From assembly GCF_017168255.1 (NCBI RefSeq), contig NZ_JABFAP010000001.1:2439450-2503449 (forward strand): 64,000 nt of DNA. Reading direction: 5' to 3'. A program made the translations under genes and the position numbers. Source of the stretch: Agrococcus sp. KRD186 (GTDB taxonomy: Bacteria > Actinomycetota > Actinomycetes > Actinomycetales > Microbacteriaceae). Position 1 is the first letter of the stretch; every line of letters starts with the position of its first letter. The notes beneath the pieces were generated by a model. It was not told where the DNA came from. It saw only the letters and a list, made by a program, of their open reading frames with translations, and ran no database searches. Of the stretch, positions 1 to 64,000 are shown one piece after another.

Positions 1-231
1 CAGGCTGCCGTAGCGGCCGCTCGCCGCCGGCACCCCGGCGGCCCGTCGGCGCGAGCTGGAGCGGCAACTTGGTACCGGTGTTCGGCCGGTGCCGATGGGC
101 CAGGCCGATGGGCCGCACCGATGGGCCGGGCCGCTCGGCCGCGCCGACGGGCCGCGCCGACGGGCCGTGCCCATGGCTCGCGCCGACGGGCCGCCGGGGT
201 GCCGGCGGCGAGCGGCCGCTACGGCAGCCTG
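1..231. repeat. 56-base perfect inverted repeat with repeat-rich loop
   Basis: Bases 1-56 are the exact reverse complement of 176-231. The right arm contains the last coding bases and stop codon of purB, so the left arm is an inverted copy of the purB 3' end. The 119-base loop (57-175) carries about six variants of GCCGAYGGGCC. The repeat may continue left of the window. If base 1 is a contig end, an assembly fold-back is an alternative explanation. Confidence 0.85.
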
Positions 232-1598
232 TCGACCAGCTGCGAGGCGACGCCCGTGTACGTGTGCGGGGTGAGGCGGCGCAGGCGCTCCTTGGCCGCA
301 TCCGAGATGTCGAGCCCGTCGACGAAGGCGACGAGCTCTGCCTGGCCCACCTTCTGCCCGCGCGTCAGCTCCTTGAGCTGCGCGTAGGGGTCGGCGATCG
401 ACGAGCTGCCGGCGAGCACCTCGGCGCGGATCACCGTCTGAATGGCCTCGGCCAGCACCTCCCAGTTGCCCTCGAGCGCGGCGTCGAGGGACGCATCCGA
501 CACCGCGATCTCCGACAGCCCGCGCGTCAGGTTGTCGAGCGCGAGCAGCGAGTGCCCGAGCGCGACGCCGATGTTGCGCTGCGTCGACGAGTCGGTCAGG
601 TCGCGCTGCAGCCGGCTGGTGACGAGCGTCGCCGAGAGCGACTCGAGCAGCGCCGAGGCGATCTCGAGGTTGGCCTCGGCGTTCTCGAAGCGGATCGGGT
701 TGATCTTGTGCGGCATGGTCGACGAGCCCGTCGCACCCGCGACCGGGATCTGCGTGAACGTGCCGAGCATGATGTACGTCCACACGTCGGTCGCCAGGTT
801 GTGCAGGATGCGGCCGGCGTGCGAGATCGCGCCGAAGAGCTCGGCCTGCCAGTCGTGCGACTCGATCTGCGTCGTCAGCGGGTTCCAGGTGAGGCCCAAG
901 TGCTCCACGAAGGCGGATGCGGTGGCCGGCCAGTCGGCGCCGGGCTCGGCCACGACGTGGGCCGAGAAGGTGCCGGTGGCGCCCGCGAACTTGCCGAGCA
1001 CCTCGACCTGCTCGATGCGCGTCGCCTGCCGCTCGAGCCGCCAGGCGACGACGGCGAGCTCCTTGCCGAGCGTCGTCGGGGTGGCCGGCTGGCCGTGCGT
1101 GAGCGAGAGCATCGGACGGTCGCGCTGCTCGAGGGCCAGCTCGCGCAGCCGGTCGATGACACCGCGGAAGGCGGGCATCCAGACCTCCGCGACCGCCGCC
1201 TTGATCGTGAGCGCGTAGGAGAGGTTGTTGATGTCCTCGCTCGTGCAGGCGATGTGCACGGCCTCCGCGAGCCGGCCGAGCCCCTGCTGCTCGAGCCGGT
1301 CGCGCACGAGGTACTCGACGGCCTTCACGTCGTGGCGGGTGACCGCCTCCTTCTCGGCGAGCCAGTCGATCTGCTCCTGGCCGAACTCGCGCGCCCACTG
1401 CCGCAGCGCATCCGCTTCACCGTCGTCGACCGGGCTCGCGCCGAACAGGCCGTGCTCGGCGACCCACAGCAGCCACTCCACCTCGACGTGCACGCGCGCA
1501 CGGTTGAGACCGGCCTCCGAGAGGTGCTCGGCGAGGCCCGAGGTCTGCCGCCGGTAGCGGCCGTCGAGCGGCGAGAGGGGCTGGATGGGCAGGGGCAT
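219..1598 (-). CDS. purB: Adenylosuccinate lyase
   Basis: Cytosolic purine enzyme acting twice: it releases fumarate from SAICAR and from adenylosuccinate, giving AICAR and AMP. The 459-residue product carries the fumarase/aspartase superfamily signature SSTMPHKINP near residue 295 and the substrate-binding THGQPATPTT near 168. Its length is normal for the family. The ATG lies 9 bases after the stop of the phosphatase gene at 1608-2120, so the two are probably cotranscribed leftward. A GGAGCC stretch just before the start is a possible ribosome site. The 3' end is duplicated in inverted orientation at 1-56. Confidence 0.97.
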   Translation of the reverse strand: MPLPIQPLSPLDGRYRRQTSGLAEHLSEAGLNRARVHVEVEWLLWVAEHGLFGASPVDDGEADALRQWAREFGQEQIDWLAEKEAVTRHDVKAVEYLVRDRLEQQGLGRLAEAVHIACTSEDINNLSYALTIKAAVAEVWMPAFRGVIDRLRELALEQRDRPMLSLTHGQPATPTTLGKELAVVAWRLERQATRIEQVEVLGKFAGATGTFSAHVVAEPGADWPATASAFVEHLGLTWNPLTTQIESHDWQAELFGAISHAGRILHNLATDVWTYIMLGTFTQIPVAGATGSSTMPHKINPIRFENAEANLEIASALLESLSATLVTSRLQRDLTDSSTQRNIGVALGHSLLALDNLTRGLSEIAVSDASLDAALEGNWEVLAEAIQTVIRAEVLAGSSSIADPYAQLKELTRGQKVGQAELVAFVDGLDISDAAKERLRRLTPHTYTGVASQLVDRLP

Positions 1599-1607
1599 GG
1601 GGCTCCT

Positions 1608-2120
1608 TCAGGGGCGCATGGCGGGCTGGATCTGGCGGAACAGCCTGCCGACGGCGGTCTCGATCTGGTGCAGGACGGTGCCGAAGAACGCGTCCTCCGA
1701 GTAGTAGGGGTCTGGCACGTCCTGGCCCGTCGCGTCGGGGTCGAACGAGAGCAGCAGCCGGATCTTCGAGTGCTGCTCGTCGGTGCGGGCGAGCGAGCGC
1801 AGCGCCCGCTCCTGACCGCGGTCGAAGGCGATCACGAGGTCGAACGCGTCGAGCCACTGGGCGCTGAACTGCTTGGCGCGGTGGGCGCTCGCCTCGTAGC
1901 CGGCGTCGGTGAGCGCGGTGAGCGTGCGCGGGTCAGCGGTCTCGCCCACGTGGTACTCGCTGATGCCGGCGCTGGCGACCAGCAGCCGGTCGGCGACGCC
2001 GTGCTTCTTGGCGAGGTGCTCGAAGACGGTCGCGGCCATGGGGGAGCGGCAGATGTTGCCGGTGCAGACGAAGCAGACGCGGAAGCGCGTCGCATCGGCG
2101 AACTCCCGGTCGATGGTCAC
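1608..2120 (-). CDS. Low-molecular-weight protein-tyrosine phosphatase
   Basis: Dephosphorylates phosphotyrosine proteins in the cytosol. The P-loop CTGNICRS (CX5R) lies at about residues 17-24, and the general-acid loop DPYY is near residue 131. At 170 residues it is the usual size. The reading frame is open far upstream, but GTG at 2118-2120 is preferred because CAGAAT at 2127-2132 sits exactly six bases before it and the P-loop is then correctly N-terminal. It is the first gene of a likely operon with purB. The physiological substrate cannot be told from sequence. Confidence 0.92.
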   Translation of the reverse strand: MTIDREFADATRFRVCFVCTGNICRSPMAATVFEHLAKKHGVADRLLVASAGISEYHVGETADPRTLTALTDAGYEASAHRAKQFSAQWLDAFDLVIAFDRGQERALRSLARTDEQHSKIRLLLSFDPDATGQDVPDPYYSEDAFFGTVLHQIETAVGRLFRQIQPAMRP

Positions 2121-2126
2121 GACACC

Positions 2127-2132
2127 ATTCTG
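2127..2132 (-). promoter_or_regulatory. -10 element, leaderless tyrosine phosphatase
   Basis: CAGAAT read on the minus strand, six bases before the GTG at 2120. Confidence 0.6.
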
Positions 2133-2196
2133 GCGCACCGCCGCCGCCCTCGCCGGTCCAGCCGCCCCCGGCTCCGCTCGAGCAGCCGGCTCGGCT

Positions 2197-2229
2197 GGTC
2201 GAGCAGCCCCGCGGGGCCGCATCGCGACC
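2197..2229 (-). repeat. Degenerate Microbacteriaceae-type palindromic repeat
   Basis: Begins GGTCGAG and ends GCGACC, with a GC-rich centre, like the family repeat with GGTCGAGTAG and GAGACC ends that is scattered between Microbacteriaceae genes. It resembles the copy at 4106-4140 read on the other strand. A separate inverted repeat (CTCGA, CAGCC / GGCTG, TCGAG) lies at 2177-2203. No gene is seen between 2121 and 2318. Confidence 0.4.
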
Positions 2230-2318
2230 CGCCGCTCAAGCCTCGCTCTCCACAGCCCGCCCTTGCATGAGCGCGGCGATCCGCGCTCCGATGCCATCGT
2301 CCCCGCAGGAGGTGGGTC

Positions 2319-2612
2319 ATGACGATGACGGATGCGGCTGCCGCAGCCGCGCAGGCCGCGGCGGTTCAGGCGGCGGCGCAGGCCGCGAGGATCAGCGCGG
2401 TGGCGGAGGCGAGGGAGGCGATCCGGGCGGCGGAGCGCGCCGCCCGGCTGCTCGAGGACGGCGGAGGGCTCGCGGTGCTGCGCGGGCAGGAGGCGTGGCT
2501 GGGCCCGGCGCGCGCAGCCTTCGATGCGCGCGGCGCCGCGCTGCAGGGCCGCCTGCGCGCCGAGTCGCACGAGCTGCGCATGCTGGTGCTCGCGATCGAG
2601 GGCTGCATATGA
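2319..2612 (+). CDS. Small Ala-rich helical protein, possibly WXG100-like
   Basis: A 97-residue, strongly alanine-rich, predicted all-helical protein. An AGGAGG ribosome site (2308-2313) precedes ATG 2319. Residues 55-85 contain a W-L-G turn followed by a regularly charged helix, loosely like ESAT-6/WXG100 partner proteins of type VII secretion. The stop overlaps the start of the next gene as ATGA, so the two are translationally coupled and probably partners. No secretion ATPase gene is nearby, so the WXG100 idea is inference. The protein is otherwise of unknown function. Confidence 0.7.
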   Translation: MTMTDAAAAAAQAAAVQAAAQAARISAVAEAREAIRAAERAARLLEDGGGLAVLRGQEAWLGPARAAFDARGAALQGRLRAESHELRMLVLAIEGCI

Positions 2613-4099
2613 GCGGCTGGGGCGGCGGGGGCGGCTCGTTCGGCGGTGGCGCGTCCGGCGGGGGCGGATCGTTCGCCGGCGGCGCGCTCGCGTGGGACCC
2701 GTCGGTGACGGGCATGGCGTGCGCGCAGCTGCGCGAGGCGCGCCTGCGAGCAGAGGATGCGGTGCGTGCGCTGCGGGCAGCGCCCGACCTCGCCGTCGCC
2801 GCCGCGCCGGGGGTGAACGCTGCCGGGTTGCGCTGGTGCGGGGCCGAGCTCGATGCGCGTGCCGCGGCGGCACAGGCGCTCGTCGGCGAGCTCGACCTGC
2901 TGCACGACCACACGATGCTCGCCGGCCAGTCGTACGAGTGGGCGTCGGATGCGGTGCGCGGCCTGATCGAGCGGGTCGCGGGCACCGTCGCCTACGCGCT
3001 GGGCACTGCGGTGCGCACCGCGGCGCTCGCGGCGGCCCCCTGGGCGGTGGCGATCGGGCTGGTCGCGGTGCCGCTGGCGGCGAAGCTGCTGCTGATGCAC
3101 CCGGAGCTGCTCGCGAGCCTCACGCAGCGAGCGCAGGCCGCGGGCACCAACCTCGGGCGCTTCCTCGAGGACACCTCTGCCTTCTGGGAGCGTGCTGGCG
3201 AGGTGCTGATGGCGAACCCGGCGTTCACCGGGGCGCTCGCGCTCGCGGTCGAGTCGACCGACGAGGCGCTCGCGGGGCTGCTCGGCATCCCGCTGCCGCT
3301 GGCGAACAGCGTCGAATCGCGGATCGGGGACGACGAGGTGCTGGGCCTGCTGGCGCTCTCGGCCGCGGGCGGGGCAGGGCTGCTGACCGGCGGCGGCCGC
3401 GTGCAGGCGGTGTTCTCGCGGCCGGTGTCGCCGCCGAGCCGACCGGTGACCGAGCCGGCCGAGGCGATGCGCATCATCCTCGACCAGGACGAGCAGGTGA
3501 CGATCGCCGAGTTCACGATGCCCGACGGCTCCACCCGCTATCAGGTGTTCGTGCGCGGCACGGAGACGATCGCGCCCTCGGGCTCCTCCGGTCTCGACAT
3601 GCGCGCGAACCTCGAGAACACCGGGGCGGCGGGCGAGCAGCTGCGCGGCTCCGATGCCGCGGTCGCGGAGGCGATGCGGGAGGCGGGCATCGAGCCCGGC
3701 GACGCGGTCGACCTGTTCGGCTTCTCGCAGGGTGCCGGCGCCGTCGCGAACGTGGCCGCCTCGGGGGAGTTCCGCGTCGAGAACGCGCTGCTGGTGGGCG
3801 GACCGGTGGGCGCGGCCGAGATCCCACCGGAGGTCGCGGTGCTCAGCGTCGCCCACGAGGGCGACATCGTGCCGGCCCTCGACGGCTGGGCCGACGGCGA
3901 CGGCGTGCAGACGACCGTGGTCGAGAGCGCCGGCGGCCACGGCACCGGCCCGCTCGCGCGGCACTCGGGGGAGGAGTACCTCGACACCTTCGAGGGCATC
4001 GACGACTTCGCGGTCGACAGGTGGACGCAGCGGATGGCGGCGCTCACCGCAGGCGGCGAACCGGTCTCGGCCGTCGGCGTGCAGCTGCGGCGTCGTTGA
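2609..4099 (+). CDS. Alpha/beta-hydrolase-fold protein with Gly-rich N-terminus
   Basis: A 496-residue protein. Residues 1-30 are glycine/serine-rich. Residues 30-120 are helical and alanine-rich, like the coupled upstream protein. A hydrophobic stretch near 135-165 may be a membrane segment. The C-terminal half looks like a lipase/hydrolase: nucleophile elbow GFSQG near residue 373, a candidate Asp in HEGDIVP near 415 and a His in GGHGTG near 440. The ATG at 2609 overlaps the upstream TGA. The layout suggests a secreted or membrane-associated esterase delivered with its small partner. The substrate is unknown. Confidence 0.75.
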   Translation: MSGWGGGGGSFGGGASGGGGSFAGGALAWDPSVTGMACAQLREARLRAEDAVRALRAAPDLAVAAAPGVNAAGLRWCGAELDARAAAAQALVGELDLLHDHTMLAGQSYEWASDAVRGLIERVAGTVAYALGTAVRTAALAAAPWAVAIGLVAVPLAAKLLLMHPELLASLTQRAQAAGTNLGRFLEDTSAFWERAGEVLMANPAFTGALALAVESTDEALAGLLGIPLPLANSVESRIGDDEVLGLLALSAAGGAGLLTGGGRVQAVFSRPVSPPSRPVTEPAEAMRIILDQDEQVTIAEFTMPDGSTRYQVFVRGTETIAPSGSSGLDMRANLENTGAAGEQLRGSDAAVAEAMREAGIEPGDAVDLFGFSQGAGAVANVAASGEFRVENALLVGGPVGAAEIPPEVAVLSVAHEGDIVPALDGWADGDGVQTTVVESAGGHGTGPLARHSGEEYLDTFEGIDDFAVDRWTQRMAALTAGGEPVSAVGVQLRRR

Positions 4100-4105
4100 C
4101 GGGGG

Positions 4106-4140
4106 AGGTCTCGGTACGGCCGCTCCGCGACCTACTCGAC
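4106..4140 (+). repeat. Microbacteriaceae-type extragenic palindromic repeat
   Basis: Starts GGTCTCGGTACGG and ends CTACTCGACC around a GC-rich centre. From memory this matches a short repeat common between Microbacteriaceae genes. It lies 7 bases after a stop codon and just before a terminator hairpin. Confidence 0.55.
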
Positions 4141-4141
4141 C

Positions 4142-4186
4142 TTGAGCCCTCCGCGCTCACCGCGAGGGTGAGCGCTCCGGGCTCAA
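4142..4186. terminator. Bidirectional terminator hairpin
   Basis: Outer arms TTGAGCCC / GGGCTCAA and inner arms CGCTCACC / GGGTGAGCG around a GCGA loop. It lies between the convergent hydrolase and holin-like genes and overlaps the latter's stop codon. There is no U tract. Confidence 0.6.
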
Positions 4187-4587
4187 CGCTCGCGCGGGCG
4201 CTCCTTGCCGAAGATCGGTCGCGTGAGGATCGTGATCAGCCAGGTGAGGAAGGCGATGCAGACGGCGGCGAGCATCCCCCACCAGAACCCGTCCACCCGC
4301 AGCCCCACGCCGATCGCCTCCGAGATCCAGTGCACGATCATGAGCAGGAAGGCGTTCACGAACAGGGCGACGATGCCGAGCGTGAGGATGTAGAGCGGGA
4401 ATGCCACGATGCGGATGAGGTTGCCGACCGTCGCGTTGACGATCGCGAACACGAGCGCCACGCCCAGCGTCGTCAGACCGATCTGCCACCACTGCTCGCC
4501 GTAGGACACGATCTGGATGCCGCTGACGAAGAGCGTGACGAGCCAGATCGCGATCGCGGTGAAGATCACTCGGAGCAGGAAGCGCAT
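4183..4587 (-). CDS. Phage holin family (holin 4 / COG1950-like) membrane protein
   Basis: A 134-residue inner-membrane protein with four predicted membrane helices at about residues 4-24, 38-60, 65-90 and 103-125 and a basic C-terminus (KERPRER). Size and helix pattern match the small COG1950 membrane proteins often labelled phage holin family. There is no phage context, so a lytic role is unlikely and the function is unknown. The ATG at 4587 has CAGAAT (4594-4599, minus strand) six bases upstream and no Shine-Dalgarno. The gene is convergent with the hydrolase gene. Confidence 0.85.
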   Translation of the reverse strand: MRFLLRVIFTAIAIWLVTLFVSGIQIVSYGEQWWQIGLTTLGVALVFAIVNATVGNLIRIVAFPLYILTLGIVALFVNAFLLMIVHWISEAIGVGLRVDGFWWGMLAAVCIAFLTWLITILTRPIFGKERPRER

Positions 4588-4593
4588 GCGCCG

Positions 4594-4599
4594 ATTCTG
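4594..4599 (-). promoter_or_regulatory. -10 element, leaderless holin-like gene
   Basis: CAGAAT on the minus strand, six bases before the ATG at 4587. Confidence 0.6.
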
Positions 4600-4634
4600 G
4601 CATCCATATCCCCCAACAGAGGCGAGACTCGCAA

Positions 4635-4640
4635 TAGCCT
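4635..4640 (+). promoter_or_regulatory. -10 element of the hisC-2-oxoacid dehydrogenase operon
   Basis: TAGCCT six bases before GTG 4647, with no ribosome site between them. This is probably the promoter for the whole four-gene unit. Confidence 0.55.
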
Positions 4641-4646
4641 GAGGCC

Positions 4647-5705
4647 GTGACTGTGCGACTTCGACCCGAGATCGCTGCCGTGCCGCCGTACCAGCAGGGA
4701 CGGCCGGCGCCGCAGGGTGGCTTCAAGCTCTCCAGCAACGAGAACCCCTTCCCGCCGCTGCGTGCGGTGGTCGAGGCGGTGCAGGCGGAGGCGGAGCGCG
4801 TCAACCGCTACCCGCGGCCGGGCGCGCCCGAGCTGAAGGCGGCCCTCGCCGACGAGTTCGGCGTCGACACCGACCGCGTGCTGATCGGCGACGGCTCGGC
4901 CACGCTCATCCAGCAGCTCATCCACGCCGTCGCCGGCCCCGGCGACGAGGTGATCTACGCGTGGCGCTCCTTCGACGCCTACCCGCTGTTCGTCCGCACC
5001 GGCGGCGCGACGCCCATCGAGGTGCCGGTCGACGCCGAGCACAAGCACGACCTCGACGCGATGGCCGACGCCATCACCGAGCGCACCCGCGCGGTCATCG
5101 TCTGCAGCCCCAACAACCCCACCGGCACGATCGTCGACAAGGATGCGCTCGACGCCTTCATCGCCCGCGTTCCCGCGGATGTCCTCATCATGCTCGACGA
5201 GGCATACATCGAGTTCGTGCGCGAGCCGACGGTCGACGGCATCGCCCTGCAGCGGCAGCACGACAACCTCGTCGTCCTGCGCACATTCTCCAAGGCGCAT
5301 GGGCTCGCGGGCCTGCGCGTCGGCTACGCGATCGGCCACCCGGCGATCCTCCGCGCCGCCGACCTGACCGGTGTGCCGCTGTCGCAGACGGCGCTCGCCT
5401 CCTCCGCAGCCATCGCCGCGCTCGAGAACGTCGGCGAGACCTTCGCCCGCATCGACGTGCTCGCCGATCAGCGCGACGCCCTCTGGCAGCGCCTGGTCGA
5501 TGCCGGCGTGCCGGTGCCCAAGCCCTACGGCAACTTCTTCTGGATCCCCTCGAAGCCCGGGCAGGAGGAGCAGGTGCACGACATCCTGGAGGCCAACCGC
5601 ATCGTCGCCAAGGTCTTCGCCGACGGCACCCGCGTCTCGGTGGGCGAGCCAGCGGCCGACGAGCACATCCTGGCCGCCGCGATCGCGATCCAGGCCATCC
5701 AGTGA
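4647..5705 (+). CDS. hisC: HisC-type aminotransferase (histidinol-phosphate / aromatic)
   Basis: A PLP fold-type I aminotransferase of 352 residues that moves an amino group between glutamate and a keto substrate such as imidazole acetol phosphate or an aromatic keto acid. Visible motifs are SSNENPFPP near residue 30, NNPTG near 153, DEAYIEF near 184 and the PLP lysine in TFSKAHGLAG near 217. The GTG start follows a -10 element by six bases. Its stop overlaps the GTG of the E1alpha gene and no other histidine gene is nearby. It may therefore act as a general transaminase feeding the 2-oxoacid dehydrogenase rather than in histidine synthesis. Confidence 0.88.
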   Translation: MTVRLRPEIAAVPPYQQGRPAPQGGFKLSSNENPFPPLRAVVEAVQAEAERVNRYPRPGAPELKAALADEFGVDTDRVLIGDGSATLIQQLIHAVAGPGDEVIYAWRSFDAYPLFVRTGGATPIEVPVDAEHKHDLDAMADAITERTRAVIVCSPNNPTGTIVDKDALDAFIARVPADVLIMLDEAYIEFVREPTVDGIALQRQHDNLVVLRTFSKAHGLAGLRVGYAIGHPAILRAADLTGVPLSQTALASSAAIAALENVGETFARIDVLADQRDALWQRLVDAGVPVPKPYGNFFWIPSKPGQEEQVHDILEANRIVAKVFADGTRVSVGEPAADEHILAAAIAIQAIQ

Positions 5706-6841
5706 CGCCTCCCGCAGTGACGGGCACGGCTGCGGCGACCGAGCCCATCCGCCTCCTGGACGCCGAGGGGCGGCTGGTCGAGTCGGACGCGAACGCGCCC
5801 TGGCACGAGCTCGCCGCGCAGCTGTCGACCGATGACCGGCTCGCGATGCACGGCGAGATGCTGCGCACCCGCCGCTTCGACATCGAGGCCGGCCACCTGC
5901 AGCGGCAGGGCAAGCTCGGCCTGTGGGTGCCGTCGATCGGCCAGGAGGGCGCGCAGGTCGGTGCCGTCTGGGCCGCGCGCGAGCAGGACACGCTCTTCCC
6001 CTCCTACCGCGAGCACCTGATCGCGCTGCACCGCGGCGCGACGATGGACCAGATCATCGACATCTTCCGCGGCGCGAAGCACGGCGGCGGCTGGAACCCG
6101 CTCGAGACGCAGGGCATGCGCATCTACTCGCTCGTGATCGCCACGCACGCGCTGCACGCGACCGGCTACGCGATGGGCATCCGGCTCGACGGCACGAGCG
6201 GCACGGGCGACGCGAGCACCGACGAGGCCGTGATGGCCTTCTACGGCGACGGCGCCGCCAGCCAGGGCGATGCGAGCGAGGGCCTGGTCTTCGCGGCCAG
6301 CTACGAGTCGCCGATCGTCTTCTTCGTGCAGAACAACAAGTGGGCCATCTCGGTGCCCTCCACCCGCCAGAGCCGCTTCCCGCTGCACCAGCGGGCGCGC
6401 GGCTTCGGCCTCGACGCGGCCTGGATCGACGGCAACGACCCGCTCGCGAGCTTCGCGGTGACACGGCGGATGCTCGACGCGGCCAGGCAGGGAGCCCCCG
6501 GCTACATCGAGGCAGACACGTACCGCATGGGGGCGCACACCACGAGCGACGACCCCACCCGCTACCGCACGAGCGACGAGGAGGAGTCGTGGCGCCGCCG
6601 CGACCCCATCGCCAGGCTCGCCGCGCACCTGCGGGAGCAGGGCGTCGCCGAGGCCGTGCTCGCCGAGCAGGATCAGGAGGCGACCGAGCTCGCCGGCGAC
6701 CTGCGCCGCCGCACGCTCGAGGCGGCCACCGCCATCAGCGACGACATCTTCGACCACGTCTACAGCGACCCGCACCCGCTGACGACCGAGCAGAAGCGGC
6801 AGCTGGCCGAGTTCGAGGCGAGCTTCGGAGGCGACGCATGA
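5702..6841 (+). CDS. Branched-chain 2-oxoacid (or pyruvate) dehydrogenase E1 alpha
   Basis: Thiamine-diphosphate-dependent subunit that decarboxylates a 2-oxoacid and acylates the E2 lipoyl group. The 379-residue protein has an E1alpha entry motif ([13 protein letters not shown] near 75) and the phosphate/ThDP motif [13 protein letters not shown] near 181, ending in NNKWAIS near 211. GTG 5702 overlaps the hisC stop, and the gene's own stop overlaps E1beta as ATGA. Whether the substrate is branched-chain keto acids or pyruvate is unclear. The separate alpha/beta subunits and the neighbouring transaminase favour the former. Confidence 0.92.
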
Positions 6842-7881
6842 CCGACACCGCACCCCAGGCCGCGGCCGCGGCACCGACGGCGCCCGCCGCATCCGTCACC
6901 ATGCCCATCGCGAAGGCGCTGAACTCGGCGCTGCGCGAGGCGATGCGCGCCGACGAGAAGGTGCTGCTGATGGGCGAGGACATCGGCCCGCTCGGCGGCG
7001 TCTTCCGCATCACCGAGGGGCTGCACGCCGAGTTCGGCGGCGACCGCGTGCTCGACACCCCGCTGGCCGAGTCGGGCATCATCGGCACCGCCATCGGGCT
7101 GGCGATGCGCGGCTACCGGCCCGTGATCGAGATCCAGTTCGACGGCTTCGTCTACCCGGGCTTCGACCAGATCGTCTCGCAGCTGGCGAAGATGACGGCC
7201 CGCCACCGCGGCGCCGTGCGGATGCCCGTCGTGATCCGCATCCCCTACGGCGGCCACATCGGCGCCGTCGAGCACCACCAGGAGAGCCCGGAGGCCTACT
7301 TCGCGCACACCGCGGGCCTGCGGGTGGTGAGCCCCTCGACCGCCAACGACGCGCACTGGATGCTGCGGCAGGCGATCGAGAGCGACGACCCGGTGATCTT
7401 CCTCGAGCCGAAGGCGAAGTACTGGACGAAGGGCGAGGTGCTGCCGGCGCCGGCGCCGGGCCTCGAGGGCGTGGGCGGCATGCACCGCGCGGTCGTCGCG
7501 CAGCCGGGCACCGACGTCACGCTCATCGGGCACGGCGCCATGGTGCACGTGCTGCTGCAGGCGGCGCAGATCGCCGAGCGCGAGGGCACCTCGTGCGAGG
7601 TGATCGACCTGCGCTCGCTCTCGCCCATCGACTGGGAGCCGCTCGTCGACTCGGCGCGCCGCACCGGCCGCGTGGTCGTCGCGCAGGAGGCGCCCGGCCA
7701 CGTCTCGGTCGGCAGCGAGGTGGCCGCGACGATCGCCGAGCGCGCCTTCTACTCGCTCGAGGCGCCGGTGCTGCGCGTGTCGGGCTTCGACGCGCCCTTC
7801 CCCGCCGCCCAGCTCGAGGACATCTACCTGCCAGACGCCGACCGCGTGCTCGACGCGGTCGATCGCGCCATGGCCTACTGA
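6838..7881 (+). CDS. 2-oxoacid dehydrogenase E1 beta subunit
   Basis: Partner of E1alpha in the ThDP heterotetramer. It is 347 residues with a Pro/Ala-rich leader of about 20 residues. Family motifs are [15 protein letters not shown] near residue 42, [15 protein letters not shown] near 72, [18 protein letters not shown] near 136 and [12 protein letters not shown] near 256. The ATG lies within the E1alpha stop (ATGA). The E2 gene follows after 14 bases. Confidence 0.94.
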
Positions 7882-7895
7882 CGGAAGGACGCGCG

Positions 7896-9149
7896 ATGCA
7901 GGAGTTTCGACTGCCCGATCCGGGCGAGGGCCTGACCGAGGCCGAGATCGTCGCCTGGCGCGTGAAGCCCGGCGACATGGTGCACGTCAACGACGTGCTG
8001 CTCGAGGTCGAGACGGCCAAGTCGCTCGTCGAGCTGCCGAGCCCCTTCGAGGGCACCGTCGAGGCGCTGCTGGTCGAGGAGGGGCAGACCGTCGAGGTCG
8101 GCTCGCCGATCATCCGGGTGACGAGCGGTGATGCGGATGCGGTGGAGACCGCCGCAGACACCGCCGACACCGTGCACAAGGAGGAGGACGGCGACGGCGC
8201 CGTGCTGGTCGGCTACGGCGTGCGCGGGGGAGCGGAGACGCGGCGGAAGAAGCCGCGCACGGTGCAGTCGGTGCCCGCCGCATCCGCTCACCCGGTGGTG
8301 GCGAAGCCGCCCACCCGCAAGCTCGCGAAGGATCTCGGCGTCGACCTGGCGGCCGTGATCGGCTCGGGGCTCGCGGGCGAGGTGACGCGCGACGACGTGG
8401 TGCAGGCGGCGAAGCAGGCGAAGGTGTTCCGCAACCTGCAGGCGCCAGAGTGGGCGGGCGGTCGCGAGGAGCGCATCCCGGTCAAGGGCGTGCGCAAGGT
8501 GATCGCGCAGGGCATGGTCGACTCGGCGTTCACGGCGCCGCACGTGTCGGTGTTCACCGACGTGGACGCGACGCGCACGATGGAGTTCGTGCAGCGGCTG
8601 AAGGCCTCCACCGACTTCGAGGGCGTGCGCATCTCGCCGCTGCTGATCATGGCGAAGGCCATCATCTGGGCGATCAGGCGCAACCCGCAGGTGAACTCGA
8701 CGTTCACGGGCGACGAGCTCGTCGTGCACCACTACGTCAACCTCGGCATCGCCGCCGCGACGCCGCGCGGGCTGCTGGTGCCGAACGTGAAGGACGCGCA
8801 GGACATGACGCTGCTCGAGCTCGCGACCGCGCTGCAGCAGCTGACGGCGACGGCGCGCGAGGGTCGCACGCAGCCGGCCGACATGCAGCACGGCACGATC
8901 ACGATCACGAACATCGGCGTGTTCGGGATGGACAGCGGCACGCCGATCCTGAACCCGGGGGAGACGGGCATCATCGCGCTCGGCACGATCCGGCAGAAGC
9001 CGTGGGTGGTCGACGGCGAGGTGCGGCCGCGCTGGGTGACGACCGTGGGCGGCTCGTTCGACCACCGGGCGATCGACGGCGACGTGATCAGCCGCTTCGT
9101 CGCCGACGTGGCGTCGATCCTGGAGGAGCCGGCGCTGCTGCTGGACTGA
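7896..9149 (+). CDS. 2-oxoacid dehydrogenase E2 (dihydrolipoamide acyltransferase)
   Basis: Core acyltransferase that passes the acyl group from lipoamide to CoA. The 417 residues contain one lipoyl domain (1-75, lipoylated lysine in [12 protein letters not shown] near 44), a Pro/Ala/charged linker, an E3-binding domain (about 135-170) and the catalytic domain ending with DHRAIDG near 393. GGAAGGA precedes the ATG by about six bases. No E3 (lipoamide dehydrogenase) gene follows, so E3 must be supplied from elsewhere. The operon ends here: the next gene has a different base composition and its own control region. Confidence 0.95.
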
Positions 9150-9151
9150 TG

Positions 9152-9205
9152 GTTATCTCGCAGTATTCGATAGTTATCTGCACTTCGACATAGTCGAGAT
9201 AACTA
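9152..9205. promoter_or_regulatory. Operator-like triple site before the AlbA_2 gene
   Basis: Three copies of a TAGTTATCTCG-like half-site: GTTATCTCG 9152-9160 (+), TAGTTATCT 9171-9179 (+) and CGAGATAACTA 9195-9205 (-). The first and third are perfect inverted partners over 9 bases, as are the second and third. The stretch is far more AT-rich than its flanks. It ends six bases before a TACTCT -10-like hexamer (9211-9216). Confidence 0.6.
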
Positions 9206-9221
9206 TGAGATACTCTGAGAT

Positions 9222-10901
9222 ATGGAAGAGCGCGAACTGCGAGAACTCATCGCCGGCGGGGAAACGATGACGGTCGAGTTCAAGCGGGCGACCACGCTGA
9301 GTGACCTGAGCGATCGAGACCTTTCGATTGCGCTCGCCTGCCTTGCGAACGGCGATGGCGGGGTGCTGCTGATGGGTGTCGAGGACGACGGCCGCATCAC
9401 GGGCGTCGGGGATCGGCACATGACCACGACCGACATCTCTCGACTTCGCCTTGAAGTCGCCCGACAGACCGAGCCGGCCCTCCAGGTCGATATCGCTGAG
9501 CACGAGCTCGACGGCGAGACGGTGCTCCGGCTGACGGTGCCAGCGAGCCAGATCCCGGTCAGCGTCGGCGGGCGCTTCACGCGACGAGGCCGGAGACGCG
9601 ATGGGCAACCGGAATGCGTGCCGATGGGCATTGCCGAACTGCAGTCGATCGCGCTCACAGCGAGCGGCATCGACTACATGGATCGGATCGTCGTCGGTGC
9701 CAGATGGGAGGACCTCGACCCCGCTGAGTTCGAGCGGTTCCGGCGACTCGCTCGCGCGGCCCAAGGGGACGCGGGTCTGGTCCAGCTGAGTGACCGTGAC
9801 ATCGCGCGCGCGCTCCGGGCGATCCGGATTCGCGGCGACGTCGAAGACGTGACACTCGGCGGCATCGCGCTGTTCGGCACCGCTGACGCGCTGGAGCGGC
9901 ATCTCCCTTCAAGCCGTGCGCAGTTCCAGGTGCTGCGCGGGACCGAGGTCGTCGTCAACGAAGAGCGCACGGGTACGGTGCTCGAGCTCGTTGAATGGCT
10001 CGGCCACCAGGTTGAGCAGCGAAACGAGGAGCATGAGATCACAGTGGGTCTCATTCGGCTCCCGGTCTCGCGGATCAATCGACGTGCGGTTCGCGAAGCA
10101 GTGGCGAACGCTCTCGTGCATCGCGACTACTTGGAGCCGGGCGCTATCTCCGTGCGACTGACCGATACAGAGCTCGTCGTGGTGAGCCCCGGCGGGTTGC
10201 CGCGCGGTGTGACGCTCGACTCGATGCTGGAAGCATCACAGCCGCGCAGCGCGATGCTCGCTGGCGCGTTGAAGCGAGCGGGAGTCGTCGAGTTGGCGGG
10301 ACGTGGCGTGGAGGTGATGTTTGAGGAACTCCTCCGCGCAGGCCGGGATGAGCCGGACTATTCGAGAACCGCTGAACGATCCGTGACGGTCGCGCTCGAC
10401 GCTTCCGCTCCGGATCGAGCGATCGTTCGATTCGTGACTGCACTCGATAACGAGCGCAGCACGCCGCTGAGTCGCATCGAGCTGCAGGTCGTCCATGCGC
10501 TCAGGGACGCAGGCGCTGCGTCGATGGTCGATTTGGAGTCCATGCTCAGTGCTCACGCGAGTCGACTGCGCGGAGTGGTCAGGAGAATGACCGAAGCCGG
10601 TGTGATCGAGGTTCGCGGCTCGGGTTCGCGGCGCGATTATCATCTGGCGGCCCGCTTCTATCGGATGGCCGACGAAGGCACGGCCGGCGTCCGGATCTCG
10701 GACATCGATGCGGTCCGACACCCCCATCTGGTGTTGGAGCTCATCGACCGGAATGGCGCAGTCACGCGCTCCGATGTCGCAAAGCTCTGCGGCTTGAGCC
10801 CGGAACAGGCGTCAGCGCTGCTCAAGCGGATGGTGCGCGCTGGGCAGCTCCTGCAGTTGGGGCAGAAGCGCGGTACGACGTACGTCCGAAGCGACGGCTG
10901 A
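9222..10901 (+). CDS. AlbA_2 / RecG-like ATPase-domain protein with two winged helices
   Basis: A 559-residue protein of the group annotated as ATP-dependent DNA helicase RecG-related or AlbA_2-containing regulator. The N-terminal AlbA_2 fold has TVEFKRA near residue 18 and LACLANGDGGVLLMGVEDDG near 38-57. A GHKL-like ATPase-type segment spans about 270-385 (EAVANALVHRDY, VSPGGLP). Two predicted winged-helix units lie at about 405-470 and 490-559. Start ATG 9222 is five bases after TACTCT and has no ribosome site. Codon use is less GC-extreme than its neighbours. It probably binds the operator just upstream and controls itself. The target pathway is unknown; a defence or stress role is inference. 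Confidence 0.75.
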   Translation: MEERELRELIAGGETMTVEFKRATTLSDLSDRDLSIALACLANGDGGVLLMGVEDDGRITGVGDRHMTTTDISRLRLEVARQTEPALQVDIAEHELDGETVLRLTVPASQIPVSVGGRFTRRGRRRDGQPECVPMGIAELQSIALTASGIDYMDRIVVGARWEDLDPAEFERFRRLARAAQGDAGLVQLSDRDIARALRAIRIRGDVEDVTLGGIALFGTADALERHLPSSRAQFQVLRGTEVVVNEERTGTVLELVEWLGHQVEQRNEEHEITVGLIRLPVSRINRRAVREAVANALVHRDYLEPGAISVRLTDTELVVVSPGGLPRGVTLDSMLEASQPRSAMLAGALKRAGVVELAGRGVEVMFEELLRAGRDEPDYSRTAERSVTVALDASAPDRAIVRFVTALDNERSTPLSRIELQVVHALRDAGAASMVDLESMLSAHASRLRGVVRRMTEAGVIEVRGSGSRRDYHLAARFYRMADEGTAGVRISDIDAVRHPHLVLELIDRNGAVTRSDVAKLCGLSPEQASALLKRMVRAGQLLQLGQKRGTTYVRSDG

Positions 10902-10918
10902 GGTGGCAGGTCAGCGCG

Positions 10919-11776
10919 CTACTCGAAGAGCGGCCCGGCCGCCGGCTGCCACCAGTCGTCGTCGGGCGTGGCGGGCATCCGCCGCTTGTGCTCGGTGCGG
11001 TCGTAGCGGGCGATGATCTGCGTCGCGACCTCATCGGCGACCGGCTCGCCGCGCAGGAACGCGTCGATCTGCTCGTACGCGAGCCCCAGCTCTGCCTCGT
11101 CGGTCTGGCCCGGCTTGCCGTCGAGCAGGTCGGCGGTGGGCGGCTTCTGCCACAGCCGCTCGGCGGCGCCGAGCTCGCGCAGCAGTTCCTTGCCCTGCCC
11201 CTTCGTCAGCCCCGCGAGCGGCAGCAGGTCGGCCCCGCCGTCGCCGTACTTCGTGTAGAAGCCGGTGATGCCCTCGGCGGCGTGGTCGGTGCCGAGCACC
11301 AGCAGCCCCAGCTGCCCGCCGATCGCGTACTGCGCCACCATGCGCGCCCGCGCCTTGATGTTGCCCTTGTGGTAGTCGCTCACCTCGCCGATGGCGCCCT
11401 CCACCGATGCCTCGAGCGGGTCGACGCCCGGCTGCACGTCGACCGTCACCTCCCGGTCGGCGCCGATGAAGTCGAGGGCGAGCTGCGCGTCGGCCTCATC
11501 CGCCTGCACCCCGTACGGCAGTCGCACCGCGACGAACTCCGCCTCGCGTCCCTCCGCGCGCACGCGCTCGACCGCGAGCTGCGCGAGGCGCCCGGCGAGC
11601 GTGGAGTCCTGGCCGCCCGAGATGCCGAGCACGAAGCCCTTGGCGCCGGCAGCCGCGAGGTAGTCGACGAGGAAGCGGATGCGTCGCTCGAGCTCCGCGG
11701 GCGGGTCGATGTGGGGTCGTGCGCCGAGCGCCGCGATGATCGCCGACTGCCGGGTGCCGTTGGGGATGGTCGCCAT
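10919..11776 (-). CDS. nadE: NAD+ synthetase, ammonia-dependent
   Basis: Adenylates and amidates deamido-NAD to NAD in the cytosol. The 285 residues are the size of the single-domain, NH3-using form, with no glutaminase domain. The ATP pyrophosphatase loop SGGQDST is at about 53-59, NIKARARM near 139 and [26 protein letters not shown] near 161-187. ATG 11776 has TAGGCT (11783-11788, minus strand) exactly six bases upstream. It is divergent from the zinc transport operon and shares the control region at 11777-11894. Confidence 0.95.
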
Positions 11777-11782
11777 GGCTGG

Positions 11783-11788
11783 AGCCTA
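11783..11788 (-). promoter_or_regulatory. -10 element, leaderless nadE
   Basis: TAGGCT on the minus strand, six bases before ATG 11776. Confidence 0.65.
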
Positions 11789-11823
11789 CGCGCGGCACCT
11801 GAAGCGCACCACGGAGACCGAGA

Positions 11824-11840
11824 TTGACAATCGTTCTCAA
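11824..11840. promoter_or_regulatory. Zur box upstream of znuA
   Basis: A 17-base imperfect palindrome starting TTGACAAT and ending TTCTCAA, matching the Fur/Zur-type TGANAANNNTTNTCA pattern. It lies 55 bases before znuA, whose operon ends with a zur-like gene, so zinc-dependent autorepression is the natural reading. Confidence 0.8.
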
Positions 11841-11894
11841 CAAGCCGTAGCGTTTCCCTGTGCGGCAGGTCGTCGCGCTGGACAAGGACTCTCC

Positions 11895-12935
11895 ATGCGG
11901 ATCAAGCCCGCGCTCGGCGCGCTCGGCGCGCTCGGCGCCATCTCCCTCGCGCTGACCGGATGCGCCGGCGCGGCCAGCGGTGCCGGCGCGGCCGACGACC
12001 GGCTGCAGATCGTCGCCACCACGACGCAGCTCGCCGACGTGACGCGCGAGCTGGTCGGCGATGCCGCGGAGGTCACGAGCCTCCTGCAGCCGGGCGCCTC
12101 CGCGCACGCCTTCGACCCCGGCCCCACCGCGCTCACAGCGCTCGCGGGCGCCGACCTGCTCGTCGTCAGCGGCGCGGGGCTCGAGTCCTGGCTCGACGAC
12201 ACGGTGGAGGCATCCGGCTTCGACGGCACCCTCGTCGACACCTCGGAGGGCCTCGAGCTCATCGCAGCCGGCGACGACCCGCACGCGGGGCACGACCACG
12301 GCGCGTTCGACCCGCACGCGGGGCCCGACCACGGCGAGTTCGACCCGCACGCGGGGCCCGACCACGGCGAGTTCGACCCGCACGTGTGGACCGACCCTGC
12401 GAACGTGACCCTGCAGGCGCAGGCCATCGTCGACGCTGTGGCCGCAGCCGACCCCGATGCCGACATCGACGCATCCGCCACCACCTACCTCGCGCGGCTG
12501 GCCGAGCTGGATGAGTGGATGCGCGGCTCGATCGACCGGGTGCCGGTCGCCGAGCGCCTGGTGGTCACGACGCACGACACCTTCGGCTACCTCGAGCGCG
12601 CCTTCGACGTGCGGGTGGTCGGCACCGTGCTGCCGAGCCTCGACGAGAGCGCCGACGCGAGCGCCGCGCACATCGACGAGCTGGTCGCCGAGATCCGCGC
12701 GACGGGCACCCGGGTGGTCTTCAGCGAGAACGCCATCGACCCGCAGCTCGCCGCCACCATCGCCCGCGAGGCCAGTGTCGCGCTGCGACAGGGGGCGGAT
12801 GCGCTGGCCGCCGACGCGCTGGGGGCGTCCGGGAGCGACACGGGCACGTACATCGACGCGCAGATCCACAACACCACCGCGATGGTCACCGCCTGGGGCG
12901 CCGAGCCGCTGCCGGTGCCGGGATCGCTGGCATGA
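11895..12935 (+). CDS. znuA: Zinc ABC transporter substrate-binding lipoprotein
   Basis: Captures Zn2+ (possibly Mn2+) outside the membrane and delivers it to the ABC permease. The 346-residue protein begins with a lipoprotein signal, the lipobox LTGC placing the lipidated Cys at about residue 23. The cluster A-I substrate-binding fold follows. Residues 128-160 are three 11-residue repeats of the type DPHAGPDHGEF, the usual His/Asp-rich metal loop. HVW follows at 163, and TTHDTFGYL near 225 supplies another metal His. ATG 11895 follows the Zur box. Its stop overlaps the ATPase start as ATGA. Confidence 0.94.
   Translation: MRIKPALGALGALGAISLALTGCAGAASGAGAADDRLQIVATTTQLADVTRELVGDAAEVTSLLQPGASAHAFDPGPTALTALAGADLLVVSGAGLESWLDDTVEASGFDGTLVDTSEGLELIAAGDDPHAGHDHGAFDPHAGPDHGEFDPHAGPDHGEFDPHVWTDPANVTLQAQAIVDAVAAADPDADIDASATTYLARLAELDEWMRGSIDRVPVAERLVVTTHDTFGYLERAFDVRVVGTVLPSLDESADASAAHIDELVAEIRATGTRVVFSENAIDPQLAATIAREASVALRQGADALAADALGASGSDTGTYIDAQIHNTTAMVTAWGAEPLPVPGSLA
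12276..12374 (+). repeat. Three 33-base tandem repeats in znuA
   Basis: Units 12276-12308, 12309-12341 and 12342-12374. The second and third are identical and the first differs at a few bases. Each encodes 11 residues of the His-rich loop, so copy number can change without a frameshift. Confidence 0.95.
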
Positions 12936-13762
12936 GCGCGCAGCGCGAACCGGTCGTCGAGATCCTGGGCGGCGCGTTCGGCTACGGCGGCGCGCCCGTG
13001 CTGACCGGCGTCACGTTCGCGGTGCAGCCCGGCGAGGCCGTCGCGCTCATCGGGCCGAACGGCGCCGGCAAGTCGACGCTGCTGGCGGGCATCCTCGGGC
13101 TCGCGCAGCACCAGGCCGAGCGCTTCGCCGTGCCGACCGGCAAGGGCGAGATCGGCACGCTGCCGCAGTCGAGCGCCATCGATGCGGCGTTCCCGGTCAC
13201 GCTCGAGCAGGTGGTCGCGATGGGCCGCACGCCGCGGCTCGGGCTGCGCTGGCCGGGCAGCGGCGACCGCGCCGTCGTCGCGGATGCGCTCGCGGCGGTC
13301 GGCCTGACCGCGCTGCGCCGCACTCGCTTCGGCGACCTCTCCGGCGGCCAGCGCCAGCGCGGGCTGCTCGCCAGGGCGCTCGCGAGCGAACCGCGCCTGC
13401 TGCTGCTCGACGAGCCCTTCAACGGGCTCGACCAGTCATCGCGCGATGCGCTCATCGAGACCATCCGCACGCTCAAGGCCCGCGGCGTCGCGCTGCTCAT
13501 CACCACCCACGACCTCGAGCTCGCGCGCGCCGTCTGCGACCGCACGCTGCTGGTCAACCAGCGCCAGATCGCCTTCGACGACACCGACTGCGTGCTCACG
13601 CTCGAGCGGGTCGAGGCCGCGTTCGCCTCGCACGTGATGGAGATCGACGGGCACACGCTCGCCACCACCGAGCACCACGCCACCGAGTTCCCCGAGCACC
13701 GGCACCCCTTCGCCGACGACCAGCTGGGCGAGCCGGCCGGCGAGCACGACGAGGCTCGATGA
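12932..13762 (+). CDS. znuC: Zinc ABC transporter ATP-binding protein
   Basis: Drives zinc import by ATP hydrolysis on the inner membrane face. The 276 residues have Walker A GPNGAGKST near 43, signature LSGGQ near 141, Walker B LLLLDEP near 161 and the switch His in ITTHD near 193. The C-terminus (about 225-276) is His/Glu/Asp-rich, as is common in zinc-transport ATPases. It is coupled by ATGA overlaps to znuA before it and a permease gene after it. Confidence 0.93.
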   Translation: MSAQREPVVEILGGAFGYGGAPVLTGVTFAVQPGEAVALIGPNGAGKSTLLAGILGLAQHQAERFAVPTGKGEIGTLPQSSAIDAAFPVTLEQVVAMGRTPRLGLRWPGSGDRAVVADALAAVGLTALRRTRFGDLSGGQRQRGLLARALASEPRLLLLDEPFNGLDQSSRDALIETIRTLKARGVALLITTHDLELARAVCDRTLLVNQRQIAFDDTDCVLTLERVEAAFASHVMEIDGHTLATTEHHATEFPEHRHPFADDQLGEPAGEHDEAR

Positions 13763-14688
13763 CCGCCGCCCTGCTCGGGCACGCGCACCTGCTCGGGCAC
13801 GCACGGCTGGTCGACCCGTTCACCCCGTTCGCCGCGCCCTTCCTCGGCCGGCCGCTGCTGCTGCTGCTCGCGCTCGCGGTGGCCGCCGGCACCGTCGGCG
13901 TGCTCGTGCACCTGCGCAGGCTGGAGTTCTCGACCGACGGCCTCACGCACGCCGTCTTCCCGGGGCTCGCGATCGGCGCGGCGCTCGGCGGCACCGCCGG
14001 GCTGCTGCCGGGCGCGATCGGCGCGGCGCTCGCGGCCGCTGTGGTGCTCGCGCTCCTCTCCCGCCGTGGGCAGCCGCGCGACACCGCCGTCGCCATCGTC
14101 CTGACCACCTTCTTCTCCTTCGGCGTGGTGCTCGTCTCGCTCTCCCGCGGCTCCGGCGGTTCCATCTCCGACTTCTTCTTCGGCCGGCTCCTCACCATCA
14201 CCTGGGGCGGCCTCGGCGTCGCGCTCACGCTCATCGCGATCGCGGTGGCGCTCATCGTGGTCACTGCCCGGCAGCAGCTCTTCGCCGCCTTCGACGCCGC
14301 CGGCGCGCGCCGGGCGGGCCTGCCGGTGCTCGCCCTCGAGATCATCGGCACGGTCGCGATCGCGCTCGTCGTGGTCGCCGCATCCGCCTCGGTCGGCACG
14401 CTGCTGGCGCTCGCCGTCGTGATCGTGCCCGCCGCCGCCGCGCGGGCGCTCACCCCTTCGCTGCCGACCGCCATCGCCCTCTCGATCGCCTTCGGCGCGG
14501 TCACCGGCTGGATCGGCCTCTGGCTCGTGGTGCAGCTGGCGCACTCGGGGGTGGATGCGGCCCCCGGCGCAACGGTGGCCCTCACGATGATCACGGGGTA
14601 CCTGGTGGCGCTCGGCGCCGGCGCGCTGCGCGGCCGACGGGCCGCCGCCACGCCCGCGCCCGCGGTCGCCCAGGGGGCGGTGCGCTGA
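13759..14688 (+). CDS. Zinc ABC transporter permease (first of two)
   Basis: ABC-3 family membrane subunit of 309 residues with about eight hydrophobic helices. The EFSTDGLTHAVFPG segment near residue 55 is the family's conserved cytoplasmic/ATPase-contact region. A His-rich N-terminus (GHAHLLGHARL) precedes the first helix. It is followed at once by a second permease gene (TGATG overlap), so the transporter is probably a permease heterodimer. Confidence 0.9.
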   Translation: MTAALLGHAHLLGHARLVDPFTPFAAPFLGRPLLLLLALAVAAGTVGVLVHLRRLEFSTDGLTHAVFPGLAIGAALGGTAGLLPGAIGAALAAAVVLALLSRRGQPRDTAVAIVLTTFFSFGVVLVSLSRGSGGSISDFFFGRLLTITWGGLGVALTLIAIAVALIVVTARQQLFAAFDAAGARRAGLPVLALEIIGTVAIALVVVAASASVGTLLALAVVIVPAAAARALTPSLPTAIALSIAFGAVTGWIGLWLVVQLAHSGVDAAPGATVALTMITGYLVALGAGALRGRRAAATPAPAVAQGAVR

Positions 14689-15614
14689 TGGTCAGCCTCG
14701 CACCAATCGCTCTCGCGGCGCTCGACTCCGCGCAGCTCGATCTCGCGGCGCTCGACTTCTTCCAGCTCGCGATGCTCGAGGTCGTCCTCGCCGGCGCGCT
14801 CGCCGGCGTGGTCGGCGTGCTGGTGGTGCTGCGCGAGCGCGCCTTCTTCACCATGTCGCTCACGCACGCCACGTTCCCCGGCGCCGTCGCCGCGGCCATC
14901 CTCGGCGTCTCGATCCCGCTGGGCGCGGCGATCGCCGCCGCGGCGCTCATCGCGGTGGCCGTCGGCATCGGCCGCATCCGGTCGCAGGGCCCGGCCGTCG
15001 CCTCCGGCGTCATGCTCACCGCCGGATTCGCGCTCGGCGCCTTCCTGCAGTCGGTGACGCCGCTCGCGATCGACGTGGAGTCGTTCCTGGTCGGCCAGGT
15101 GCTGGCCGTCACCGGCAGCGACATCGCGCTCACGTCGCTCGTGCTCGCGGCGGCGCTCGCGGTCTGGGCGCTCGCGGGCCGGCACCTGCTCTTCTCCAGC
15201 GCCGACGAGGCGGGCTATCGCCGGGCCGGCATGGCGCCGTGGCTGCCGGAGACCCTCGCGCTCGCGGTCATCGCCGGCACTGTCGTGGCGATCATGCCGG
15301 TCGTCGGCGCCATCCTGGGCGTCGCACTGATCGTCGCGCCCGCCGCGGCCGCGCGGCTGCTGGTGCGCGACTGGCGGTGGATGCTCGTGCTCGCCCCCGC
15401 CATCGGCGTCGCCTCGGGCGTGCTCGGGCTCTGGGCATCGCGCTGGCTCGACATCGCCGCGGGCGGGGCGATCGCGCTGGTCGCCGCGGCCGCCTACGGC
15501 CTCGCCTGGCTGCTGAGCTCGCTCCGCGCGCGGCCGAGCGGCGCCGCACGAACCGTCGCCACCGATGAGCGCGATCCCGCTGCGCATGCCACGATCGAGG
15601 CGAGGACCCCATGA
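14688..15614 (+). CDS. Zinc ABC transporter permease (second of two)
   Basis: ABC-3 family permease of 308 residues. The conserved FFTMSLTHATFPGAVAA near residue 58 matches the equivalent segment in the first permease. Eight or so membrane helices are predicted. Its stop overlaps the zur start as ATGA. Confidence 0.9.
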   Translation: MVSLAPIALAALDSAQLDLAALDFFQLAMLEVVLAGALAGVVGVLVVLRERAFFTMSLTHATFPGAVAAAILGVSIPLGAAIAAAALIAVAVGIGRIRSQGPAVASGVMLTAGFALGAFLQSVTPLAIDVESFLVGQVLAVTGSDIALTSLVLAAALAVWALAGRHLLFSSADEAGYRRAGMAPWLPETLALAVIAGTVVAIMPVVGAILGVALIVAPAAAARLLVRDWRWMLVLAPAIGVASGVLGLWASRWLDIAAGGAIALVAAAAYGLAWLLSSLRARPSGAARTVATDERDPAAHATIEARTP

Positions 15615-16015
15615 CCGCAGACGACACCGCTCCGCGCCGCACCACCCGGCAGCGCGAAGCCGTGCGCGAAGCGCTCAGCGCGAGCGAGGAGTTCGTCTCG
15701 GCGCAGTCGCTGCACCAGTCGCTGCGCACCGGCGGGTCGACCGTCGGGCTCGCGACCGTCTACCGGGCGCTCGCCGCGCTGGCCGAGGACGGCGAGGCGG
15801 ATGCGCTGCAGTCCGGCGGTGAGGTGCTCTACCGCGCCTGCACCCCGACGCACCACCACCACCTCATCTGCCGCAGCTGCGGCCGCACGGTCGAGCTCGA
15901 GGCGGCTGCTGTCGAGCGCTGGGCTGGCCGGGTCGCCGCCGAGCACGGCTTCGTCGAGCTCGAGCACACCGTCGACATCTTCGGCCTGTGCGCCGAGTGC
16001 GCGGCCGAGCGCTGA
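15611..16015 (+). CDS. zur: Fur-family zinc uptake regulator
   Basis: A 134-residue Fur-type repressor. The winged-helix DNA-binding domain is at 1-80 (TVYRALAALAEDGEADAL near 47). The His-rich regulatory segment THHHHLICRSCG (about 79-90) carries one CxxC. A second is near the end (CAECAAER). Together they form the structural zinc site. It is the last gene of the znu operon and presumably binds the box at 11824-11840 when zinc is plentiful. Zur rather than Fur or PerR is judged from the operon, since sequence alone cannot prove the metal. Confidence 0.9.
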   Translation: MTADDTAPRRTTRQREAVREALSASEEFVSAQSLHQSLRTGGSTVGLATVYRALAALAEDGEADALQSGGEVLYRACTPTHHHHLICRSCGRTVELEAAAVERWAGRVAAEHGFVELEHTVDIFGLCAECAAER

Positions 16016-16097
16016 CTCTCCACAGGCGGTCGGCGCGTCCCCACCGGCACCCAGGTGCTGCTGTGAGACTGAGGCCACCCGATCCAGGAGGTCGTCC

Positions 16098-17096
16098 GTG
16101 ACGAACCAGCCCACCGCCTACGGCAGCCAGCACGACGCGAGCACACCGGGCACGCGCGCCACGGCGCCGCGCCGCATCATGGGCATCCAGCCGGTGCTGT
16201 TCGTCGGCATGTGCCTGCTGGCGATCGTCACCCTCATCACCGTCGTGCTGATCTTCGTCGGCGACTTCGAGAGCCAGGCGCCGCGCGTGGTCTGGACGGT
16301 CGTGGTCTTCCTCGTCTTCACGGGGCTGCTGGCGCTCGACCTCGTGCTCGCCCGCCGCTCCGCGACCCCGCTCGTGATCGGCGTCGCCGCGAACACGTAC
16401 CTGCTCGCACTGCTGATGATCGCCATCTGGGTGCGCGACGGCCGCTCAGGGGGCGAGATCGACGAGTACGACTTCGGCTCGGGCTGGCTGTTCGCCGAGC
16501 TGCTGGGCATCGTGCTGCTGACCCTGCTGGTCGTGCGCGCCGCGGCCGCCGGCGCGTGGGGCCTGATCAACCTGGGCAAGCGCTCCGGCACGCAGTTCGG
16601 CCGGGTGCTGGGCCTCGTCGCCGCCGGCCTGCTGGGGCTGGTGGGCGTGCTGCTCACGCTGCACTTCGCCATCGACGCCTTCGGCATCGAGGTGAGCGAG
16701 TGGTACTGGCGCTCGACCGTGGCCGCGATCGTCGTGACGGCGCTCGCCGCCTCGGTGACGGTGCTGCTGTTCTGGAACCGCCGCAACCTCGACTGGCAGG
16801 AGGCGGAGGCGCGCGGTGAGCACGTGCGCAGCCCGGTGGCCGCCGGCGCCGTCCCCCCGCCCGAGCAGTGGCCGGGGCAGCACTGGCCGGTGCAGGCGCA
16901 GGCCGCACCCGCGACGAGCCCCGCAGAGGCACAGTGGCCTGCATCGCCGCAGCCTGCATCACCGCAGGCCGCGCCGTACCCGGGGCAGCTGCAGCCCGGC
17001 GCCGGCGGCCTGCTGCCGTGGCCGACCTACCCCGACGGCACCCCGTACCCGATGGGCCCCGACGGCCAGCCGGTGTTCCCGCCCACCGGTCGCTGA
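16098..17096 (+). CDS. Multi-spanning membrane protein with Pro/Gln-rich tail
   Basis: A 332-residue protein of unknown function. About six membrane helices lie between residues 28 and 225. A cytosolic C-terminal tail (about 245-332) rich in Pro, Gln, Ala and Trp follows, with near-repeats such as PASPQPASPQAAPYPG. GTG 16098 is preferred because CCAGGAGG lies about six bases upstream and the first helix is then correctly placed. It is encoded 82 bases after zur, outside the overlapping operon. Confidence 0.75.
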   Translation: MTNQPTAYGSQHDASTPGTRATAPRRIMGIQPVLFVGMCLLAIVTLITVVLIFVGDFESQAPRVVWTVVVFLVFTGLLALDLVLARRSATPLVIGVAANTYLLALLMIAIWVRDGRSGGEIDEYDFGSGWLFAELLGIVLLTLLVVRAAAAGAWGLINLGKRSGTQFGRVLGLVAAGLLGLVGVLLTLHFAIDAFGIEVSEWYWRSTVAAIVVTALAASVTVLLFWNRRNLDWQEAEARGEHVRSPVAAGAVPPPEQWPGQHWPVQAQAAPATSPAEAQWPASPQPASPQAAPYPGQLQPGAGGLLPWPTYPDGTPYPMGPDGQPVFPPTGR

Positions 17097-17149
17097 CGCA
17101 TCCGTCACCCCCAGGCGGTGGCCGGCAGCACCCGCCGCAGGATTCGGGA

Positions 17150-17179
17150 TTGCCGAGCGGCATCGGCGTGCCGTACGAT
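17150..17179 (+). promoter_or_regulatory. Promoter of rpmB-rpmG-rpsN
   Basis: TTGCCG (17150-17155), an 18-base spacer and TACGAT (17174-17179). The leader to rpmB is about 120 bases and carries a GTGGGC-TTCAT-GCCCAC hairpin (17271-17287) just before the GGAGG ribosome site. No Zur box is evident here. Confidence 0.55.
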
Positions 17180-17307
17180 AGACCCTTGGTGCGGCTCTGG
17201 CCGCGCAGCACACGCCCCCTCCAACACCCGCAAGGGCTCGGCAGCGGCGTGAGCAGGCAAGTGATCTTGGGTGGGCTTCATGCCCACGGTACCCATTTGG
17301 AGGAACC

Positions 17308-17544
17308 ATGGCAGCGGTATGCCAGGTGACCGGAGCCGTTCCCGGCTTCGGGCACAACATCTCGCACTCGCACCGGCGCACGAAGCGACGCTTCGACCCG
17401 AACGTGCAGCGCAAGACCTATTTCGTCCCGTCGCTTCGACGCAACGTGACGCTCAACGTCTCGGCCAAGGGCATCAAGGTCATCGATGCACGTGGCATCG
17501 AGGCCGTCGTCCGTGACATGCAGGCTCGGGGGGTGAAGCTCTGA
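17308..17544 (+). CDS. rpmB: 50S ribosomal protein L28, zinc-free form
   Basis: A 78-residue large-subunit protein. [17 protein letters not shown] near residues 13-29 and [16 protein letters not shown] are family hallmarks. Only one Cys (residue 5) is present, so the paired CxxC zinc ligands of the C+ form are absent. TTTGGAGGAACC supplies the ribosome site. It is the first gene of a tight L28-L33-S14 unit. In actinobacteria this C-minus trio is typically the zinc-sparing, Zur-linked set, which fits the adjacent znu-zur operon. Confidence 0.95.
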
Positions 17545-17714
17545 TGGCGAAGAAGTCCCAGGACGTCCGTCCGATCATCAAGCTCCGTTCGACCGCCGGC
17601 ACCGGCTACACCTACGTGACGAAGAAGAACCGTCGCAACAACCCTGACCGCCTTGTGCTGAAGAAGTACGACCCCGTCGTCCGCCAGCACGTCGAGTTCC
17701 GAGAGGAGCGATAA
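17544..17714 (+). CDS. rpmG: 50S ribosomal protein L33, zinc-free form
   Basis: A 56-residue basic protein. [18 protein letters not shown] and [18 protein letters not shown] are L33 hallmarks. It contains no cysteine, so it is the C-minus type. ATG 17544 shares a base with the L28 stop (TGATG). Its TAA shares a base with the S14 start (TAATG), so the trio is translationally coupled. Confidence 0.95.
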
Positions 17715-18019
17715 TGGCCAAGAAGAGCATGATCGCCAAGAACGAGCAGCGGAAGGTCATCGTCGCCCGCTACGCCGAGCAGCGTCTGGCGCTGAAGAAG
17801 GCGCTCGTCAACCCGAAGAGCACCGACGAGGAGCGCGAAGCCGCTCGTCTCGGCCTGCAGAAGCTGCCCCGCAACGCCTCGCCCGTGCGCGTGCGCAAGC
17901 GCGACGCCATCGACGGCCGCCCCCGCGGCCACGTCGGCGACTACGGCATCTCGCGTGTGCGCTTCCGCGACATGGCACACCGTGGCGAGCTGCCCGGCGT
18001 GACCAAGTCGAGCTGGTAA
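17714..18019 (+). CDS. rpsN: 30S ribosomal protein S14, long zinc-free form
   Basis: A 101-residue small-subunit protein, the long S14 form that needs no zinc ribbon. It begins [13 protein letters not shown] and ends with the conserved [27 protein letters not shown] region. No cysteines are present. It is the last gene of the trio and is followed within 20 bases by a strong hairpin terminator. Confidence 0.96.
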
Positions 18020-18037
18020 GCACCCGCTTCACGCGTT

Positions 18038-18074
18038 GGCCCCGACCCCGGATCTCCGGCGGTCGGGGCCTTCG
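18038..18074 (+). terminator. Terminator after rpsN
   Basis: GGCCCCGACC (18038-18047) pairs perfectly with GGTCGGGGCC (18061-18070); the 13-base loop can form a further CCGG/CCGG pairing. TTCG follows. Confidence 0.8.
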
Positions 18075-18109
18075 TCGTTCCTGGGGCACGCTGGGCCATA
18101 CTTTGCACC

Positions 18110-18304
18110 ATGGGAACTTTCTCCGGCGGCCAGATGCTGGTCGCGCTCCTGCCCACGCTGTTCTGGTTGCTCGCGGCAGCCGCGCTCCTGACTATCGCGA
18201 TCATCGGCATCCGTGCACTGCTGCGCATCGATCGTTCACTGCAGGCGCTCGTCGAGCAGGGCGTCGCCCGTGGCGAAGGTCCCTTCGACACGCCCCCCGC
18301 CTGA
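18110..18304 (+). CDS. Small single-span membrane protein
   Basis: A 64-residue protein with one long hydrophobic helix at about residues 9-38, then a charged amphipathic stretch (IDRSLQALVEQG) and a short acidic/Pro tail. TACTTT (18099-18104) lies five bases before the ATG, and no ribosome site is seen, so it is probably leaderless. The family is not recognised. Confidence 0.65.
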   Translation: MGTFSGGQMLVALLPTLFWLLAAAALLTIAIIGIRALLRIDRSLQALVEQGVARGEGPFDTPPA

Positions 18305-18310
18305 GCCCGC

Positions 18311-19993
18311 TCACACTCGCCGGATTGTGGCGTCAGCAGGGGAGACCTGCAGCCAGCGCCAGCCGTAGGCGTCCAGGTCGAGCTCGAGCATGCCGTCGAT
18401 CGTCATCGACGAGTCATCGAAGCGGTCGATGAGCGAGACCGGGCCCGATTCGGCGCGCACCTCGAGCCGCACCGACTCGCGGCCGTCGCCGAGGTTGTGC
18501 AGCGCGAGCATCGCCCAGTCGTCCGTGCGGCAGACGTGCGCGAGCACCGCCTTCTGCCGCACCCCGATGATCTCGAGCGCCGACCACGCCAGCGCCGGCG
18601 CATCCCGGTACATCGTGGTGAGCTGCTGCATGTGCCGCCACAGCGACGTCGGGTCGCGGCGCTGGTCGGCCACGTTGACGCGGTCCGGCCCCCACTCGCC
18701 GTCCGGCATCGGCCGCGACCAGCGGCGCGAGGGCGCCGTCGAGAACCCGGCCGACGCATCCGCCTCCCACTGCATCGGCGTGCGCACCGCGTAGCGGCCC
18801 TCGACCGCGAGCTGCTCGCCCATGCCGATCTCCTCGCCGTAGAACAACACCGGCACGCCCGGCAGCGAGAACATCAGCGTGTAGACGAGCCGCACCGCGC
18901 GCGCGTCGCCGAGCATGGTCGGCAGGCGGCGCCGGATGCCGCGGCCGAACAGCCGCATGTGCTCCTCCGGCGCGAAGGCGGCGAAGACCTCCTCGAGCTC
19001 CTCGGGTGCGAGCTTGTCGAGCGTGAGCTCGTCGTGGTTGCGCACGAAGTTCGCCCACTGGGCGGTGGGCGGCAGATCCGGCCGGTCGCGCAGCGCGGCG
19101 GCGAGCGGATGCGCGTCCTTCCGCGCGAGCGAGAGGAAGAGGCGCTGCATCGAGACGAAGTCGAACTGCACGTGCAGCCCGGCCGCCTTCCCCTCGGCCT
19201 GGAACCACTCCAGCTGCTGCTCGTGCGGCAGGTTCACCTCTCCCAGCAGCATCGTCTCGCCCATCCGGCGCGTCACGAACCGAGCGATCTGGCGCAGGTG
19301 CCCCTCGCCGTCGTAGTCGGTGCCCGGCCGCTCGCTCGAGTGCCGATCGGCCCCGCTGAAGAGGTAGGGCACCGCGTCGATGCGGAAGCCCGAGACGCCG
19401 AGCTCGAGCCAGAGACCCAGGTTGCGCTCGATCTGCGCCTGCACCTCCGGATGCGCGATGTTCAGATCGGGCTGGTGCGCGCGGAAGTGGTGCAGGTAGT
19501 ACTGACCCGTGCGCTCGTCCTTCGTCCAGGTGGAGTCCTCGAGCCCGGGGAAGACGGGCGCATCGGGATTGGGCGGTGGCGCGTCGCGCCAGACGTACCA
19601 GTCGCGGAACGGCGAGTCCTTCGAGGCGCGGGAGGCCTGGAACCACGGGTGCTCGGCCGAGGTGTGGTTCATGACGAAGTCGACGATCACCCGCATGCCG
19701 TTCGCCCGCGCGACCCGCACGAGCTCGACCAGGTCACCGAGCGTGCCCAGCCGCGGGTCGACGGCGAAGAAGTCGGTGATGTCGTAGCCGTCGTCACGGT
19801 CGGCGGTGGGGAAGAAGGGCATCAGCCACAGGCAGGTCACGCCGAGCTCGGCGAGGTAGCGGATGCGTGAGATCAGCCCCTGGATGTCGCCGTCGCCATC
19901 GCCGTCGGAGTCCTGGAAGACCTGGATGTCGAGGCAGTAGTAGACGGCGTTGCGCCACCACAGGTCTGCCGACTCGATCGGCCGCGGGCTCAT
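18311..19993 (-). CDS. GH13 trehalose synthase-like / alpha-amylase family enzyme
   Basis: A 560-residue glycoside hydrolase 13 protein that probably interconverts maltose and trehalose or acts on alpha-glucosides. The four GH13 regions are visible: VIVDFVMNHTS near 104, GFRIDAVPY near 204 (nucleophile Asp), LLGEVNLPHE near 247 (acid/base Glu) and FVRNHDELT near 311. The last resembles trehalose synthases more than amylases. ATG 19993 overlaps the stop of the upstream flavin oxidoreductase gene (ATGA), so they form a two-gene operon. No signal peptide, so cytosolic. Confidence 0.82.
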   Translation of the reverse strand: MSPRPIESADLWWRNAVYYCLDIQVFQDSDGDGDGDIQGLISRIRYLAELGVTCLWLMPFFPTADRDDGYDITDFFAVDPRLGTLGDLVELVRVARANGMRVIVDFVMNHTSAEHPWFQASRASKDSPFRDWYVWRDAPPPNPDAPVFPGLEDSTWTKDERTGQYYLHHFRAHQPDLNIAHPEVQAQIERNLGLWLELGVSGFRIDAVPYLFSGADRHSSERPGTDYDGEGHLRQIARFVTRRMGETMLLGEVNLPHEQQLEWFQAEGKAAGLHVQFDFVSMQRLFLSLARKDAHPLAAALRDRPDLPPTAQWANFVRNHDELTLDKLAPEELEEVFAAFAPEEHMRLFGRGIRRRLPTMLGDARAVRLVYTLMFSLPGVPVLFYGEEIGMGEQLAVEGRYAVRTPMQWEADASAGFSTAPSRRWSRPMPDGEWGPDRVNVADQRRDPTSLWRHMQQLTTMYRDAPALAWSALEIIGVRQKAVLAHVCRTDDWAMLALHNLGDGRESVRLEVRAESGPVSLIDRFDDSSMTIDGMLELDLDAYGWRWLQVSPADATIRRV

Positions 19994-20949
19994 GCCGCCA
20001 CCGCCGGCAGCACGTGCTCGCCGAAGGCGTCGATGAACGCCTCCTGCTGCTGGCCGACGTGATGCAGGTAGACGGCGTCGCAGCCGGCGCCGATGATCTC
20101 GGCGATCCGCGCCCGGTGCAGCGCGAGGTCGCTCGAGACGGTCACCGCCTTCCGGATCGCCGCCTCGTCGGCGCCGGCGCTGCGCCGGTCGAACTCCGCC
20201 GGCATCGCCAGGTCCCACGACTCCGGCTGCCCGATGGTTCCGTGCGCCCACTGGTCGAGCGCGATCGCGACCGCCTCGTCCTCGTCGGGTGCCCACGAGA
20301 GATGCAGCTGCGCGGTGACCGGGCCGCGCCCGCCGGCGTCGCGATAGGCGGTGACGACCTCGCGCAGGGCCGCGACCTCCCCTGCCACCGTGATCAGCCC
20401 ATCCGCCCACTGCGCATGCGCGGCCGCCGAGGCGGGCGAGATCGCCGCGCCGATGAGCGGCGGCGGCTCGGCCGGCAGCGACCAGAGCCGCGCGCGGTCG
20501 ACGGTGACCGCCCCGTCGCGGCTGACCTGCTCGCCGGCGAGCAGCCGCCGCATGGCGTCGGCGCTCTCGACCAGCCGCCGCTCGCGCACCGCCTTGTCGG
20601 GCCACGGCGCGCCGGTGACGTGCTCGTTCACGTTCTCGCCCGAGCCGAGCGCCGCCCAGAAGCGGCCCGGGAAGAGCTCGCCGAGCGTGCCGATCGCCTG
20701 CGCGACGACGGCCGGGTGGGCGCGCTGGCCGGGCGCCGTGACGACGCCGAAGGAGAGCGAGGTGGTCGCCAGCGCCGCGCCGAGCCACGACCAGCTGTGG
20801 CCGCTGTGGCCCTGCCGCAGGCTCCAGGGCGCGAGGTGGTCGGAGCACATCGCCGCCTGGAAGCCCGCGGCCTCCGCGTGCCGGACGTGCTGCAGCAGCG
20901 CGCTCGGGGCGAGCTGCTCGTGCGAGGCATGGAAGCCGATGATCGCCAT
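19990..20949 (-). CDS. LLM-class flavin oxidoreductase (non-F420 TIGR03885-like)
   Basis: A 319-residue luciferase-like TIM-barrel oxidoreductase. The N-terminus GFHASHEQLAPSALL and GHSGHSWSWLGAAL near 53 look like the group described as probable non-F420 flavinoid oxidoreductase. SGENVNEHVTG near 100 is the cofactor loop region. It is translationally coupled to the trehalose-synthase-like gene. The substrate is unknown. Confidence 0.82.
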   Translation of the reverse strand: MAIIGFHASHEQLAPSALLQHVRHAEAAGFQAAMCSDHLAPWSLRQGHSGHSWSWLGAALATTSLSFGVVTAPGQRAHPAVVAQAIGTLGELFPGRFWAALGSGENVNEHVTGAPWPDKAVRERRLVESADAMRRLLAGEQVSRDGAVTVDRARLWSLPAEPPPLIGAAISPASAAAHAQWADGLITVAGEVAALREVVTAYRDAGGRGPVTAQLHLSWAPDEDEAVAIALDQWAHGTIGQPESWDLAMPAEFDRRSAGADEAAIRKAVTVSSDLALHRARIAEIIGAGCDAVYLHHVGQQQEAFIDAFGEHVLPAVAA

Positions 20950-21035
20950 GCCGCCAACGCAAGCGCGGATGCGGGCGGGCGTCAAGGGTGCTGATCGCCG
21001 CGCCCCTGCCGCCCGGCGAGCCGCAACGGCGCCCC

Positions 21036-22487
21036 TCACACGACGGCGGATGCCGCCAGTCGCGTCGTGTCCGGACGCTCGCCCGCGTGCACGGCGCGCC
21101 AGGCATCGCCGAGCCTGGCCATCGCGTCGCGCGTGACCTCCGGCTCCCAGGAGATCGGGATGCGCGTGAAGCGGTCGAGCACACCGGAGGCGGCGAAGCG
21201 CGGCCCGGGCGGCAGCAGCAGGCCGCGATCGCGCGCGGCGAGCGAGAGCGCCGTCGACCAGGGGCCGCCGAGATCCACCCAGGCGGCGAGCCCGCCTGGC
21301 ACGCGCGGCATCGCGACCTCCGGCAGCTGGGCGGCGAGCCCCGCGGCCACCGCCGCGCGCCCGGCAGCGAGGCGCTCGCGCGCCCGCGCGAGCAGCCCAT
21401 CCATGTCGTCGAGCAGCTCGATGGCGATGCACTGCTCGAGCATCGCCGTGCCGAGGTCGATCGAGGGCCGCGCCGCCAGCAGCCGCGCGGTCTGCGCGGC
21501 GCTCGAGGCGCGGATCCAGCCGATGCGCAGCCCGCCCCAGGCGATCTTCGACATCGAGCCGATCAGGATCGCCGGGCCGTGCGCGGCGAAGGGCCGCGGC
21601 GTCCAACCCCGGTCGATGTCGAGCTCCGCGCAGGTCTCGTCGACGACCAGCAGCGTGCCCGTGGTGCGGGCGACGGCGGCGAGCCGGGCGCGCTCGAGCT
21701 CCGGCATGGTCGCGCCGGTGGGGTTGTGGAAGTCGGCGATCAGGTAGGCGAGCGCCGGCCGGTGCGCGCGCAGGGTGTCGATGAGGTGGGATGCGTCCCA
21801 GCCGCCGCCGCCACCAGGCCCCTCGCCGGCCGAGGCCGTCTGGTGCGCGGCGGGCGCCACGGGCGTCGGCAGCAGGCGGTGGCCGGTGCGCCGCAGCGCG
21901 TCCATCGCGTGGGGGAAGGAGGGCTGCTCGACGAGCGCCGTCCTGCCGCGCTCGCCGAACGCGGCGAGCACCACCGTCAGCGCATGCATCGCGCCGCTGG
22001 TGACCACGATCTGCGACGGGTCGGTCGGCAGCCCGCGCGCCGCGTAGCGCTCGGCGATGCGCTCGCGCAGCTGCGGCAGCCCGTCGAGCGAGTAGCCGGG
22101 CGTGCCCAGCAGCCCCGCGAGCCGGTCGAGCGCGCGCACCGTCGCGGCGTGCAGGCCGGGCACCGAGCCGACCGAGGCGATCGTGAAGTCGATGACGCCG
22201 TGGTCGGCGGCGGCCGGTCGCTGGATGCGCTGGGTCGGCAGCGCGGCGCGGGTGCCGGAGCCGTGCGCGCGGGTGACGTAGCCGCGCGCCTCCAGCAGCT
22301 CGTAGGCGCGGGCGATGGTGGCGCGCGAGCGGCCGAGCTCCGCCGCCAGCGCGCGCTCGCTCGGCAGCCGCTCGCCGACGGTGATGCGGCCGTCGAGCAG
22401 CAGCATGCGGATGCGGTCGGCGAGCGACTGCGCGACCGCGGTGGTCGCGCGCCACTCGCCGAGCTGGGTGCCGAGCCGGGAGGTCAT
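21036..22487 (-). CDS. MocR/PdxR-type GntR regulator with aminotransferase domain
   Basis: A 483-residue fusion regulator. The N-terminal GntR winged helix (about 12-80) contains LPSERALAAELGRSRATIARAYELLEARG in overlapping motif pieces. The fold-type I aminotransferase-like domain (about 100-483) has NPTGATMPE near 245 and the PLP lysine in GSMSKIAWGGLRIG near 312. These proteins sense PLP or an amino-acid-like effector. ATG 22487 has CAGGAT (22494-22499, minus strand) six bases upstream. It is divergent from a YczE-type gene, a classic MocR partner, with shared half-sites between them. Confidence 0.9.
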   Translation of the reverse strand: MTSRLGTQLGEWRATTAVAQSLADRIRMLLLDGRITVGERLPSERALAAELGRSRATIARAYELLEARGYVTRAHGSGTRAALPTQRIQRPAAADHGVIDFTIASVGSVPGLHAATVRALDRLAGLLGTPGYSLDGLPQLRERIAERYAARGLPTDPSQIVVTSGAMHALTVVLAAFGERGRTALVEQPSFPHAMDALRRTGHRLLPTPVAPAAHQTASAGEGPGGGGGWDASHLIDTLRAHRPALAYLIADFHNPTGATMPELERARLAAVARTTGTLLVVDETCAELDIDRGWTPRPFAAHGPAILIGSMSKIAWGGLRIGWIRASSAAQTARLLAARPSIDLGTAMLEQCIAIELLDDMDGLLARARERLAAGRAAVAAGLAAQLPEVAMPRVPGGLAAWVDLGGPWSTALSLAARDRGLLLPPGPRFAASGVLDRFTRIPISWEPEVTRDAMARLGDAWRAVHAGERPDTTRLAASAVV

Positions 22488-22493
22488 GCCGCC

Positions 22494-22499
22494 ATCCTG
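22494..22499 (-). promoter_or_regulatory. -10 element, leaderless mocR-type gene
   Basis: CAGGAT on the minus strand, six bases before ATG 22487. Confidence 0.65.
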
Positions 22500-22504
22500 C
22501 CGCA

Positions 22505-22543
22505 CAGTGGACTGCTCAGCACGAGCCACTTCTGCCTCAGTGG
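22505..22543. promoter_or_regulatory. Probable MocR binding sites
   Basis: CAGTGG (22505-22510), CCACT (22526-22530, inverted) and CAGTGG (22538-22543) lie between the two divergent -10 elements. The outer CAGTGG copies are direct repeats 33 bases apart, about three helical turns, as is usual for MocR operators. Confidence 0.55.
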
Positions 22544-22569
22544 CCCGCCCGTCTGCATGCGCGACCGTG

Positions 22570-22575
22570 TGGAAT
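22570..22575 (+). promoter_or_regulatory. -10 element, leaderless yczE-type gene
   Basis: TGGAAT six bases before GTG 22582, facing the mocR-type promoter. Confidence 0.5.
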
Positions 22576-22581
22576 GGAGCC

Positions 22582-23316
22582 GTGCACCGCATCCGCCGAC
22601 TCCTGCTGCCCATCGATGCGCTGGGTGCTGCCGACACGACGGCCCGCGTCGCGCAGCTGATGGCGGGCCTGTTCCTCTACGGCATCTCGCTCGCGCTGCT
22701 GGTGCGCGCGAGCCTCGGGGTCGGCCCGTGGGACGTGTTCTCGCTCGGCATCGCGAACCACCTGCCGATGAGCTACGGCACCGCGACCGTGGTGGTCTCA
22801 GGCATCGTGCTGCTGGTGTGGATCCCGCTGCGGCAGCGGCCCGGCATCGGCACGCTGCTGAATGCCGTGCTGGTCGGCCCGGCGGCGGATCTGGGGCTGT
22901 GGCTCATCCCGGCGCCGACCGAGCTGTGGGCACAGGTGCTCATGCTGGTCGGCAGCATCGTGCTGCTCTCGATCGCGACCGGCATCTACATCGCCCCGCA
23001 GCTCGGCCCCGGCCCGCGCGACGGGCTGATGACGGGGCTCGTGCGGATCACCGGCTGGCGCATCTGGATCGTGCGCACCCTCATCGAGGGCACGGCGCTG
23101 CTGATCGGCTGGCTGCTGGGCGGCCCGGTGGGCGTCGGCACGGTCATCTTCGCCTTCGGCGTGGGCCCGCTGATCGGCGTCTTCCTGCCCTTCTTCGAGC
23201 GCCGCAGGGCGGCGACGGCGTCGCGCCGGCGCGCTGGAGCTGAGAGTCGTGGCCCTGTCGGGCCGCGACCGCGACGCCAGCGCCGACGCCCGTCTCGGGC
23301 GTCGGAACCGCGCTAG
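22582..23316 (+). CDS. YczE/YitT-type integral membrane protein
   Basis: A 244-residue membrane protein with about six helices. ARASLGVGPWDVFSLGIANH near residues 33-55 (in VRASLGVGPWDVF) and GPGPRDGLMTGL near 142 are typical of YczE-like proteins encoded next to MocR regulators; transport of a vitamin-B6-related or amino compound is suspected for the family. The final 30 or so residues are Arg/Pro-rich. They are encoded by copy 1 of a structured repeat (23231-23303), so the natural C-terminus may have been replaced when the element arrived. Confidence 0.82.
   Translation: MHRIRRLLLPIDALGAADTTARVAQLMAGLFLYGISLALLVRASLGVGPWDVFSLGIANHLPMSYGTATVVVSGIVLLVWIPLRQRPGIGTLLNAVLVGPAADLGLWLIPAPTELWAQVLMLVGSIVLLSIATGIYIAPQLGPGPRDGLMTGLVRITGWRIWIVRTLIEGTALLIGWLLGGPVGVGTVIFAFGVGPLIGVFLPFFERRRAATASRRRAGAESRGPVGPRPRRQRRRPSRASEPR
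23231..23303 (+). repeat. Two-hairpin structured element, copy 1
   Basis: GCGCTGGAGCTGAG, then hairpin 1 (stem 23246-23255 / 23260-23269, loop TGTC), then the linker GCGACGCCAGCGCC, then hairpin 2 (stem 23285-23291 / 23297-23303, loop GTCTC). GCGCTGG can also pair with CCAGCGC to enclose hairpin 1. It overlaps the end of the YczE-type reading frame. Confidence 0.8.
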
Positions 23317-23502
23317 AGGGGCGATCTGTCCCCCAAAATCGTTCGCGAACCGCGAAAACACGCGGAAATCGCGGCGTGTCGGGGTGTTTCTCCGCAGGAT
23401 TCTGGGCCTCGCGGCTACGTTCGGGGGTGGTCGGAGCCCCCACGGGCCCCGGCGAATGCCCGCCCCCAGGCGGGACGGACATGCCACGACCAGGAGGACA
23501 CC

Positions 23503-23787
23503 ATGGCTGAGACCATCAACAAGACCACCCTCGCATCGAAGATCGCTGCGTCCACCGACCTCTCGCAGGCGAAGGTCAGCGCCGTGCTCGACGCGCTCTT
23601 CGACGAGGTCTCGGCGGCAGTCAAGGCTGGCGACAAGGTCTCGATCCCCGGCTTCTTCAGCGCCGAGCGCACCGCGACCGCTGCCCGCACGGGCCGCAAC
23701 CCGCAGACCGGTGCCGAGATCAAGATCGCTGCCGGCCACCGCGTCAAGCTGACCGCCGGCTCGAAGCTCAAGGCAGCCGTCAAGTAA
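23503..23787 (+). CDS. hup: HU-type nucleoid DNA-binding protein
   Basis: A 94-residue DNA-bending protein that coats the nucleoid. It has the HU fold hallmarks NKTTLASKIA at the start, DKVSIPGFFSAERTATAARTGRNPQTG at about 45-70 (arm with R-N-P) and AGHRVKLTAGSKLK near the end. It lacks the long Lys/Ala tail of some actinobacterial HU proteins. CAGGAGG precedes the ATG by seven bases. The 186-base upstream gap has an unusually AT-rich block (about 23335-23385), as expected for a strong promoter, and a hairpin terminator follows. Confidence 0.96.
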   Translation: MAETINKTTLASKIAASTDLSQAKVSAVLDALFDEVSAAVKAGDKVSIPGFFSAERTATAARTGRNPQTGAEIKIAAGHRVKLTAGSKLKAAVK

Positions 23788-23808
23788 GACCGCACCACAC
23801 AGCACACG

Positions 23809-23837
23809 AGGGGCTCCGCCGGCACGGCGGGGCCCCT
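23809..23837 (+). terminator. Terminator after hup
   Basis: A 13-base stem (23809-23821 with 23825-23837, one mismatch) around a 3-base loop, starting 22 bases after the stop codon. Confidence 0.8.
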
Positions 23838-23912
23838 AGTGCTGTCTCGGCGCTCGCGCGGGCCGACACCCGTGTGCCGCCGAGCGTCGCCGCCGCTCAT
23901 AGCCGCGGCGAC

Positions 23913-23918
23913 TACCCT
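23913..23918 (+). promoter_or_regulatory. -10 element, leaderless copD-ctaG gene
   Basis: TACCCT six bases before GTG 23925. Confidence 0.6.
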
Positions 23919-23924
23919 GTATCC

Positions 23925-25967
23925 GTGCAGCGCCTCCGTCTCCTCGCGCCGGCACTCGCGATCCTCGCGGGGCTGGCCGCCGCCTGGGCGGCGCTCGAGT
24001 TCGGCGGCGGCGCCACCGAACAGCCCATCGAGGATCCGGGCGCCGTGGTGCGCTACGGCATTCCGATGGCCACCATGCTGCGCAACCTCGCGATCGCGGC
24101 GGCCTTCGGCGGGCTGGTGCTGGCCTGCTTCGCGCTGCGCCCGGGCAGCCGCGACTGGCACCGCACGCTCGACATCGCCGCGGGCGCCACCGGCATCGCC
24201 GCCGTCGCGCAGGGCTTCGTCGCCTGGGGCGGCTTCCGCACCGTCGTCACCAACCCGGTCACCGCCACCAACGACTTCGGCCAGCTGCTGCAGCTGTTCT
24301 TCGTCGAGATCGAGGCCGGCAGGCTGATGCTCGCGACGCTGCTCTCGCTCGCCGTGCTGACGGTGGTGCTGCTGGTCGCGCGCGGCGCGGTCGCCGCAGC
24401 CTTCGCCGTCGTCGCCTGGGCCGTGCCGTTCTGGTTCATCGCCTCGGGCGGTCACGCGGGCGGCACCGCCGGCCATGACGTCGCCGTCTCGGCGCTGCTG
24501 CTGCACCTGCTGTTCGTCTCCATCTGGCTCGGCGGCCTCTTCCACGTCGGCCTGCTCGCCTGGGGGCGGCGCACCGCGGGCTCGCCTGCCGCCGGCCCGC
24601 GCGCCGCGACCGGTGCGCGCGACGGCCACGACGCATCCGCCCCCCTGGGCACCGACGTGCCGAACGCCGCGCTCAGCGACGTGCTGCTGCGCTACTCGAG
24701 CCTCGCCGCCGCCAGCTTCGGGGTCGTCGCCTTCAGCGGCATCGCCTCCTCGTGGGTGCGCATGGAGGGCGCGTGGTTCAGCGACTACGGCATCCTCTCG
24801 ATCGCCAAGGCAGTGCTGCTCGTGGTGCTCGGCGGCTTCGGTGCCTGGCAGCGGATGCGTCTGCTCACGCCAGCGAAGACGCTCGGCGAGCGCGTGGGCG
24901 GCAAGGCGATCGCGACGATCCTGGCGCTCGAGCTGGTGGTGATGGGCGTGACCGCCGGCGTCGCCGCGGGGCTCGCGCGCACCCCCACGCCCGTGCCGGA
25001 GACACCGCCGGGCCTGGAGGCGACGCCCGCCGAGATCCTCACCGGCCAGCTGCTGCCGCCGCCGTTCGACTTCGGCCGGCTGTTCACCGAGTGGTCGCTC
25101 GACCCGCTGTGGACGGTCATCTGCGCGCTGCTGCTGTTCTTCTACCTCGCCGGCGTGCGGCGGCTTGCGAAGCGCGGCGACCGCTGGCCGGTGCTGCGCA
25201 CGCTCTCCTGGAGCGCGGGCGTGCTGCTGCTGTGGTGGTGCACGTCCGGCTCGCTGAACGTCTACCAGGAGTTCCAGTTCTCGCTGCACATGCTCGTGCA
25301 CATGCTGCTGGGCATGGCCGTGCCGGTGCTGCTGGTGCCGGGCGCGCCGATCACGCTCGCGATGCGCGCGATCGCCAAGCGCCGCGACGGCACCCGCGGG
25401 GGCCGCGAGTGGATCCTCGCGATCGTGCACTCGAGGTACATGCAGGTGGTCGGGCATCCGATCGTCTCCGCCGGCATCTTCGTGCTGAGCCTGTGGGTGT
25501 TCTACTACACGCCCATCTTCGACTGGGCGATGCGCGAGCACCTCGGGCACGTCTGGATGGTGCTGCACTTCGTCGGCGCCGGCTACCTGTTCGTGCAGGC
25601 GATCATCGGCATCGACCCCGGTCCCGCGCGCCCGCCGTTCGCGCTGCGGCTGGTGCTGCTGATCGGCACGATGGTCTTCCACGCCTTCTTCGGCCTCACG
25701 CTCATGACCGGTGAGGCGCTGCTGCTGGCCGACTGGTTCGGCGCCATGGGCAACGGCATCGACGCGCTCGAGGATCAGCAGGTCGGCGGCGGCATCGCCT
25801 GGTCGGTCGGCGAGATCCCGACGGTGATCCTGGCGATCATCACCTCGGTGCTGTGGGCGCGCAGCGACAAGAAGGAGCGCACCCGCATCGACCGCGCCGC
25901 CGACCGCGACGGCGACGCGCAGCGGCACGCCTACAACGACATGCTCGACAAGATGGAGAACCGATGA
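23925..25967 (+). CDS. CopD-CtaG fusion: copper-binding / cytochrome oxidase assembly membrane protein
   Basis: A 680-residue polytopic membrane protein. The N-terminal half (to about 340) has a CopD-like copper-transport arrangement of helices with ASGGHAGGTAGHD near 173 and a His in LLHLLFVSIWLGGLFHVG near 190-207. The C-terminal half is CtaG-like (caa3 oxidase assembly), with EFQFSLHMLVHMLLGMAVPVLL near 450 in pieces and further conserved His residues. It probably hands copper to cytochrome c oxidase. GTG 23925 is chosen over an upstream ATG because of the -10 element six bases before it. Its stop overlaps the next start as ATGA. Confidence 0.85.
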   Translation: MQRLRLLAPALAILAGLAAAWAALEFGGGATEQPIEDPGAVVRYGIPMATMLRNLAIAAAFGGLVLACFALRPGSRDWHRTLDIAAGATGIAAVAQGFVAWGGFRTVVTNPVTATNDFGQLLQLFFVEIEAGRLMLATLLSLAVLTVVLLVARGAVAAAFAVVAWAVPFWFIASGGHAGGTAGHDVAVSALLLHLLFVSIWLGGLFHVGLLAWGRRTAGSPAAGPRAATGARDGHDASAPLGTDVPNAALSDVLLRYSSLAAASFGVVAFSGIASSWVRMEGAWFSDYGILSIAKAVLLVVLGGFGAWQRMRLLTPAKTLGERVGGKAIATILALELVVMGVTAGVAAGLARTPTPVPETPPGLEATPAEILTGQLLPPPFDFGRLFTEWSLDPLWTVICALLLFFYLAGVRRLAKRGDRWPVLRTLSWSAGVLLLWWCTSGSLNVYQEFQFSLHMLVHMLLGMAVPVLLVPGAPITLAMRAIAKRRDGTRGGREWILAIVHSRYMQVVGHPIVSAGIFVLSLWVFYYTPIFDWAMREHLGHVWMVLHFVGAGYLFVQAIIGIDPGPARPPFALRLVLLIGTMVFHAFFGLTLMTGEALLLADWFGAMGNGIDALEDQQVGGGIAWSVGEIPTVILAIITSVLWARSDKKERTRIDRAADRDGDAQRHAYNDMLDKMENR

Positions 25968-26755
25968 CGGACCAGCCGGCAGAGCCGCAGCAGACGAAGA
26001 CCGTGCAGACGGATGCGGAGCAGCACCTCCCCGAGGAGCTCGCGGCCTTCGCGAATGGTCGCGCCGTGCGGCTGCGCATCGTGCGCCACGCGGAGACCGA
26101 GCACAACGTCAACCACGTGCTGCAGGGCGTCTCCGACTCGCCGATCACGGGCAGCGGCCGCGAGCAGATCGCCGCGGTCGCCGAGCACCTCTCGAGCGAG
26201 CGCTTCGACCTCGCCTTCAGCTCCGACCTGCAGCGCACCCGCACGACCGCCGAGGGCATCCTCGCGGCCCTCGACCCGCAGCCGCCGCTCGAGCACACCG
26301 CGCTGCTGCGCGAGTGGAACTTCGGCGCCCACGAGGAGCGGCCCGCCGCGGACGTCTGGGGCGAGGTGATCGTCGAGCACGGGTTCGAGGTCGACCGCGA
26401 GTTGAGCGCGCTGCGCACGATCGGCGAGCAGGTCGGCTGGCGCGGGCTGTTCGACACCATCGCCAAGCTCGACTCGAGCGGGCAGGCCGAGCAGGCAGCC
26501 GGCACCGTGCTGCGCGCCGACGCCGCGCTCGAGCACGTCATCCGCGCCGCGGCCGCCGTGCCGGGCGAGGAGCAGGTGGAGGTGCTGCTGGTCTCGCACG
26601 GCGGCTTCATCACCTCGCTGCTGCGCCAGCTGGTGCCCGAGGTCACGCCCGACGTGATCCTGCCGAACTGCTCGGTCACCACGGTCTCACTCGCGGCCGG
26701 CTCGCTCGAGTGGCAGCTCGACGCGATCGGCGAGGTCGCCGACGCGCGCGCATGA
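25964..26755 (+). CDS. Histidine phosphatase family protein
   Basis: A 263-residue phosphoglycerate-mutase-like phosphatase. The catalytic RHAET motif is near residue 38, SSDLQRTRTTAE near 86, the acid Glu in LREWNFGAHEE near 115 and the second His in LLVSHGGFI near 209. The N-terminal 25 residues are polar and unstructured. It is translationally coupled to the copD-ctaG gene, though a functional link to copper or respiration is not obvious. The substrate is unknown. Confidence 0.88.
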   Translation: MTDQPAEPQQTKTVQTDAEQHLPEELAAFANGRAVRLRIVRHAETEHNVNHVLQGVSDSPITGSGREQIAAVAEHLSSERFDLAFSSDLQRTRTTAEGILAALDPQPPLEHTALLREWNFGAHEERPAADVWGEVIVEHGFEVDRELSALRTIGEQVGWRGLFDTIAKLDSSGQAEQAAGTVLRADAALEHVIRAAAAVPGEEQVEVLLVSHGGFITSLLRQLVPEVTPDVILPNCSVTTVSLAAGSLEWQLDAIGEVADARA

Positions 26756-26767
26756 GAGCCTGAGGGC

Positions 26768-27181
26768 ATGGCGACGATCCCAGAGCAGTACCGGTACCTC
26801 ATCGATCAGCCGCTGTTCGCGCACCTCGCGACCGTGCGGCCCGACGGCACTCCGCAGGTGAACCCGATGTGGTTCGGCTTCGACGGCGAGCACATGCTCT
26901 TCACCCACACGAGCACGCGGCAGAAGTTCACGAACCTGCAGGCGAACCCGGCGATGTCGCTCTCGATGACCGACCCCGAGAAGCCCTACCTCTACGTCGA
27001 GGTGCGCGGGCACCTGGCAGAGGTCGTGCCTGACCCGACCGGCGCGTTCTACGTCGAGATGGGCAAGCGCTACGGCAATGCCGCGCAGACCCCGCCGCCG
27101 GATGCCGCCGAGCGCGTCATCCTGAAGATGGCGGTCGGCAAGGTCTCTGGCCGGGTGGAGACGCCGAAGCACCTCGAGTAG
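26768..27181 (+). CDS. PPOX-class F420-type oxidoreductase
   Basis: A 137-residue split-barrel flavin/deazaflavin protein. LATVRPDGTPQVNPMWFGFDG near residues 19-39 is the family's cofactor-strand region, and FTHTSTRQKFTNL near 48 is typical of F420-dependent members. Together with the F420-dependent dehydrogenase gene at 41049-42041 it argues that the organism makes coenzyme F420. ATG 26768 has GAGCCT six bases upstream. Confidence 0.85.
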   Translation: MATIPEQYRYLIDQPLFAHLATVRPDGTPQVNPMWFGFDGEHMLFTHTSTRQKFTNLQANPAMSLSMTDPEKPYLYVEVRGHLAEVVPDPTGAFYVEMGKRYGNAAQTPPPDAAERVILKMAVGKVSGRVETPKHLE

Positions 27182-27182
27182 C

Positions 27183-27255
27183 GCGCTGGAGCTGAGGAGC
27201 ACGGCCCTTTCGGGCCGTGCTCGCGACGCCAGCGCCGGGCCCCGTCCCGGGGCCC
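27183..27255 (+). repeat. Two-hairpin structured element, copy 2
   Basis: GCGCTGGAGCTGAG, hairpin 1 with an 11-base perfect stem (27197-27207 / 27212-27222, loop TTTC), linker GCGACGCCAGCGCC and hairpin 2 (27237-27243 / 27249-27255, loop GTCCC). It begins one base after the PPOX stop codon, between convergent genes, where it probably terminates transcription. Confidence 0.85.
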
Positions 27256-27261
27256 GGTCCC

Positions 27262-27747
27262 TCACTCGGCACCCGGCAGGTGCACCTCGATCTCGTACAG
27301 CTCGCGCGGGTCGGCCTCGTCGACGCGCTCGCCCGAGAGCCCGAGCTTCTTGTAGAACTCGGCCGCGACCTCGAGCGACTGCCACTCGAGCACCCGGATG
27401 CTGGTCTGCTGCTCCGCCCAGGTCTGCACCGCGCGGAACAGCGCCGTGCCCGCGCCGCGGCCGCGCGCATCCGGTGACACCCACAGGTCGTGCATGCGCG
27501 CGATCGACCAGTCGCGCTGCGGGGCGGGGCCGTAGTCCTGCGCGGCGGCGTAGCCGAGCAGCTGCCCGTCGGCCTCGGCGACGACGATGTGGTGCGCCTC
27601 GTTGACCACCAGCGAGTCAAGGCGCTCGCGGTAGCGGTCGACCTTCTCGTCCTCCTCGTCGGCGTGCCGGTGCTGGGCGATCAGCTGCTGCAGCACGGCC
27701 GCATCCTCCGCGCGCGCTCGCCGGATGTGGATGTCGCCCTCGCCCAT
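27262..27747 (-). CDS. GNAT N-acetyltransferase
   Basis: A 161-residue acetyl-CoA-dependent acetyltransferase. The acetyl-CoA loop DARGRGAGTALF is near residue 94 and the C-terminal strand/helix AAEFYKKLGL near 128. ATG 27747 has TACGCT (27754-27759, minus strand) six bases upstream. It is convergent with the PPOX gene. The acceptor substrate is unknown. Confidence 0.88.
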   Translation of the reverse strand: MGEGDIHIRRARAEDAAVLQQLIAQHRHADEEDEKVDRYRERLDSLVVNEAHHIVVAEADGQLLGYAAAQDYGPAPQRDWSIARMHDLWVSPDARGRGAGTALFRAVQTWAEQQTSIRVLEWQSLEVAAEFYKKLGLSGERVDEADPRELYEIEVHLPGAE

Positions 27748-27753
27748 GCGGCC

Positions 27754-27759
27754 AGCGTA
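27754..27759 (-). promoter_or_regulatory. -10 element, leaderless GNAT gene
   Basis: TACGCT on the minus strand, six bases before ATG 27747. Confidence 0.6.
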
Positions 27760-27914
27760 GCCGCCGCCGGCCGCCGCTGAGATGTGCACGCCGCTTGGCG
27801 GACGGCGTAGCCCGATTCCGCGTGTTTCCGCGGCCGCAGCGTGGGAGAGAGCACATCGCTTCGGCGAGGCGCGTGCACATCTCTGGCCGCGCCGCTCCGG
27901 TCGCACCGACGCGG

Positions 27915-28050
27915 AGGGTGGCGCGCCCTGGCGGGACTCGAACGCGGCCGCGGAGGCGACCGCTGCGTGGGTTGCGGTCAGCGTCGACGGGCACAGCCAG
28001 GATGAGCCGGTGCTGGTGGCGATCGACGACGACCGGGTGGCGGGATTCTC
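27915..28050 (+). pseudogene. Possible acetyltransferase remnant upstream of vapBC
   Basis: In frame with the antitoxin, this stretch translates to a run ending DEPVLVAIDDDRVAGF, which looks like the beta-strand pair (V-A-x-D-D-G-R-V-V-G-F) of GNAT enzymes, then breaks off at the vapBC control region. No matching C-terminal half is present. It probably marks a gene truncated when the toxin-antitoxin module arrived. The rest of 27748-27914 shows no supportable gene. Confidence 0.4.
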
Positions 28051-28061
28051 CCCTTTCAAAA

Positions 28062-28087
28062 CATGCTCATGCTACAGTATGAGCATG
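28062..28087. promoter_or_regulatory. vapBC operator-promoter
   Basis: CATGCTCAT (28062-28070) and ATGAGCATG (28079-28087) are a perfect inverted repeat around TACAGT (28073-28078). That hexamer is a -10 element six bases before ATG 28085, so operator, promoter and start codon overlap. This is the layout expected for autorepression by the antitoxin-toxin complex. Confidence 0.75.
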
Positions 28088-28327
28088 AAGACTGAGCGAC
28101 TGCAGGTGCTCATCGAGATGGAGCAGCGCGCCCGTCTGGAATGGACGGCCGCGGTCAGGGGCGTCTCGGTAGCGGCGCTCGTGAGGGATGCGATCAACCT
28201 GGTGTATCCGCCACAGGCGGAGCAGCGGGCGAAGGCCGCAGCCGACATCCTGGCCGCTGAGCCGATGGCAGTGCCCGATCCGGCGGAGCTGCGCGCGGAG
28301 CTCGATCGGCTGCGAGGCGGCGATTGA
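28085..28327 (+). CDS. vapB: VapB-type ribbon-helix-helix antitoxin
   Basis: An 80-residue protein. The N-terminal beta strand and two helices (MKTERLQVLIEMEQRARLE, then SVAALVRDAINLVYP near 28-42) fit a ribbon-helix-helix DNA-binding fold. The C-terminal part (50-80) is charged and probably wraps the toxin. ATG 28085 is preferred to ATG 28079 because the -10 element is six bases upstream. The stop TGA lies at the toxin start, so the two are coupled. Confidence 0.85.
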   Translation: MKTERLQVLIEMEQRARLEWTAAVRGVSVAALVRDAINLVYPPQAEQRAKAAADILAAEPMAVPDPAELRAELDRLRGGD

Positions 28328-28761
28328 TACTCCTTGACACCAGCGTGCTCGTCTACGCGGTGGGTGTCGAGCACCCCCTCCGAGACCCGTGCCGCGCGGC
28401 CATCGCTGCAGTCGGAGCGGGCGCGCTTGCCGCGACCACTACCGTCGAGGTGCTGCAGGAGTTCGCACATGTCCGAGCGAGGCGGCGAGGCCGCGACGAC
28501 GCCGTGGTGCTGACAGAGCGCTACGCAACAGTGCTGGCACCGCTCATCACCGTCGACGCGGACGACCTCTCGCTAGGGATGCGGAGGTTCCGCGAACACG
28601 AATCGCTCGGCGCGTTCGACGCAGTGCTCGCGGCCGTGGCGCAACAGCGCGAGCATGTGCACGCCTTGGCGTCCGCCGACCGCGCCTTCTCCGACGTTCC
28701 TGGTCTTGTGCATCTTGACCCAGCCGCGAGGGACTTCCGCGAGCGCATGGGGATCGACTGA
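28324..28761 (+). CDS. vapC: VapC-type PIN-domain ribonuclease toxin
   Basis: A 145-residue PIN-domain RNase. The acidic metal ligands can be placed at LLDTSVLVY (Asp 5), TTVEVLQEF (Glu near 42), LGAFDAVLAA (Asp near 99) and SADRAF (Asp near 118). Translation starts at TTG 28324, overlapping the antitoxin stop; a rare start limits toxin relative to antitoxin. The target is probably tRNA or rRNA, by family. Confidence 0.88.
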   Translation: MILLDTSVLVYAVGVEHPLRDPCRAAIAAVGAGALAATTTVEVLQEFAHVRARRRGRDDAVVLTERYATVLAPLITVDADDLSLGMRRFREHESLGAFDAVLAAVAQQREHVHALASADRAFSDVPGLVHLDPAARDFRERMGID

Positions 28762-28765
28762 CCGC

Positions 28766-29629
28766 TCAGCCGCTGGCGACGTGCTCGGCGCAGGCCGGCT
28801 CGCAGTCGCCGCACACGGGCACCTGCTTGCGGCACGACCAGAGGCGGCAGTTGCCCATGCCGCCCGTCGGCGCGCCGCAGGCCGCGCACGAGCCGAGCAC
28901 TGCCGCATCCGACCCGAACTGCATCGTCTGGCGCTGGTCGAACACGTACAGCGAGCCTTCCCACAGCCCCGAGTTGCCGAAGCGCTCGCCGTAGCGGACG
29001 ATGCCGCCGTCGAGCTGGTAGACCTCCTGGAAGCCGCGCTTCGCCATCAGGCTCGAGAGCACCTCGCAGCGCACGCCGCCGGTGCAGTAGGTGACCACCG
29101 GCTTGTCCTTCAGGTGGTCGTAGGCGCCCGAGTCGAGCAGCCGCGCGAAATCGCGGGTGGTCTCCACGTCGGGCACGATCGCGCCCTTGAAGCGCCCCAC
29201 CTCGGCCTCGAAGCGGTTGCGGCCGTCGAAGAAGACCACGTCGTCGCGCTGCTCGACCAGCTCGTGCAGCTCGCCGGGCTGCAGGTGCCGCCCGCCGCCG
29301 ACGATGCCGGCCTCATCGACCTCGAGCTCATCGGCCGCGCCGAAGGTGACGATCTCGTCGCGCACCTTCACGCTCAGCCGCGGGAAGTCGCTGCCCGTGC
29401 CCGCCGACCACGTGATGTCGAGGCCCTTGAACCCCGAATACTCGCGCGTGGTGCGCGCGTAGCGACGCAGCGCATCCGTCTCCCCTCCGACCGTGCCGTT
29501 GATGCCGTGCGGCGAGATCAGGATGCGACCGGTCAGCCCCAGCGACTCGCAGAGCGCGCGCTGCCACAACCGCACCGCCTCGGGGTCGGCGATGGGCGTG
29601 AAGCGGTAGTAGAGCAGCACCTTGTGCAT
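28766..29629 (-). CDS. trhO: tRNA uridine(34) hydroxylase, rhodanese family
   Basis: Installs 5-hydroxyuridine at tRNA position 34, the YceA/TrhO family. The 287 residues comprise an N-terminal acylphosphatase-like region ([23 protein letters not shown] near 39), a rhodanese domain with active-site Cys in [16 protein letters not shown] near 182, and a C-terminal Cys-rich zinc-ribbon-like tail ([18 protein letters not shown]). ATG 29629 has GAGAAT (29636-29641, minus strand) six bases upstream. Confidence 0.92.
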
Positions 29630-29635
29630 TGTTCG

Positions 29636-29641
29636 ATTCTC
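29636..29641 (-). promoter_or_regulatory. -10 element, leaderless trhO
   Basis: GAGAAT on the minus strand, six bases before ATG 29629. Confidence 0.55.
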
Positions 29642-29688
29642 CCAAACGAGAGCGGATGCGGTGTGCACGTCGGGCAGGATGGCTGACC

Positions 29689-30264
29689 GTGAACATGTGG
29701 TTGCAGTGGCTGATGGCGATGACCGTGAAGAGCAAGGGACGCCCGGCGCTCGGGATCGACGAGGTGGCGCGCACACCCTTCGTGGTGCTGCCGACCGACA
29801 TCGACCTGCTCGGGCACATGAACAACGGACGCTACCTCTCGTACATGGACCTCGCGCGCGTCGACATGACCAACCGCACGGGCATGTCGGCGGTGCTCGA
29901 CAAGGCCGGCATCTACGCGGTGGTCGGCCAGTCGACGATGGTCTACCGGCGCTCGCTCGATCTGTGGCAGCGGTTCGAGATCGAGACGGCCGTGCAGGGC
30001 GCCGATGAGCGGGCGATCTACCTGCAGCAGCGGTTCGTGGTCGACGGCGAGGTGCACGCGCGCGGCGTCGTGCAGGGCCGCTTCATCGAGCGCGGCGTCG
30101 GCACGGCGACGATCGCGCGGGTGACCGAGGTGCTCGAGGCCGCCGGGCTCTCGGTCGTGATGCCGGAGCTCGACCAGCGGGTGCACGACTGGGCAGAGAT
30201 GAACCGGCTGCCGTCGAACCGCCTCCCGGCACCCTCCACCTGGGGCGGCCGCACGCCCCGCTGA
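29689..30264 (+). CDS. Hotdog-fold thioesterase-like protein
   Basis: A 191-residue protein of the 4-hydroxybenzoyl-CoA/acyl-CoA thioesterase superfamily. [21 protein letters not shown] near residues 36-56 (in LGHMNNGRY) is the signature; [11 protein letters not shown] near 78 is the next strand. GTG 29689 follows CAGGAT by eight bases; ATG 29695 is an alternative two codons downstream. It is divergent from trhO. The acyl substrate is unknown. Confidence 0.82.
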
Positions 30265-30453
30265 CCTCGCGTTTGAGGGCTATCCCCAACCCGACTCGGC
30301 CTCGGCCCCGGCCGCGCCTCAAGCCTCGCCCTGGTAGTGAGGCGAAACCCCGGCCGTACAAGAAGAGCGCTGTGGCGAAGCGAGGGAAGTTCTGCAAGCG
30401 AGATGACGCCCCGCCGGCTGCGGCACTGCCTCGCGGCGGCAATCGTGCTATAC

Positions 30454-30483
30454 GTTGCTAGCAACCGCTTGAAGCGCTAGACT
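30454..30483 (+). promoter_or_regulatory. Promoter with palindrome before the AAA-type ATPase gene
   Basis: TTGCTA (30455-30460), a 17-base spacer and TAGACT (30478-30483). The -35 box sits in the perfect 12-base palindrome GTTGCTAGCAAC (30454-30465), a likely repressor site. The rest of 30265-30450 shows no supportable gene. Confidence 0.6.
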
Positions 30484-30508
30484 CGCTATACCGCGCGAGA
30501 GGAGACCG

Positions 30509-31678
30509 ATGACTCGCCGTCAGTCCAATCCGTTCCGGCCCGGCTTCAACCAGGCCCCGGTCGTCTTCGCTGGTCGCGTTGAGGTCCTCGACGGTGCTGT
30601 CGAAGCCCTGGAGGTCGCGGCATACGATGCCCGCACCCCGCGGCCGCTGATCCTGGTCGGGCCGCGCGGCGTCGGCAAGACCGTGACCTTGGGAGAGATC
30701 GCCACCCTCGCGGCCGAGGAATTGTCGTGGCCCTCTGTGCACGTCGAGGCCAAGGCAGGCGGATTCCTCGCGGAGCTCAGCCTGCGCCTCCAGAAGGCTC
30801 GCCAACTGCTGGCGGGCACTGTCGTGGCCGAACGGCCCCTGGGACGGACCCGGGTCTCGGGTGGCAAGGTCGAGGCGAAGGCTCTCGGAGTGGGCGGAGC
30901 GATCGAGTTCCAGGTGGATGCGGCCGACAGGGCCGCTGACCTCGACGTGGCCACTGCGCTCCGTCAGGTCATGCAGGTCGCCGCCGAACGCGGTGCCGGC
31001 CTCCTCCTTACCCTTGACGAGCTGCAGAACGCTTCCCCGGACGAGCTCAACACCCTCGGTGCTCTACTCCAGGAGAGCGTCCCTCTGGACTGGCCCTTGG
31101 TCGTGGCAGTGGCCGCACTGCCCTCCCTGCGGAGCAATCGCGGGCCACGCAGGCTGCCGACCTACCTCGAACGAGCGGAATGGCACGAGCTGGAGGCGCT
31201 ACCGGCCAAGGACGCTCGACAGGCTCTCGTCGAACCGGCGCGACAGGCTGGCCGACCAATGACTCCAGAGGCAGCGGATGCGCTCTTGGGCATCGCCGGG
31301 GGCTACCCGTACGCCATCCAGGTCGTCGGCCACTTCGCCTGGAGGGCCTCCCATGACAGCGCCGAGATCACTCTCGTCCACGCTCATGCCGCTCGGCCCA
31401 GGATCGAGGCGGACCTCGAGCAGTTGTTCACGAGCCGCTGGGAGGACGCCAGTGGCCGGGAGCGGGAATATCTTCGCGCCGCCGCATCTGCCGCTCAGAA
31501 GCACGCTCGGCCGCCAACGGGCGGCGAGGTGGCTGCTGAACTCGGAACGACGGCCAAGTCGGTTTCGTACTTGCGCGATCGCCTCCTCAAGAAGGGGACG
31601 ATCTACCACGACGGCGCAGGCCGACTGCACTTCATCACGCCGGGTATGGGTCTCTGGATCGGCGATCTGGAGCACTGA
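30509..31678 (+). CDS. Stand-alone AAA/STAND-like ATPase with winged-helix C-terminus
   Basis: A 389-residue protein. Walker A GPRGVGKT lies near residues 52-59, Walker B LLLTLDELQN near 164-173 and an arginine-bearing region around 200-260. The C-terminus (about 320-389) has a winged-helix pattern (EVAAELGTTAKSVSYLRDRLLKKGTIY). GAGAGGAG precedes the ATG. It resembles ATP-binding regulators of unknown function rather than helicases. It is a lone gene with its own palindrome-bearing promoter, probably accessory; a defence or phage-sensing role would be inference. Confidence 0.75.
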   Translation: MTRRQSNPFRPGFNQAPVVFAGRVEVLDGAVEALEVAAYDARTPRPLILVGPRGVGKTVTLGEIATLAAEELSWPSVHVEAKAGGFLAELSLRLQKARQLLAGTVVAERPLGRTRVSGGKVEAKALGVGGAIEFQVDAADRAADLDVATALRQVMQVAAERGAGLLLTLDELQNASPDELNTLGALLQESVPLDWPLVVAVAALPSLRSNRGPRRLPTYLERAEWHELEALPAKDARQALVEPARQAGRPMTPEAADALLGIAGGYPYAIQVVGHFAWRASHDSAEITLVHAHAARPRIEADLEQLFTSRWEDASGREREYLRAAASAAQKHARPPTGGEVAAELGTTAKSVSYLRDRLLKKGTIYHDGAGRLHFITPGMGLWIGDLEH

Positions 31679-31685
31679 GGGAACG

Positions 31686-33353
31686 TCACCCGACCCGGCC
31701 TGCCAGCAGCTCCAGCGCCGCCTGTGCCGCGTTGTGCCCGCCGATGCCTGAGACGGCCCCGCCACGGCGGGCGCCTGCGCCGGCCAGGAGGATTCGCGGG
31801 TGCGCCGTCTCCACGCCCCATGCCTCGGCGACCGATGTCGCCTCCTCCTCCAGCCACGGCCAGGACAGCGGGCCGTGGAAGATGTTGCCGCCCGGCATCG
31901 CCAGCGCCGCCTCGAGGTCGAGGGTGGTCTTCGTCTCGATGGCCGGGGTGGCGATGCCGTCCGGCCCCGTGCCCTGCAGCAGCAGCGGCTCGATCGGCTC
32001 GGCGAGCACCGAGTCGAGCGAGGCCAGCACGGCCCGCTCGAGCTCGCCGCGCATCCGCTCGTTGGTGTCGTCGTTCAGCAGCCGGTCGGGCACGTGCAGC
32101 CCGAAGACGGTGAGGGTGTGGGCGCCGGATGCGCGCAGCTCGTCACCGAGGATCGTCGGGTCGGTGAGGGAGTGGCAGTAGATCTCGCACGGCAGCGGTT
32201 CGGGGATGCGGCCGGCGCTCGCCGCGGCGTGCGCGGCGCCGAGCTGCGTGTAGGTCTCGTTGATGTGGAAGGTGCCGCCGAAGGCCGCCTCGGGCGAGAC
32301 ATCGCCCCGCAGCCGCGGCAGCCGCGAGAGCAGCATGTTCACCTTCACCTGCGCACCCTCGGGCCGCTGCCGGCCACCGGCGCCCTCCTCGCCCAGCAGC
32401 CCCGCCAGCACGTGCGGCGCCACAGCGGAGAGCACCAGGTCGAACTGCGCCGTCAGCTCGGTGCCGCTGGGCACACCCGCCGAGCCGGCCAGGCTGCCGC
32501 CGACCCGCTCCTCCCAGGTCACCTCGCCGTCGGGCGTCACGCCCGTGACCGTGACGCCCGTCAGGATGGTCGCGCCCGCGGCCCGCGCCGCCGCTTCGAG
32601 CTCGCCGGAGACGCGCCCCATGCCGCCGATCGGCACGTCCCAGTCGCCGGTGCCGCCGCCGATCACGTGGTAGAGCAGGCAGCGGTTCTGCTCGAGCCCG
32701 GGGTCGTCGAGCGCGGCGAACGTGCCGATCAGCGCGTCCGTCGCGATCACGCCGCGCACCAGGTCGTCCGCGACCGCGCCCTCGATGGCGTCGGCGATGG
32801 GCGCGTCGACGATCTCGGACCAGGCGGATGCGGCTCCCGCAGCCGCGCGCGCGGCGTCGCGGGTGGGCAGGGGCTCGGTGAGCGTCGGGAACAGGGCCGC
32901 CGCCAACCGGGTGGTGCGGTCATAGAAGTGACCGAACCCATCCGCATCGCCGGCGGCGCCGATGGCGGCGAAGGAGGCGCGCGTGGCGGCCTCGTCGCCG
33001 GCGTCGATGAGCAGCCCGCGGTCGCCGCCGAGCCCGGATCGGCCGCTTCCAGCGCCGTCGTGCCCATAGCCGGCTGGCACCGGCGTGTAGGAGGAGTAGC
33101 GGCGCCGAGCGAGGCGCACGTCGAGCCCCAGGTCGCGGATGATCTGCTCGGGCAGCAGGCTCACGAGGTAGCTGTAGCGCGACAGGCGGGCGTCGAGGCC
33201 GACGAAGCCGCTGGTGGAGACGGCAGCCCCGCCGACGTGCGGCAGGCGCTCGAGCACCGTCACGGCCACGCCCGCGCGGGCGAGGTAGGCGGCGGCGGTG
33301 AGGCCGTTGTGGCCTCCGCCGATGATGGCGATGCGGGGCTTGCCTGCGAGCAT
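31686..33353 (-). CDS. FAD-dependent phytoene/carotenoid desaturase-type oxidoreductase
   Basis: A 555-residue flavoprotein. The dinucleotide-binding motif IAIIGGGHNGLTAAAYLARAG is at about 7-27 (key Gly residues 11, 12, 13 and 16), ERLPHVGGAA near 35, and the C-terminal FAD-contact segment ILLAGAGARRGGAVSGIGGHNAA at about 519-541. The size matches NAD(P)/FAD-dependent proteins of the phytoene dehydrogenase group (COG1233). No carotenoid synthesis gene is nearby, so the substrate is open. ATG 33353 is preceded by GAGGAGG, unlike the leaderless genes around it. Confidence 0.85.
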   Translation of the reverse strand: MLAGKPRIAIIGGGHNGLTAAAYLARAGVAVTVLERLPHVGGAAVSTSGFVGLDARLSRYSYLVSLLPEQIIRDLGLDVRLARRRYSSYTPVPAGYGHDGAGSGRSGLGGDRGLLIDAGDEAATRASFAAIGAAGDADGFGHFYDRTTRLAAALFPTLTEPLPTRDAARAAAGAASAWSEIVDAPIADAIEGAVADDLVRGVIATDALIGTFAALDDPGLEQNRCLLYHVIGGGTGDWDVPIGGMGRVSGELEAAARAAGATILTGVTVTGVTPDGEVTWEERVGGSLAGSAGVPSGTELTAQFDLVLSAVAPHVLAGLLGEEGAGGRQRPEGAQVKVNMLLSRLPRLRGDVSPEAAFGGTFHINETYTQLGAAHAAASAGRIPEPLPCEIYCHSLTDPTILGDELRASGAHTLTVFGLHVPDRLLNDDTNERMRGELERAVLASLDSVLAEPIEPLLLQGTGPDGIATPAIETKTTLDLEAALAMPGGNIFHGPLSWPWLEEEATSVAEAWGVETAHPRILLAGAGARRGGAVSGIGGHNAAQAALELLAGRVG

Positions 33354-33425
33354 GCGGGTCCTCCTCGTTGAGCGGCCGATCCTTGGCCTGCACCCGTGCG
33401 ACGCCGGGTTCATGGCCTGCACGCA

Positions 33426-33431
33426 TACGAT
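33426..33431 (+). promoter_or_regulatory. -10 element of the putA-like gene
   Basis: TACGAT seven bases before ATG 33439, with no ribosome site between. Confidence 0.5.
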
Positions 33432-33438
33432 ATGCCGC

Positions 33439-36400
33439 ATGACCGAGCAGCCCAGGGACGAAGACTTCGACGCCCTGATCGCCGAGGGGATCCAGCAGGC
33501 CGAGCGCGAGCGGTCGTCGGGCGCGCCGGACGCCGAGCCTCCTGTGGAGAGCGACGAGGACATCCGGCAGTTGGGCCTCGACGACCCGCTGGAGGTCGTC
33601 GACGAGCAGGATGCCGACGAGACCGACGCTGACCCCGACGAGCCGGTGCGGCTGACGGTGACGCTCGACTCCGGTCCCGCCTTCGAGGTCGATGACGCGA
33701 CCTGGGCGGCCGCGGTCAGCCCCTACCAGCCGGTCGAGGTGCCGGGCGTCGCCCGCTCGGCCGCCGAACCGCCCGCGTCGGGCTGGTCGCTCTCCGCCGA
33801 CATCGTCGACGTGCCGACGGTGCAGATGGATGCGCTGGAGCTGCAGGAGGAGCTGCGGGCCGCGTCGCTGACCCCCGTGCCCGAGGCCGCGCAGGTGCCA
33901 GAGCAGTCGGTGCCGGAGGAGGGGGCGGCGTCTGCCGCCACGGCCCCCGAGGCCGCTGCGCCTGCCGAGGCCGCCACGGCCACCGAGGATGCCGCGCCTG
34001 CCGAGGACGCCGCGCCCGTCGCCACACCGGATGCGTCGCCGCTGCTGCCGCCGCAGGACACCCCCAGGATCGGCGGGCTGGCGGCAGCGGTCTCCGCCCG
34101 CGCAGCGGCCAGGGCGGCCGCCGAGGCCGAGCTGCGGGAGGCGGCGGAGTCCGCGGCGGCCCCGGCACCCGTGCCGAACGTCTCGGCCACTCCGGAGCCG
34201 AGGCCCGAGCCGGAACCGCAGCCACAGCCGGTCGTGGAGCGGGAGCCCGCGTCGCGCCCGCGAGTGCGACCCCGACCCGAGCCTGGCCCCGCACCGGAGC
34301 CGACGCCGCTGCCGGAGGCTGCGCCCGTCTCCGCTCCCATCGCCGCTGCCGAGCCCGCGCCCGCCGCCGACTCCCCCAAGGCACCCGTGCCCGCACCGGC
34401 GCCCGCACCGCTCGCCGGCCCAGCGAGCGACGACCCCTACGCGCTCACCGCCATCGAGCGGGTGCGCGCCTGGCTCAGCCCCGCATCAGACTCGGGGCGC
34501 GACAAGCGCAGCCGTGACAAGGCGGAGGAGCGTCTCGCCGGCCTGCTGAAGGATCCCCACGGGCTCGAGTTCGCGGTCGCGTTCGTCGACAAGGTCGTGC
34601 GGCCCGAGGATCCGAAGGTGGGCGCTCGCAACTTCGAGGAGCTCAGCCGCGACATCCCCGGCTTCCTCGACTGGTACCTCAAGCTCGGCGTCACGCTCGG
34701 CGGCGGCTTCGGCATCGTGAGCCCCAAGCTCGTGATGCCGATGGTGAAGAAGGCGATGCGCGAGATCGTCTCGCACCTCGTCATCGATGCGACCCCCGCC
34801 AAGCTCGCCAAGCCGCTCGCGAAGCTGCGCGAGGACGGCACCCGGCTGAGCATCACGCTGCTCGGCGAGGCGGTGCTCGGCGAGCAGGGGGCCGACGAGC
34901 GCCTCGCCGCCACCGTCGAGCTGCTCGAGCGCGACGACGTCGACGCCATCTCGGTGGCGCTGTCGCCGATGGCGCCGCAGCGGCAGCCGTGGGCGTTCGA
35001 CGAGACCGTCGAGCAGGTCGCCGAGCGACTGCTGCCGCTCTACACGGCCGCCGCGCAGGCGCAGCACGCGAAGCGCATCACGCTCGAGATGGGCGCATAC
35101 CGCGACCTCGACCTCACGATCGCGGTGTTCGAGCGCCTGCTCATGCGGCCGGAGCTCGCGAGGCTCGAGGCCGGCATCGTGCTGCAGGCCTACCTGCCCG
35201 AAGCCCTCGCTGTCTACCGCCGCCTCGCCGCCTTCGCGAAGGAGCGCCGCGCGCAGGGCGGCGCTGGCATCAGGGTGCGGCTGGTGAAGGGCGCGCACCT
35301 CGCGACGGAGCGCGTGGAGGCGACCCTGCACGGCTGGCCGCTCGCGACCCTGCCGTCGAAGGCATCGACCGACGCCAACTTCACGCGCGTGCTGCGCGAG
35401 GCGCTGCTGCCCGACAATGCCTTCGCCGTGCGCGTCGGCGTCGCGAGCCACAACCTCTTCGACCTCGCCTACGCGGCCGAGTTCGCTCGCGAGCACGGCA
35501 CGCACCAGCGCATCGACGCCGAGATGCTGCTGGGCATGGCCGCCGAGCACCGCGACGCCGTGCGCGAGGTCTTCCCGCACCTCGTGCTCACCGCGCCAGT
35601 GGTGCTGCCCGGCCAGTTCGACGCCGCCGCCGGCTACCTCATCCGCCGGCTCCAGGAGCACGCGGCCGACGAGGGCTTCGCCTCCAGCCTGCTCGAGCTC
35701 TCCGATCCCGCCGTCTTCGAGCGCGAGCGCGACCGCTTCCTCGACTCGCTCGAGCTGCTGTGCAGCGAGGACGCCGCACGGCCCGCCGGCCGCGACGGCG
35801 TGCAGCCCGCGCCGCAATCGAACCGCACCCAGGACCGCCAGGGCGACCTGCAGGCGTCGCAGACAGCCCCGCCCGCCTTCGCCAACGAGCCCGACACCGA
35901 CCCGGCGCTGGCCTCCAACCGCGACTGGGCGCGGCAGATCGTGCAGCGCGCCGGCGCCACCGAGCTCGGCAGCCGCACGCTCGAGATGAACCGCATCGAG
36001 GACTGGCCGACGCTCGAGCGCCGCATCGACCGTGCTGCGCAGGCCAGTAACGGATGGGCTGCGCTGGGTGCCGAGGGCAGGCGCGAGATCCTGCGCGAGG
36101 CGGCCACGACGCTGGGCGCCTACCGCGGCCGGCTGATCGAGATCATGCTGGCCGAGACCGGCACGACGGTCGCTGAGGCCGACCCGGAGGTGTCGGCGGC
36201 GATCGACTTCGCCCGCTTCTCCGCGGAGCGGGCGCCGCTGCTCGAGCAGCTCGACGACGCGATCCCGAAGCCGGTGGCGCTGACCGTCGTGGCGCCGCCA
36301 TGGCACGACGCGGTCGCCGCTGCCGTCGGTGGCGTGACCGCTGCGCTCGCGACCGGCTCCGCCGTCATCCTCAAGCCTGCGCCGCATGCTCGCCGCAGCG

Positions 36401-37971
36401 CCGCCGTCGTGTGCGAGGCGCTGTGGGAGGGGGGCGTGCCGCGCGAGGTGCTGGTGCTGTGCGACATGGACGAGGGCGAGGTGGCGAAGCAGCTCATCGC
36501 GCACCCCGCCGTCGGGCGGGTGCTGCTCACCGGCTCGATCGATACGGCCGAGCTGTTCGGCTCCTGGCGGCCCGAGCTGCCGCTGCTGGCCGAGACCGGC
36601 GGCAAGAACACGATCATCGTCACGCCCTCGGCCGACTTCGAGCTCGCGGTGGCAGACATCGTGCAGAGCGCCTTCGGCCACGCCGGCCAGACGCGCTCGG
36701 CCGCATCCGTCGTCATCATGGTCGGCACGGTGGGCGACTCCGAGCGGTTCCGGCGCCAGCTGGTCGACGCCGCGTCGTCGCTGCGCATCGGCTCGCCGCT
36801 CGACGCGCGCACGCACGTCGGCCCGCTCATCGAGCCGGCGCAGGGGCCGCTGCTGCGTGCGCTCACGACGCTCGAGGACGAGGAGGAGTGGCTGCTCGAG
36901 CCCAGGCAGCTCGATGCCGCCGGCCGCATCTGGTCGCCCGGCATCCGCGACGCGGTCGAGCCGGGCTCGTTCACGCACCGCACCGAGCTCCGCGGCCCGC
37001 ACCTCTCGCTCATCGAGGTCGACACGCTCGATGAGGCGATCGATGTGCAGAACGCCACCGAGCTCGGCCTCGTCGCCGGCATCCACTCGCTCGACGTGCT
37101 GGAGGTGGCGCAGTGGCTCGACGAGGTGCGTGCCGGCAGCCTGTTCGTCAACCGCGGCATCACCGGTGCCGTCGTGGGCCGGCGGCCCTCCGGCGGCTGG
37201 AAGCGCTCGCAGGTCGGGCCCGGCGCCGGCCCGGGCGGCCCGAACTCTCTCGCCACCCTGGTCGACTGGCAGCCGGTCGAGCGCGGCCCGCGCGAATCGG
37301 TGCGGCTGCACGGGCTCGACAAGCGGGTGGCCGAGCTGATCGAGGCGGCCACGCCCTCGCTCGACTTCCTCGAGTTCGACCGCGTGCGCGCCGGTGCGAA
37401 CAGCGACCAGACCGCGTGGGAGGAGGAGTTCGGCCTCGCCCGCGACGCCAGCGATCTGGGCGTCGAGCGCAACGTGCTGCGCTACCGGCCCGCCGACGTG
37501 CTGCTGCGACTGGCCGACGACGGCTCGGTCGCCGAGCTCGTGCGGCTGCTCGCCGCCGCTGCCCGCTCGCGCGCGATCGTGCGCATCTCCACCTCCGCCC
37601 CGGTGCCGAAGGGCATCGTGACGCTGTCGAGGCAGCCGATCCCGCACGTGCGCATCGAGGAGATCGTGGAGGAGACCGACGCCGGCTTCCACGCCCGGAT
37701 CGCGTCCGGCGAGGTGCTGGAGCCGGTCGAGAATGAGGATGCGCTGGGACTCGTGCGCACCACCGAGCCGCTGCGACGCATCCGGCTCATCGGCACCGAT
37801 GCGGGGCTGCGGCCGGCGCTGGCCGGCAACGCGACGGTGGCGGTGTACGACGGGCCGGTGACCGCCGAGGGGCGCATCGAGCTGCTGCCGTTCGTGCGCG
37901 AGCAGTCGGTGTCGATCACCGCGCACCGCTTCGGCACGCCCGATCAGGAGATGCTGGCGCTGCCGCTGTAG
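33439..37971 (+). CDS. PutA-like proline dehydrogenase / P5C dehydrogenase, probable pseudoenzyme
   Basis: A 1510-residue protein with PutA architecture: an acidic Ala/Pro/Glu-rich, low-complexity N-terminus (1-340), a proline dehydrogenase barrel (about 370-780), an aldehyde dehydrogenase domain (about 850-1300) and the C-terminal region found in actinobacterial PutA. Fold motifs are well kept (VRLVKGAHLATERVEATLHGWP, LLAETGGKN, VNRGITGA). The catalytic positions as I remember them are not. In the barrel, Lys is Ala507 (ISVALS), Asp is Glu550 (TLEMGAY) and Tyr is Thr718, while Arg736, Arg737 and Glu740 remain. In the dehydrogenase, Asn is His956 (PPWHDA) and the nucleophile Cys is Arg1086 (GQTRSAAS), while Glu1052 remains. 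The frame is intact, so a non-catalytic role is more likely than simple decay. Confidence 0.85.
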   Translation: MTEQPRDEDFDALIAEGIQQAERERSSGAPDAEPPVESDEDIRQLGLDDPLEVVDEQDADETDADPDEPVRLTVTLDSGPAFEVDDATWAAAVSPYQPVEVPGVARSAAEPPASGWSLSADIVDVPTVQMDALELQEELRAASLTPVPEAAQVPEQSVPEEGAASAATAPEAAAPAEAATATEDAAPAEDAAPVATPDASPLLPPQDTPRIGGLAAAVSARAAARAAAEAELREAAESAAAPAPVPNVSATPEPRPEPEPQPQPVVEREPASRPRVRPRPEPGPAPEPTPLPEAAPVSAPIAAAEPAPAADSPKAPVPAPAPAPLAGPASDDPYALTAIERVRAWLSPASDSGRDKRSRDKAEERLAGLLKDPHGLEFAVAFVDKVVRPEDPKVGARNFEELSRDIPGFLDWYLKLGVTLGGGFGIVSPKLVMPMVKKAMREIVSHLVIDATPAKLAKPLAKLREDGTRLSITLLGEAVLGEQGADERLAATVELLERDDVDAISVALSPMAPQRQPWAFDETVEQVAERLLPLYTAAAQAQHAKRITLEMGAYRDLDLTIAVFERLLMRPELARLEAGIVLQAYLPEALAVYRRLAAFAKERRAQGGAGIRVRLVKGAHLATERVEATLHGWPLATLPSKASTDANFTRVLREALLPDNAFAVRVGVASHNLFDLAYAAEFAREHGTHQRIDAEMLLGMAAEHRDAVREVFPHLVLTAPVVLPGQFDAAAGYLIRRLQEHAADEGFASSLLELSDPAVFERERDRFLDSLELLCSEDAARPAGRDGVQPAPQSNRTQDRQGDLQASQTAPPAFANEPDTDPALASNRDWARQIVQRAGATELGSRTLEMNRIEDWPTLERRIDRAAQASNGWAALGAEGRREILREAATTLGAYRGRLIEIMLAETGTTVAEADPEVSAAIDFARFSAERAPLLEQLDDAIPKPVALTVVAPPWHDAVAAAVGGVTAALATGSAVILKPAPHARRSAAVVCEALWEGGVPREVLVLCDMDEGEVAKQLIAHPAVGRVLLTGSIDTAELFGSWRPELPLLAETGGKNTIIVTPSADFELAVADIVQSAFGHAGQTRSAASVVIMVGTVGDSERFRRQLVDAASSLRIGSPLDARTHVGPLIEPAQGPLLRALTTLEDEEEWLLEPRQLDAAGRIWSPGIRDAVEPGSFTHRTELRGPHLSLIEVDTLDEAIDVQNATELGLVAGIHSLDVLEVAQWLDEVRAGSLFVNRGITGAVVGRRPSGGWKRSQVGPGAGPGGPNSLATLVDWQPVERGPRESVRLHGLDKRVAELIEAATPSLDFLEFDRVRAGANSDQTAWEEEFGLARDASDLGVERNVLRYRPADVLLRLADDGSVAELVRLLAAAARSRAIVRISTSAPVPKGIVTLSRQPIPHVRIEEIVEETDAGFHARIASGEVLEPVENEDALGLVRTTEPLRRIRLIGTDAGLRPALAGNATVAVYDGPVTAEGRIELLPFVREQSVSITAHRFGTPDQEMLALPL
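37750..37971 (+). repeat. Direct repeat flanking hipBA, left copy
   Basis: The last 222 bases of the putA-like gene, repeated at 39904-40125 with 14 differences. Eleven of the differences are synonymous. Confidence 0.95.
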
Positions 37972-38021
37972 TCATAGAAAGCCGCTTCGCTGGAGCAACC
38001 GTGCTCAGGGAGGCGGTCGCG

Positions 38022-39338
38022 CTACAGCCGGTCAGCGGGCGGCGGAGCTGACCTGCGACCGAACTGTCCGCCGTTGGGGCCGGAGGGCACCCGCGGTTGC
38101 GCAGTGTCGCTGCGCCGCGTGAGCGACGTCGGATCGGGCGCCAGCGCGCGCGCCTGCGTCATCGCATCCTCGAACCGATCTCGCATGACGTCCTGGCTGA
38201 CTTCGTCCTGGACATGCTTCGAGGCGACGGACATCGCGCTTGCGAGCACTTCCTCTGCCCGCTTGAACCATGACCGGGCCTCGGGCTCTGCGACGCCGAA
38301 GAGCGCGAGCACGTCCCGCTCGAGCATCCCGTCTGGGCGGCGGTTGCTCTCGCCGAACATGCTGAGCTGGAACGACTGCTCCTCTTCGAGCGGCGTCGGG
38401 TTGACGTCGAAGGCGGGCGAGAGGGACCAGTGGGCGCCGGATCGCAGGAAGCCGTGATTGCGGAGGTGGTCGTCGGCGTTGCCGATCAGGGATCCGAGCG
38501 CAGATCGCCGCCACAGCTCAGTCGGGTCTGCACCGTTGATCTGCGCGAACTCGGCCAGGTCGAGCCAGTCGCCGCCGTCGCCGTCTGCGGCCTCCAACGC
38601 GGTCATGGCGGACATGTAGGGGATGCGAGTCTCGCCGTTGCGGTCGAACCGGCTCAGCAGGAGGACGTTGCGCACGCGCCCGGTCTTGTCGGCGATGCGC
38701 ACCATCTTGTGCTGAGGCACCTCGATGCCCAGCGCTCGCTGGAGGACGAGTGTCGCGCCCTCCCAGCCCGGCACGTCCCAGTCGTCGTCGTTCTTCGGGA
38801 ATTTCGCCAACCACAGGCCCTGCTGGCTCGTCACGCTCGCCTTGGGACGTGCGCCGCCCAGGCTGCCGCTGGCATCGCAGAGCCGCCGCAGTTGCTGCTC
38901 TGCGATGTCGCGGCGCCCCTCGTTCACTTGGTCGGCGGTCGTGATGAGGTCGGGCAGATCGAGTTCGGTCGGCACTCCGTCTCGGCGTGGTGCGAGGGGC
39001 TCGTCGCCGTCGGAGTCGAAGAACCTCGTCGCACCTTGCCTGCCGTGGTCAGCGACGCCGAGCAGGTACTCGTGCTCGCGCAGCTTCGTGCGCTTCGCGG
39101 CGCGCTCCAGGATCTTGCGCCCCCAGCGGTCGGGAGCGCTGTCGCTGAAGGGCCCGGTGCCAGCGTGAGACAGCGGGCCAGCCACCAGCGGCAGGGCGGG
39201 CGCAAGCGCGAACGCTCCCGGGCGAGCCAGGTACGACTCGTCATAGCGGAAGGTGCCGTTGTCGCGATTGATGAACAGCGCGCCAGCGGTGACTTCCTCG
39301 CGCCCGATGGTGGTGCGGATGACGACACGCTCATGCAC
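38022..39338 (-). CDS. hipA: HipA-type serine/threonine kinase toxin
   Basis: A 438-residue protein of the HipA family, whose founding member phosphorylates glutamyl-tRNA synthetase and causes persistence. The N-terminal subdomain has GPFSDSAPDRWGR near 62. The substrate/ATP region has GGARPKASV near 159 and LWLAKFP near 173. The catalytic loop is GNADDHLRNHGF near 284 and the metal site PAFDVNP near 308. GTG 39338 overlaps the antitoxin stop by 8 bases. The C-terminal 45 residues are Ser/Arg/Pro-rich and disordered. The module lies between direct repeats of the putA-like 3' end. Confidence 0.9.
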   Translation of the reverse strand: MHERVVIRTTIGREEVTAGALFINRDNGTFRYDESYLARPGAFALAPALPLVAGPLSHAGTGPFSDSAPDRWGRKILERAAKRTKLREHEYLLGVADHGRQGATRFFDSDGDEPLAPRRDGVPTELDLPDLITTADQVNEGRRDIAEQQLRRLCDASGSLGGARPKASVTSQQGLWLAKFPKNDDDWDVPGWEGATLVLQRALGIEVPQHKMVRIADKTGRVRNVLLLSRFDRNGETRIPYMSAMTALEAADGDGGDWLDLAEFAQINGADPTELWRRSALGSLIGNADDHLRNHGFLRSGAHWSLSPAFDVNPTPLEEEQSFQLSMFGESNRRPDGMLERDVLALFGVAEPEARSWFKRAEEVLASAMSVASKHVQDEVSQDVMRDRFEDAMTQARALAPDPTSLTRRSDTAQPRVPSGPNGGQFGRRSAPPPADRL

Positions 39339-39633
39339 GGCGGGGCCTCACTCGCTTGGGCAGGCTGTCGAGTGAACGGATACGTCCGAGATCGGTATGC
39401 AGCGGGTCGGTCGCCTCGACGGTTGCATCGAGCATGCCGAGCACGCGCAGCACGTTCAGGAAAGCGTCGAGGCGCACGTTGTCTCCGTGCTCGATGTTTC
39501 GGAGCGTGGTCACGCTGATGCTGGCGCGCTCGGCGACCATCGCCGCAGTCAGCCCGAGTAGCTTCCGCTGGTCACGCAGATGCTCCCCGATGGTCCGCTG
39601 CGCTCGACGCAGCGCGGGTGATGCGATTGCCAT
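39331..39633 (-). CDS. hipB: HipB-type helix-turn-helix antitoxin
   Basis: A 100-residue Xre/Cro-type DNA-binding protein. The helix-turn-helix is RKLLGLTAAMVAERASISVTTLRNIEHGD at about 23-51 (recognition helix SVTTLRNIE). It presumably neutralises the kinase and represses the operon. GGGAG five bases before the ATG is a good ribosome site. Directly repeated ATAAC units 12 bases apart lie in the upstream region (39652-39671, minus strand) and may be its operator. Confidence 0.88.
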   Translation of the reverse strand: MAIASPALRRAQRTIGEHLRDQRKLLGLTAAMVAERASISVTTLRNIEHGDNVRLDAFLNVLRVLGMLDATVEATDPLHTDLGRIRSLDSLPKRVRPRRA

Positions 39634-39651
39634 GGAGCTCCCGTCCTAGTG

Positions 39652-39671
39652 CCGTTATTCTAGCAGTTATA
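39652..39671 (-). promoter_or_regulatory. hipBA promoter-operator region
   Basis: On the minus strand: TAGAAT (39657-39662) as a -10 candidate, and two ATAAC units 12 bases apart. The region is AT-rich relative to the window. Confidence 0.4.
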
Positions 39672-39903
39672 GGGTTTTACCGATAGGTGTTCGGTGGTTA
39701 TCGTCAGTGCGGCGACCCGGCTCCACGAGGAAGTCCCGCCCGATGCTGCAGCGTTGGGTCGCCGTCCCGCACTGGGCTCGGGGCGCCGCCCCCCTTTGCT
39801 TGATGAAGCCATGCACTTCGCAGTGGTGGCGGGCAGAATCTCGCGTCATCACGAGGAAGATTTGCTTGATCGCTTCGGTCCACTTGGCAGGTAGGTCATC
39901 CGG
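39672..39903. other. Intergenic part of the hipBA insertion, no supported gene
   Basis: About 230 bases between the hipBA control region and the right direct repeat. Base composition is lower in GC than the flanks. Short reading frames exist on both strands but none has a convincing start or a recognised family. No transposase or integrase remnant can be identified with confidence. Confidence 0.5.
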
Positions 39904-40125
39904 CTGGTGCGCACGACCGAGCCGCTGCGACGCATCCGCCTCATCGGCACCGACGCGGGGCTGCGGCCGGCGCTGGCCGGGAACGCGACCGTGGCGGTCT
40001 ACGACGGGCCGGTGACCGCCGAGGGGCGGCTCGAGCTGCTGCCGTTCGTGCGCGAGCAGTCGGTCTCGATCACGGCGCCCCGCTTCGGCACGCCCGACCG
40101 GGAGATGCTGGCGCTGCCGCTGTAG
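39904..40125 (+). pseudogene. Duplicate 3' end of the putA-like gene (right direct repeat)
   Basis: A 222-base fragment encoding the last 73 residues of the PutA-like protein, in frame, ending at the same ALPL-stop. It differs from 37750-37971 at 14 bases, giving only three amino-acid changes (Ile to Leu, His to Pro, Gln to Arg). The mostly synonymous differences show that both copies evolved as real gene ends, probably in different strains. It has no start signals of its own. Confidence 0.9.
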
Positions 40126-40150
40126 GGCAGGGGCGCCGATCGCGGTCTGG

Positions 40151-40156
40151 GAGGAT
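40151..40156 (+). promoter_or_regulatory. -10 element, leaderless GNAT gene
   Basis: GAGGAT six bases before GTG 40163. Confidence 0.5.
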
Positions 40157-40162
40157 CGGCGG

Positions 40163-41005
40163 GTGGCATTTCGGGAACTGCGACCAGAAGACCTCGATCG
40201 CGCAGCGAGCTGGTTGGTCGACGGCGGGTTCCGTGCAGACCGATGGCGCGACGATCACACCCGGTCTGCAGTCGCCAGCGATGCAGGGCGCGTGATCGCT
40301 GCGGGGATGATCTGGACATCACGAGTGCACGGAGACCGGTACTGGGTGCGCATCATCGTTGAGCCCGACCGGCGACGGCAGGGGCATGGTCGAGCGATGC
40401 TCGCACATCTCTCGACGCTGCGCCCTGCCGAGCTGCCGTTCATGGCCCGCGGATTCTTCGATTCGGATGAGATGGCGTTTGCTGATGGTCTGGGCGCACA
40501 CACGATCCAGGTGGTACCGCCGGCCCGGATTGCGACGAGCAGTCGAACGAGGCTTCGCGCGCTCGACTCCGTCGTGTCGGCTGGCGGGTTGACGCGGGCG
40601 ACGATCGAGGCAGCGAACGCCGAGACGTATGAGTGGGTGCATGCCGCTTGGAGTCCCGTCGGACCGGGTTTCGAGAGCGCGCTCAACGAAGATCTCTGGG
40701 ATGAGCTCGACCCGCAGGCGACGTCGGTCGCGCTCGACGCCGACGGCCGGATCTTGGCGATGGCGATGGGTTACCAGGATTCGAGTCCGCCCGTCGTGAC
40801 GGCTGAGACCGTTCGGATCGATCAGGAAGGCGGCGAACGGCTCGTCGAGGCCTGCATCCGACGCACGCTCGACGTCTACGCGGAGCGAGGCGTCGACGAG
40901 GTTGAATTCGACGGGCACGTCACGGATCCCCACTTCATGCCGATATGGGCGCGACTGCAGCCCGCCGGTGAGTGGTTCCGGCTGGTGGAGGTCCCCGCTT
41001 CCTGA
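40163..41005 (+). CDS. GNAT-family acetyltransferase, two-lobed
   Basis: A 280-residue protein. The first half carries an acetyl-CoA-type loop (IIVEPDRRRQGHGRAMLAHL near residues 65-84, in RRQGHGRAM). The second half repeats the strand-helix order without a clear loop, as in tandem GNAT proteins. Codon use is less GC-biased than its neighbours, suggesting recent gain. The substrate is unknown. Confidence 0.78.
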   Translation: MAFRELRPEDLDRAASWLVDGGFRADRWRDDHTRSAVASDAGRVIAAGMIWTSRVHGDRYWVRIIVEPDRRRQGHGRAMLAHLSTLRPAELPFMARGFFDSDEMAFADGLGAHTIQVVPPARIATSSRTRLRALDSVVSAGGLTRATIEAANAETYEWVHAAWSPVGPGFESALNEDLWDELDPQATSVALDADGRILAMAMGYQDSSPPVVTAETVRIDQEGGERLVEACIRRTLDVYAERGVDEVEFDGHVTDPHFMPIWARLQPAGEWFRLVEVPAS

Positions 41006-41048
41006 CAGGGGTCGATCCCCGAGCCCGGGTACTGCTTGACTGAGCAGC

Positions 41049-42041
41049 ATGCGGTACGGATACAAGGCCAGCGCCGAGCAGTTCTCGCCGAGCGAGCTGC
41101 TCGAGCTCGTGCAGCTCGCCGAGCAGGTGGGCCTCGACAGCGCGTTCATCAGCGACCACCTGCAGCCCTGGCGGCATGACGAGGGGCACGCGCCCAACGC
41201 GGTCGCCTGGCTCGGCATGGCGCTCGAGCGCACCAAGACCATCACGCTCGGCACCTCGGTGCTCACGCCCACGCTGCGCTACGAGCCGGCGGTCGTGGCG
41301 CAGCAGTTCGCGACGCTCGGGCAGGTGCACCCGGGGCGCCTCATTCTGGGCGTCGGCACCGGCGAGGCGCTCAACGAGCAGATCATCGGCGTCGAGTGGC
41401 CGGAGCTGAAGGAGCGCTTCGCCCGTCTGCGCGAGGCCGTGCGCCTCATCGACCGGCTCTGGCGCGAGGATCGCGTCGAGTTCGAGGGCGACTTCTACTC
41501 GACCTTCGGCGCCACCATCTACGACCGGCCCGAGACGCCCATCCCCATCTACGTCGCCGGCGGCGGCCCCGCCACGACGCGTTACGCCGCGCGCTCGGCC
41601 GCCGGCCACATCTGCACCTCCGGCAAGGGCGACGAGTACTACCGCGACACGATCGTCGCGAACCTCGAGGAGGGGCTCGAGAAGTCCGGCCGCGACTCGG
41701 GCGAGGTCGACCGCATGATCGAGATCAAGGTCTCCTACGACCGCGACGCCGACCGGGCGCTCGAGAACACCCGCTTCTGGGCGGCCCTCTCGCTCTCGCA
41801 GGAGCAGAAGCACGCGGTGCACGACCCGATCGAGATGCAGCGCCTCGCCGACGAGCTGCCGATCGAGCAGGTGGCGAAGCGCTGGATCGTGGGGGCGGAT
41901 GCGTCGGCCGTCGCGGGCGCGATCGGCCACTACGCAGAGCTCGGGTTCACCCATCTGGTGTTCCACGGCCCCGGCAACGACCAGCGCCGCTTCCTGGAGC
42001 AGTTCGCCGAGGACGTGCTGCCGCTGCTGCCCGCGCGCTGA
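41049..42041 (+). CDS. fgd: F420-dependent glucose-6-phosphate dehydrogenase
   Basis: Oxidises glucose 6-phosphate to 6-phosphogluconolactone while reducing coenzyme F420. The 330 residues closely follow the mycobacterial enzyme as I recall it: YGYKASAEQFSP at the start, SDHLQPWRHDEGHAP near 37, LGTSVLTPTLRYEPAVVAQ near 63, GVGTGEALNE near 100, ICTSGKGDEYY near 190, AKRWIVGAD near 277 and a conserved end (GNDQRRFLEQF). Few other LLM enzymes share all of these. It supplies reduced F420, for example to the PPOX-type protein encoded at 26768-27181. Confidence 0.9.
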   Translation: MRYGYKASAEQFSPSELLELVQLAEQVGLDSAFISDHLQPWRHDEGHAPNAVAWLGMALERTKTITLGTSVLTPTLRYEPAVVAQQFATLGQVHPGRLILGVGTGEALNEQIIGVEWPELKERFARLREAVRLIDRLWREDRVEFEGDFYSTFGATIYDRPETPIPIYVAGGGPATTRYAARSAAGHICTSGKGDEYYRDTIVANLEEGLEKSGRDSGEVDRMIEIKVSYDRDADRALENTRFWAALSLSQEQKHAVHDPIEMQRLADELPIEQVAKRWIVGADASAVAGAIGHYAELGFTHLVFHGPGNDQRRFLEQFAEDVLPLLPAR

Positions 42042-42114
42042 CCGGCCGCCGCTCGCGCGCTGACCCGCCGCCGCTCGCGCGCTGACCCGCCGCCGCTCGC
42101 GCGCTGACCCGCCG
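42033..42114 (+). repeat. 22-base tandem repeat after fgd
   Basis: Units at 42033-42054, 42055-42076 and 42077-42098 plus a partial fourth to 42114, each beginning GCGCGCTGACC. The first unit contains the fgd stop codon. Units two and three are identical. Confidence 0.92.
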
Positions 42115-42144
42115 CGCTGGCCCGTCGGCCGCAGCCGCGACTGC

Positions 42145-42208
42145 CGCGGACCCCTCCGAGATCGCAGGACCCCGCAGAACGGGACCGACGATCTCGAAAG
42201 GGTCCGCG
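42145..42208. terminator. Long hairpin between fgd and the ABC permease gene
   Basis: CGCGGACCC...CGAGATCG (42145-42164) pairs with CGATCTCG...GGGTCCGCG (42189-42208) at 18 of 20 positions. It lies between convergent genes, so a bidirectional terminator is likely. Confidence 0.55.
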
Positions 42209-42247
42209 AACCTTCTCAGGCCGGCACCGCCTCAGGCGAGAACCGCC

Positions 42248-43555
42248 TCAGGCGGGCACCGCCTCCGTCGCCACCCGTCGCACGAGCGGCAGCGCGCACG
42301 CCGTCGCGGCGAGCGTGACCACCACGGCGCCCACCGCCATGAGCGCCCAGATGAGCACCGAGCTGGCGTTGCCCATCCACAGCGCGAAGGTGGGCAGGAT
42401 CAGCAGCAGCGCCATGCCTGCCGCGCCACCCACGCCGACCAGCAGCGGCAGCGCTACCTGGCGCATGATCGCGCCCTGCATGACCGGCAGGTCGACGCCC
42501 AGCTTGTGCATCGCCTGATGCTCGCGGCGCTGGTCGAGCACCTTGGCCGACTGCGCGATACCGGCGAGCACCGCGCCGAGCACGCCGGCGATCGCGATGG
42601 TCAGCGTGGCGCCGGTGGCGATGTCGACGGCGAACGGGTCGCCGGGCGCTGCCGTGGCGGGCGCGAGCGAGGCCGCACCGCCGGCCATCACCGCGATCGA
42701 CATGGCTCCGACGATGTTGAACGCCCCGCGCGGGTCGTCGATCACGCGGCGGGCGGCGAGCAGCGTCTCGGGGCGCCGGGCGCCCTTGGCGAAGAGCCAC
42801 GCGACGCCCTGGATCACGAGCGGTCCGATGAGCGCGTAGGACAGCACGAGCACCGAGATCATCACGATCACGACCGTCAGCTCCACCGGCACCACATCGA
42901 CGACGACGAGCGCGATGTAGCCGGCGACGACGAGCAGGAAGCCGGCGATGCGCCAGAGCGAGAGCCGCTTGCCGCCCACCCGCTGCGCAACGCCGAGCGG
43001 CGTCACATGCACGCGCCGCAGCGAGGCGAGGGCCGCGACGAGCGCGATGCCCACGACCGCGCCGCCGGCGGCGAGCCACACCCAGACGGGCGGCAGCAGC
43101 TCGGCGACCGTGAACGGCAGCCCCTGGAACTCGATGCGCGCGATGCCGGGCGTGACGGCGAGCGCGAGCATGGCACCGACGACGACGCCCACGAGCGCCT
43201 GCGCGACCGCATCGAGCACGGCCATCATGCTCACTTGGCTGCGCGTGGCTCCGACGAGGCGCAGGGCGGCGAGCCGGTCATCCCGGCGCGCGAGCGCCAG
43301 CCGGACCGCCGCTTGCGCGAGGGTCCAGACGGCCGGCAGCAGCAGTGCAGCGGCGACGAATGAGAGGGTCAGCACCAGGGCGCCGTCGGCGGGGTCGACG
43401 GCGCCGGTCTCGAGCCGCACGCGGAACGCGTTCACCCCGCCGAGCACCGCCAGCAGCGCAGCCGTAGCGAAGGCGAAGGCGACAGCGCTCAGCACGTCCG
43501 TCGCGCGCGGGCCGGTGGCGCGCAGCAGCCGCGCCCAGAGCCGGACGGCGGTCAT
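42248..43555 (-). CDS. FtsX/MacB-type ABC transporter permease
   Basis: A 435-residue membrane protein with about ten hydrophobic helices. FtsX-like segments are DDRLAALRLVGATRSQVSMM at about 92-111 (in LRLVGATRSQV) and RREHQAMHKLGVDLPVMQGAIM near 328. Such permeases work with MacB-like ATPases in efflux, lipoprotein release or antimicrobial-peptide resistance. The start overlaps the stop of the ATPase gene (ATGA), so the two form one transporter. Confidence 0.85.
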   Translation of the reverse strand: MTAVRLWARLLRATGPRATDVLSAVAFAFATAALLAVLGGVNAFRVRLETGAVDPADGALVLTLSFVAAALLLPAVWTLAQAAVRLALARRDDRLAALRLVGATRSQVSMMAVLDAVAQALVGVVVGAMLALAVTPGIARIEFQGLPFTVAELLPPVWVWLAAGGAVVGIALVAALASLRRVHVTPLGVAQRVGGKRLSLWRIAGFLLVVAGYIALVVVDVVPVELTVVIVMISVLVLSYALIGPLVIQGVAWLFAKGARRPETLLAARRVIDDPRGAFNIVGAMSIAVMAGGAASLAPATAAPGDPFAVDIATGATLTIAIAGVLGAVLAGIAQSAKVLDQRREHQAMHKLGVDLPVMQGAIMRQVALPLLVGVGGAAGMALLLILPTFALWMGNASSVLIWALMAVGAVVVTLAATACALPLVRRVATEAVPA

Positions 43556-44700
43556 CGCGCACCCCCGAAGCCGTTGACGCCACCGTGCGCCGGGTTCGCC
43601 ACGGGCACGCCCGCGCTCTGCCCGATCCACTGCCGCATGGGATTCTCGACCTGCTGCTCGCCGCGCGCCGCGCCGTACGAGGTGACGTGCTGCACAGGAG
43701 CGCTCTGCGGTGCCACGGGCACGGGTGCGCTCTGCGGTGCGACCGGCACGGATGCGCTGTGCGGCGCCGCGTACGACGGCTCGGGGTACGGCGTGGCCGC
43801 GTTCCCCCGCGGCTCGGGCGCCCCGTACGGCGCCGGATGCGCCGGCGCCTGCGCGCCCCAGCGCACAGGCTCCTGCTCGATCAGCGCCGTCTGGCCGACG
43901 AGCGTCGGCTGGTCGACGAGCGCGGGCTGCGCAGCCGGCGCGGCGTGCGCGTGCTGCGCACCCGCACCCTGTGCGCCCGCGTGAGCGAACGCATCCGCCC
44001 CACCGTCGGCCGGTCCGTCGCTGACGACGCGGCCGTCCTCGAGGCGGATCACGCGCGAGCAGGCGGCAGCCACCTCAGCGTCGTGCGTGACGACCACGAG
44101 CGAGGCCCCGTGGCCGAGGGTCGCACCGATCAGCAGCGCCATCACCGCCTGGCCGGTCGAGCGGTCGAGGGCGCCGGTGGGCTCGTCGGCGAAGACGATG
44201 CCGGGGCTGCCGACCAGTGCGCGGGCGATCGCGACGCGCTGCGCCTGGCCACCCGAGAGCTCACCGGGGCGCCGGTGCAGCATGCCTCCCAGGCCCAGCC
44301 GGTGCAGCAGCGCTCCAGCGGCCGCCTCCGCGCCCGAGCGCAGCCCGCCGCCGAGCATCAGCGGCAGCGCCACGTTCTCGATCGCGGGCAGCTCGGGCAG
44401 CAGCTGGCCCGACTGGAAGACGAAGCCGAAGTCGCTGCGCCGCAGCTTGGTGCGCCGGCTGTCGCGCATGGTGGCGAGGTCGCTGCCGCGCCAGACGACG
44501 CGGCCCGCGTCGGGGGCGATCATGCCGGCGAGCACGTGGAGGAGGGTCGACTTGCCCGAGCCCGAGGGGCCCATGATGGCGACCGCCTCCGGCCCGTTCG
44601 AGCCGATCGTCAGCGAGAGGTCGGCGAGCGCCGGCGCCGCCGAGTCGCCCTGGCCGTAGGTGTGCGTGAGCTGGTGGGCGTCGAGTCTGTTGGTCTGCAT
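43552..44700 (-). CDS. MacB-type ABC transporter ATPase with long Ala/Pro/Gln tail
   Basis: The first 230 or so of 382 residues are a complete ABC ATPase: Walker A GPSGSGKST near 44, signature LSGGQ near 143, Walker B IVFADEPTGALD near 163 and switch His VTHD near 198. The remaining 150 residues are a low-complexity Ala/Pro/Gln/His tail with short repeats (VAPQSAPVP twice; QPALVDQPTLVGQTALIEQ), unusual for this family and likely disordered. It is the first gene of the operon with the FtsX-type permease. Confidence 0.88.
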   Translation of the reverse strand: MQTNRLDAHQLTHTYGQGDSAAPALADLSLTIGSNGPEAVAIMGPSGSGKSTLLHVLAGMIAPDAGRVVWRGSDLATMRDSRRTKLRRSDFGFVFQSGQLLPELPAIENVALPLMLGGGLRSGAEAAAGALLHRLGLGGMLHRRPGELSGGQAQRVAIARALVGSPGIVFADEPTGALDRSTGQAVMALLIGATLGHGASLVVVTHDAEVAAACSRVIRLEDGRVVSDGPADGGADAFAHAGAQGAGAQHAHAAPAAQPALVDQPTLVGQTALIEQEPVRWGAQAPAHPAPYGAPEPRGNAATPYPEPSYAAPHSASVPVAPQSAPVPVAPQSAPVQHVTSYGAARGEQQVENPMRQWIGQSAGVPVANPAHGGVNGFGGAR

Positions 44701-44804
44701 GGGTCCATCGGAGCAGGTGCGGCGCCGCCGATCGAGCGATCCGGCCGCCTTTGCATCCGGGGTCGGATGCGGATCATCCCAGCGGATGACGGGGTGTGCC
44801 TCCG

Positions 44805-44810
44805 TAGGCT
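44805..44810 (+). promoter_or_regulatory. -10 element, leaderless CPBP-like gene
   Basis: TAGGCT six bases before GTG 44817. Confidence 0.65.
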
Positions 44811-44816
44811 GGTCTC

Positions 44817-45650
44817 GTGACGATCGCAGCCGAGGGCACCTCCACCCGCCCCATCGCCATCGTGCCGGCCGCGCTCGTCACGCTCGGCGCCATCCTGCTG
44901 TTCTGGGTGCTGACCGACTGGGGCTACCTGCCGCTCGTCGCCGGCGTCATCGGCGGCATCCTCACCGACCGCGCGGGCGCCTCCCGCAAGCTCGGCCAGG
45001 ACCTCGCGCTGATCGCGATCGCGCTCACCTGGATCTCGTTCATCTCGCTGCGCGCCGACATCTCGAACGCCGGCATCGCCCGCTTCGCGATCGCCCTCGG
45101 CGGCGCGGTGCTCATTCCGTACGCGATCACCCGCTGGGGCTCCAAGGACCGCGCGATCCGCTTCCCCTGGAAGGGCGGCCGCTGGTCGAAGCGCATGTGG
45201 ACGTACATCGCCATCGTGGTGCTCGCCGCCTACCTGATCCTGCCGTTCTACTTCCTCACCTCCGGCGTCTACCGCAACTGGCCGGCGGTGGAGGACTGGG
45301 ACATGATCGCGCGGCTGTTCATGGGCGTGAACGCGGTGGGGCTGTGGGACGAGCTGTTCTTCATCTGCACCGTCTACACGCTGCTGCTGCGCCACTTCCG
45401 CCCCTGGCTGGCCAACATCCTGCAGGCGGGCATCTTCGTGTCGTTCCTGTGGGAGCTCGGCTACCAGTCGTGGGGCCCGCTGCTGACGATCCCGTTCGCG
45501 CTCGTGCAGGGCGCCATCTTCTCCTGGACCAAGAGCCTCCTCTACGTCGTCACCGTGCACCTGCTGTTCGACGCGGTCGTCTTCCTCGTCATCGTGCACG
45601 CGCACCACCCCGAGGCGCTGCCGATCTTCCCGCTCATCGGGGCCTTCTGA
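44817..45650 (+). CDS. CPBP-like (Abi) intramembrane protease family protein
   Basis: A 277-residue membrane protein with about seven or eight helices. GLWDELFFICTVYTLLLRHF near residues 175-194 (in WDELFFI) replaces the usual EExxxR glutamates with one Asp-Glu pair, and VVTVHLLFDAVVF near 245 supplies the conserved His-x3-Asp. The pattern fits CPBP metalloproteases or a catalytically altered relative. The substrate is unknown. Confidence 0.7.
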   Translation: MTIAAEGTSTRPIAIVPAALVTLGAILLFWVLTDWGYLPLVAGVIGGILTDRAGASRKLGQDLALIAIALTWISFISLRADISNAGIARFAIALGGAVLIPYAITRWGSKDRAIRFPWKGGRWSKRMWTYIAIVVLAAYLILPFYFLTSGVYRNWPAVEDWDMIARLFMGVNAVGLWDELFFICTVYTLLLRHFRPWLANILQAGIFVSFLWELGYQSWGPLLTIPFALVQGAIFSWTKSLLYVVTVHLLFDAVVFLVIVHAHHPEALPIFPLIGAF

Positions 45651-45663
45651 CACCCGGCTCCTG

Positions 45664-45730
45664 ATCTCAACGTGCCAGGTGCGCACACGCCGCGATATAT
45701 GCGCCGAACCCGCACCTGACACGTTGAGAT
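45664..45730. repeat. 20-base inverted repeat, palindromic intergenic element
   Basis: ATCTCAACGTG... (45664-45683) is the inverse of ...CACGTTGAGAT (45711-45730) at 19 of 20 positions. The 27-base centre contains CGCGATATATGCG. It starts 14 bases after a stop codon and could act as a terminator, but both the arm sequence and centre look like a dispersed element. Confidence 0.75.
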
Positions 45731-45837
45731 TCCGGATGCGGCGGGTGCCGCACCCGGCCGGCCACCCGTTCTGCCTGGTGAAGCCGAGCGCCATCGAGAC
45801 CCGACGCTCGCCCCTGGCGGATGTCGGCGGGGCGGCG

Positions 45838-45843
45838 TAGCGT
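45838..45843 (+). promoter_or_regulatory. -10 element, leaderless VOC gene
   Basis: TAGCGT six bases before ATG 45850. Confidence 0.55.
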
Positions 45844-45849
45844 CCCGGC

Positions 45850-46218
45850 ATGGCCATCGCACGCTACCCATCGCTCGTCATCGACTGCCCGGATGCCCCC
45901 GCGCTCGCGCGCTTCTACGGCACGCTGCTCGACTGGCCGGTCTCCACCGGCTCGGACGAGCAGGACACCTGGATGGAGATCCGCGCCGACTACGGCCAGG
46001 TCATCTGCTTCCAGCAGGTCGACGACTACCGGCCGCCGGTGTGGCCGACGCAGGAGCATCCGCAGCAGATGCACCTCGACGTCATCGTCGACGACCTCGA
46101 CGAGGCGGAGGCTGCCACGCTCGAGCTGGGTGCGACGAAGCACGAGCAGCAGCCGGGGGAGACGTTCTGGGTCTTCCTCGATCCGGCGGGCCACCCCTTC
46201 TGCCTCTGCGTCAGCTGA
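45850..46218 (+). CDS. VOC-family (glyoxalase/dioxygenase fold) protein
   Basis: A 122-residue two-module VOC protein. The N-terminal module begins SLVIDCPDAPALARFYGTLLDW at about 8-29. The second has MHLDVIVDDLDEAEAATLELGA near 74-95 (metal-ligand-type His 75) and ends VFLDPAGHPFCLC. It could be a small metalloenzyme or a resistance-type binding protein. The substrate is unknown. Confidence 0.82.
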   Translation: MAIARYPSLVIDCPDAPALARFYGTLLDWPVSTGSDEQDTWMEIRADYGQVICFQQVDDYRPPVWPTQEHPQQMHLDVIVDDLDEAEAATLELGATKHEQQPGETFWVFLDPAGHPFCLCVS

Positions 46219-46292
46219 GGGTCGCGGGTCGAGCGGCAGCGCTCCACGTCAGCCCGGGGTCGCGGGTCGAGCCGCAGCGCTCCTCGTCAGCC
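46219..46292 (+). repeat. Two 36-base direct repeats
   Basis: 46219-46254 and 46257-46292, starting GGGTCGCGGGTCGAG and differing at two bases. The second overlaps the stop codon of the minus-strand acetyltransferase gene. Confidence 0.85.
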
Positions 46293-46985
46293 GAGCGCCA
46301 CCGCCGTCTGCGTCCCCAGCCGCGTGAAGCCGAGCCGCTCGGCGAGCCGCAGCGACGCCTCGTTGCCCACGCGGCATCGCCACTGCGCCACCAGACCGGC
46401 GTCGATCGCCGCGCACACCGCCCGCGTCGCGGCTGAGCGACCGTAGCCGCGCCCCCGCTGGGCGGGCGCGGTCGCGACCCCGAGGTGGGCGATCGTGCCG
46501 TGCCAGTGCTGGTAGCCGGCGACCGCCGCCGCCGTGTCGTCGCGCTCGTCGCGCACCGCCCAGCGCCGCTCCATCGCCTGCACGCCCGCCTCGTCCCACT
46601 CGTCCTCCGGCACCGCAGCGCCGACCGAGGCGATGTCGAGCGAGACGGCCTCGACCACCCGGTGCTGCGGGTGGGCGGGCCGCGCGCCGGCGAAGAGCAG
46701 GTGCGCCGTGCCGATAGCGCGCGAGCCGGGCAGCGCTGCGGCGATCGCGTCGGCGTCGCGCAGCGCCCACGCGGGCAGCGCGGCGAGCGGCGCCTTCGCG
46801 CTCGGCGGGGCGGCGACCACGGTCGCGGCACCCAGCTCGAGCACGATCACGGCGTCGAGGTCGGCCCGTTCCACGCGCGTGATCCCGGTGCCCTCGAGCG
46901 CGGACGGCGCGGTGCCGAGCGCGTCCGCCCACGCGGCCCGCAGCCGCGCGCCATCGCGCTGGGGCACGTCGGGATCGCCGAGCAT
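46287..46985 (-). CDS. GNAT N-acetyltransferase
   Basis: A 232-residue protein. The C-terminal 100 residues form the acetyltransferase fold: IAHLGVATAPAQRGRGYGRSAATRAV near 169-194 (acetyl-CoA loop QRGRGYG), then EASLRLAERLGFTRLG. The N-terminal half is Ala-rich and less conserved-looking. GACACT lies six bases before ATG 46985 (minus strand). The substrate is unknown. Confidence 0.8.
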   Translation of the reverse strand: MLGDPDVPQRDGARLRAAWADALGTAPSALEGTGITRVERADLDAVIVLELGAATVVAAPPSAKAPLAALPAWALRDADAIAAALPGSRAIGTAHLLFAGARPAHPQHRVVEAVSLDIASVGAAVPEDEWDEAGVQAMERRWAVRDERDDTAAAVAGYQHWHGTIAHLGVATAPAQRGRGYGRSAATRAVCAAIDAGLVAQWRCRVGNEASLRLAERLGFTRLGTQTAVALG

Positions 46986-47035
46986 GCCCTCAGTGTCGCC
47001 CGCGCTCGCGGTCGGCGGAGGAGGCGCGCCCGCCC

Positions 47036-47041
47036 TAGGCT
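47036..47041 (+). promoter_or_regulatory. -10 element, leaderless nucleoside hydrolase gene
   Basis: TAGGCT six bases before GTG 47048. Confidence 0.65.
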
Positions 47042-47047
47042 CGATGC

Positions 47048-48010
47048 GTGACCACCGTGCCTGCCGCCACCACCGTGCTCCTCGACGTCGACACCGGCAT
47101 CGACGACGCCCTCGCCCTCTTCACCGCCGCCCTCTCGAACGCGATCGACCTCGTCGGCTGCACCATCGTGTGGGGCAACGTCGACGTCGAGCAGGGCGCG
47201 CGCAACACCTCCGAGGTGCTGCACCTGGCCGGCCACGGCGACGTGCCCATCGCGATCGGCGCCGCGGGCCCCCGCAACGGGCAGCCGGCGGTCTTCTCGC
47301 CCCAGGTGCACGGCGCTGACGGGCTGGGCGGATGCGCTGACACGGCCCACGTGCCGACGGTCGCGTCCGAGAGCGCGGTCGAGATGATGCTGCGGCTCAG
47401 CCACGAGCACGCCGGTGCGCTCGAGATCGTGGCGGTCGGACCGCTCACGAACCTCGCGGCGGCACTGGACGCCGACCCGACGCTGCCGGAGCGCATCCGC
47501 CAGGTCACGATCATGGGTGGCGCCGCGCTCGCGCCTGGCAACGTCAGCGAGACCGCCGAGGCGAACATCTGGCACGATCCGGAGGCCGCGCAGGTGGTCT
47601 TCGACGCGCCCTGGGAGCTGACGATGGTGGGGCTCGACGTGACGATGACCTCGCTCATCACCGACGAGCACCGCGCGAGGCTCGCCGCGGGCGGCGCGAT
47701 CGGCCGCTTCAGCGACCGCATCCTCGACTACTACCTCGCCTACTACGAGAGCTTCTCGGGCGAGCGCGCCTCCGGCAACCACGATGCGCTGGCGCTCGCG
47801 GTCGCGACCGGCTTGGTGAAGACCACGCTCTCGCCGCTGGTCGACGTGCACGTGAACTGCTCCGACGGCGAGGCCCGCGGGCGCACCGTCACGACGCTCG
47901 AGGGCGCGTGGGGTCAGTGGCCCGAGCAGCCGGGAGCCCGGCACCGCGTGGTGATGGAGGTCGAGCCCGGCTTCGAGGAGCGCATGATCGACCTGCTCGC
48001 CGGCGCCTGA
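47048..48010 (+). CDS. Nucleoside hydrolase (inosine-uridine type)
   Basis: Cleaves ribonucleosides to base and ribose. The 320 residues carry the Ca2+-binding DVDTGIDDALAL near 14-25, VWGNVDVEQGARN near 40, VAVGPLTNLAAAL near 136, IMGGAAL near 157, ANIWHDPEAA near 173 and a C-terminal NHDALALAVA Asp near 243. Ribose released here could feed the ribokinase encoded at 61477-62442. The oxidoreductase pseudogene downstream may once have belonged to the same unit. Confidence 0.92.
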   Translation: MTTVPAATTVLLDVDTGIDDALALFTAALSNAIDLVGCTIVWGNVDVEQGARNTSEVLHLAGHGDVPIAIGAAGPRNGQPAVFSPQVHGADGLGGCADTAHVPTVASESAVEMMLRLSHEHAGALEIVAVGPLTNLAAALDADPTLPERIRQVTIMGGAALAPGNVSETAEANIWHDPEAAQVVFDAPWELTMVGLDVTMTSLITDEHRARLAAGGAIGRFSDRILDYYLAYYESFSGERASGNHDALALAVATGLVKTTLSPLVDVHVNCSDGEARGRTVTTLEGAWGQWPEQPGARHRVVMEVEPGFEERMIDLLAGA

Positions 48011-48098
48011 GCCGCAGCGCCCCGGGGTCGCGCCGCTCGCTGAGCCGCGCGTTCGGCAGGATCACGCAGCTCATCACTTCCAGAAGGGGCAACGAGCC

Positions 48099-49279
48099 AT
48101 GCAGAAGGTCGGAATCGGACTTGTCGGAGCGGGGTTCGTCGCCGATCTCCATGCGGAGGCGTTCAAGCGGGTGGCGGGCCACGACGTGCGGATCGTCGCC
48201 GTCGCCGCACCCCCGACGCGTCGCGACGCGTTCGCGCAGCGGCACGGCATCGCGACGGTGTACGACGACCTCGAGCAGCTCCTGCAGGACGACGAGGTGG
48301 ACGTCGTCGACATCTGCACGCCGCCGTCGCTGCACGTCGACATGGTCGCCAAGGTGATCGCGGCCGGCAAGCACGTGATCTGCGAGAAGCCGCTCACCGG
48401 CTTCTTCGATGTGCCCGAGGGCGGTGCCGACGACGTGGACCGCAAGCAGATGTACGACTCGGTGATCGCCGAGATGGACCGCCTGCGCGAGGTCGTCGCC
48501 GACAGCGGTCTGGTGTTCGGCTACGCCGAGAACTACATCTACGCGCCGTCGGTGCAGAAGAGCCGCGAGATCCTGGAGAAGTCGGGTTCGCGGATCACCA
48601 TGATGATCGGCGAGGAGTCGCACAACGGCTCGCACGCCGAGTACTCCCGCCGCTGGAAGGACTCCGGCGGCGGCGCGCTCATCCGCCAGGGCTGCCACCC
48701 GCTGTCGGCCATGCTCTACCTCAAGCAGGTCGAGGCCAAGGCAGCCGGCCGCACCGTCGCCATCGAGTCGGTGGTCGCCGACACCACGGCGATCACGCCG
48801 ACACCACGGCGATCACGCCGACACTCTCCGACGAGCAGCGCCGCTTCCTGCACGCCCGGCCGGTCGATGTCGAGGACGTCGCAAACGTCATCCTCGCCTT
48901 CGACGACGGCACCCGCGGCGTCGTCACCGCCACCGACACCATCGTCGGCGGCGTGCGCAACTCGCTGCAGGTGTTCACCAACGACAGCGTGCACCTGTGC
49001 CAGATCAGCCAGAGCGACGGCCTGCGGCTCTACCACGGTGACGCATCCTCGCTCGATGACGTGTACGTCACCGAGAAGATCGACAACAAGGGCGGCTGGC
49101 AGTACGTGCTGCTCGACGAGCTGCTGGCGCGCGGCTACATCGGCGAGATGCAGGACTTCATCGACTGCGTGGTGCACGGCGGCACGCCGCAGGCCGACTT
49201 CGAACTGGCCTACACCTCGATGCAGGCGATCTACGCGGCGTACGAGTCGGCAGCGACCGACCGCAGGGTGCGGATCTAG
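48099..49279 (+). pseudogene. Gfo/Idh/MocA-family oxidoreductase, frameshifted by a 20-base duplication
   Basis: The N-terminal Rossmann part (VGIGLVGAGFVADLHAEAF from the start; CEKPLTG near 95) and the C-terminal alpha/beta domain (NSLQVFTNDSVHLCQ, IGEMQDFIDCVVHGG) lie in different frames. They join perfectly if one of two identical 20-base units (48780-48799, 48800-48819) is removed, giving a 386-residue protein. As written, translation is scrambled after about residue 233. The break could be recent slippage, a reversible phase switch or a sequencing error. The substrate is unknown; a ribosome site (AGAAGGGG) precedes ATG 48099. Confidence 0.9.
48780..48819 (+). repeat. 20-base tandem duplication causing the frameshift
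   Basis: Two identical adjacent 20-base units, followed by GACAC, the first five bases of a third. 20 is not a multiple of three. Confidence 0.97.
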
Positions 49280-50445
49280 GCGATCGCACCCATCCGCTTC
49301 ACTGCCTCCTCGATGACGTCGGGGCGGGTGCCGAGGTTGAGGCGCACGTGGTTCTCGCCGCCGGTGCCGAAGGCCTCGCCGGCGTTGAGCCCGACGCGGG
49401 CCCGCTCGAGGAAGGCCTTCGTCGGGCCGGCCGACAGCCCGACGTAGCCGGCGTCGGCGCGCGAGTGCGGATCGGCGACGCGCGTGCCCCTGCAGTCGAG
49501 CCAGGCGAGGAAGGTCGCCTCGCCCGGTCGCCAGGCGATCGCGGGCGCGTGCTCGGCCAGCAGCCGCTGCAGCAGCGCGCGGTTCTCGCGCAGCCCGCCC
49601 AGCACGTCGTCGAGCCAGTCGCGGCCCTCGTCGAAGGCGGCGACGTGCGCGATGGTGGCGAGATGCGCCGGCCCGTGGCTGACGACCTCCGCCATCGATC
49701 CCAGATCGGCGCCGGTCTCGGCGCCCCCGACGATGAGGGCGGTGCGCAGGCCGGCGAGGTTCCAGGCCTTCGAGGCGCTCGTGATCGAGAAGCCGCGCGG
49801 GTCGACGCTCCAGTAGGGCGTGAACTCGGCGTCGAACAGCAGCGGCGCGTGCACCTCGTCGCTGATCACGCACACGTTGTGCCGGGCAGCGAGCTGCGCG
49901 AGCGCCTCGAGCTCGGCGCGCGTGTGCACGGTGCCGGTGGGGTTGTGCGGATTGCAGATGAGCAGCACCGCGCCCGCCTCCGCCGAGGCGGCGAGTGCCT
50001 CCTCGATCGCCGCGAGGTCGAGCCGCAGGTCGGCGCCCAGCGGCGCCTCGACAACCTGGCGCTCCGCGTGCACCGAGTAGGCGTGGAAGGGCGGATAGAC
50101 GGGGCTGGTCACGATCACCCGGCCGCTCGGCGGCGTGAGCATCCGGATCAGCTCGAACACGCCCATCATCACGTCGCTCACCAGCGCCGTGCGCGGCACG
50201 TCGACGGTCGCACCCCACCGGTCGTGCGCGAAGCGCGCGAACGCCTCGGCGTACCCCGTGCCGAACGGGTACCCCGTGTCGCCGCGACCCATCGCATCCG
50301 TCACCGCCCTGGTGATCGCCTCGGCGGGCAGCACATCCATCTCGGCGACCCACATCGGCAGCACGTCGGGCTCGAAGAAGCGCCACTTGATGCTCGTGCG
50401 CTGCCGGAGGTCGGCAAGGGGCACCTGCTCGAACGGGTTCGTCAT
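49276..50445 (-). CDS. MalY/PatB-type aminotransferase or cystathionine beta-lyase
   Basis: A 389-residue PLP fold-type I protein of the MalY/PatB group, which cleave cystathionine or transaminate. WRFFEPDVLPMWVAEMD near residues 21-37 (in PMWVAEMD) is the group signature; also CNPHNPTGTVHTR near 165, ISDEVHAPLLF near 198 and the PLP lysine in SASKAWNLAGLR near 225. ATG 50445 has CAGGAT (50452-50457, minus strand) six bases upstream. The 3' end overlaps the oxidoreductase pseudogene by four bases. Confidence 0.9.
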   Translation of the reverse strand: MTNPFEQVPLADLRQRTSIKWRFFEPDVLPMWVAEMDVLPAEAITRAVTDAMGRGDTGYPFGTGYAEAFARFAHDRWGATVDVPRTALVSDVMMGVFELIRMLTPPSGRVIVTSPVYPPFHAYSVHAERQVVEAPLGADLRLDLAAIEEALAASAEAGAVLLICNPHNPTGTVHTRAELEALAQLAARHNVCVISDEVHAPLLFDAEFTPYWSVDPRGFSITSASKAWNLAGLRTALIVGGAETGADLGSMAEVVSHGPAHLATIAHVAAFDEGRDWLDDVLGGLRENRALLQRLLAEHAPAIAWRPGEATFLAWLDCRGTRVADPHSRADAGYVGLSAGPTKAFLERARVGLNAGEAFGTGGENHVRLNLGTRPDVIEEAVKRMGAIA

Positions 50446-50451
50446 GGCCCC

Positions 50452-50457
50452 ATCCTG
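50452..50457 (-). promoter_or_regulatory. -10 element, leaderless malY-type gene
   Basis: CAGGAT on the minus strand, six bases before ATG 50445. Confidence 0.65.
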
Positions 50458-50554
50458 CCGTTGGAGGTCGATGCGGCGCCATAGGCAGAGCGGATGCTCG
50501 GGTGCGGTGCCGCGGGCATGTCCCGGTGGTCCGCCCTCTGCGCTGGCGTCCCGG

Positions 50555-51052
50555 TCAGGCCACCTGCCGCAAGCGGCCCGAATCGACGTCATAGAGGAAG
50601 CCGCCGACGCGCGCGCGGTCGCCGATCAGCGGGTGCGAGCGCACGCGGTGGACGTCCTCGATGATGGCGAGCTCCTGGTGCTCGATCGCGCCCAGGTCGA
50701 GCCACGCGGCGTCGGTGCCCGCCGATTCGCTGATCTCGGCGAGCAGCTCGCGCTCCGACTTCGAGGCCATCGCGCAACGCGTGTGCTGCACGATCAGCAC
50801 ACGGTCGACGTTCAGCAGGTGCACGCTCAGCACGAGCGCGACGAGCGTGCGCTCGGTCGCCCGGCCGCCGGGGTTGCGCAGGATCTTGGCGTCGCCGGGC
50901 ACCAGCCCGACCATGCCGAGCGGGTCGAGGCGCGAATCCATGCAGGTCACCATGGCGACCCCCGACTTGGCGACGCCGTCGAAGCCCTGCAGGGCGAAGG
51001 TGTCGGCGAATTCGCGGTTGCGGGTGAGCAGGTCGTCGAAGGCATCTTCCAT
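50555..51052 (-). CDS. Beta-class carbonic anhydrase
   Basis: Interconverts CO2 and bicarbonate with a catalytic zinc. In 165 residues the ligands are visible as CMDSRLDP near 37 (Cys, with the Asp-Arg dyad) and QHTRCAM near 89 (His and Cys). RNPGGRATE near 60 is also typical. The size matches the short mycobacterial beta enzymes. TRC replaces the more common TDC in the second motif. Confidence 0.9.
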   Translation of the reverse strand: MEDAFDDLLTRNREFADTFALQGFDGVAKSGVAMVTCMDSRLDPLGMVGLVPGDAKILRNPGGRATERTLVALVLSVHLLNVDRVLIVQHTRCAMASKSERELLAEISESAGTDAAWLDLGAIEHQELAIIEDVHRVRSHPLIGDRARVGGFLYDVDSGRLRQVA

Positions 51053-51089
51053 GATTCAAGAATCTAGCCTGCGTGCGACCATTGGCCGC

Positions 51090-51440
51090 ATGGAGATGCG
51101 CGCCACCGCCCAGCAGATCGACGCGATCTCGCGCCGCTACGCCGAGATCTACGGCTTCGAGCGCAGCACCGACTGGCTGGTGCTCAAGCTGCAGGAGGAG
51201 GTCGGCGAGCTCGTGCAGGCCTACCTCGCCAAGACCGGCAGGCAGCGCGACAAGGGCCACAGCCCCGAGGAGATCGACCGTCGCTACGCGCTCGAGCTCG
51301 CGGATGCGGTGGGCATGCTGCTCGCGCTGGCCGAGGCCACCGGGGTCGACATCGAGCGGGCCATCGACGACAAGTGGCTGGTGTGGGATCGGCGCGTCTC
51401 CCAGCGCGCCGGCGAGGCCGACGCACCCGAAGCGGAGTGA
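51090..51440 (+). CDS. MazG-like nucleotide pyrophosphohydrolase
   Basis: A 116-residue all-helical NTP pyrophosphohydrolase-type protein that may clear non-canonical nucleotides. The metal-binding pattern is EEVGELVQAYL near residues 36-46 and ELADAVGMLLAL near 69-80, the EExxE...ExxD arrangement of MazG. ATG 51090 lies seven bases after GACCAT. It is divergent from the carbonic anhydrase gene. Confidence 0.82.
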   Translation: MEMRATAQQIDAISRRYAEIYGFERSTDWLVLKLQEEVGELVQAYLAKTGRQRDKGHSPEEIDRRYALELADAVGMLLALAEATGVDIERAIDDKWLVWDRRVSQRAGEADAPEAE

Positions 51441-51449
51441 ACGGCGCCC

Positions 51450-51523
51450 GTGCGCCGAGACGGCGCACGGCGGTGGCGTCGCGGCCGAGGTCCGCAAGGA
51501 CCTCGGCAAAAAAGCTCCAGCGC
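51450..51523 (-). repeat. Two-hairpin structured element, copy 3 (inverted)
   Basis: Read on the minus strand: GCGCTGGAGC, a T6 run, hairpin 1 (stem 51498-51507 / 51484-51493, loop TTGC), linker CGCGACGCCACCGCC and hairpin 2 (stem 51462-51468 / 51450-51456, loop GTCTC). It starts nine bases after the mazG-like stop codon. Confidence 0.8.
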
Positions 51524-51540
51524 GCGTTAGCCTCGAGGGC

Positions 51541-52875
51541 ATGACGCAGACCGCCATCATCGTCGGTGCAGGACTCGGCGGGCTCTCCGCCGCCCGCGGC
51601 CTCGAGGCCGCCGGCTGGCAGGTGCGCGTGCTCGAGGCGGCCCCGCAGGTGCGCCCGCTCGGCGCCGGCATCTCCATCACCGAGAACGGCCTCGCCGCCC
51701 TCGACGAGCTGGGCGTCGGCGACGAGGTGCGCGAGCGCGCCGTGCGCTCGCTGCCCGAGGGCATCTACACCGACCAGGGCTCGCCCCTGCAGCAGGATTT
51801 CCACGCCGGCTCCAGCGCCGTGCACGCCATCCACCGCGGCACGCTGCACGAGATCCTGCGCGGCGACCGCGAGGTGGAGACGGGCATGCGCGTGGTCTCG
51901 GCGACGGATGCGTCCGGCAGCGCCCGCGCGTCCGTCACGATCGAGCACGGCGCGGCCGATCCCGACTCGACCGACGCCCGCAGCGAGCGCGAGCGCCGCA
52001 AGGACCGCGCGCGCGGCACCAAGCTGGGCCGCCGCATCCACCGCTTCCTCGAGCCGGGCGACGACCCGATCGACCGCAGGGCCGAGCGCCGCGCCTCCAG
52101 GGATCAGGTGCGCGCCGTGGAGGACGCGCGCTTCGAGACCCTCGAGGCAGACCTGATCGTGGGCGCCGACGGCATCGACTCGGCCGTGCGGAAGGCGCTC
52201 TGGCCGAAGGCGCGCACCGACTACTCCGGCGCCACCACCTGGTTCGGCGTGGTGCAGGCTGAGGCCGACTCGCCCGCCGGCCCGCGTATGTACCTCGGCC
52301 GCGGCGCCGAGTTCGGCATGGAGCCCATCGACGGCGGCCGCGTCTACTGGTGGGGGATGGCGCTGGCACGCATGGGCGGGCACGCCGACGACGAGATCGC
52401 CGCCGCCCAGCGGCAGTTCGACGACTGGACGCCGGAGGTGCGCGACCACATCGCGGCGACGCCGCAGGCGGGCATCATCCGGCGCGACCTGTTCTCGCTC
52501 GCCACCCGGCTGCGCAGCTACCACCGCCCCGGCGTCGTGCTGGTCGGCGACGCCGCGCACGCGATGCTGCCCACCCTCGGCCAGGGCGGCAACAGCGCCT
52601 TCGAGGACGCGGCGACGCTGGGCTACCTTCTGGAGGGCATCCCGCTCGAGGACCACTCGCTCGAGCAGGCGCTCGTCGCGTACGACCGCGAGCGCGTCGA
52701 GCGCACGCAGCGCTTCATGACCATCGCCGAGCGCATGGCGCGCACGAACACACGCATGCGCAGCCCGCTGCTCGTGGCTGCCCGCAACGGCCTGCTCAAC
52801 CTGACGCCGGCGCTCGCGACCGAGATCGCCGGCGACTGGATGCTCGCCTGGCGCTCGCCCCGCCACACGAGCTGA
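51541..52875 (+). CDS. FAD-dependent aromatic-ring-type monooxygenase
   Basis: A 444-residue class A flavoprotein monooxygenase. FAD-binding GAGLGGLSAARGL is at about 9-21, the DG motif ADLIVGADGIDSAVRKAL near 202 and GDAAHAMLPTLGQGGNSAFED near 337-357 (in GDAAHAMLP). Between residues 139 and 197 it has a highly charged Arg/Asp/Glu insertion not usual for the family. ATG 51541 follows TAGCCT by seven bases. The substrate is unknown. Confidence 0.87.
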   Translation: MTQTAIIVGAGLGGLSAARGLEAAGWQVRVLEAAPQVRPLGAGISITENGLAALDELGVGDEVRERAVRSLPEGIYTDQGSPLQQDFHAGSSAVHAIHRGTLHEILRGDREVETGMRVVSATDASGSARASVTIEHGAADPDSTDARSERERRKDRARGTKLGRRIHRFLEPGDDPIDRRAERRASRDQVRAVEDARFETLEADLIVGADGIDSAVRKALWPKARTDYSGATTWFGVVQAEADSPAGPRMYLGRGAEFGMEPIDGGRVYWWGMALARMGGHADDEIAAAQRQFDDWTPEVRDHIAATPQAGIIRRDLFSLATRLRSYHRPGVVLVGDAAHAMLPTLGQGGNSAFEDAATLGYLLEGIPLEDHSLEQALVAYDRERVERTQRFMTIAERMARTNTRMRSPLLVAARNGLLNLTPALATEIAGDWMLAWRSPRHTS

Positions 52876-52937
52876 GCCCGACCGTCACCGCGGGCGCAGG
52901 CTACGGCAGCACCTGGGGGACAAGCGTTCTCAGCAGA

Positions 52938-52970
52938 TGGGGAGTTCTCCCCATCGACGGTTCCTAGGGT
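52938..52970 (+). promoter_or_regulatory. Promoter and palindrome of the candidate RNA
   Basis: TAGGGT (52965-52970) is a -10 candidate. A perfect 16-base palindrome, TGGGGAGTTCTCCCCA (52938-52953), covers the -35 position and may be a regulator site. Confidence 0.5.
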
Positions 52971-53076
52971 CCGGGCATAGCGTTGGGCGCAGCCCGGCTG
53001 GGGCCCCGCAAGGGGAAATCGGGCTTTGACAGGGTCCGAGCGCTTCGGTGATCGGATGCAGAGGGAGCCTCGCTAC

Positions 53077-53139
53077 ATGGACGAGGTGATGCACGGCATT
53101 TCGGTGCTGTCCTACTTTGCAAGGTGGGTCCGACCATGA
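53077..53139 (+). CDS. Possible 20-residue peptide inside the candidate RNA
   Basis: ATG 53077 is preceded by GAGGGAG ten bases upstream. The peptide begins MDEVMHGISV, is mildly amphipathic and ends with an aromatic-basic WVRP. Its last codons and stop lie inside the terminator stem-loop, so translation to the stop would disturb the hairpin. No homologue is recalled. Confidence 0.35.
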   Translation: MDEVMHGISVLSYFARWVRP

Positions 53140-53150
53140 TGGTCGGACCC
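53126..53150 (+). terminator. Terminator of the candidate RNA
   Basis: GGGTCCGACCA (53126-53136) pairs perfectly with TGGTCGGACCC (53140-53150) over a three-base loop that is the TGA stop. CCTT follows. Confidence 0.85.
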
Positions 53151-53167
53151 CCTTCGCATATCTGCCG

Positions 53168-53581
53168 CTAGTGCTCCACCGCGCGCTCCGCCAGCAGCAG
53201 CGGGAACACCAGCTCGCGGTTCAGCGGCGCCTCCGCCGCGTCGTCGATGCCGATCGCCGGGTCGATCCAGCGCACCGCCTCGATCTCCGCCCGCGGCTCC
53301 GGCTCGATCGCGTCCCGGGTGCGGAACACGCTCGCCCGCAGCGCGAAGCCGGCCTCGTTGGCCGCCAGCGTCTCGAACTCGCCCATCGACTCGATGCGGC
53401 CGAGCGCGATCTCGACGCCCAGCTCCTCCTGCACCTCGCGCACGGCGCACTCCGCCGCGCTCTCGCCGCCCTCGGGCTTCCCGCCCGGCAGCATCCAGCG
53501 ATCGGTGCCGCGCTTGCGCACCGTCAGCACCGCGCCGTCCTCGCGCTCGAAGCAGATCGCCGACACGGTGATGACGCCCAT
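53168..53581 (-). CDS. NUDIX hydrolase
   Basis: A 137-residue pyrophosphohydrolase. The Nudix box runs GGKPEGGESAAECAVREVQEELG at about 33-55, with the metal-binding REVQEE intact. The first strand is VSAICFEREDGAVLTVRKRG. ATG 53581 has TACGCT (53588-53593, minus strand) six bases upstream. The substrate is unknown; MutT-like cleaning of oxidised nucleotides is one option. Confidence 0.9.
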   Translation of the reverse strand: MGVITVSAICFEREDGAVLTVRKRGTDRWMLPGGKPEGGESAAECAVREVQEELGVEIALGRIESMGEFETLAANEAGFALRASVFRTRDAIEPEPRAEIEAVRWIDPAIGIDDAAEAPLNRELVFPLLLAERAVEH

Positions 53582-53587
53582 GCGGCA

Positions 53588-53593
53588 AGCGTA
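53588..53593 (-). promoter_or_regulatory. -10 element, leaderless NUDIX gene
   Basis: TACGCT on the minus strand, six bases before ATG 53581. The rest of the 180-base gap to 53761 has no gene but holds a direct repeat built on CGCGACCGCACGCGTGCC, two copies about 50 bases apart. Confidence 0.55.
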
Positions 53594-53761
53594 GGCCGCG
53601 CGACCGCACGCGTGCCGCGAGCGCGGTGCGCGACGCGACGCATCCGCGACCGCACGCGTGCCACGAGCGCGCGGCGCGACACGGCCGGCGAGACGGTCGC
53701 GATCGTGCGCAAGCAGCTCTACGTGCGGCGCAAGCAGCGCGCTGCGACGTAGTGCTGCGGC

Positions 53762-54199
53762 TCAGCCCGCGTGGCGGCTGATGAGCTTCGAGAGCAGGAT
53801 CGCCGAGGTGGTGTGGTCGACCGAGGCGGCGGCACGCACCTTCTCGAGTGCCTCCTCGAAGGCGATCACGTCGCGCGCGCGCATCATCACGATCGCGTCG
53901 GCGGTGCCGGTGACGGTGCTCGCCTCGATCACCTCCGGCACGCCGGAGAGCATGCGCTTGAGGTCGGCGGGGGAGACGGTGCCGCGGCAGAAGAGCTCGA
54001 CGTAGGCCTCGGTCGCGAGCCCCTCGACCTTCGGGTCGATCTGCACGGTGAAGCCGCGGATGACGCCGTCGGCGATCAGCCGGTCGATGCGCCGCTTCAC
54101 GGCGGAGGCAGACAGGCCCACCTCGGCGCCGATGTCGGCGTAGCCCGCGCGGGCGTTGAGTCGCAGCTGATCGATGATGCCGTGGTCGATGCGGTCCAT
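53762..54199 (-). CDS. Lrp/AsnC-family transcriptional regulator
   Basis: A 145-residue amino-acid-responsive regulator. The helix-turn-helix GYADIGAEVGLSASAVKRRIDRL is at about 19-41, followed by the RAM effector domain (VTGTADAIVMMRARD near 97). It is divergent from ddaH-rocD with 90 bases between starts, so it very probably controls arginine/ornithine breakdown. TAGATT lies seven bases before ATG 54199. Confidence 0.92.
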   Translation of the reverse strand: MDRIDHGIIDQLRLNARAGYADIGAEVGLSASAVKRRIDRLIADGVIRGFTVQIDPKVEGLATEAYVELFCRGTVSPADLKRMLSGVPEVIEASTVTGTADAIVMMRARDVIAFEEALEKVRAAASVDHTTSAILLSKLISRHAG

Positions 54200-54277
54200 C
54201 TGCACGAATCTACGGCGATACTCAGCGATTTGCAACAAACCTGCGCGCGCACACCACCGATTGCGTCGATTCGTTGC

Positions 54278-54283
54278 GACCAT
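54278..54283 (+). promoter_or_regulatory. -10 element of ddaH-rocD
   Basis: GACCAT six bases before ATG 54290. TTTGCAACAAA and TTCGTTGCGA just upstream (54229-54280) are possible Lrp contacts. Confidence 0.5.
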
Positions 54284-54289
54284 CGAAGC

Positions 54290-55243
54290 ATGCAGCAAGA
54301 GACGACCGCCGCGCGCCCAGCGACCACGGACTACACAGAGACCACGGCCCACCCAGCGACCACGGACTACACAGCGACCATGGCCCCCACAGCCCCCACG
54401 GCCCACACTGAGACCATGACGAGCGCCGCGACCGATCCGAACCGCACCCCCGTGCACAAGACCGTGCTGATGTGCCGGCCCGAGCACTTCACCGTCACCT
54501 CCACGATCAACGTCTGGATGGATCCCACCAAGCCCACCCGCACCGACGTCGCGGTCGCGCAGTGGCAGACGCTGCATGACGCCTACACGCAACTCGGTTA
54601 CGACGTCGAGCTGATCGACCCGATCGACGGCCTCGATGACATGGTCTACGCGGCCAACGGCGGCTTCACGCTCGACGGCAAGGCGTACGGCGCGAAGTTC
54701 ACCTACGCCGAGCGCATCCCGGAGGGTCCGGCCTACATGGAGTGGTTCGGCGCCAACGGCTTCGAGGTGCACGAGCCCGAGCACGTCAACGAGGGCGAGG
54801 GCGACATGCTGCTCTCGGCCGGCGCCATCCTGGCCGGCCACGGCTTCCGCACCAGCCTCGACTCGCACGACGAGCTGCGCGGCATCTTCGACCGCGAGGT
54901 CGTCAGCCTGCGCCTGGTCGACCCGCGGTTCTACCACCTCGACACCGCGATGGCGATCCTCGACGGCGACAGCATCGCCTACCTGCCGGCCGCGTTCGAC
55001 GACGCCAGCCGCGCGGAGCTCGAGCGCCGCTACCCCGACGCCATCCTCGTGGACGAGGCCGACGCATCCGTCCTGGGCCTGAACTCCTTCGGCGACGGCC
55101 GCACCATGGTCATCGCCCAGCGCGCCACCGGCTTCGAGCGCCAGCTGCGCTCGCGCGGCTACGAGACCATCGGCCTCGACCTGTCGGAGCTGCTGCTCGG
55201 CGGCGGCGGCATCAAGTGCTGCACGCTCGAGCTGCGCCGATGA
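54290..55243 (+). CDS. ddaH: Dimethylargininase-like amidinotransferase-fold hydrolase
   Basis: Hydrolyses dimethylarginine or a related guanidino compound to citrulline. In 317 residues: VYAANGGFTLDGKA near 120, GEGDMLLSAGAILAGHGFRTS near 167-187 (catalytic His) and the nucleophile Cys in [13 protein letters not shown] near the end. The first 42 residues are Thr/Ala-rich (TTDYTETTAHPATTDY), encoded by near-repeated DNA. ATG 54290 is kept because a -10 element is six bases upstream; ATG 54416 would remove the tail. Coupling to rocD by ATGA points to a citrulline/ornithine route. Confidence 0.87.
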   Translation: MQQETTAARPATTDYTETTAHPATTDYTATMAPTAPTAHTETMTSAATDPNRTPVHKTVLMCRPEHFTVTSTINVWMDPTKPTRTDVAVAQWQTLHDAYTQLGYDVELIDPIDGLDDMVYAANGGFTLDGKAYGAKFTYAERIPEGPAYMEWFGANGFEVHEPEHVNEGEGDMLLSAGAILAGHGFRTSLDSHDELRGIFDREVVSLRLVDPRFYHLDTAMAILDGDSIAYLPAAFDDASRAELERRYPDAILVDEADASVLGLNSFGDGRTMVIAQRATGFERQLRSRGYETIGLDLSELLLGGGGIKCCTLELRR

Positions 55244-56562
55244 CTGACACAGTGACCACCACGACCGCGGAGGCGACCATGACGACACAGCACGAGACCA
55301 CCGTCGCGACGGAGCACGAGACCACCGTGGCGACGGATGCGGTGGCCGGGCAGGCGGTCAGCCCCACCACGGCCGCCGCGATCGACCAGGTCGAGGCGCA
55401 CGCCGCCCACAACTACCACCCGCTGCCGGTGGTCGTCGAGACAGCCGAGGGCGCCTGGGTCACCGACGTCGACGGCCGCCGCTACCTCGATTGCCTCGCC
55501 GCCTACTCGTCGATGAACTTCGGGCACGGCAACCCGCGCCTGCTGGCCGCCGCGCACGCGCAGCTCGACCGCGTCACGCTCACCAGCCGCGCGTTCCACT
55601 CGGCGGCGCTCGGCCCCTTCGTCGAGGCGCTCGCCCGCCTGGCGAAGAAGGACATGGTGCTGCCGATGAACACCGGCGCCGAGGCGGTCGAGTCGGGCAT
55701 CAAGGTCGCCCGCCGCTGGGCCTACCAGGTGAAGGGCGTGCCCGCCGGGCAGGCGGAGATCATCGTGATGGAGGGCAACTTCCACGGCCGCACCACCACC
55801 ATCGTGTCGTTCTCGGACGACCCGGATGCCCGTGAGGGCTACGCGCCGTTCACCCCCGGTTTCGTGCGGGTGCCGTTCGGCGACGTGGCAGCGCTCGAGG
55901 CCGCGATCACGCCGAACACGGCGGCCGTGCTGCTCGAGCCGATCCAGGGCGAGGCGGGCATCAACGTGCCGCCGGCCGGCTACCTGCAGGCGGTGCGCGA
56001 GCTGACCACGCGCGAGCACGTACTGTTCATCGCCGACGAGATCCAGTCGGGCCTCGGCCGCACCGGCGCCACCTTCCAGTGCGACAACGACGGCGTCGTG
56101 CCCGACATGTACCTGCTGGGCAAGGCGCTCGGCGGCGGCGTCGTGCCGGTCTCGGCCGTGGTCGCGAACAGCGACGTGCTGGGCGTGCTGACGCCCGGCT
56201 CGCACGGCTCGACCTTCGGCGGCAACCCGCTCGCGGCAGCGGTCGGGCACGAGGTCGTGCGGATGCTCGACGAGGGTGAGATGCAGGCGCGCGCCCGCGA
56301 GCTGGGCGCGCGCCTCCACGAGGGCCTGCGCGAGCTGATCGGCAACGGGGTCACCGCGGTGCGCGGGGTCGGGCTGTGGGCCGGCATCGACATCGATCCG
56401 GCGGTCGGCACCGCCCGCGACGTCTGCCTGCGGCTGCTCGAGGCCGGGATCCTCGCGAAGGACACGCACGGGCAGACCGTGCGGCTGGCGCCGCCGATCG
56501 TGATCGACGAGGCCGATCTCGACATGCTCGTGCGCGAGTTCCGCGCGGCCGTCGGCGCGTAG
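55240..56562 (+). CDS. rocD: Ornithine aminotransferase
   Basis: Transfers the delta-amino group of ornithine to 2-oxoglutarate, giving glutamate semialdehyde. The 440 residues include [18 protein letters not shown] near 145-162, [17 protein letters not shown] near 179, EPIQGEAGI near 234, [13 protein letters not shown] near 264 and the PLP lysine in [16 protein letters not shown] near 291. The N-terminal 40 residues are again Thr-rich with two near-identical DNA repeats ([14 protein letters not shown]). It is translationally coupled to ddaH. Confidence 0.93.
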
Positions 56563-56724
56563 CGGCTCAACGGTCTCACCGCTGCGCGGCCAGTTGCCGG
56601 CCCGGCACCCCCTGCGCGGAGTGGGCTGACCGCGCTCCATCGGTCGCCGACGGGGGCTGCGCGCTGCACCGTCGCGAGACGGCACGGACCGCGACCGTGC
56701 CGGCCGCGACGGCGTCGGCCGCGC

Positions 56725-57180
56725 CTACGGCTCGGGCGTGACCCGCATCGGATCGACCGCCTCGGTCGCCCCCTGCTGCACCTCGCCCATGTCGGGGCTG
56801 ATGAGGCCGAGCAGGTTGCCGTCCGGGTCGTGCAGGTAACCGAGCCTGCCGACGCCGGGCACGTCCTCGAGGTCCATCTGCGACGTCGCGCCCAGCTCGA
56901 GCCCCTTCGCGAAGAGCTCGTCGACGACGTCGGTGCCGATCACCAGGTTGGCGCCGGTGACGGGCGAGCCTGGCTCGGGCGCCGGCCCCTCGCGCTTCGT
57001 GAGGCCGCCGTTGATGCCCCAGCCCGGCGTGTCCAGCTGCACCGAGCCCTCGCCGGTCTCGATGGTCCAGTGGTCCATGCCCGAGACCTGCGTGAACGTC
57101 CAGCCGAACAGCCCGGAGTAGAAGTCGATCAGCCGCTGCGGCTCGCTCGCGTGGATCTCGAAGTGGACGACGAGGCTCAT
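56725..57180 (-). CDS. VOC-family protein
   Basis: A 151-residue glyoxalase/bleomycin-resistance-fold protein. VVHFEIHASEPQRLIDFYSGLFGWTF at about 4-29 (in HFEIHASEPQRL) is the first module and GRLGYLHDPDGNLLGLISPD near 115-134 the last strand pair. It may be a small metalloenzyme of unknown substrate. It is convergent with rocD; the 162-base gap holds only a small GCACGG/CCGTGC hairpin (56681-56701). Confidence 0.85.
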   Translation of the reverse strand: MSLVVHFEIHASEPQRLIDFYSGLFGWTFTQVSGMDHWTIETGEGSVQLDTPGWGINGGLTKREGPAPEPGSPVTGANLVIGTDVVDELFAKGLELGATSQMDLEDVPGVGRLGYLHDPDGNLLGLISPDMGEVQQGATEAVDPMRVTPEP

Positions 57181-57249
57181 GCCGGCTCCTCTGCTCGCGG
57201 GTGACTGCCTGACGGCGAGGCTACGCGCGCGACGCGCCCTCCGCCAGAG

Positions 57250-57255
57250 CAGAAT
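57250..57255 (+). promoter_or_regulatory. -10 element, leaderless SRPBCC gene
   Basis: CAGAAT six bases before ATG 57262. Confidence 0.65.
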
Positions 57256-57261
57256 GGCCTG

Positions 57262-57708
57262 ATGCGCACGCACTACCGATTCGGTCACGAGTGGGTGGTG
57301 CAGGCACGACCGGATGCGGTGCTCGCGCTGCTCGAGGACGTCCCCGGCTACGGCGCGTGGTGGCCGGGCGTGCGCGTGCTGGGCGACCGCTCGACGCCGA
57401 GCCGCCGCGCGGCCGAGCTGGAGGTGCGCGCCCCGGCCGGGTACCGCATCCGCTTCACCCTCACCGAGTCGGTCACGGCGCAGGACGAGCTGCGGGGGCT
57501 GCTCCGCGGCGATCTGGAGGGCTGGTGCGCGTGGCGCATCATCGCCGCCCGGGACGGCACCCGGGTGGTGTTCGCGCAGGAGGCGGAGGCGCGGGCTCGG
57601 CTGCTGCGGCTCGCGAGCCCGCTGCTGCACCATCAGCTGGCGGCCCAGCACGAGCGGCTGCTGCGCGCGGCCGAGCGGGGCATGCGGCGCGCACTCGACG
57701 AGGCCTGA
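57262..57708 (+). CDS. SRPBCC (START-like) lipid- or ligand-binding protein
   Basis: A 148-residue protein with the polyketide cyclase/START-like pattern: WVVQARPDAVLALLEDVPGYGAWWPGV at about 11-37 (in LEDVPGYGAWWPG), central strands and a long C-terminal helix (LLHHQLAAQHERLLRAAERGMRRAL). The ligand is unknown. Confidence 0.82.
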   Translation: MRTHYRFGHEWVVQARPDAVLALLEDVPGYGAWWPGVRVLGDRSTPSRRAAELEVRAPAGYRIRFTLTESVTAQDELRGLLRGDLEGWCAWRIIAARDGTRVVFAQEAEARARLLRLASPLLHHQLAAQHERLLRAAERGMRRALDEA

Positions 57709-57776
57709 GCCGCGCAGCCGGGCCAACTGCAGCCGCGTGTCGCCGGGCCGGAAGTGGACTCCGCGCCGATCCGGCG

Positions 57777-57782
57777 TAGGCT
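57777..57782 (+). promoter_or_regulatory. -10 element, leaderless DUF2993-like gene
   Basis: TAGGCT six bases before GTG 57789. Confidence 0.65.
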
Positions 57783-57788
57783 CACGGC

Positions 57789-58628
57789 GTGGCTGAAAGC
57801 ATCCTCCTCGGGCACGCACCCAGGCCGACCTCCGGATCACAGCTGGAGAAGCGCATCCGCACCCTCGTGGTGGCGGCGGAGCCGGCTGGCGTGGCCTGCA
57901 CCTCGATCATCGACGCAGAGCTCGACGGTCCCGACGTCAAGCACCTGCATCTCGACCTCACCGACTTCCAGCTGGCCGGCGAGCACGATCGCGACCGCGC
58001 GCGGCTCGAGCCGCAGGGCGCGCCCGTCTCGAGCGAGGACGGGGTGCTGCGCGAGCTGCGCGTGAAGGCCGACCCGATGCAGGTCTCGGGCGCCACGGTG
58101 CGGCTGGACGCGCACCTGATGGACGTGCCCTTCCGCTGGATCGAGACCGACAACCGCGAACTGGCGGTCGAGCTCTCGCCGCCCGACACCGAGCACCCGC
58201 TGCACGGCAGCGCGCGCGTCGCGGTGCCGAAGGACCAGCTGGGCAAGGCCGTGCTGGGGCTCGCCGAGTCGGCGCTGTTCGAGCGCGGCATCACGGTCTC
58301 GCGCTTCGATCTCGATCTCGAGGAGTCCGGCCCGCAGAGCCTGCGCGTCACCTTCGACGCGAAGGTGCGCAAGGGGCTGCTGGGCGCGCACGTGACGGGC
58401 GGTGCGAACGCCGAGATCGATGACCGGATGGGGCTGACGCTCTCCGGCATCGAGATCGAGAGCGGCAACCCGCTGGTCGCCGCGATGCTGAGCGCCGTGC
58501 GCGGCAAGGTTGCGCGTTACGAGGGCCGCCGCATCGACCTCGCCTCCGAGCTGCCGCCGGGCATCCGGGTCGCCGACGTGAACGTCGAGGTCGGCACCGA
58601 GGTCACGATCGAGGCGCGCCTGGTCTGA
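57789..58628 (+). CDS. LmeA/DUF2993-like lipid-binding-type protein
   Basis: A 279-residue, beta-rich protein with regularly alternating hydrophobic strands and no signal peptide. Spaced blocks such as DGPDVKHLHLDLTDFQL near 47 and GGANAEIDDRMGLTLSGIEIESG at about 205-227 suggest the DUF2993/LmeA group, whose studied member binds phospholipids in cell-envelope biogenesis. I recognise the pattern only loosely, so a different tubular lipid-binding family is possible. Confidence 0.5.
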   Translation: MAESILLGHAPRPTSGSQLEKRIRTLVVAAEPAGVACTSIIDAELDGPDVKHLHLDLTDFQLAGEHDRDRARLEPQGAPVSSEDGVLRELRVKADPMQVSGATVRLDAHLMDVPFRWIETDNRELAVELSPPDTEHPLHGSARVAVPKDQLGKAVLGLAESALFERGITVSRFDLDLEESGPQSLRVTFDAKVRKGLLGAHVTGGANAEIDDRMGLTLSGIEIESGNPLVAAMLSAVRGKVARYEGRRIDLASELPPGIRVADVNVEVGTEVTIEARLV

Positions 58629-58697
58629 GCCGCGGCGGGTCGAGCGGGTCGCGCCGCGACCGTCGCGAGACCGGACACGGCTGCGCCCGCGCTCCGC

Positions 58698-59603
58698 TCA
58701 CACGGGAACGAGCCGCGCGCGAGCGCGCTCCGGGATGCGCACGCCCGCCGACGCGAGCCGGCGCGCCGACTCCTCGGCGTCGATCCAGTCGAGCGGCATC
58801 GACTCGCCCAGCGGCACCACCGAGTGCAGCACGGTCGAGGGGTAGACGTGCACGAGGTTGAACGCGCGGGCGCCGTCGCGGCCGCGGGTGCCGCCGACCG
58901 GCACGTTGAGGTCCTGCGTGTAGCAGGTGGCGGAGGCGACCGAGACAGGGATGCCCGCGAAGGTCGCGGTCGACGAGTAGTGCAGATGCCCGGCCAGGAT
59001 GGCGCGCACGTCGCTGCCGGCGAGCACGTCGGCGAGGCTCGCCTGGTCGCGCAGCTCGACGCTGACGGCGAGGTCGAGCACGCTCGGCACCGGCGGGTGG
59101 TGCATCGCCAGGATCGTGCCATGCGGGGCCGGCGTCGCCAGCACCGCACGCAGCCAGTCGTGCTGCTGCGCGGAGACCTCGCCGTGGTGGTGGCCGGGCA
59201 CGCTGGAGTCGAGCGTGATGATGCGCAGGCCGTCGAGGTCGAGCACCGCGTCGACCGGCTCGTCGGAGGCGGGCTCGTCGAGCAGGCCGGCGCGGAAGGC
59301 GCGGCGCTCGTCGTGGTTGCCCATCACCCACACCACGCGGGCGCAGAGCTCCGCCGCGATCGGGTCGACGATCGCGCGCAGCCGCCGGTAGGCGTCGGGC
59401 TCGCCCTTGTCGGCGAGGTCGCCGGTGAAGACGATCGCGTCGGGCCTGGCGCCCGAGGTCTCGAACTCGGCGAACAGCCGGCGCAGGTGCGCCTCGCTCG
59501 GCACGCGATCGTAGAGCCGGCCGCCGCCGGCGAGCAGGTGGGTGTCCGAGATGTGGAGGAGGAAGTGATCCGGCCGGGGGTGCTCGGCCGAGCGGCTCGT
59601 CAC
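58698..59603 (-). CDS. Calcineurin-like metallophosphoesterase (CpdA-type)
   Basis: A 301-residue two-metal phosphodiesterase. All family blocks are present: ISDTHLL near 18, TGDLADKG near 57, MGNHDERR near 90, MHHPP near 160 and GHLHYSST near 199. Of this class, cAMP phosphodiesterase CpdA is the best-known member. GTG 59603 is chosen because the metal site then starts at the usual distance; earlier starts add a poorly conserved tail. Confidence 0.85.
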
Positions 59604-59836
59604 GGTTCGTCCATCCGATCTCTCGGGGTGTGCGCGGTATGACGCATGCACAGCGTCGGGCACTGCCCGCACGCTAGCCCAGCACCCGCGCGCGAACGCG
59701 GCATGAACGCGGCGTGTACACGGTCCGAACGGCGGATGCGCTGGCCGCGCGGGCAGACGGACCCGTCCCGTCCCAGCCCACGAGGGTTAGCATGAGCCGA
59801 AGACCCAGCACCCCGCAGACAGGAGCCGATCGAGCC

Positions 59837-61480
59837 GTGAGCGACCTTCGAGAGCGCGGCATCGACGGGCAGCACAGCGCATTCTCGCCGCCGCGCGAGG
59901 AGCCCTCGGGCATCCGGGTCGCGAACGAGGTCGAGCCGGTGCTGGTCGCGACCGGCGACCGCTTCACGCGCTTCGACCGCCCCGACGTGGTGCTGCGCAA
60001 GGGCCGCTATGCGCTCACCAACGGTCACATGACCCCGCGCGAGTCGATGGTGGAGGATCTGCTGGCCCTGGGCGCCGCCCTCGACGCGGCCGAGATCCCG
60101 TGCCTGCTGGTGCGCGACGACGCGGGGCGGCCGATCATCGCGGTCGACCGCACGCGCCGCAAGGAGCTCGCCGCGGCCCTCGCGACCGCCTTCGCCGAGG
60201 AGCCCTTCTACGCCGAGGCGGTCGCGCCGCAGCAGTTCGCCGGGCGCCGGCCCGCGCTGCTCGCCGACGGCCGGCTCGCCGGGCACAAGAAGGTCAGCGC
60301 CATGCGCGTCTACTGGCCGCGCGTCGAGCCCGCCGGCCGGCTGCGGTACGGGCCCGACACGGCCGTGCAGCTCGAACTGTGGCGCTTCGGCGAGGAGACG
60401 CTCGCGGCGCCGCTGCCGAACGCGGTGATGCGGGCGACCATGCCGCGCCGCGAGGCGGTCGGCGAGACGGTGCACCGCTACGGCCGCGAGTGGCAGACCA
60501 TCCAGCACATGTGGGAGCCGCTCGCCAGCGACGTCACCTTCGAGATCGACATGGTCTTCTCCTGGGTGGACGGCTCCAGCACGGAGTTCCAGCGCGAGCG
60601 GGCGCAGCAGATGCAGGGCTATGTGGTGGGGGAGGGCGACGACTCGGAGGCGCGCTTCCGCCAGATCGACGAGCTGAAGTACGCCCTGCGCTCGGTGCAC
60701 ATGTACGCGCCGTGGGTGCGCCGCATCTTCATCGCCACCGACTCGCCCGCGCCCGCCTGGCTGGCGGCGCACCCGAAGGTGACGATCGTGCGCGCCGAGC
60801 AGATGTTCAGCGACCCCTCGGTGCTGCCGACCCACAACTCGCACGCGGTCGAGGCGCAGCTGCACCACATCGAGGGGCTCAGCGAGCACTTCCTCTACTC
60901 GAACGACGACATGTTCTTCGGCCGCCAGCTCGAGCCCGACCTCTTCTTCTCGCCCGGCGGCGTGACGAAGTTCGTCGAGGCGACCACCCGCATCGGCCTC
61001 GGCGAGACCGACCCGCAGCGCTCCGGCCACGACAACGCGGCGCGCTTCAACCGCAGCCTGCTGCGCGAGCGCTTCGGCGCCGTCACCACCCGCCACCTCG
61101 AGCACTGCGCTGCCCCGCTGCGGCGCAGCGTGATGGCCGAGATGGAGGCGGCGTTCCCGAAGGACTTCCGCCGCACCGCGGCCTCCCGCTTCCGCTCGGC
61201 GACCGACATCTCGGTGACGAACTCGCTCTACCACTACTACGCGCTGATGACCGGTCGGGCGGTGCAGCAGAGGGCGGTGAAGGTGCAGTACATCGAGACC
61301 ACGCTGCGCGCCTCGCTGCCGGCGATGGACCGGCTGCTGCGCAAGCGCGATCAGGACATGTTCTGCCTCAACGACGGCAGCCGGCCCGAGCTCGACACCC
61401 AGGAGCGCAACGCCGCGGTCACCGCGTTCCTCGAGGCGTACTTCCCGATCCCCGCACCGTGGGAGCGCCTCCGCGTCTAG
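59837..61480 (+). CDS. Stealth-family sugar-phosphate (hexose-1-phosphate) transferase
   Basis: Stealth enzymes transfer sugar phosphates onto capsule or wall polymers. In 547 residues the conserved regions can be read: CR1 IDMVFSWVDGSS near 239, CR2 DELKYALRSVHMYAPWVRRIFIATD near 278-302, CR3 IEGLSEHFLYSNDDMFFGR at about 348-366 and CR4-like CLNDGSRPE near 515. No signal peptide, as usual. CAGGAG precedes GTG 59837; an in-frame ATG at 59792 is the alternative. No polymerase or export genes adjoin it. It is convergent with rbsK, overlapping it by four bases. Confidence 0.88.
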   Translation: MSDLRERGIDGQHSAFSPPREEPSGIRVANEVEPVLVATGDRFTRFDRPDVVLRKGRYALTNGHMTPRESMVEDLLALGAALDAAEIPCLLVRDDAGRPIIAVDRTRRKELAAALATAFAEEPFYAEAVAPQQFAGRRPALLADGRLAGHKKVSAMRVYWPRVEPAGRLRYGPDTAVQLELWRFGEETLAAPLPNAVMRATMPRREAVGETVHRYGREWQTIQHMWEPLASDVTFEIDMVFSWVDGSSTEFQRERAQQMQGYVVGEGDDSEARFRQIDELKYALRSVHMYAPWVRRIFIATDSPAPAWLAAHPKVTIVRAEQMFSDPSVLPTHNSHAVEAQLHHIEGLSEHFLYSNDDMFFGRQLEPDLFFSPGGVTKFVEATTRIGLGETDPQRSGHDNAARFNRSLLRERFGAVTTRHLEHCAAPLRRSVMAEMEAAFPKDFRRTAASRFRSATDISVTNSLYHYYALMTGRAVQQRAVKVQYIETTLRASLPAMDRLLRKRDQDMFCLNDGSRPELDTQERNAAVTAFLEAYFPIPAPWERLRV

Positions 61481-62442
61481 CGGGCCAGCAGCTCGTCCAC
61501 CTCTGCCGCCGTGGCGATGCTGCCGGAGGCGCCGCGGCGCGTGACGGTGACGGCGCCCGCCGCTCCGGCGCGCTCGATCGCCTCGTCGAGCCCGAGGCCT
61601 GCGGCGATGGATGCGGCCAGGTGCCCCGCGAAGGCGTCTCCGGCGGCCGTCGTGTCGGTGACGTGGACGCGGATGGGCGCGTGCTCGCCGACACCATCGG
61701 CGGTGACCAGCACGCTGCCGGCCCCCGCCATCGTGATGATCGCCGCACCCGCGCCGCGCTCCAGGAACCAGCGACCGGCCTGAGCGGCGCTCGCGGGGGA
61801 GTCGACCGCGATGCCGGTCAGCAGCGCCGCCTCGGTCTCGTTCGGCTTGATGATGTCGACCAGCGGCCAGATCTCCTCCGGCAGCTCGCGCGCCGGTGCC
61901 GGGTCGAGGATCACGGTGATGCCGGCCTCGTGCGCGCGCCGCACCGCGGCGAACGTGATCGGCAGCGGCGTCTCGAGCTGCGTGAGCATGACGGCGACCT
62001 CGCCGCTGAGCGCAGCGAAGGCCTCGTCCAACTGCGCCTCGTCGAGCGCGGCGTTGGCACCGGCCACGATCACGATGTCGTTCTCGCCCCCGGCGACGCG
62101 GATGTGCGCGATGCCGGTGTGGGCGCTGCTGGTGTGGGCGGCGTCGCCATCGGCGCCGTCGCCCGCGATGGTGCGCACGTGCTCGAGCCGCACCCCGTGC
62201 GCACCGAGGCTCGACGTCACGAGCGATCCGAACTGGTCGTCGCCGACGCATCCGACCATGTGCGCCGCGGCGCCCGCCTTCGCCACGGCCACCGCCTGGT
62301 TGGCGCCCTTGCCGCCGAGGCCGAGCGCGAAGGCGTCGCCCGTGAAGGTCTCGCCGGGCTGCGGCAGTCGGCTGGAGTAGGCGGTGACGTCGATGTTGAT
62401 CGATCCGACGATCAGCACGCCGTCGCGGCGAAGTTCTGGCAT
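61477..62442 (-). CDS. rbsK: Ribokinase
   Basis: Phosphorylates ribose at O5. A PfkB-family kinase of 321 residues: GSINIDV near 13, GGKGANQAVAVAKAG near 43-57, LDPAPA near 178, KPNE near 199 and the catalytic DTTAAGDAFAGHL near 262. The PfkB signatures and size fit ribokinase well. ATG 62442 has TAGCCT (62449-62454, minus strand) six bases upstream. No ribose transporter adjoins; nucleoside hydrolase at 47048-48010 could be a source of ribose. Confidence 0.9.
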   Translation of the reverse strand: MPELRRDGVLIVGSINIDVTAYSSRLPQPGETFTGDAFALGLGGKGANQAVAVAKAGAAAHMVGCVGDDQFGSLVTSSLGAHGVRLEHVRTIAGDGADGDAAHTSSAHTGIAHIRVAGGENDIVIVAGANAALDEAQLDEAFAALSGEVAVMLTQLETPLPITFAAVRRAHEAGITVILDPAPARELPEEIWPLVDIIKPNETEAALLTGIAVDSPASAAQAGRWFLERGAGAAIITMAGAGSVLVTADGVGEHAPIRVHVTDTTAAGDAFAGHLAASIAAGLGLDEAIERAGAAGAVTVTRRGASGSIATAAEVDELLAR

Positions 62443-62448
62443 GGCTCG

Positions 62449-62454
62449 AGGCTA
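62449..62454 (-). promoter_or_regulatory. -10 element, leaderless rbsK
   Basis: TAGCCT on the minus strand, six bases before ATG 62442. Confidence 0.65.
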
Positions 62455-62507
62455 ATGCCCCTGCGCAACGGGACGCGAAGACCCCTGGCCCAGTTGGCCG
62501 CCGGTGG

Positions 62508-62522
62508 TAGGATACGTGTATC
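62508..62522 (+). promoter_or_regulatory. relBE promoter-operator
   Basis: TAGGAT (62508-62513) overlaps the palindrome GATACGTGTATC (62511-62522). An AAGGAGG ribosome site follows at 62525-62531, so unlike vapBC this module has a leader. Confidence 0.55.
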
Positions 62523-62537
62523 GCAAGGAGGTCCTGT

Positions 62538-62759
62538 ATGCCGCTCTCCGTTCGGTTGACGCCAGAGGAAGAATCCCGACTCGATGCGCTCGCGTCTCGG
62601 ACGGGCCGGTCGAAGACGTTCTACGTGCGGGAAGCGATCCAGGCACATCTCGACGAGCTCGAGGAGCGCTACTGGGCCGACGAGGTGGTTCGCGACTACG
62701 AGGCGGCTGGCAAGCAGTCGCGATCCGCAAGCGAGCTGTGGGACGAGCTCGGCGTGTGA
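62538..62759 (+). CDS. relB: RelB/ParD-type ribbon-helix-helix antitoxin
   Basis: A 73-residue protein. The N-terminus MPLSVRLTPEEESRLDALASRTGRSKTFYVREAI (read in motif pieces: SVRLTPEEE, TGRSKTFYVREAI) is a standard ribbon-helix-helix. The C-terminal 25 residues are acidic and should bind the toxin. AAGGAGG precedes the ATG. The stop overlaps the toxin start. Confidence 0.87.
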   Translation: MPLSVRLTPEEESRLDALASRTGRSKTFYVREAIQAHLDELEERYWADEVVRDYEAAGKQSRSASELWDELGV

Positions 62760-63019
62760 GCCGCTGGCATCTCGAGACGTCCGCGGCATTCGACAAGGCG
62801 GCGCGCAAACTCGATCGAACCGCTCTCCTTCGGATCAAGCGCTACCTCGACGACGTCTGCAAGCTCGAGGATCCGCGGCAGCGCGGCAAGGCTCTCACCG
62901 CTGCACTCGCGGGCTACTGGCGCTATCGCGTCGGTGACTACCGGGTGATCGTCGAGATCAGAGACAGCACGCTCGTCGTCGTCGCCATCGGGTTGGGCCA
63001 CCGCTCCGACATCTACTGA
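62756..63019 (+). CDS. relE: RelE/ParE-family toxin
   Basis: An 87-residue basic protein of the RelE/ParE fold. AAFDKAARKLDRTALLRIKRYLDD at about 10-33 is the helical pair, and GYWRYRVGDYRVIVEIRDSTLVVVAIGLGHRSDIY at about 53-87 the beta sheet, including the R-x-R-V-G-D-Y-R motif typical of RelE mRNA-cleaving toxins. GTG 62756 overlaps the antitoxin stop. Confidence 0.88.
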   Translation: MSRWHLETSAAFDKAARKLDRTALLRIKRYLDDVCKLEDPRQRGKALTAALAGYWRYRVGDYRVIVEIRDSTLVVVAIGLGHRSDIY

Positions 63020-63125
63020 CCTCCCAGCGGCATCGACGGGCGCGCATCGCGGCCGCAGAAGCGGTGCGTCGCGGCATGCAGCGGGCCCGCCGCGGCGATG
63101 CGCGACGGGCCCGGGAGCAGATGCG

Positions 63126-63881
63126 TCAGACGGCCGTGTAGCCGCCGTCGGCGATCAGGTAGCTGCCGGTGACGAACGAGGCGTCGTCCGAGAGCAGGAA
63201 CGCGACGACCGCAGCGACCTCGTCGGGCTCGCCCAGGCGGCCCAGCGCCTGCTTGGCGGCCATGGCGTCGCGCGCCTCCTGGTCGAGGTTCGCCTCGAGC
63301 AGCGGCGTGAGGATGTAGCCCGGGCCGAGCGCGTTGATGCGCAGGCCCTCGGGGCCGTACTCGACCGCGGCGTTCTTCGTCAGGCCCACCACGCCGTGCT
63401 TGGTGGCGGTGTAGGCGCTGTTGTTCGGCGCCGCGACCATGCCGTGGATCGACGCGATGTTGACGATCGCCGACTCCTTGGGGGCGTCGAGCATGGCGGT
63501 GATCTGCTCGCGCATGCCGTACATGACGCCGTTGAGGTTGAGCGCGACGACCGCGTCCCACTCCTCCACGGGGACGTCGGCCGTGCGGTGCGGGGCGCCG
63601 CCCATGCCGGCGTTGTTCACCGCGTAGTGCAGGGCACCGTAGGTCTCCTTGGCGAAGTCGACGACCTTCTTGGCGTCTGCGGGCTTGGACGAGTCCGCCT
63701 CGATCGAGGAGGCCGTGCCGCCTGCAGCGCCGATCTCGTCGACCACGCGCTGCGCGGCGTCGAGCTTGATGTCGGTGATGACGACCTTCGCGCCCTCGGA
63801 TGCCAGGCGCTTCGCGATCGCCTCGCCGATGCCCGAGCCGCCGCCCGTGACCAGTGCAACCTTGCCATCGAACCGTGCCAT
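63126..63881 (-). CDS. Short-chain dehydrogenase/reductase
   Basis: A 251-residue classical SDR. NAD(P)-binding TGGGSGIGEAIA is at about 12-23, NNAGMGGAP near 88, and the catalytic Ser/Tyr/Lys as IVNIASIHG near 138 and YTATKHG near 154-160. The C-terminus SYLIADGGYTAV is typical. An Asp at the end of the second strand (ITDIKLD near 37) favours NAD. ATG 63881 has AAGGAG eight bases upstream, so the GTG three codons earlier is not used. The substrate is unknown. Bases 63882-64000 show no gene. Confidence 0.92.
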   Translation of the reverse strand: MARFDGKVALVTGGGSGIGEAIAKRLASEGAKVVITDIKLDAAQRVVDEIGAAGGTASSIEADSSKPADAKKVVDFAKETYGALHYAVNNAGMGGAPHRTADVPVEEWDAVVALNLNGVMYGMREQITAMLDAPKESAIVNIASIHGMVAAPNNSAYTATKHGVVGLTKNAAVEYGPEGLRINALGPGYILTPLLEANLDQEARDAMAAKQALGRLGEPDEVAAVVAFLLSDDASFVTGSYLIADGGYTAV

Positions 63882-64000
63882 CGTTCTCACTCCTTTAGAT
63901 TTGAAGAGATGTGTCCTTGGTGCAACCCGTCGGGCGTGCCGGCATTCCCGCCGGGCGCCGGCATCCGCCTCAACACCATCCTGCAGAGGTCGCGCTGCGG

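Follow-up and report, generated by a model that had tools for sequence, protein, structure and literature searches.

The window, by which we mean the whole 64,000-nucleotide stretch of Agrococcus sp. KRD186 analysed here, carries on its plus strand a frame of 1510 codons (33439-37971) that runs to a TAG without an internal stop, just as the original prediction described it. Its product, PutA-L, matches the Pfam families PF01619 Pro_dh (176 bits; cut-off 27) and PF00171 Aldedh (258 bits; cut-off 23), and it meets the sequence-family criterion for PutA, a proline dehydrogenase (PRODH) barrel followed by an aldehyde dehydrogenase (GSALDH) domain in one chain. It scores 296 bits against NCBIfam NF008869, whose cut-off is 747 and whose reach among active actinobacterial PutAs is unestablished. 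The features of the locus are as follows:

33424-33434, plus strand: CATACGATATG, promoter-like element with the -10-like hexamer TACGAT; function inferred
33439-37971, plus strand: PutA-L, putative 1510-residue PutA-like pseudoenzyme, whole frame (open frame, Pfam, 5ux5 alignment)
33439-34449, plus strand: N-terminal extension, residues 1-337, acidic then Pro/Ala-rich (short conserved motifs)
34810-35682, plus strand: PRODH barrel, residues 458-748, pocket dismantled (Pfam and column comparison)
36016-37263, plus strand: GSALDH domain, residues 860-1275 (Pfam)
37264-37968, plus strand: C-terminal domain, residues 1276-1510, without detectable relaxation in the dead copies described below

The N-terminal extension contains the motifs DDDFDALIAEGI, VVDEQDAD, SGPAFEVDDATW, PTVQMD and PRIGGLAAAVSARAAAK. 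An alignment from a recognised start was possible for 12 of 24 long rows, and the motifs are retained in these. At 27 loci of other genera the in-frame stretch upstream measures 22-84 amino acids in 21 and 110-274 in 6, and the motif D[DE]FD is absent from all 27 stretches. A Pfam search of the 1510 residues (E 0.001) reported only the two families above and no ribbon-helix-helix DNA-binding domain. Carriage on a plasmid was rejected, the plasmid collection giving no near match. The best structural match of the predicted model (mean pLDDT 79.4, pTM 0.79) is 5ux5, with a TM of 0.90 by target length; because AlphaFold is insensitive to point changes, the model is no test of folding.

Over its PRODH and GSALDH parts, PutA-L aligns with 5ux5 (Corynebacterium freiburgense PutA), whose Lys, Asp, Tyr, Asn and Cys correspond to Ala507, Glu550, Thr718, His956 and Arg1086; the same columns are shown by same-genus orthologues, 14 of them intact. 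The five catalytic substitutions originally proposed are thus real, and the alignment with a characterised PutA that could have overturned them places no intact Lys, Asp or Cys at the catalytic columns. PutA-L fails the criterion for a PRODH enzyme (catalytic Lys, substrate Tyr/Asp) at Ala507, Glu550 and Thr718, and that for a GSALDH enzyme (nucleophile Cys, oxyanion Asn) at Arg1086 and His956. It is further changed by Asn471Ser, Asn473Thr, Tyr503Ala, Phe546Arg, Asn548Thr, Phe957Asp and Lys1085Thr, in columns invariant in 135 of 135 family PutAs scored intact. Intact ('alive') rows were defined by residues 507, 550, 718, 956, 1052 and 1086, so the invariance of these six among alive rows holds by definition; that of the seven other columns does not. 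General-base Glu1052 and arginines 736/737 are retained. The altered positions are:

34849-34857, plus strand: Ser471 and Thr473 (Asn in all intact PutAs), predicted barrel strand
34945-34959, plus strand: Ala503 (Tyr in intact PutAs) to Ala507 (catalytic Lys; SmPutA Lys265 by motif), predicted barrel strand
35074-35088, plus strand: Arg546 (Phe), Thr548 (Asn) and Glu550 (Asp), predicted barrel strand
35590-35592, plus strand: Thr718 (Tyr in intact PutAs; SmPutA Tyr473 by motif)
36304-36309, plus strand: His956 (oxyanion-hole Asn; SmPutA Asn707 by motif) and Asp957 (aromatic-box Phe; SmPutA Phe708 by motif)
36691-36696, plus strand: Thr1085 (carboxylate-anchoring Lys/Arg before Cys) and Arg1086 (nucleophile Cys; SmPutA Cys844 by motif)

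SmPutA residues were assigned to these columns by motif, without superposition. In SmPutA, according to PMC12398946, the substrate is held by Lys265, Tyr473, Arg488 and Arg489, and Phe708 lies alongside its chain; Asn707 makes up the oxyanion hole, Glu810 acts in acyl-enzyme hydrolysis and the nucleophile is Cys844. According to PMC5786444, the ligand carboxylate is held by the residue preceding the GSALDH Cys. In the model of PutA-L, residues 471/473, 503/507, 546/548/550 and 718 lie on barrel strands in steps of two or four, and we expect, by inference from this prediction, that the side chains at these pocket positions face the barrel interior. Misalignment is ruled out by the intact motifs at the same columns in same-genus orthologues. 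Nor are the losses a sequencing slip, because genomes G001 (best segment 88% identical) and G002 (82%) lost the same residues, partly to other letters.

The possibility of a second, intact putA in the same genome, raised in the original prediction, was confirmed: a short paralogue at G000:C1:2940530-2943973 is intact at all six residues and 44-48% identical to the long copy over their shared part. Relatives, too, share the losses. PRODH matches number two or three in 21 of the 24 Agrococcus genomes; G014, G018 and G023 have a single match each, of the long form. Fourteen of the 23 readable long copies show no loss at any of the six residues, and nine are dead (G000, G001, G002, G003, G004, G015, G017, G020 and G021); all nine lost Lys507, Tyr718 and Asn956, with Ala, Ser, Thr, Arg or Gln in place of Lys507. 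Wherever a short copy spans one of these sites, it is intact there. The G012 long copy, which is in pieces, is intact as far as it can be read, and the G017 long frame begins at a contig end, its N-terminus unseen.

The nine dead copies do not form one clade: their distribution takes five losses, four of them forced by well-supported branches. A tree built without the columns invariant among intact PutAs gives the same loss count and recovers a single dead clade in 0 of 200 bootstrap trees. A single ancestral loss in Agrococcus is ruled out by both trees and by the AU test (p = 0.000226). Neither the trees nor the count of invariant columns include the G012 fragments or the incomplete short copy of G019; the trees also omit the second short copy of G021. 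Short copies fall broadly into the same species groups as long copies, and the other long loci (n = 22) have a divergent FAD oxidoreductase upstream in 19 and an LLM oxidoreductase downstream in 17. Because of these matching species groups and kept neighbours, vertical inheritance of the long copies is likely.

Upstream of PutA-L, the hexamer TACGAT ends 7 nt before the ATG. CATACGATATG would fit a leaderless mRNA starting at this ATG, its function being inferred, and its position at 33424-33434 supports the start at 33439. The exact motif occurs once in the whole window genome. Of the 23 long-paralogue loci 16 have it, among them the window and 7 of the 9 dead ones in all, and none of the 21 short-paralogue loci does; it lies directly upstream of the start in 13 loci as well as in the window. 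A -10 box fits the element better than an operator, because the G004 locus retains only its left part, CATACGAT. We found no regulon around this palindrome, the exact motif occurring just this once in the window genome.

Inactivation recurs across the Microbacteriaceae, the family to which Agrococcus belongs. The survey covered 149 genomes, three of them Agrococcus, and the 107 sequences read are the higher-scoring, mostly full-length matches; split, lower and unlisted matches were left out. Five of the 107 other-genus PutAs read are dead (L112 in G149, L130 in G051, L115 in G117, L159 in G055 and L160 in G122), each having lost at least two of the six residues, Lys507 always included. A FastTree tree of 149 proteins splits 64/85, with dead members making up 14 of the 64 on one side (the L clade) and 0 of the 85 on the other, where the short paralogue of the window genome stands. 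Branches with local support of at least 95 (the only support FastTree gave here) force at least seven losses. All 14 genomes with a dead copy also have an intact second PutA: among the matches listed, L-clade copies are dead in 14 of 32 cases with a second PutA versus 0 of 32 without (Fisher 2e-5), and both PutAs are active in 18 of the 32 two-copy genomes. This is a hand tally, uncorrected for relatedness, in which unlisted second copies would be missed. A further 29 sequences, of which 27 come from other families of the order and 2 from Microbacteriaceae, all keep the six defining residues; two of them show single changes elsewhere in the pocket, Tyr503His in L204 and Phe546Leu in L214.

The two active sites have not fared equally. 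None of the 14 dead copies retains PRODH Lys507 and 11 have lost Tyr718; on the GSALDH side, Cys1086 persists in 7 and Glu1052 in 8. GSALDH loss therefore seems to come after PRODH loss, and some dead copies may keep residual GSALDH activity. The earlier reading of a pseudoenzyme without either catalysis is thereby refined by its relatives: the PRODH Lys always goes, and half of the dead copies still have the GSALDH Cys. Over all dead lineages, Lys507 is replaced by Ala, Ser, Arg, Thr, Gln or Pro and Tyr718 by Thr, Ser, Ala, Gly or Arg; Asn548 recurrently becomes Thr (11 of 14).

The original prediction had also argued that decay would bring stops and frameshifts, of which it saw none; continued selection on the frame and scaffold is supported. 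From residue 338 onward the nine dead Agrococcus copies contain no stop, against 22.6 expected if neutral, a rough, unpolarised estimate from four-fold-site rates. Across residues 338-1510, dN/dS (NG86) is 0.27-0.53 between dead copies and 0.16-0.51 between dead and intact ones, compared with 0.12-0.31 both for intact long pairs and for short copies; dead pairs in two other genera give 0.26 and 0.55. The dead copies evolve faster than the intact ones. Amino-acid to synonymous differences from disjoint pairs place this relaxation in the catalytic domains (289:187 dead versus 226:563 intact) and in the helical segment 338-457 (40:39 versus 39:89, p = 0.005), so that it reaches wider than the pockets. 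There was no detectable relaxation in the linker (39:33 dead versus 73:82 intact, p = 0.39) or in the C-terminal domain (60:64 versus 148:208, p = 0.21). Two other genera show PRODH ratios of 0.40 and 0.56 for dead pairs versus 0.02 and 0.22 for intact second copies, and C-terminal ratios of 0.14 and 0.37 versus 0.20 and 0.43. In a third, where dead G149 is set against intact G092, the ratios are 0.18 against 0.05 for PRODH, 0.09 against 0.08 for GSALDH and 0.16 against 0.23 for the C-terminal domain. By these comparisons the C-terminal domain is not detectably relaxed, unlike the catalytic domains and the helical segment that precedes them.

The youngest case, the long copy of G015, branches within the intact group of G010 and G011 and shares 1111 of 1159 residues (96%) with the long copy of G011. 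Residue changes private to G015 affect 27 codons from residue 338 onward, among them Asn471Asp, Asn473Ser, Tyr503Ser, Lys507Thr, Phe546Pro, Tyr718Ser, Asn956Ser and Lys1085Gln; the whole alignment holds 50 nonsynonymous and 93 synonymous private changes. They strike 4 of 11 literature-defined active-site residues versus 4 of 286 other invariant residues (Fisher 6.7e-5), and the corresponding counts are 6/11 versus 13/286 in G021 and 6/11 versus 23/286 in G003. There was no sign that G015 acquired a dead block through recombination: the loss codons stand among sister-like codons, and when nine sequences were compared in 40-codon windows, G010 or G011 proved nearest to G015 everywhere except in the window starting at residue 658, where G013 is slightly nearer, and in the one starting at 778, where they tie with G003 and G009. 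This check cannot exclude donors outside the sample.

Which residues go depends in part on composition. Among the 297 columns invariant across 14 intact long and 19 short copies, Asn471, Tyr503, Lys507, Phe546, Tyr718 and Asn956 are lost in all nine dead Agrococcus copies. Arg614, Lys617, His671, Asn672, Tyr733, Arg736, Arg737 and Glu740, several of which we take to be FAD contacts, are kept in all nine; across all dead copies Lys617 is kept in 11 of 14, and some flavin-side residues are lost in other genera. Invariant cells of the dead Agrococcus copies are changed in 0 of 108 cases for Trp, 3 of 207 for Arg and about half for Asn, Lys, Tyr and Ile, and 120 of 264 columns that are at least 97% conserved in the 135 alive rows are unchanged in all 14 dead copies. 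Third-position GC is 0.94-0.96 in four of five genes measured and 0.90 in G011, for which the frame used includes upstream sequence. At four-fold sites, few in number throughout, A/T to G/C changes on the G015 branch number 3/8 versus 18/727 in the reverse direction; other branches give 2/3, 3/4, 2/2, 2/2 and 1/1, and those of G000 and G001 give 0/4 each. The early loss of freed Lys, Asn, Tyr and Phe codons can thus be put down to GC pressure, and part of the residue loss follows from such pressure on AT-rich codons anywhere. GC pressure gives no reason for the release of the active sites themselves, because active-site cells changed more often in both classes: 43 of 54 versus 141 of 378 other cells among AT-rich K/N/Y/F/I, and 13 of 45 versus 125 of 2196 among the remainder.

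PutA-L satisfies the sequence criteria for a pseudoenzyme, with catalytic residues lost in a recognisable fold and purifying selection since, and not the pseudogene criterion of frameshifts, stops or neutral evolution (0 stops, dN/dS <1). We consider it probable that PutA-L is a pseudoenzyme that has lost both catalyses, a loss inferred from its residues, and is kept folded and full-length for a non-chemical job. An active second PutA would have made catalysis by the L copy redundant and left it free to drift; GC-biased mutation would then have removed the AT-rich Lys, Asn, Tyr and Phe pocket codons first, PRODH before GSALDH, and the scaffold would have stayed under selection if L-clade PutA has a non-catalytic job. 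That job may most likely be protein-protein assembly via the C-terminal domain, and via the long N-terminal tail in Agrococcus, with PutA-L forming a homo-oligomeric scaffold or joining the active PutA as a partner subunit. Assembly, granted that PutA-L is a pseudoenzyme, is an inference without interaction or expression data, and we rate it slightly below an even chance. We found no L-clade-specific conserved surface patch or interface signature, with one column meeting the thresholds. Of the regulatory, flavin-sensing and structural roles first proposed, none has been shown: a structural one is favoured because constraint stays in the C-terminal domain, flavin binding remains possible because none of the nine dead Agrococcus copies has lost the residues taken as flavin contacts, and proline sensing is disfavoured because the proline-contacting Lys and Tyr are so regularly lost.

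Other accounts take the same losses differently. PutA-L could be a dying gene, freed by redundancy, its frame still open since GC-rich genomes rarely make stops and little time has passed. The raised dN/dS of dead copies, helical segment included, would agree with this, as would the restriction of all 14 losses to genomes with a second PutA and the loss of mainly AT-rich codons, which mutation alone favours at the prevailing third-position GC of 0.94-0.96. However, neutral decay should have left some 22.6 stops in the nine Agrococcus copies, by rough estimate, where there are none; dead pairs still show dN/dS of 0.26-0.55, the C-terminal domain is not detectably relaxed, Trp and Arg columns are almost untouched, and the promoter-like element persists at 7 of 9 dead loci, so we find this account quite unlikely. 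A somewhat less improbable idea, though still an unlikely one, is that selection favoured switching off a second PutA because two active copies are harmful, the body being kept for dosage or complex stoichiometry. It draws on the concentration of G015 changes in the active site (4/11 versus 4/286, Fisher 7e-5) and on the six pocket sites changed in all five Agrococcus lineages. Against it, 18 of 32 two-copy genomes keep both PutAs active, and the 3/8 four-fold A/T to G/C changes on the G015 branch suggest that AT-rich codons may go fast without positive selection, an argument that rests on few sites and is not borne by the two dead branches with 0/4 each.

Two further accounts give the altered pockets a use. 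In other bacteria PutA alternates between enzymatic and regulatory roles, and PutA-L might likewise be a ligand sensor that binds FAD, perhaps also a carboxylate, and swaps its binding partner by flavin state. The residues kept in all nine dead Agrococcus copies, Tyr733 apart, would suit such a sensor; their FAD- or carboxylate-binding role we assume partly from E. coli PutA. For part of the set the basis is SmPutA Arg488/Arg489, substrate-binding according to PMC12398946, and PMC9132996 reports Ralstonia PutA to be a regulator that senses proline, FAD and NAD. But all 14 dead copies lack the Lys that contacts proline and 11 lack the Tyr, no DNA-binding domain is seen by Pfam, and other genera lose some flavin-side residues (Lys617 kept in 11 of 14), which leaves the sensor doubtful at best. 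That both pockets were rebuilt for another substrate is very improbable: the active sites carry an excess of changes, and certain replacements appear repeatedly (Asn548 to Thr in 11 of 14), yet those of Lys507 and Tyr718 differ between lineages, no common new catalytic set is seen, and every dead genome also has an intact PutA.

Returning to the pseudoenzyme reading, we tentatively propose, at a little under even odds, that PutA-L belongs to one of two ancient Microbacteriaceae PutA lineages, one in which an ancestral scaffold or C-terminal function outranks the chemistry. Its active sites would have been shed at least seven times where a second PutA oxidises proline, the body being kept, and it may assemble with and tune the active PutA. 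The apparently independent recurrence in relatives suggests that PutA-L has a job independent of its chemistry. The family offers parallel, differently aged inactivations of one two-active-site protein, with a 96%-identical intact sister as the control for the youngest. With these one can test directly what a metabolic enzyme contributes apart from catalysis, and through which residues. There is a warning for annotation as well, since some members of this family that would be labelled as bifunctional enzymes of proline catabolism probably have no activity.

Earlier work has described PutA, PutAs that moonlight, and pseudoenzymes; no pseudoenzyme among PutAs, and none that evolved repeatedly, was found described in the literature searched, which comprised open-licence papers only. 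Trifunctional PutA, as in E. coli or Ralstonia, is an enzyme and a DNA-binding regulator. PutA-L resembles it in a presumed role beyond catalysis and differs in having no ribbon-helix-helix domain reported by Pfam and in that catalysis itself is lost, not joined with regulation. The pseudoenzymes listed in PMC10211241 include the S-adenosylmethionine decarboxylase activator and an inactive ALDH2 variant. Like pseudoenzymes in general, PutA-L retains its fold and loses catalytic residues beside an active paralogue; unlike them, it has lost two active sites of one chain, in a pattern that recurs at least seven times on the tree in one bacterial family. With the short paralogue of its own genome it shares the two-domain enzyme architecture, whereas that copy has six intact catalytic residues and belongs to the side of the tree without dead members. 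The nearest solved structure, the bifunctional PutA 5ux5, is like PutA-L in domain order and predicted fold, with 39% identity by structure alignment; PutA-L differs from it in a roughly 340-residue N-terminal extension and in the replacement of the catalytic Lys, Asp, Tyr, Asn and Cys alike.

Window features around putA-L, the long paralogue, which in this genome encodes a PutA-like protein that has lost catalytic residues, are as follows:

31686-33338, minus strand: FAD-dependent oxidoreductase gene (weak CrtO-like match)
33424-33434, plus strand: inverted repeat CATACGATATG (CATA-CGA-TATG), adjoining the putA-L start codon
38022-39338, minus strand: HipA-like gene (PF07804, PF13657)
40163-41005, plus strand: GNAT acetyltransferase gene
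41049-42041, plus strand: F420-dependent glucose-6-phosphate dehydrogenase gene (TIGR03554, score above the cut-off)

Among the 22 other Agrococcus loci carrying this paralogue, 17 have a relative of the F420-dependent glucose-6-phosphate dehydrogenase downstream of it. The interval between these two genes in the window holds the HipA-like and GNAT acetyltransferase genes, and the 22 further long-paralogue loci that were compared contain no match to either; because of this absence, the two genes look, from sequence comparison, like an insertion in the window genome. The inverted repeat CATACGATATG occurs only once in the whole genome and overlaps a −10-like TACGAT.

Another Agrococcus genome (G021; estimated contamination, 8%) carries on contig C3 two copies of the second, short putA paralogue (L075 and L082) with identical search scores, and this pair could reflect either duplication or an assembly artefact.

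The FAD-dependent oxidoreductase gene is divergent to putA-L in 19/22 other Agrococcus loci. Of 27 putA loci from other genera, 6 have a relative of this oxidoreductase no more than 1.5 kb from putA, and one of these is L112, a copy that has likewise lost catalytic residues. The oxidoreductase and putA may be functionally linked.
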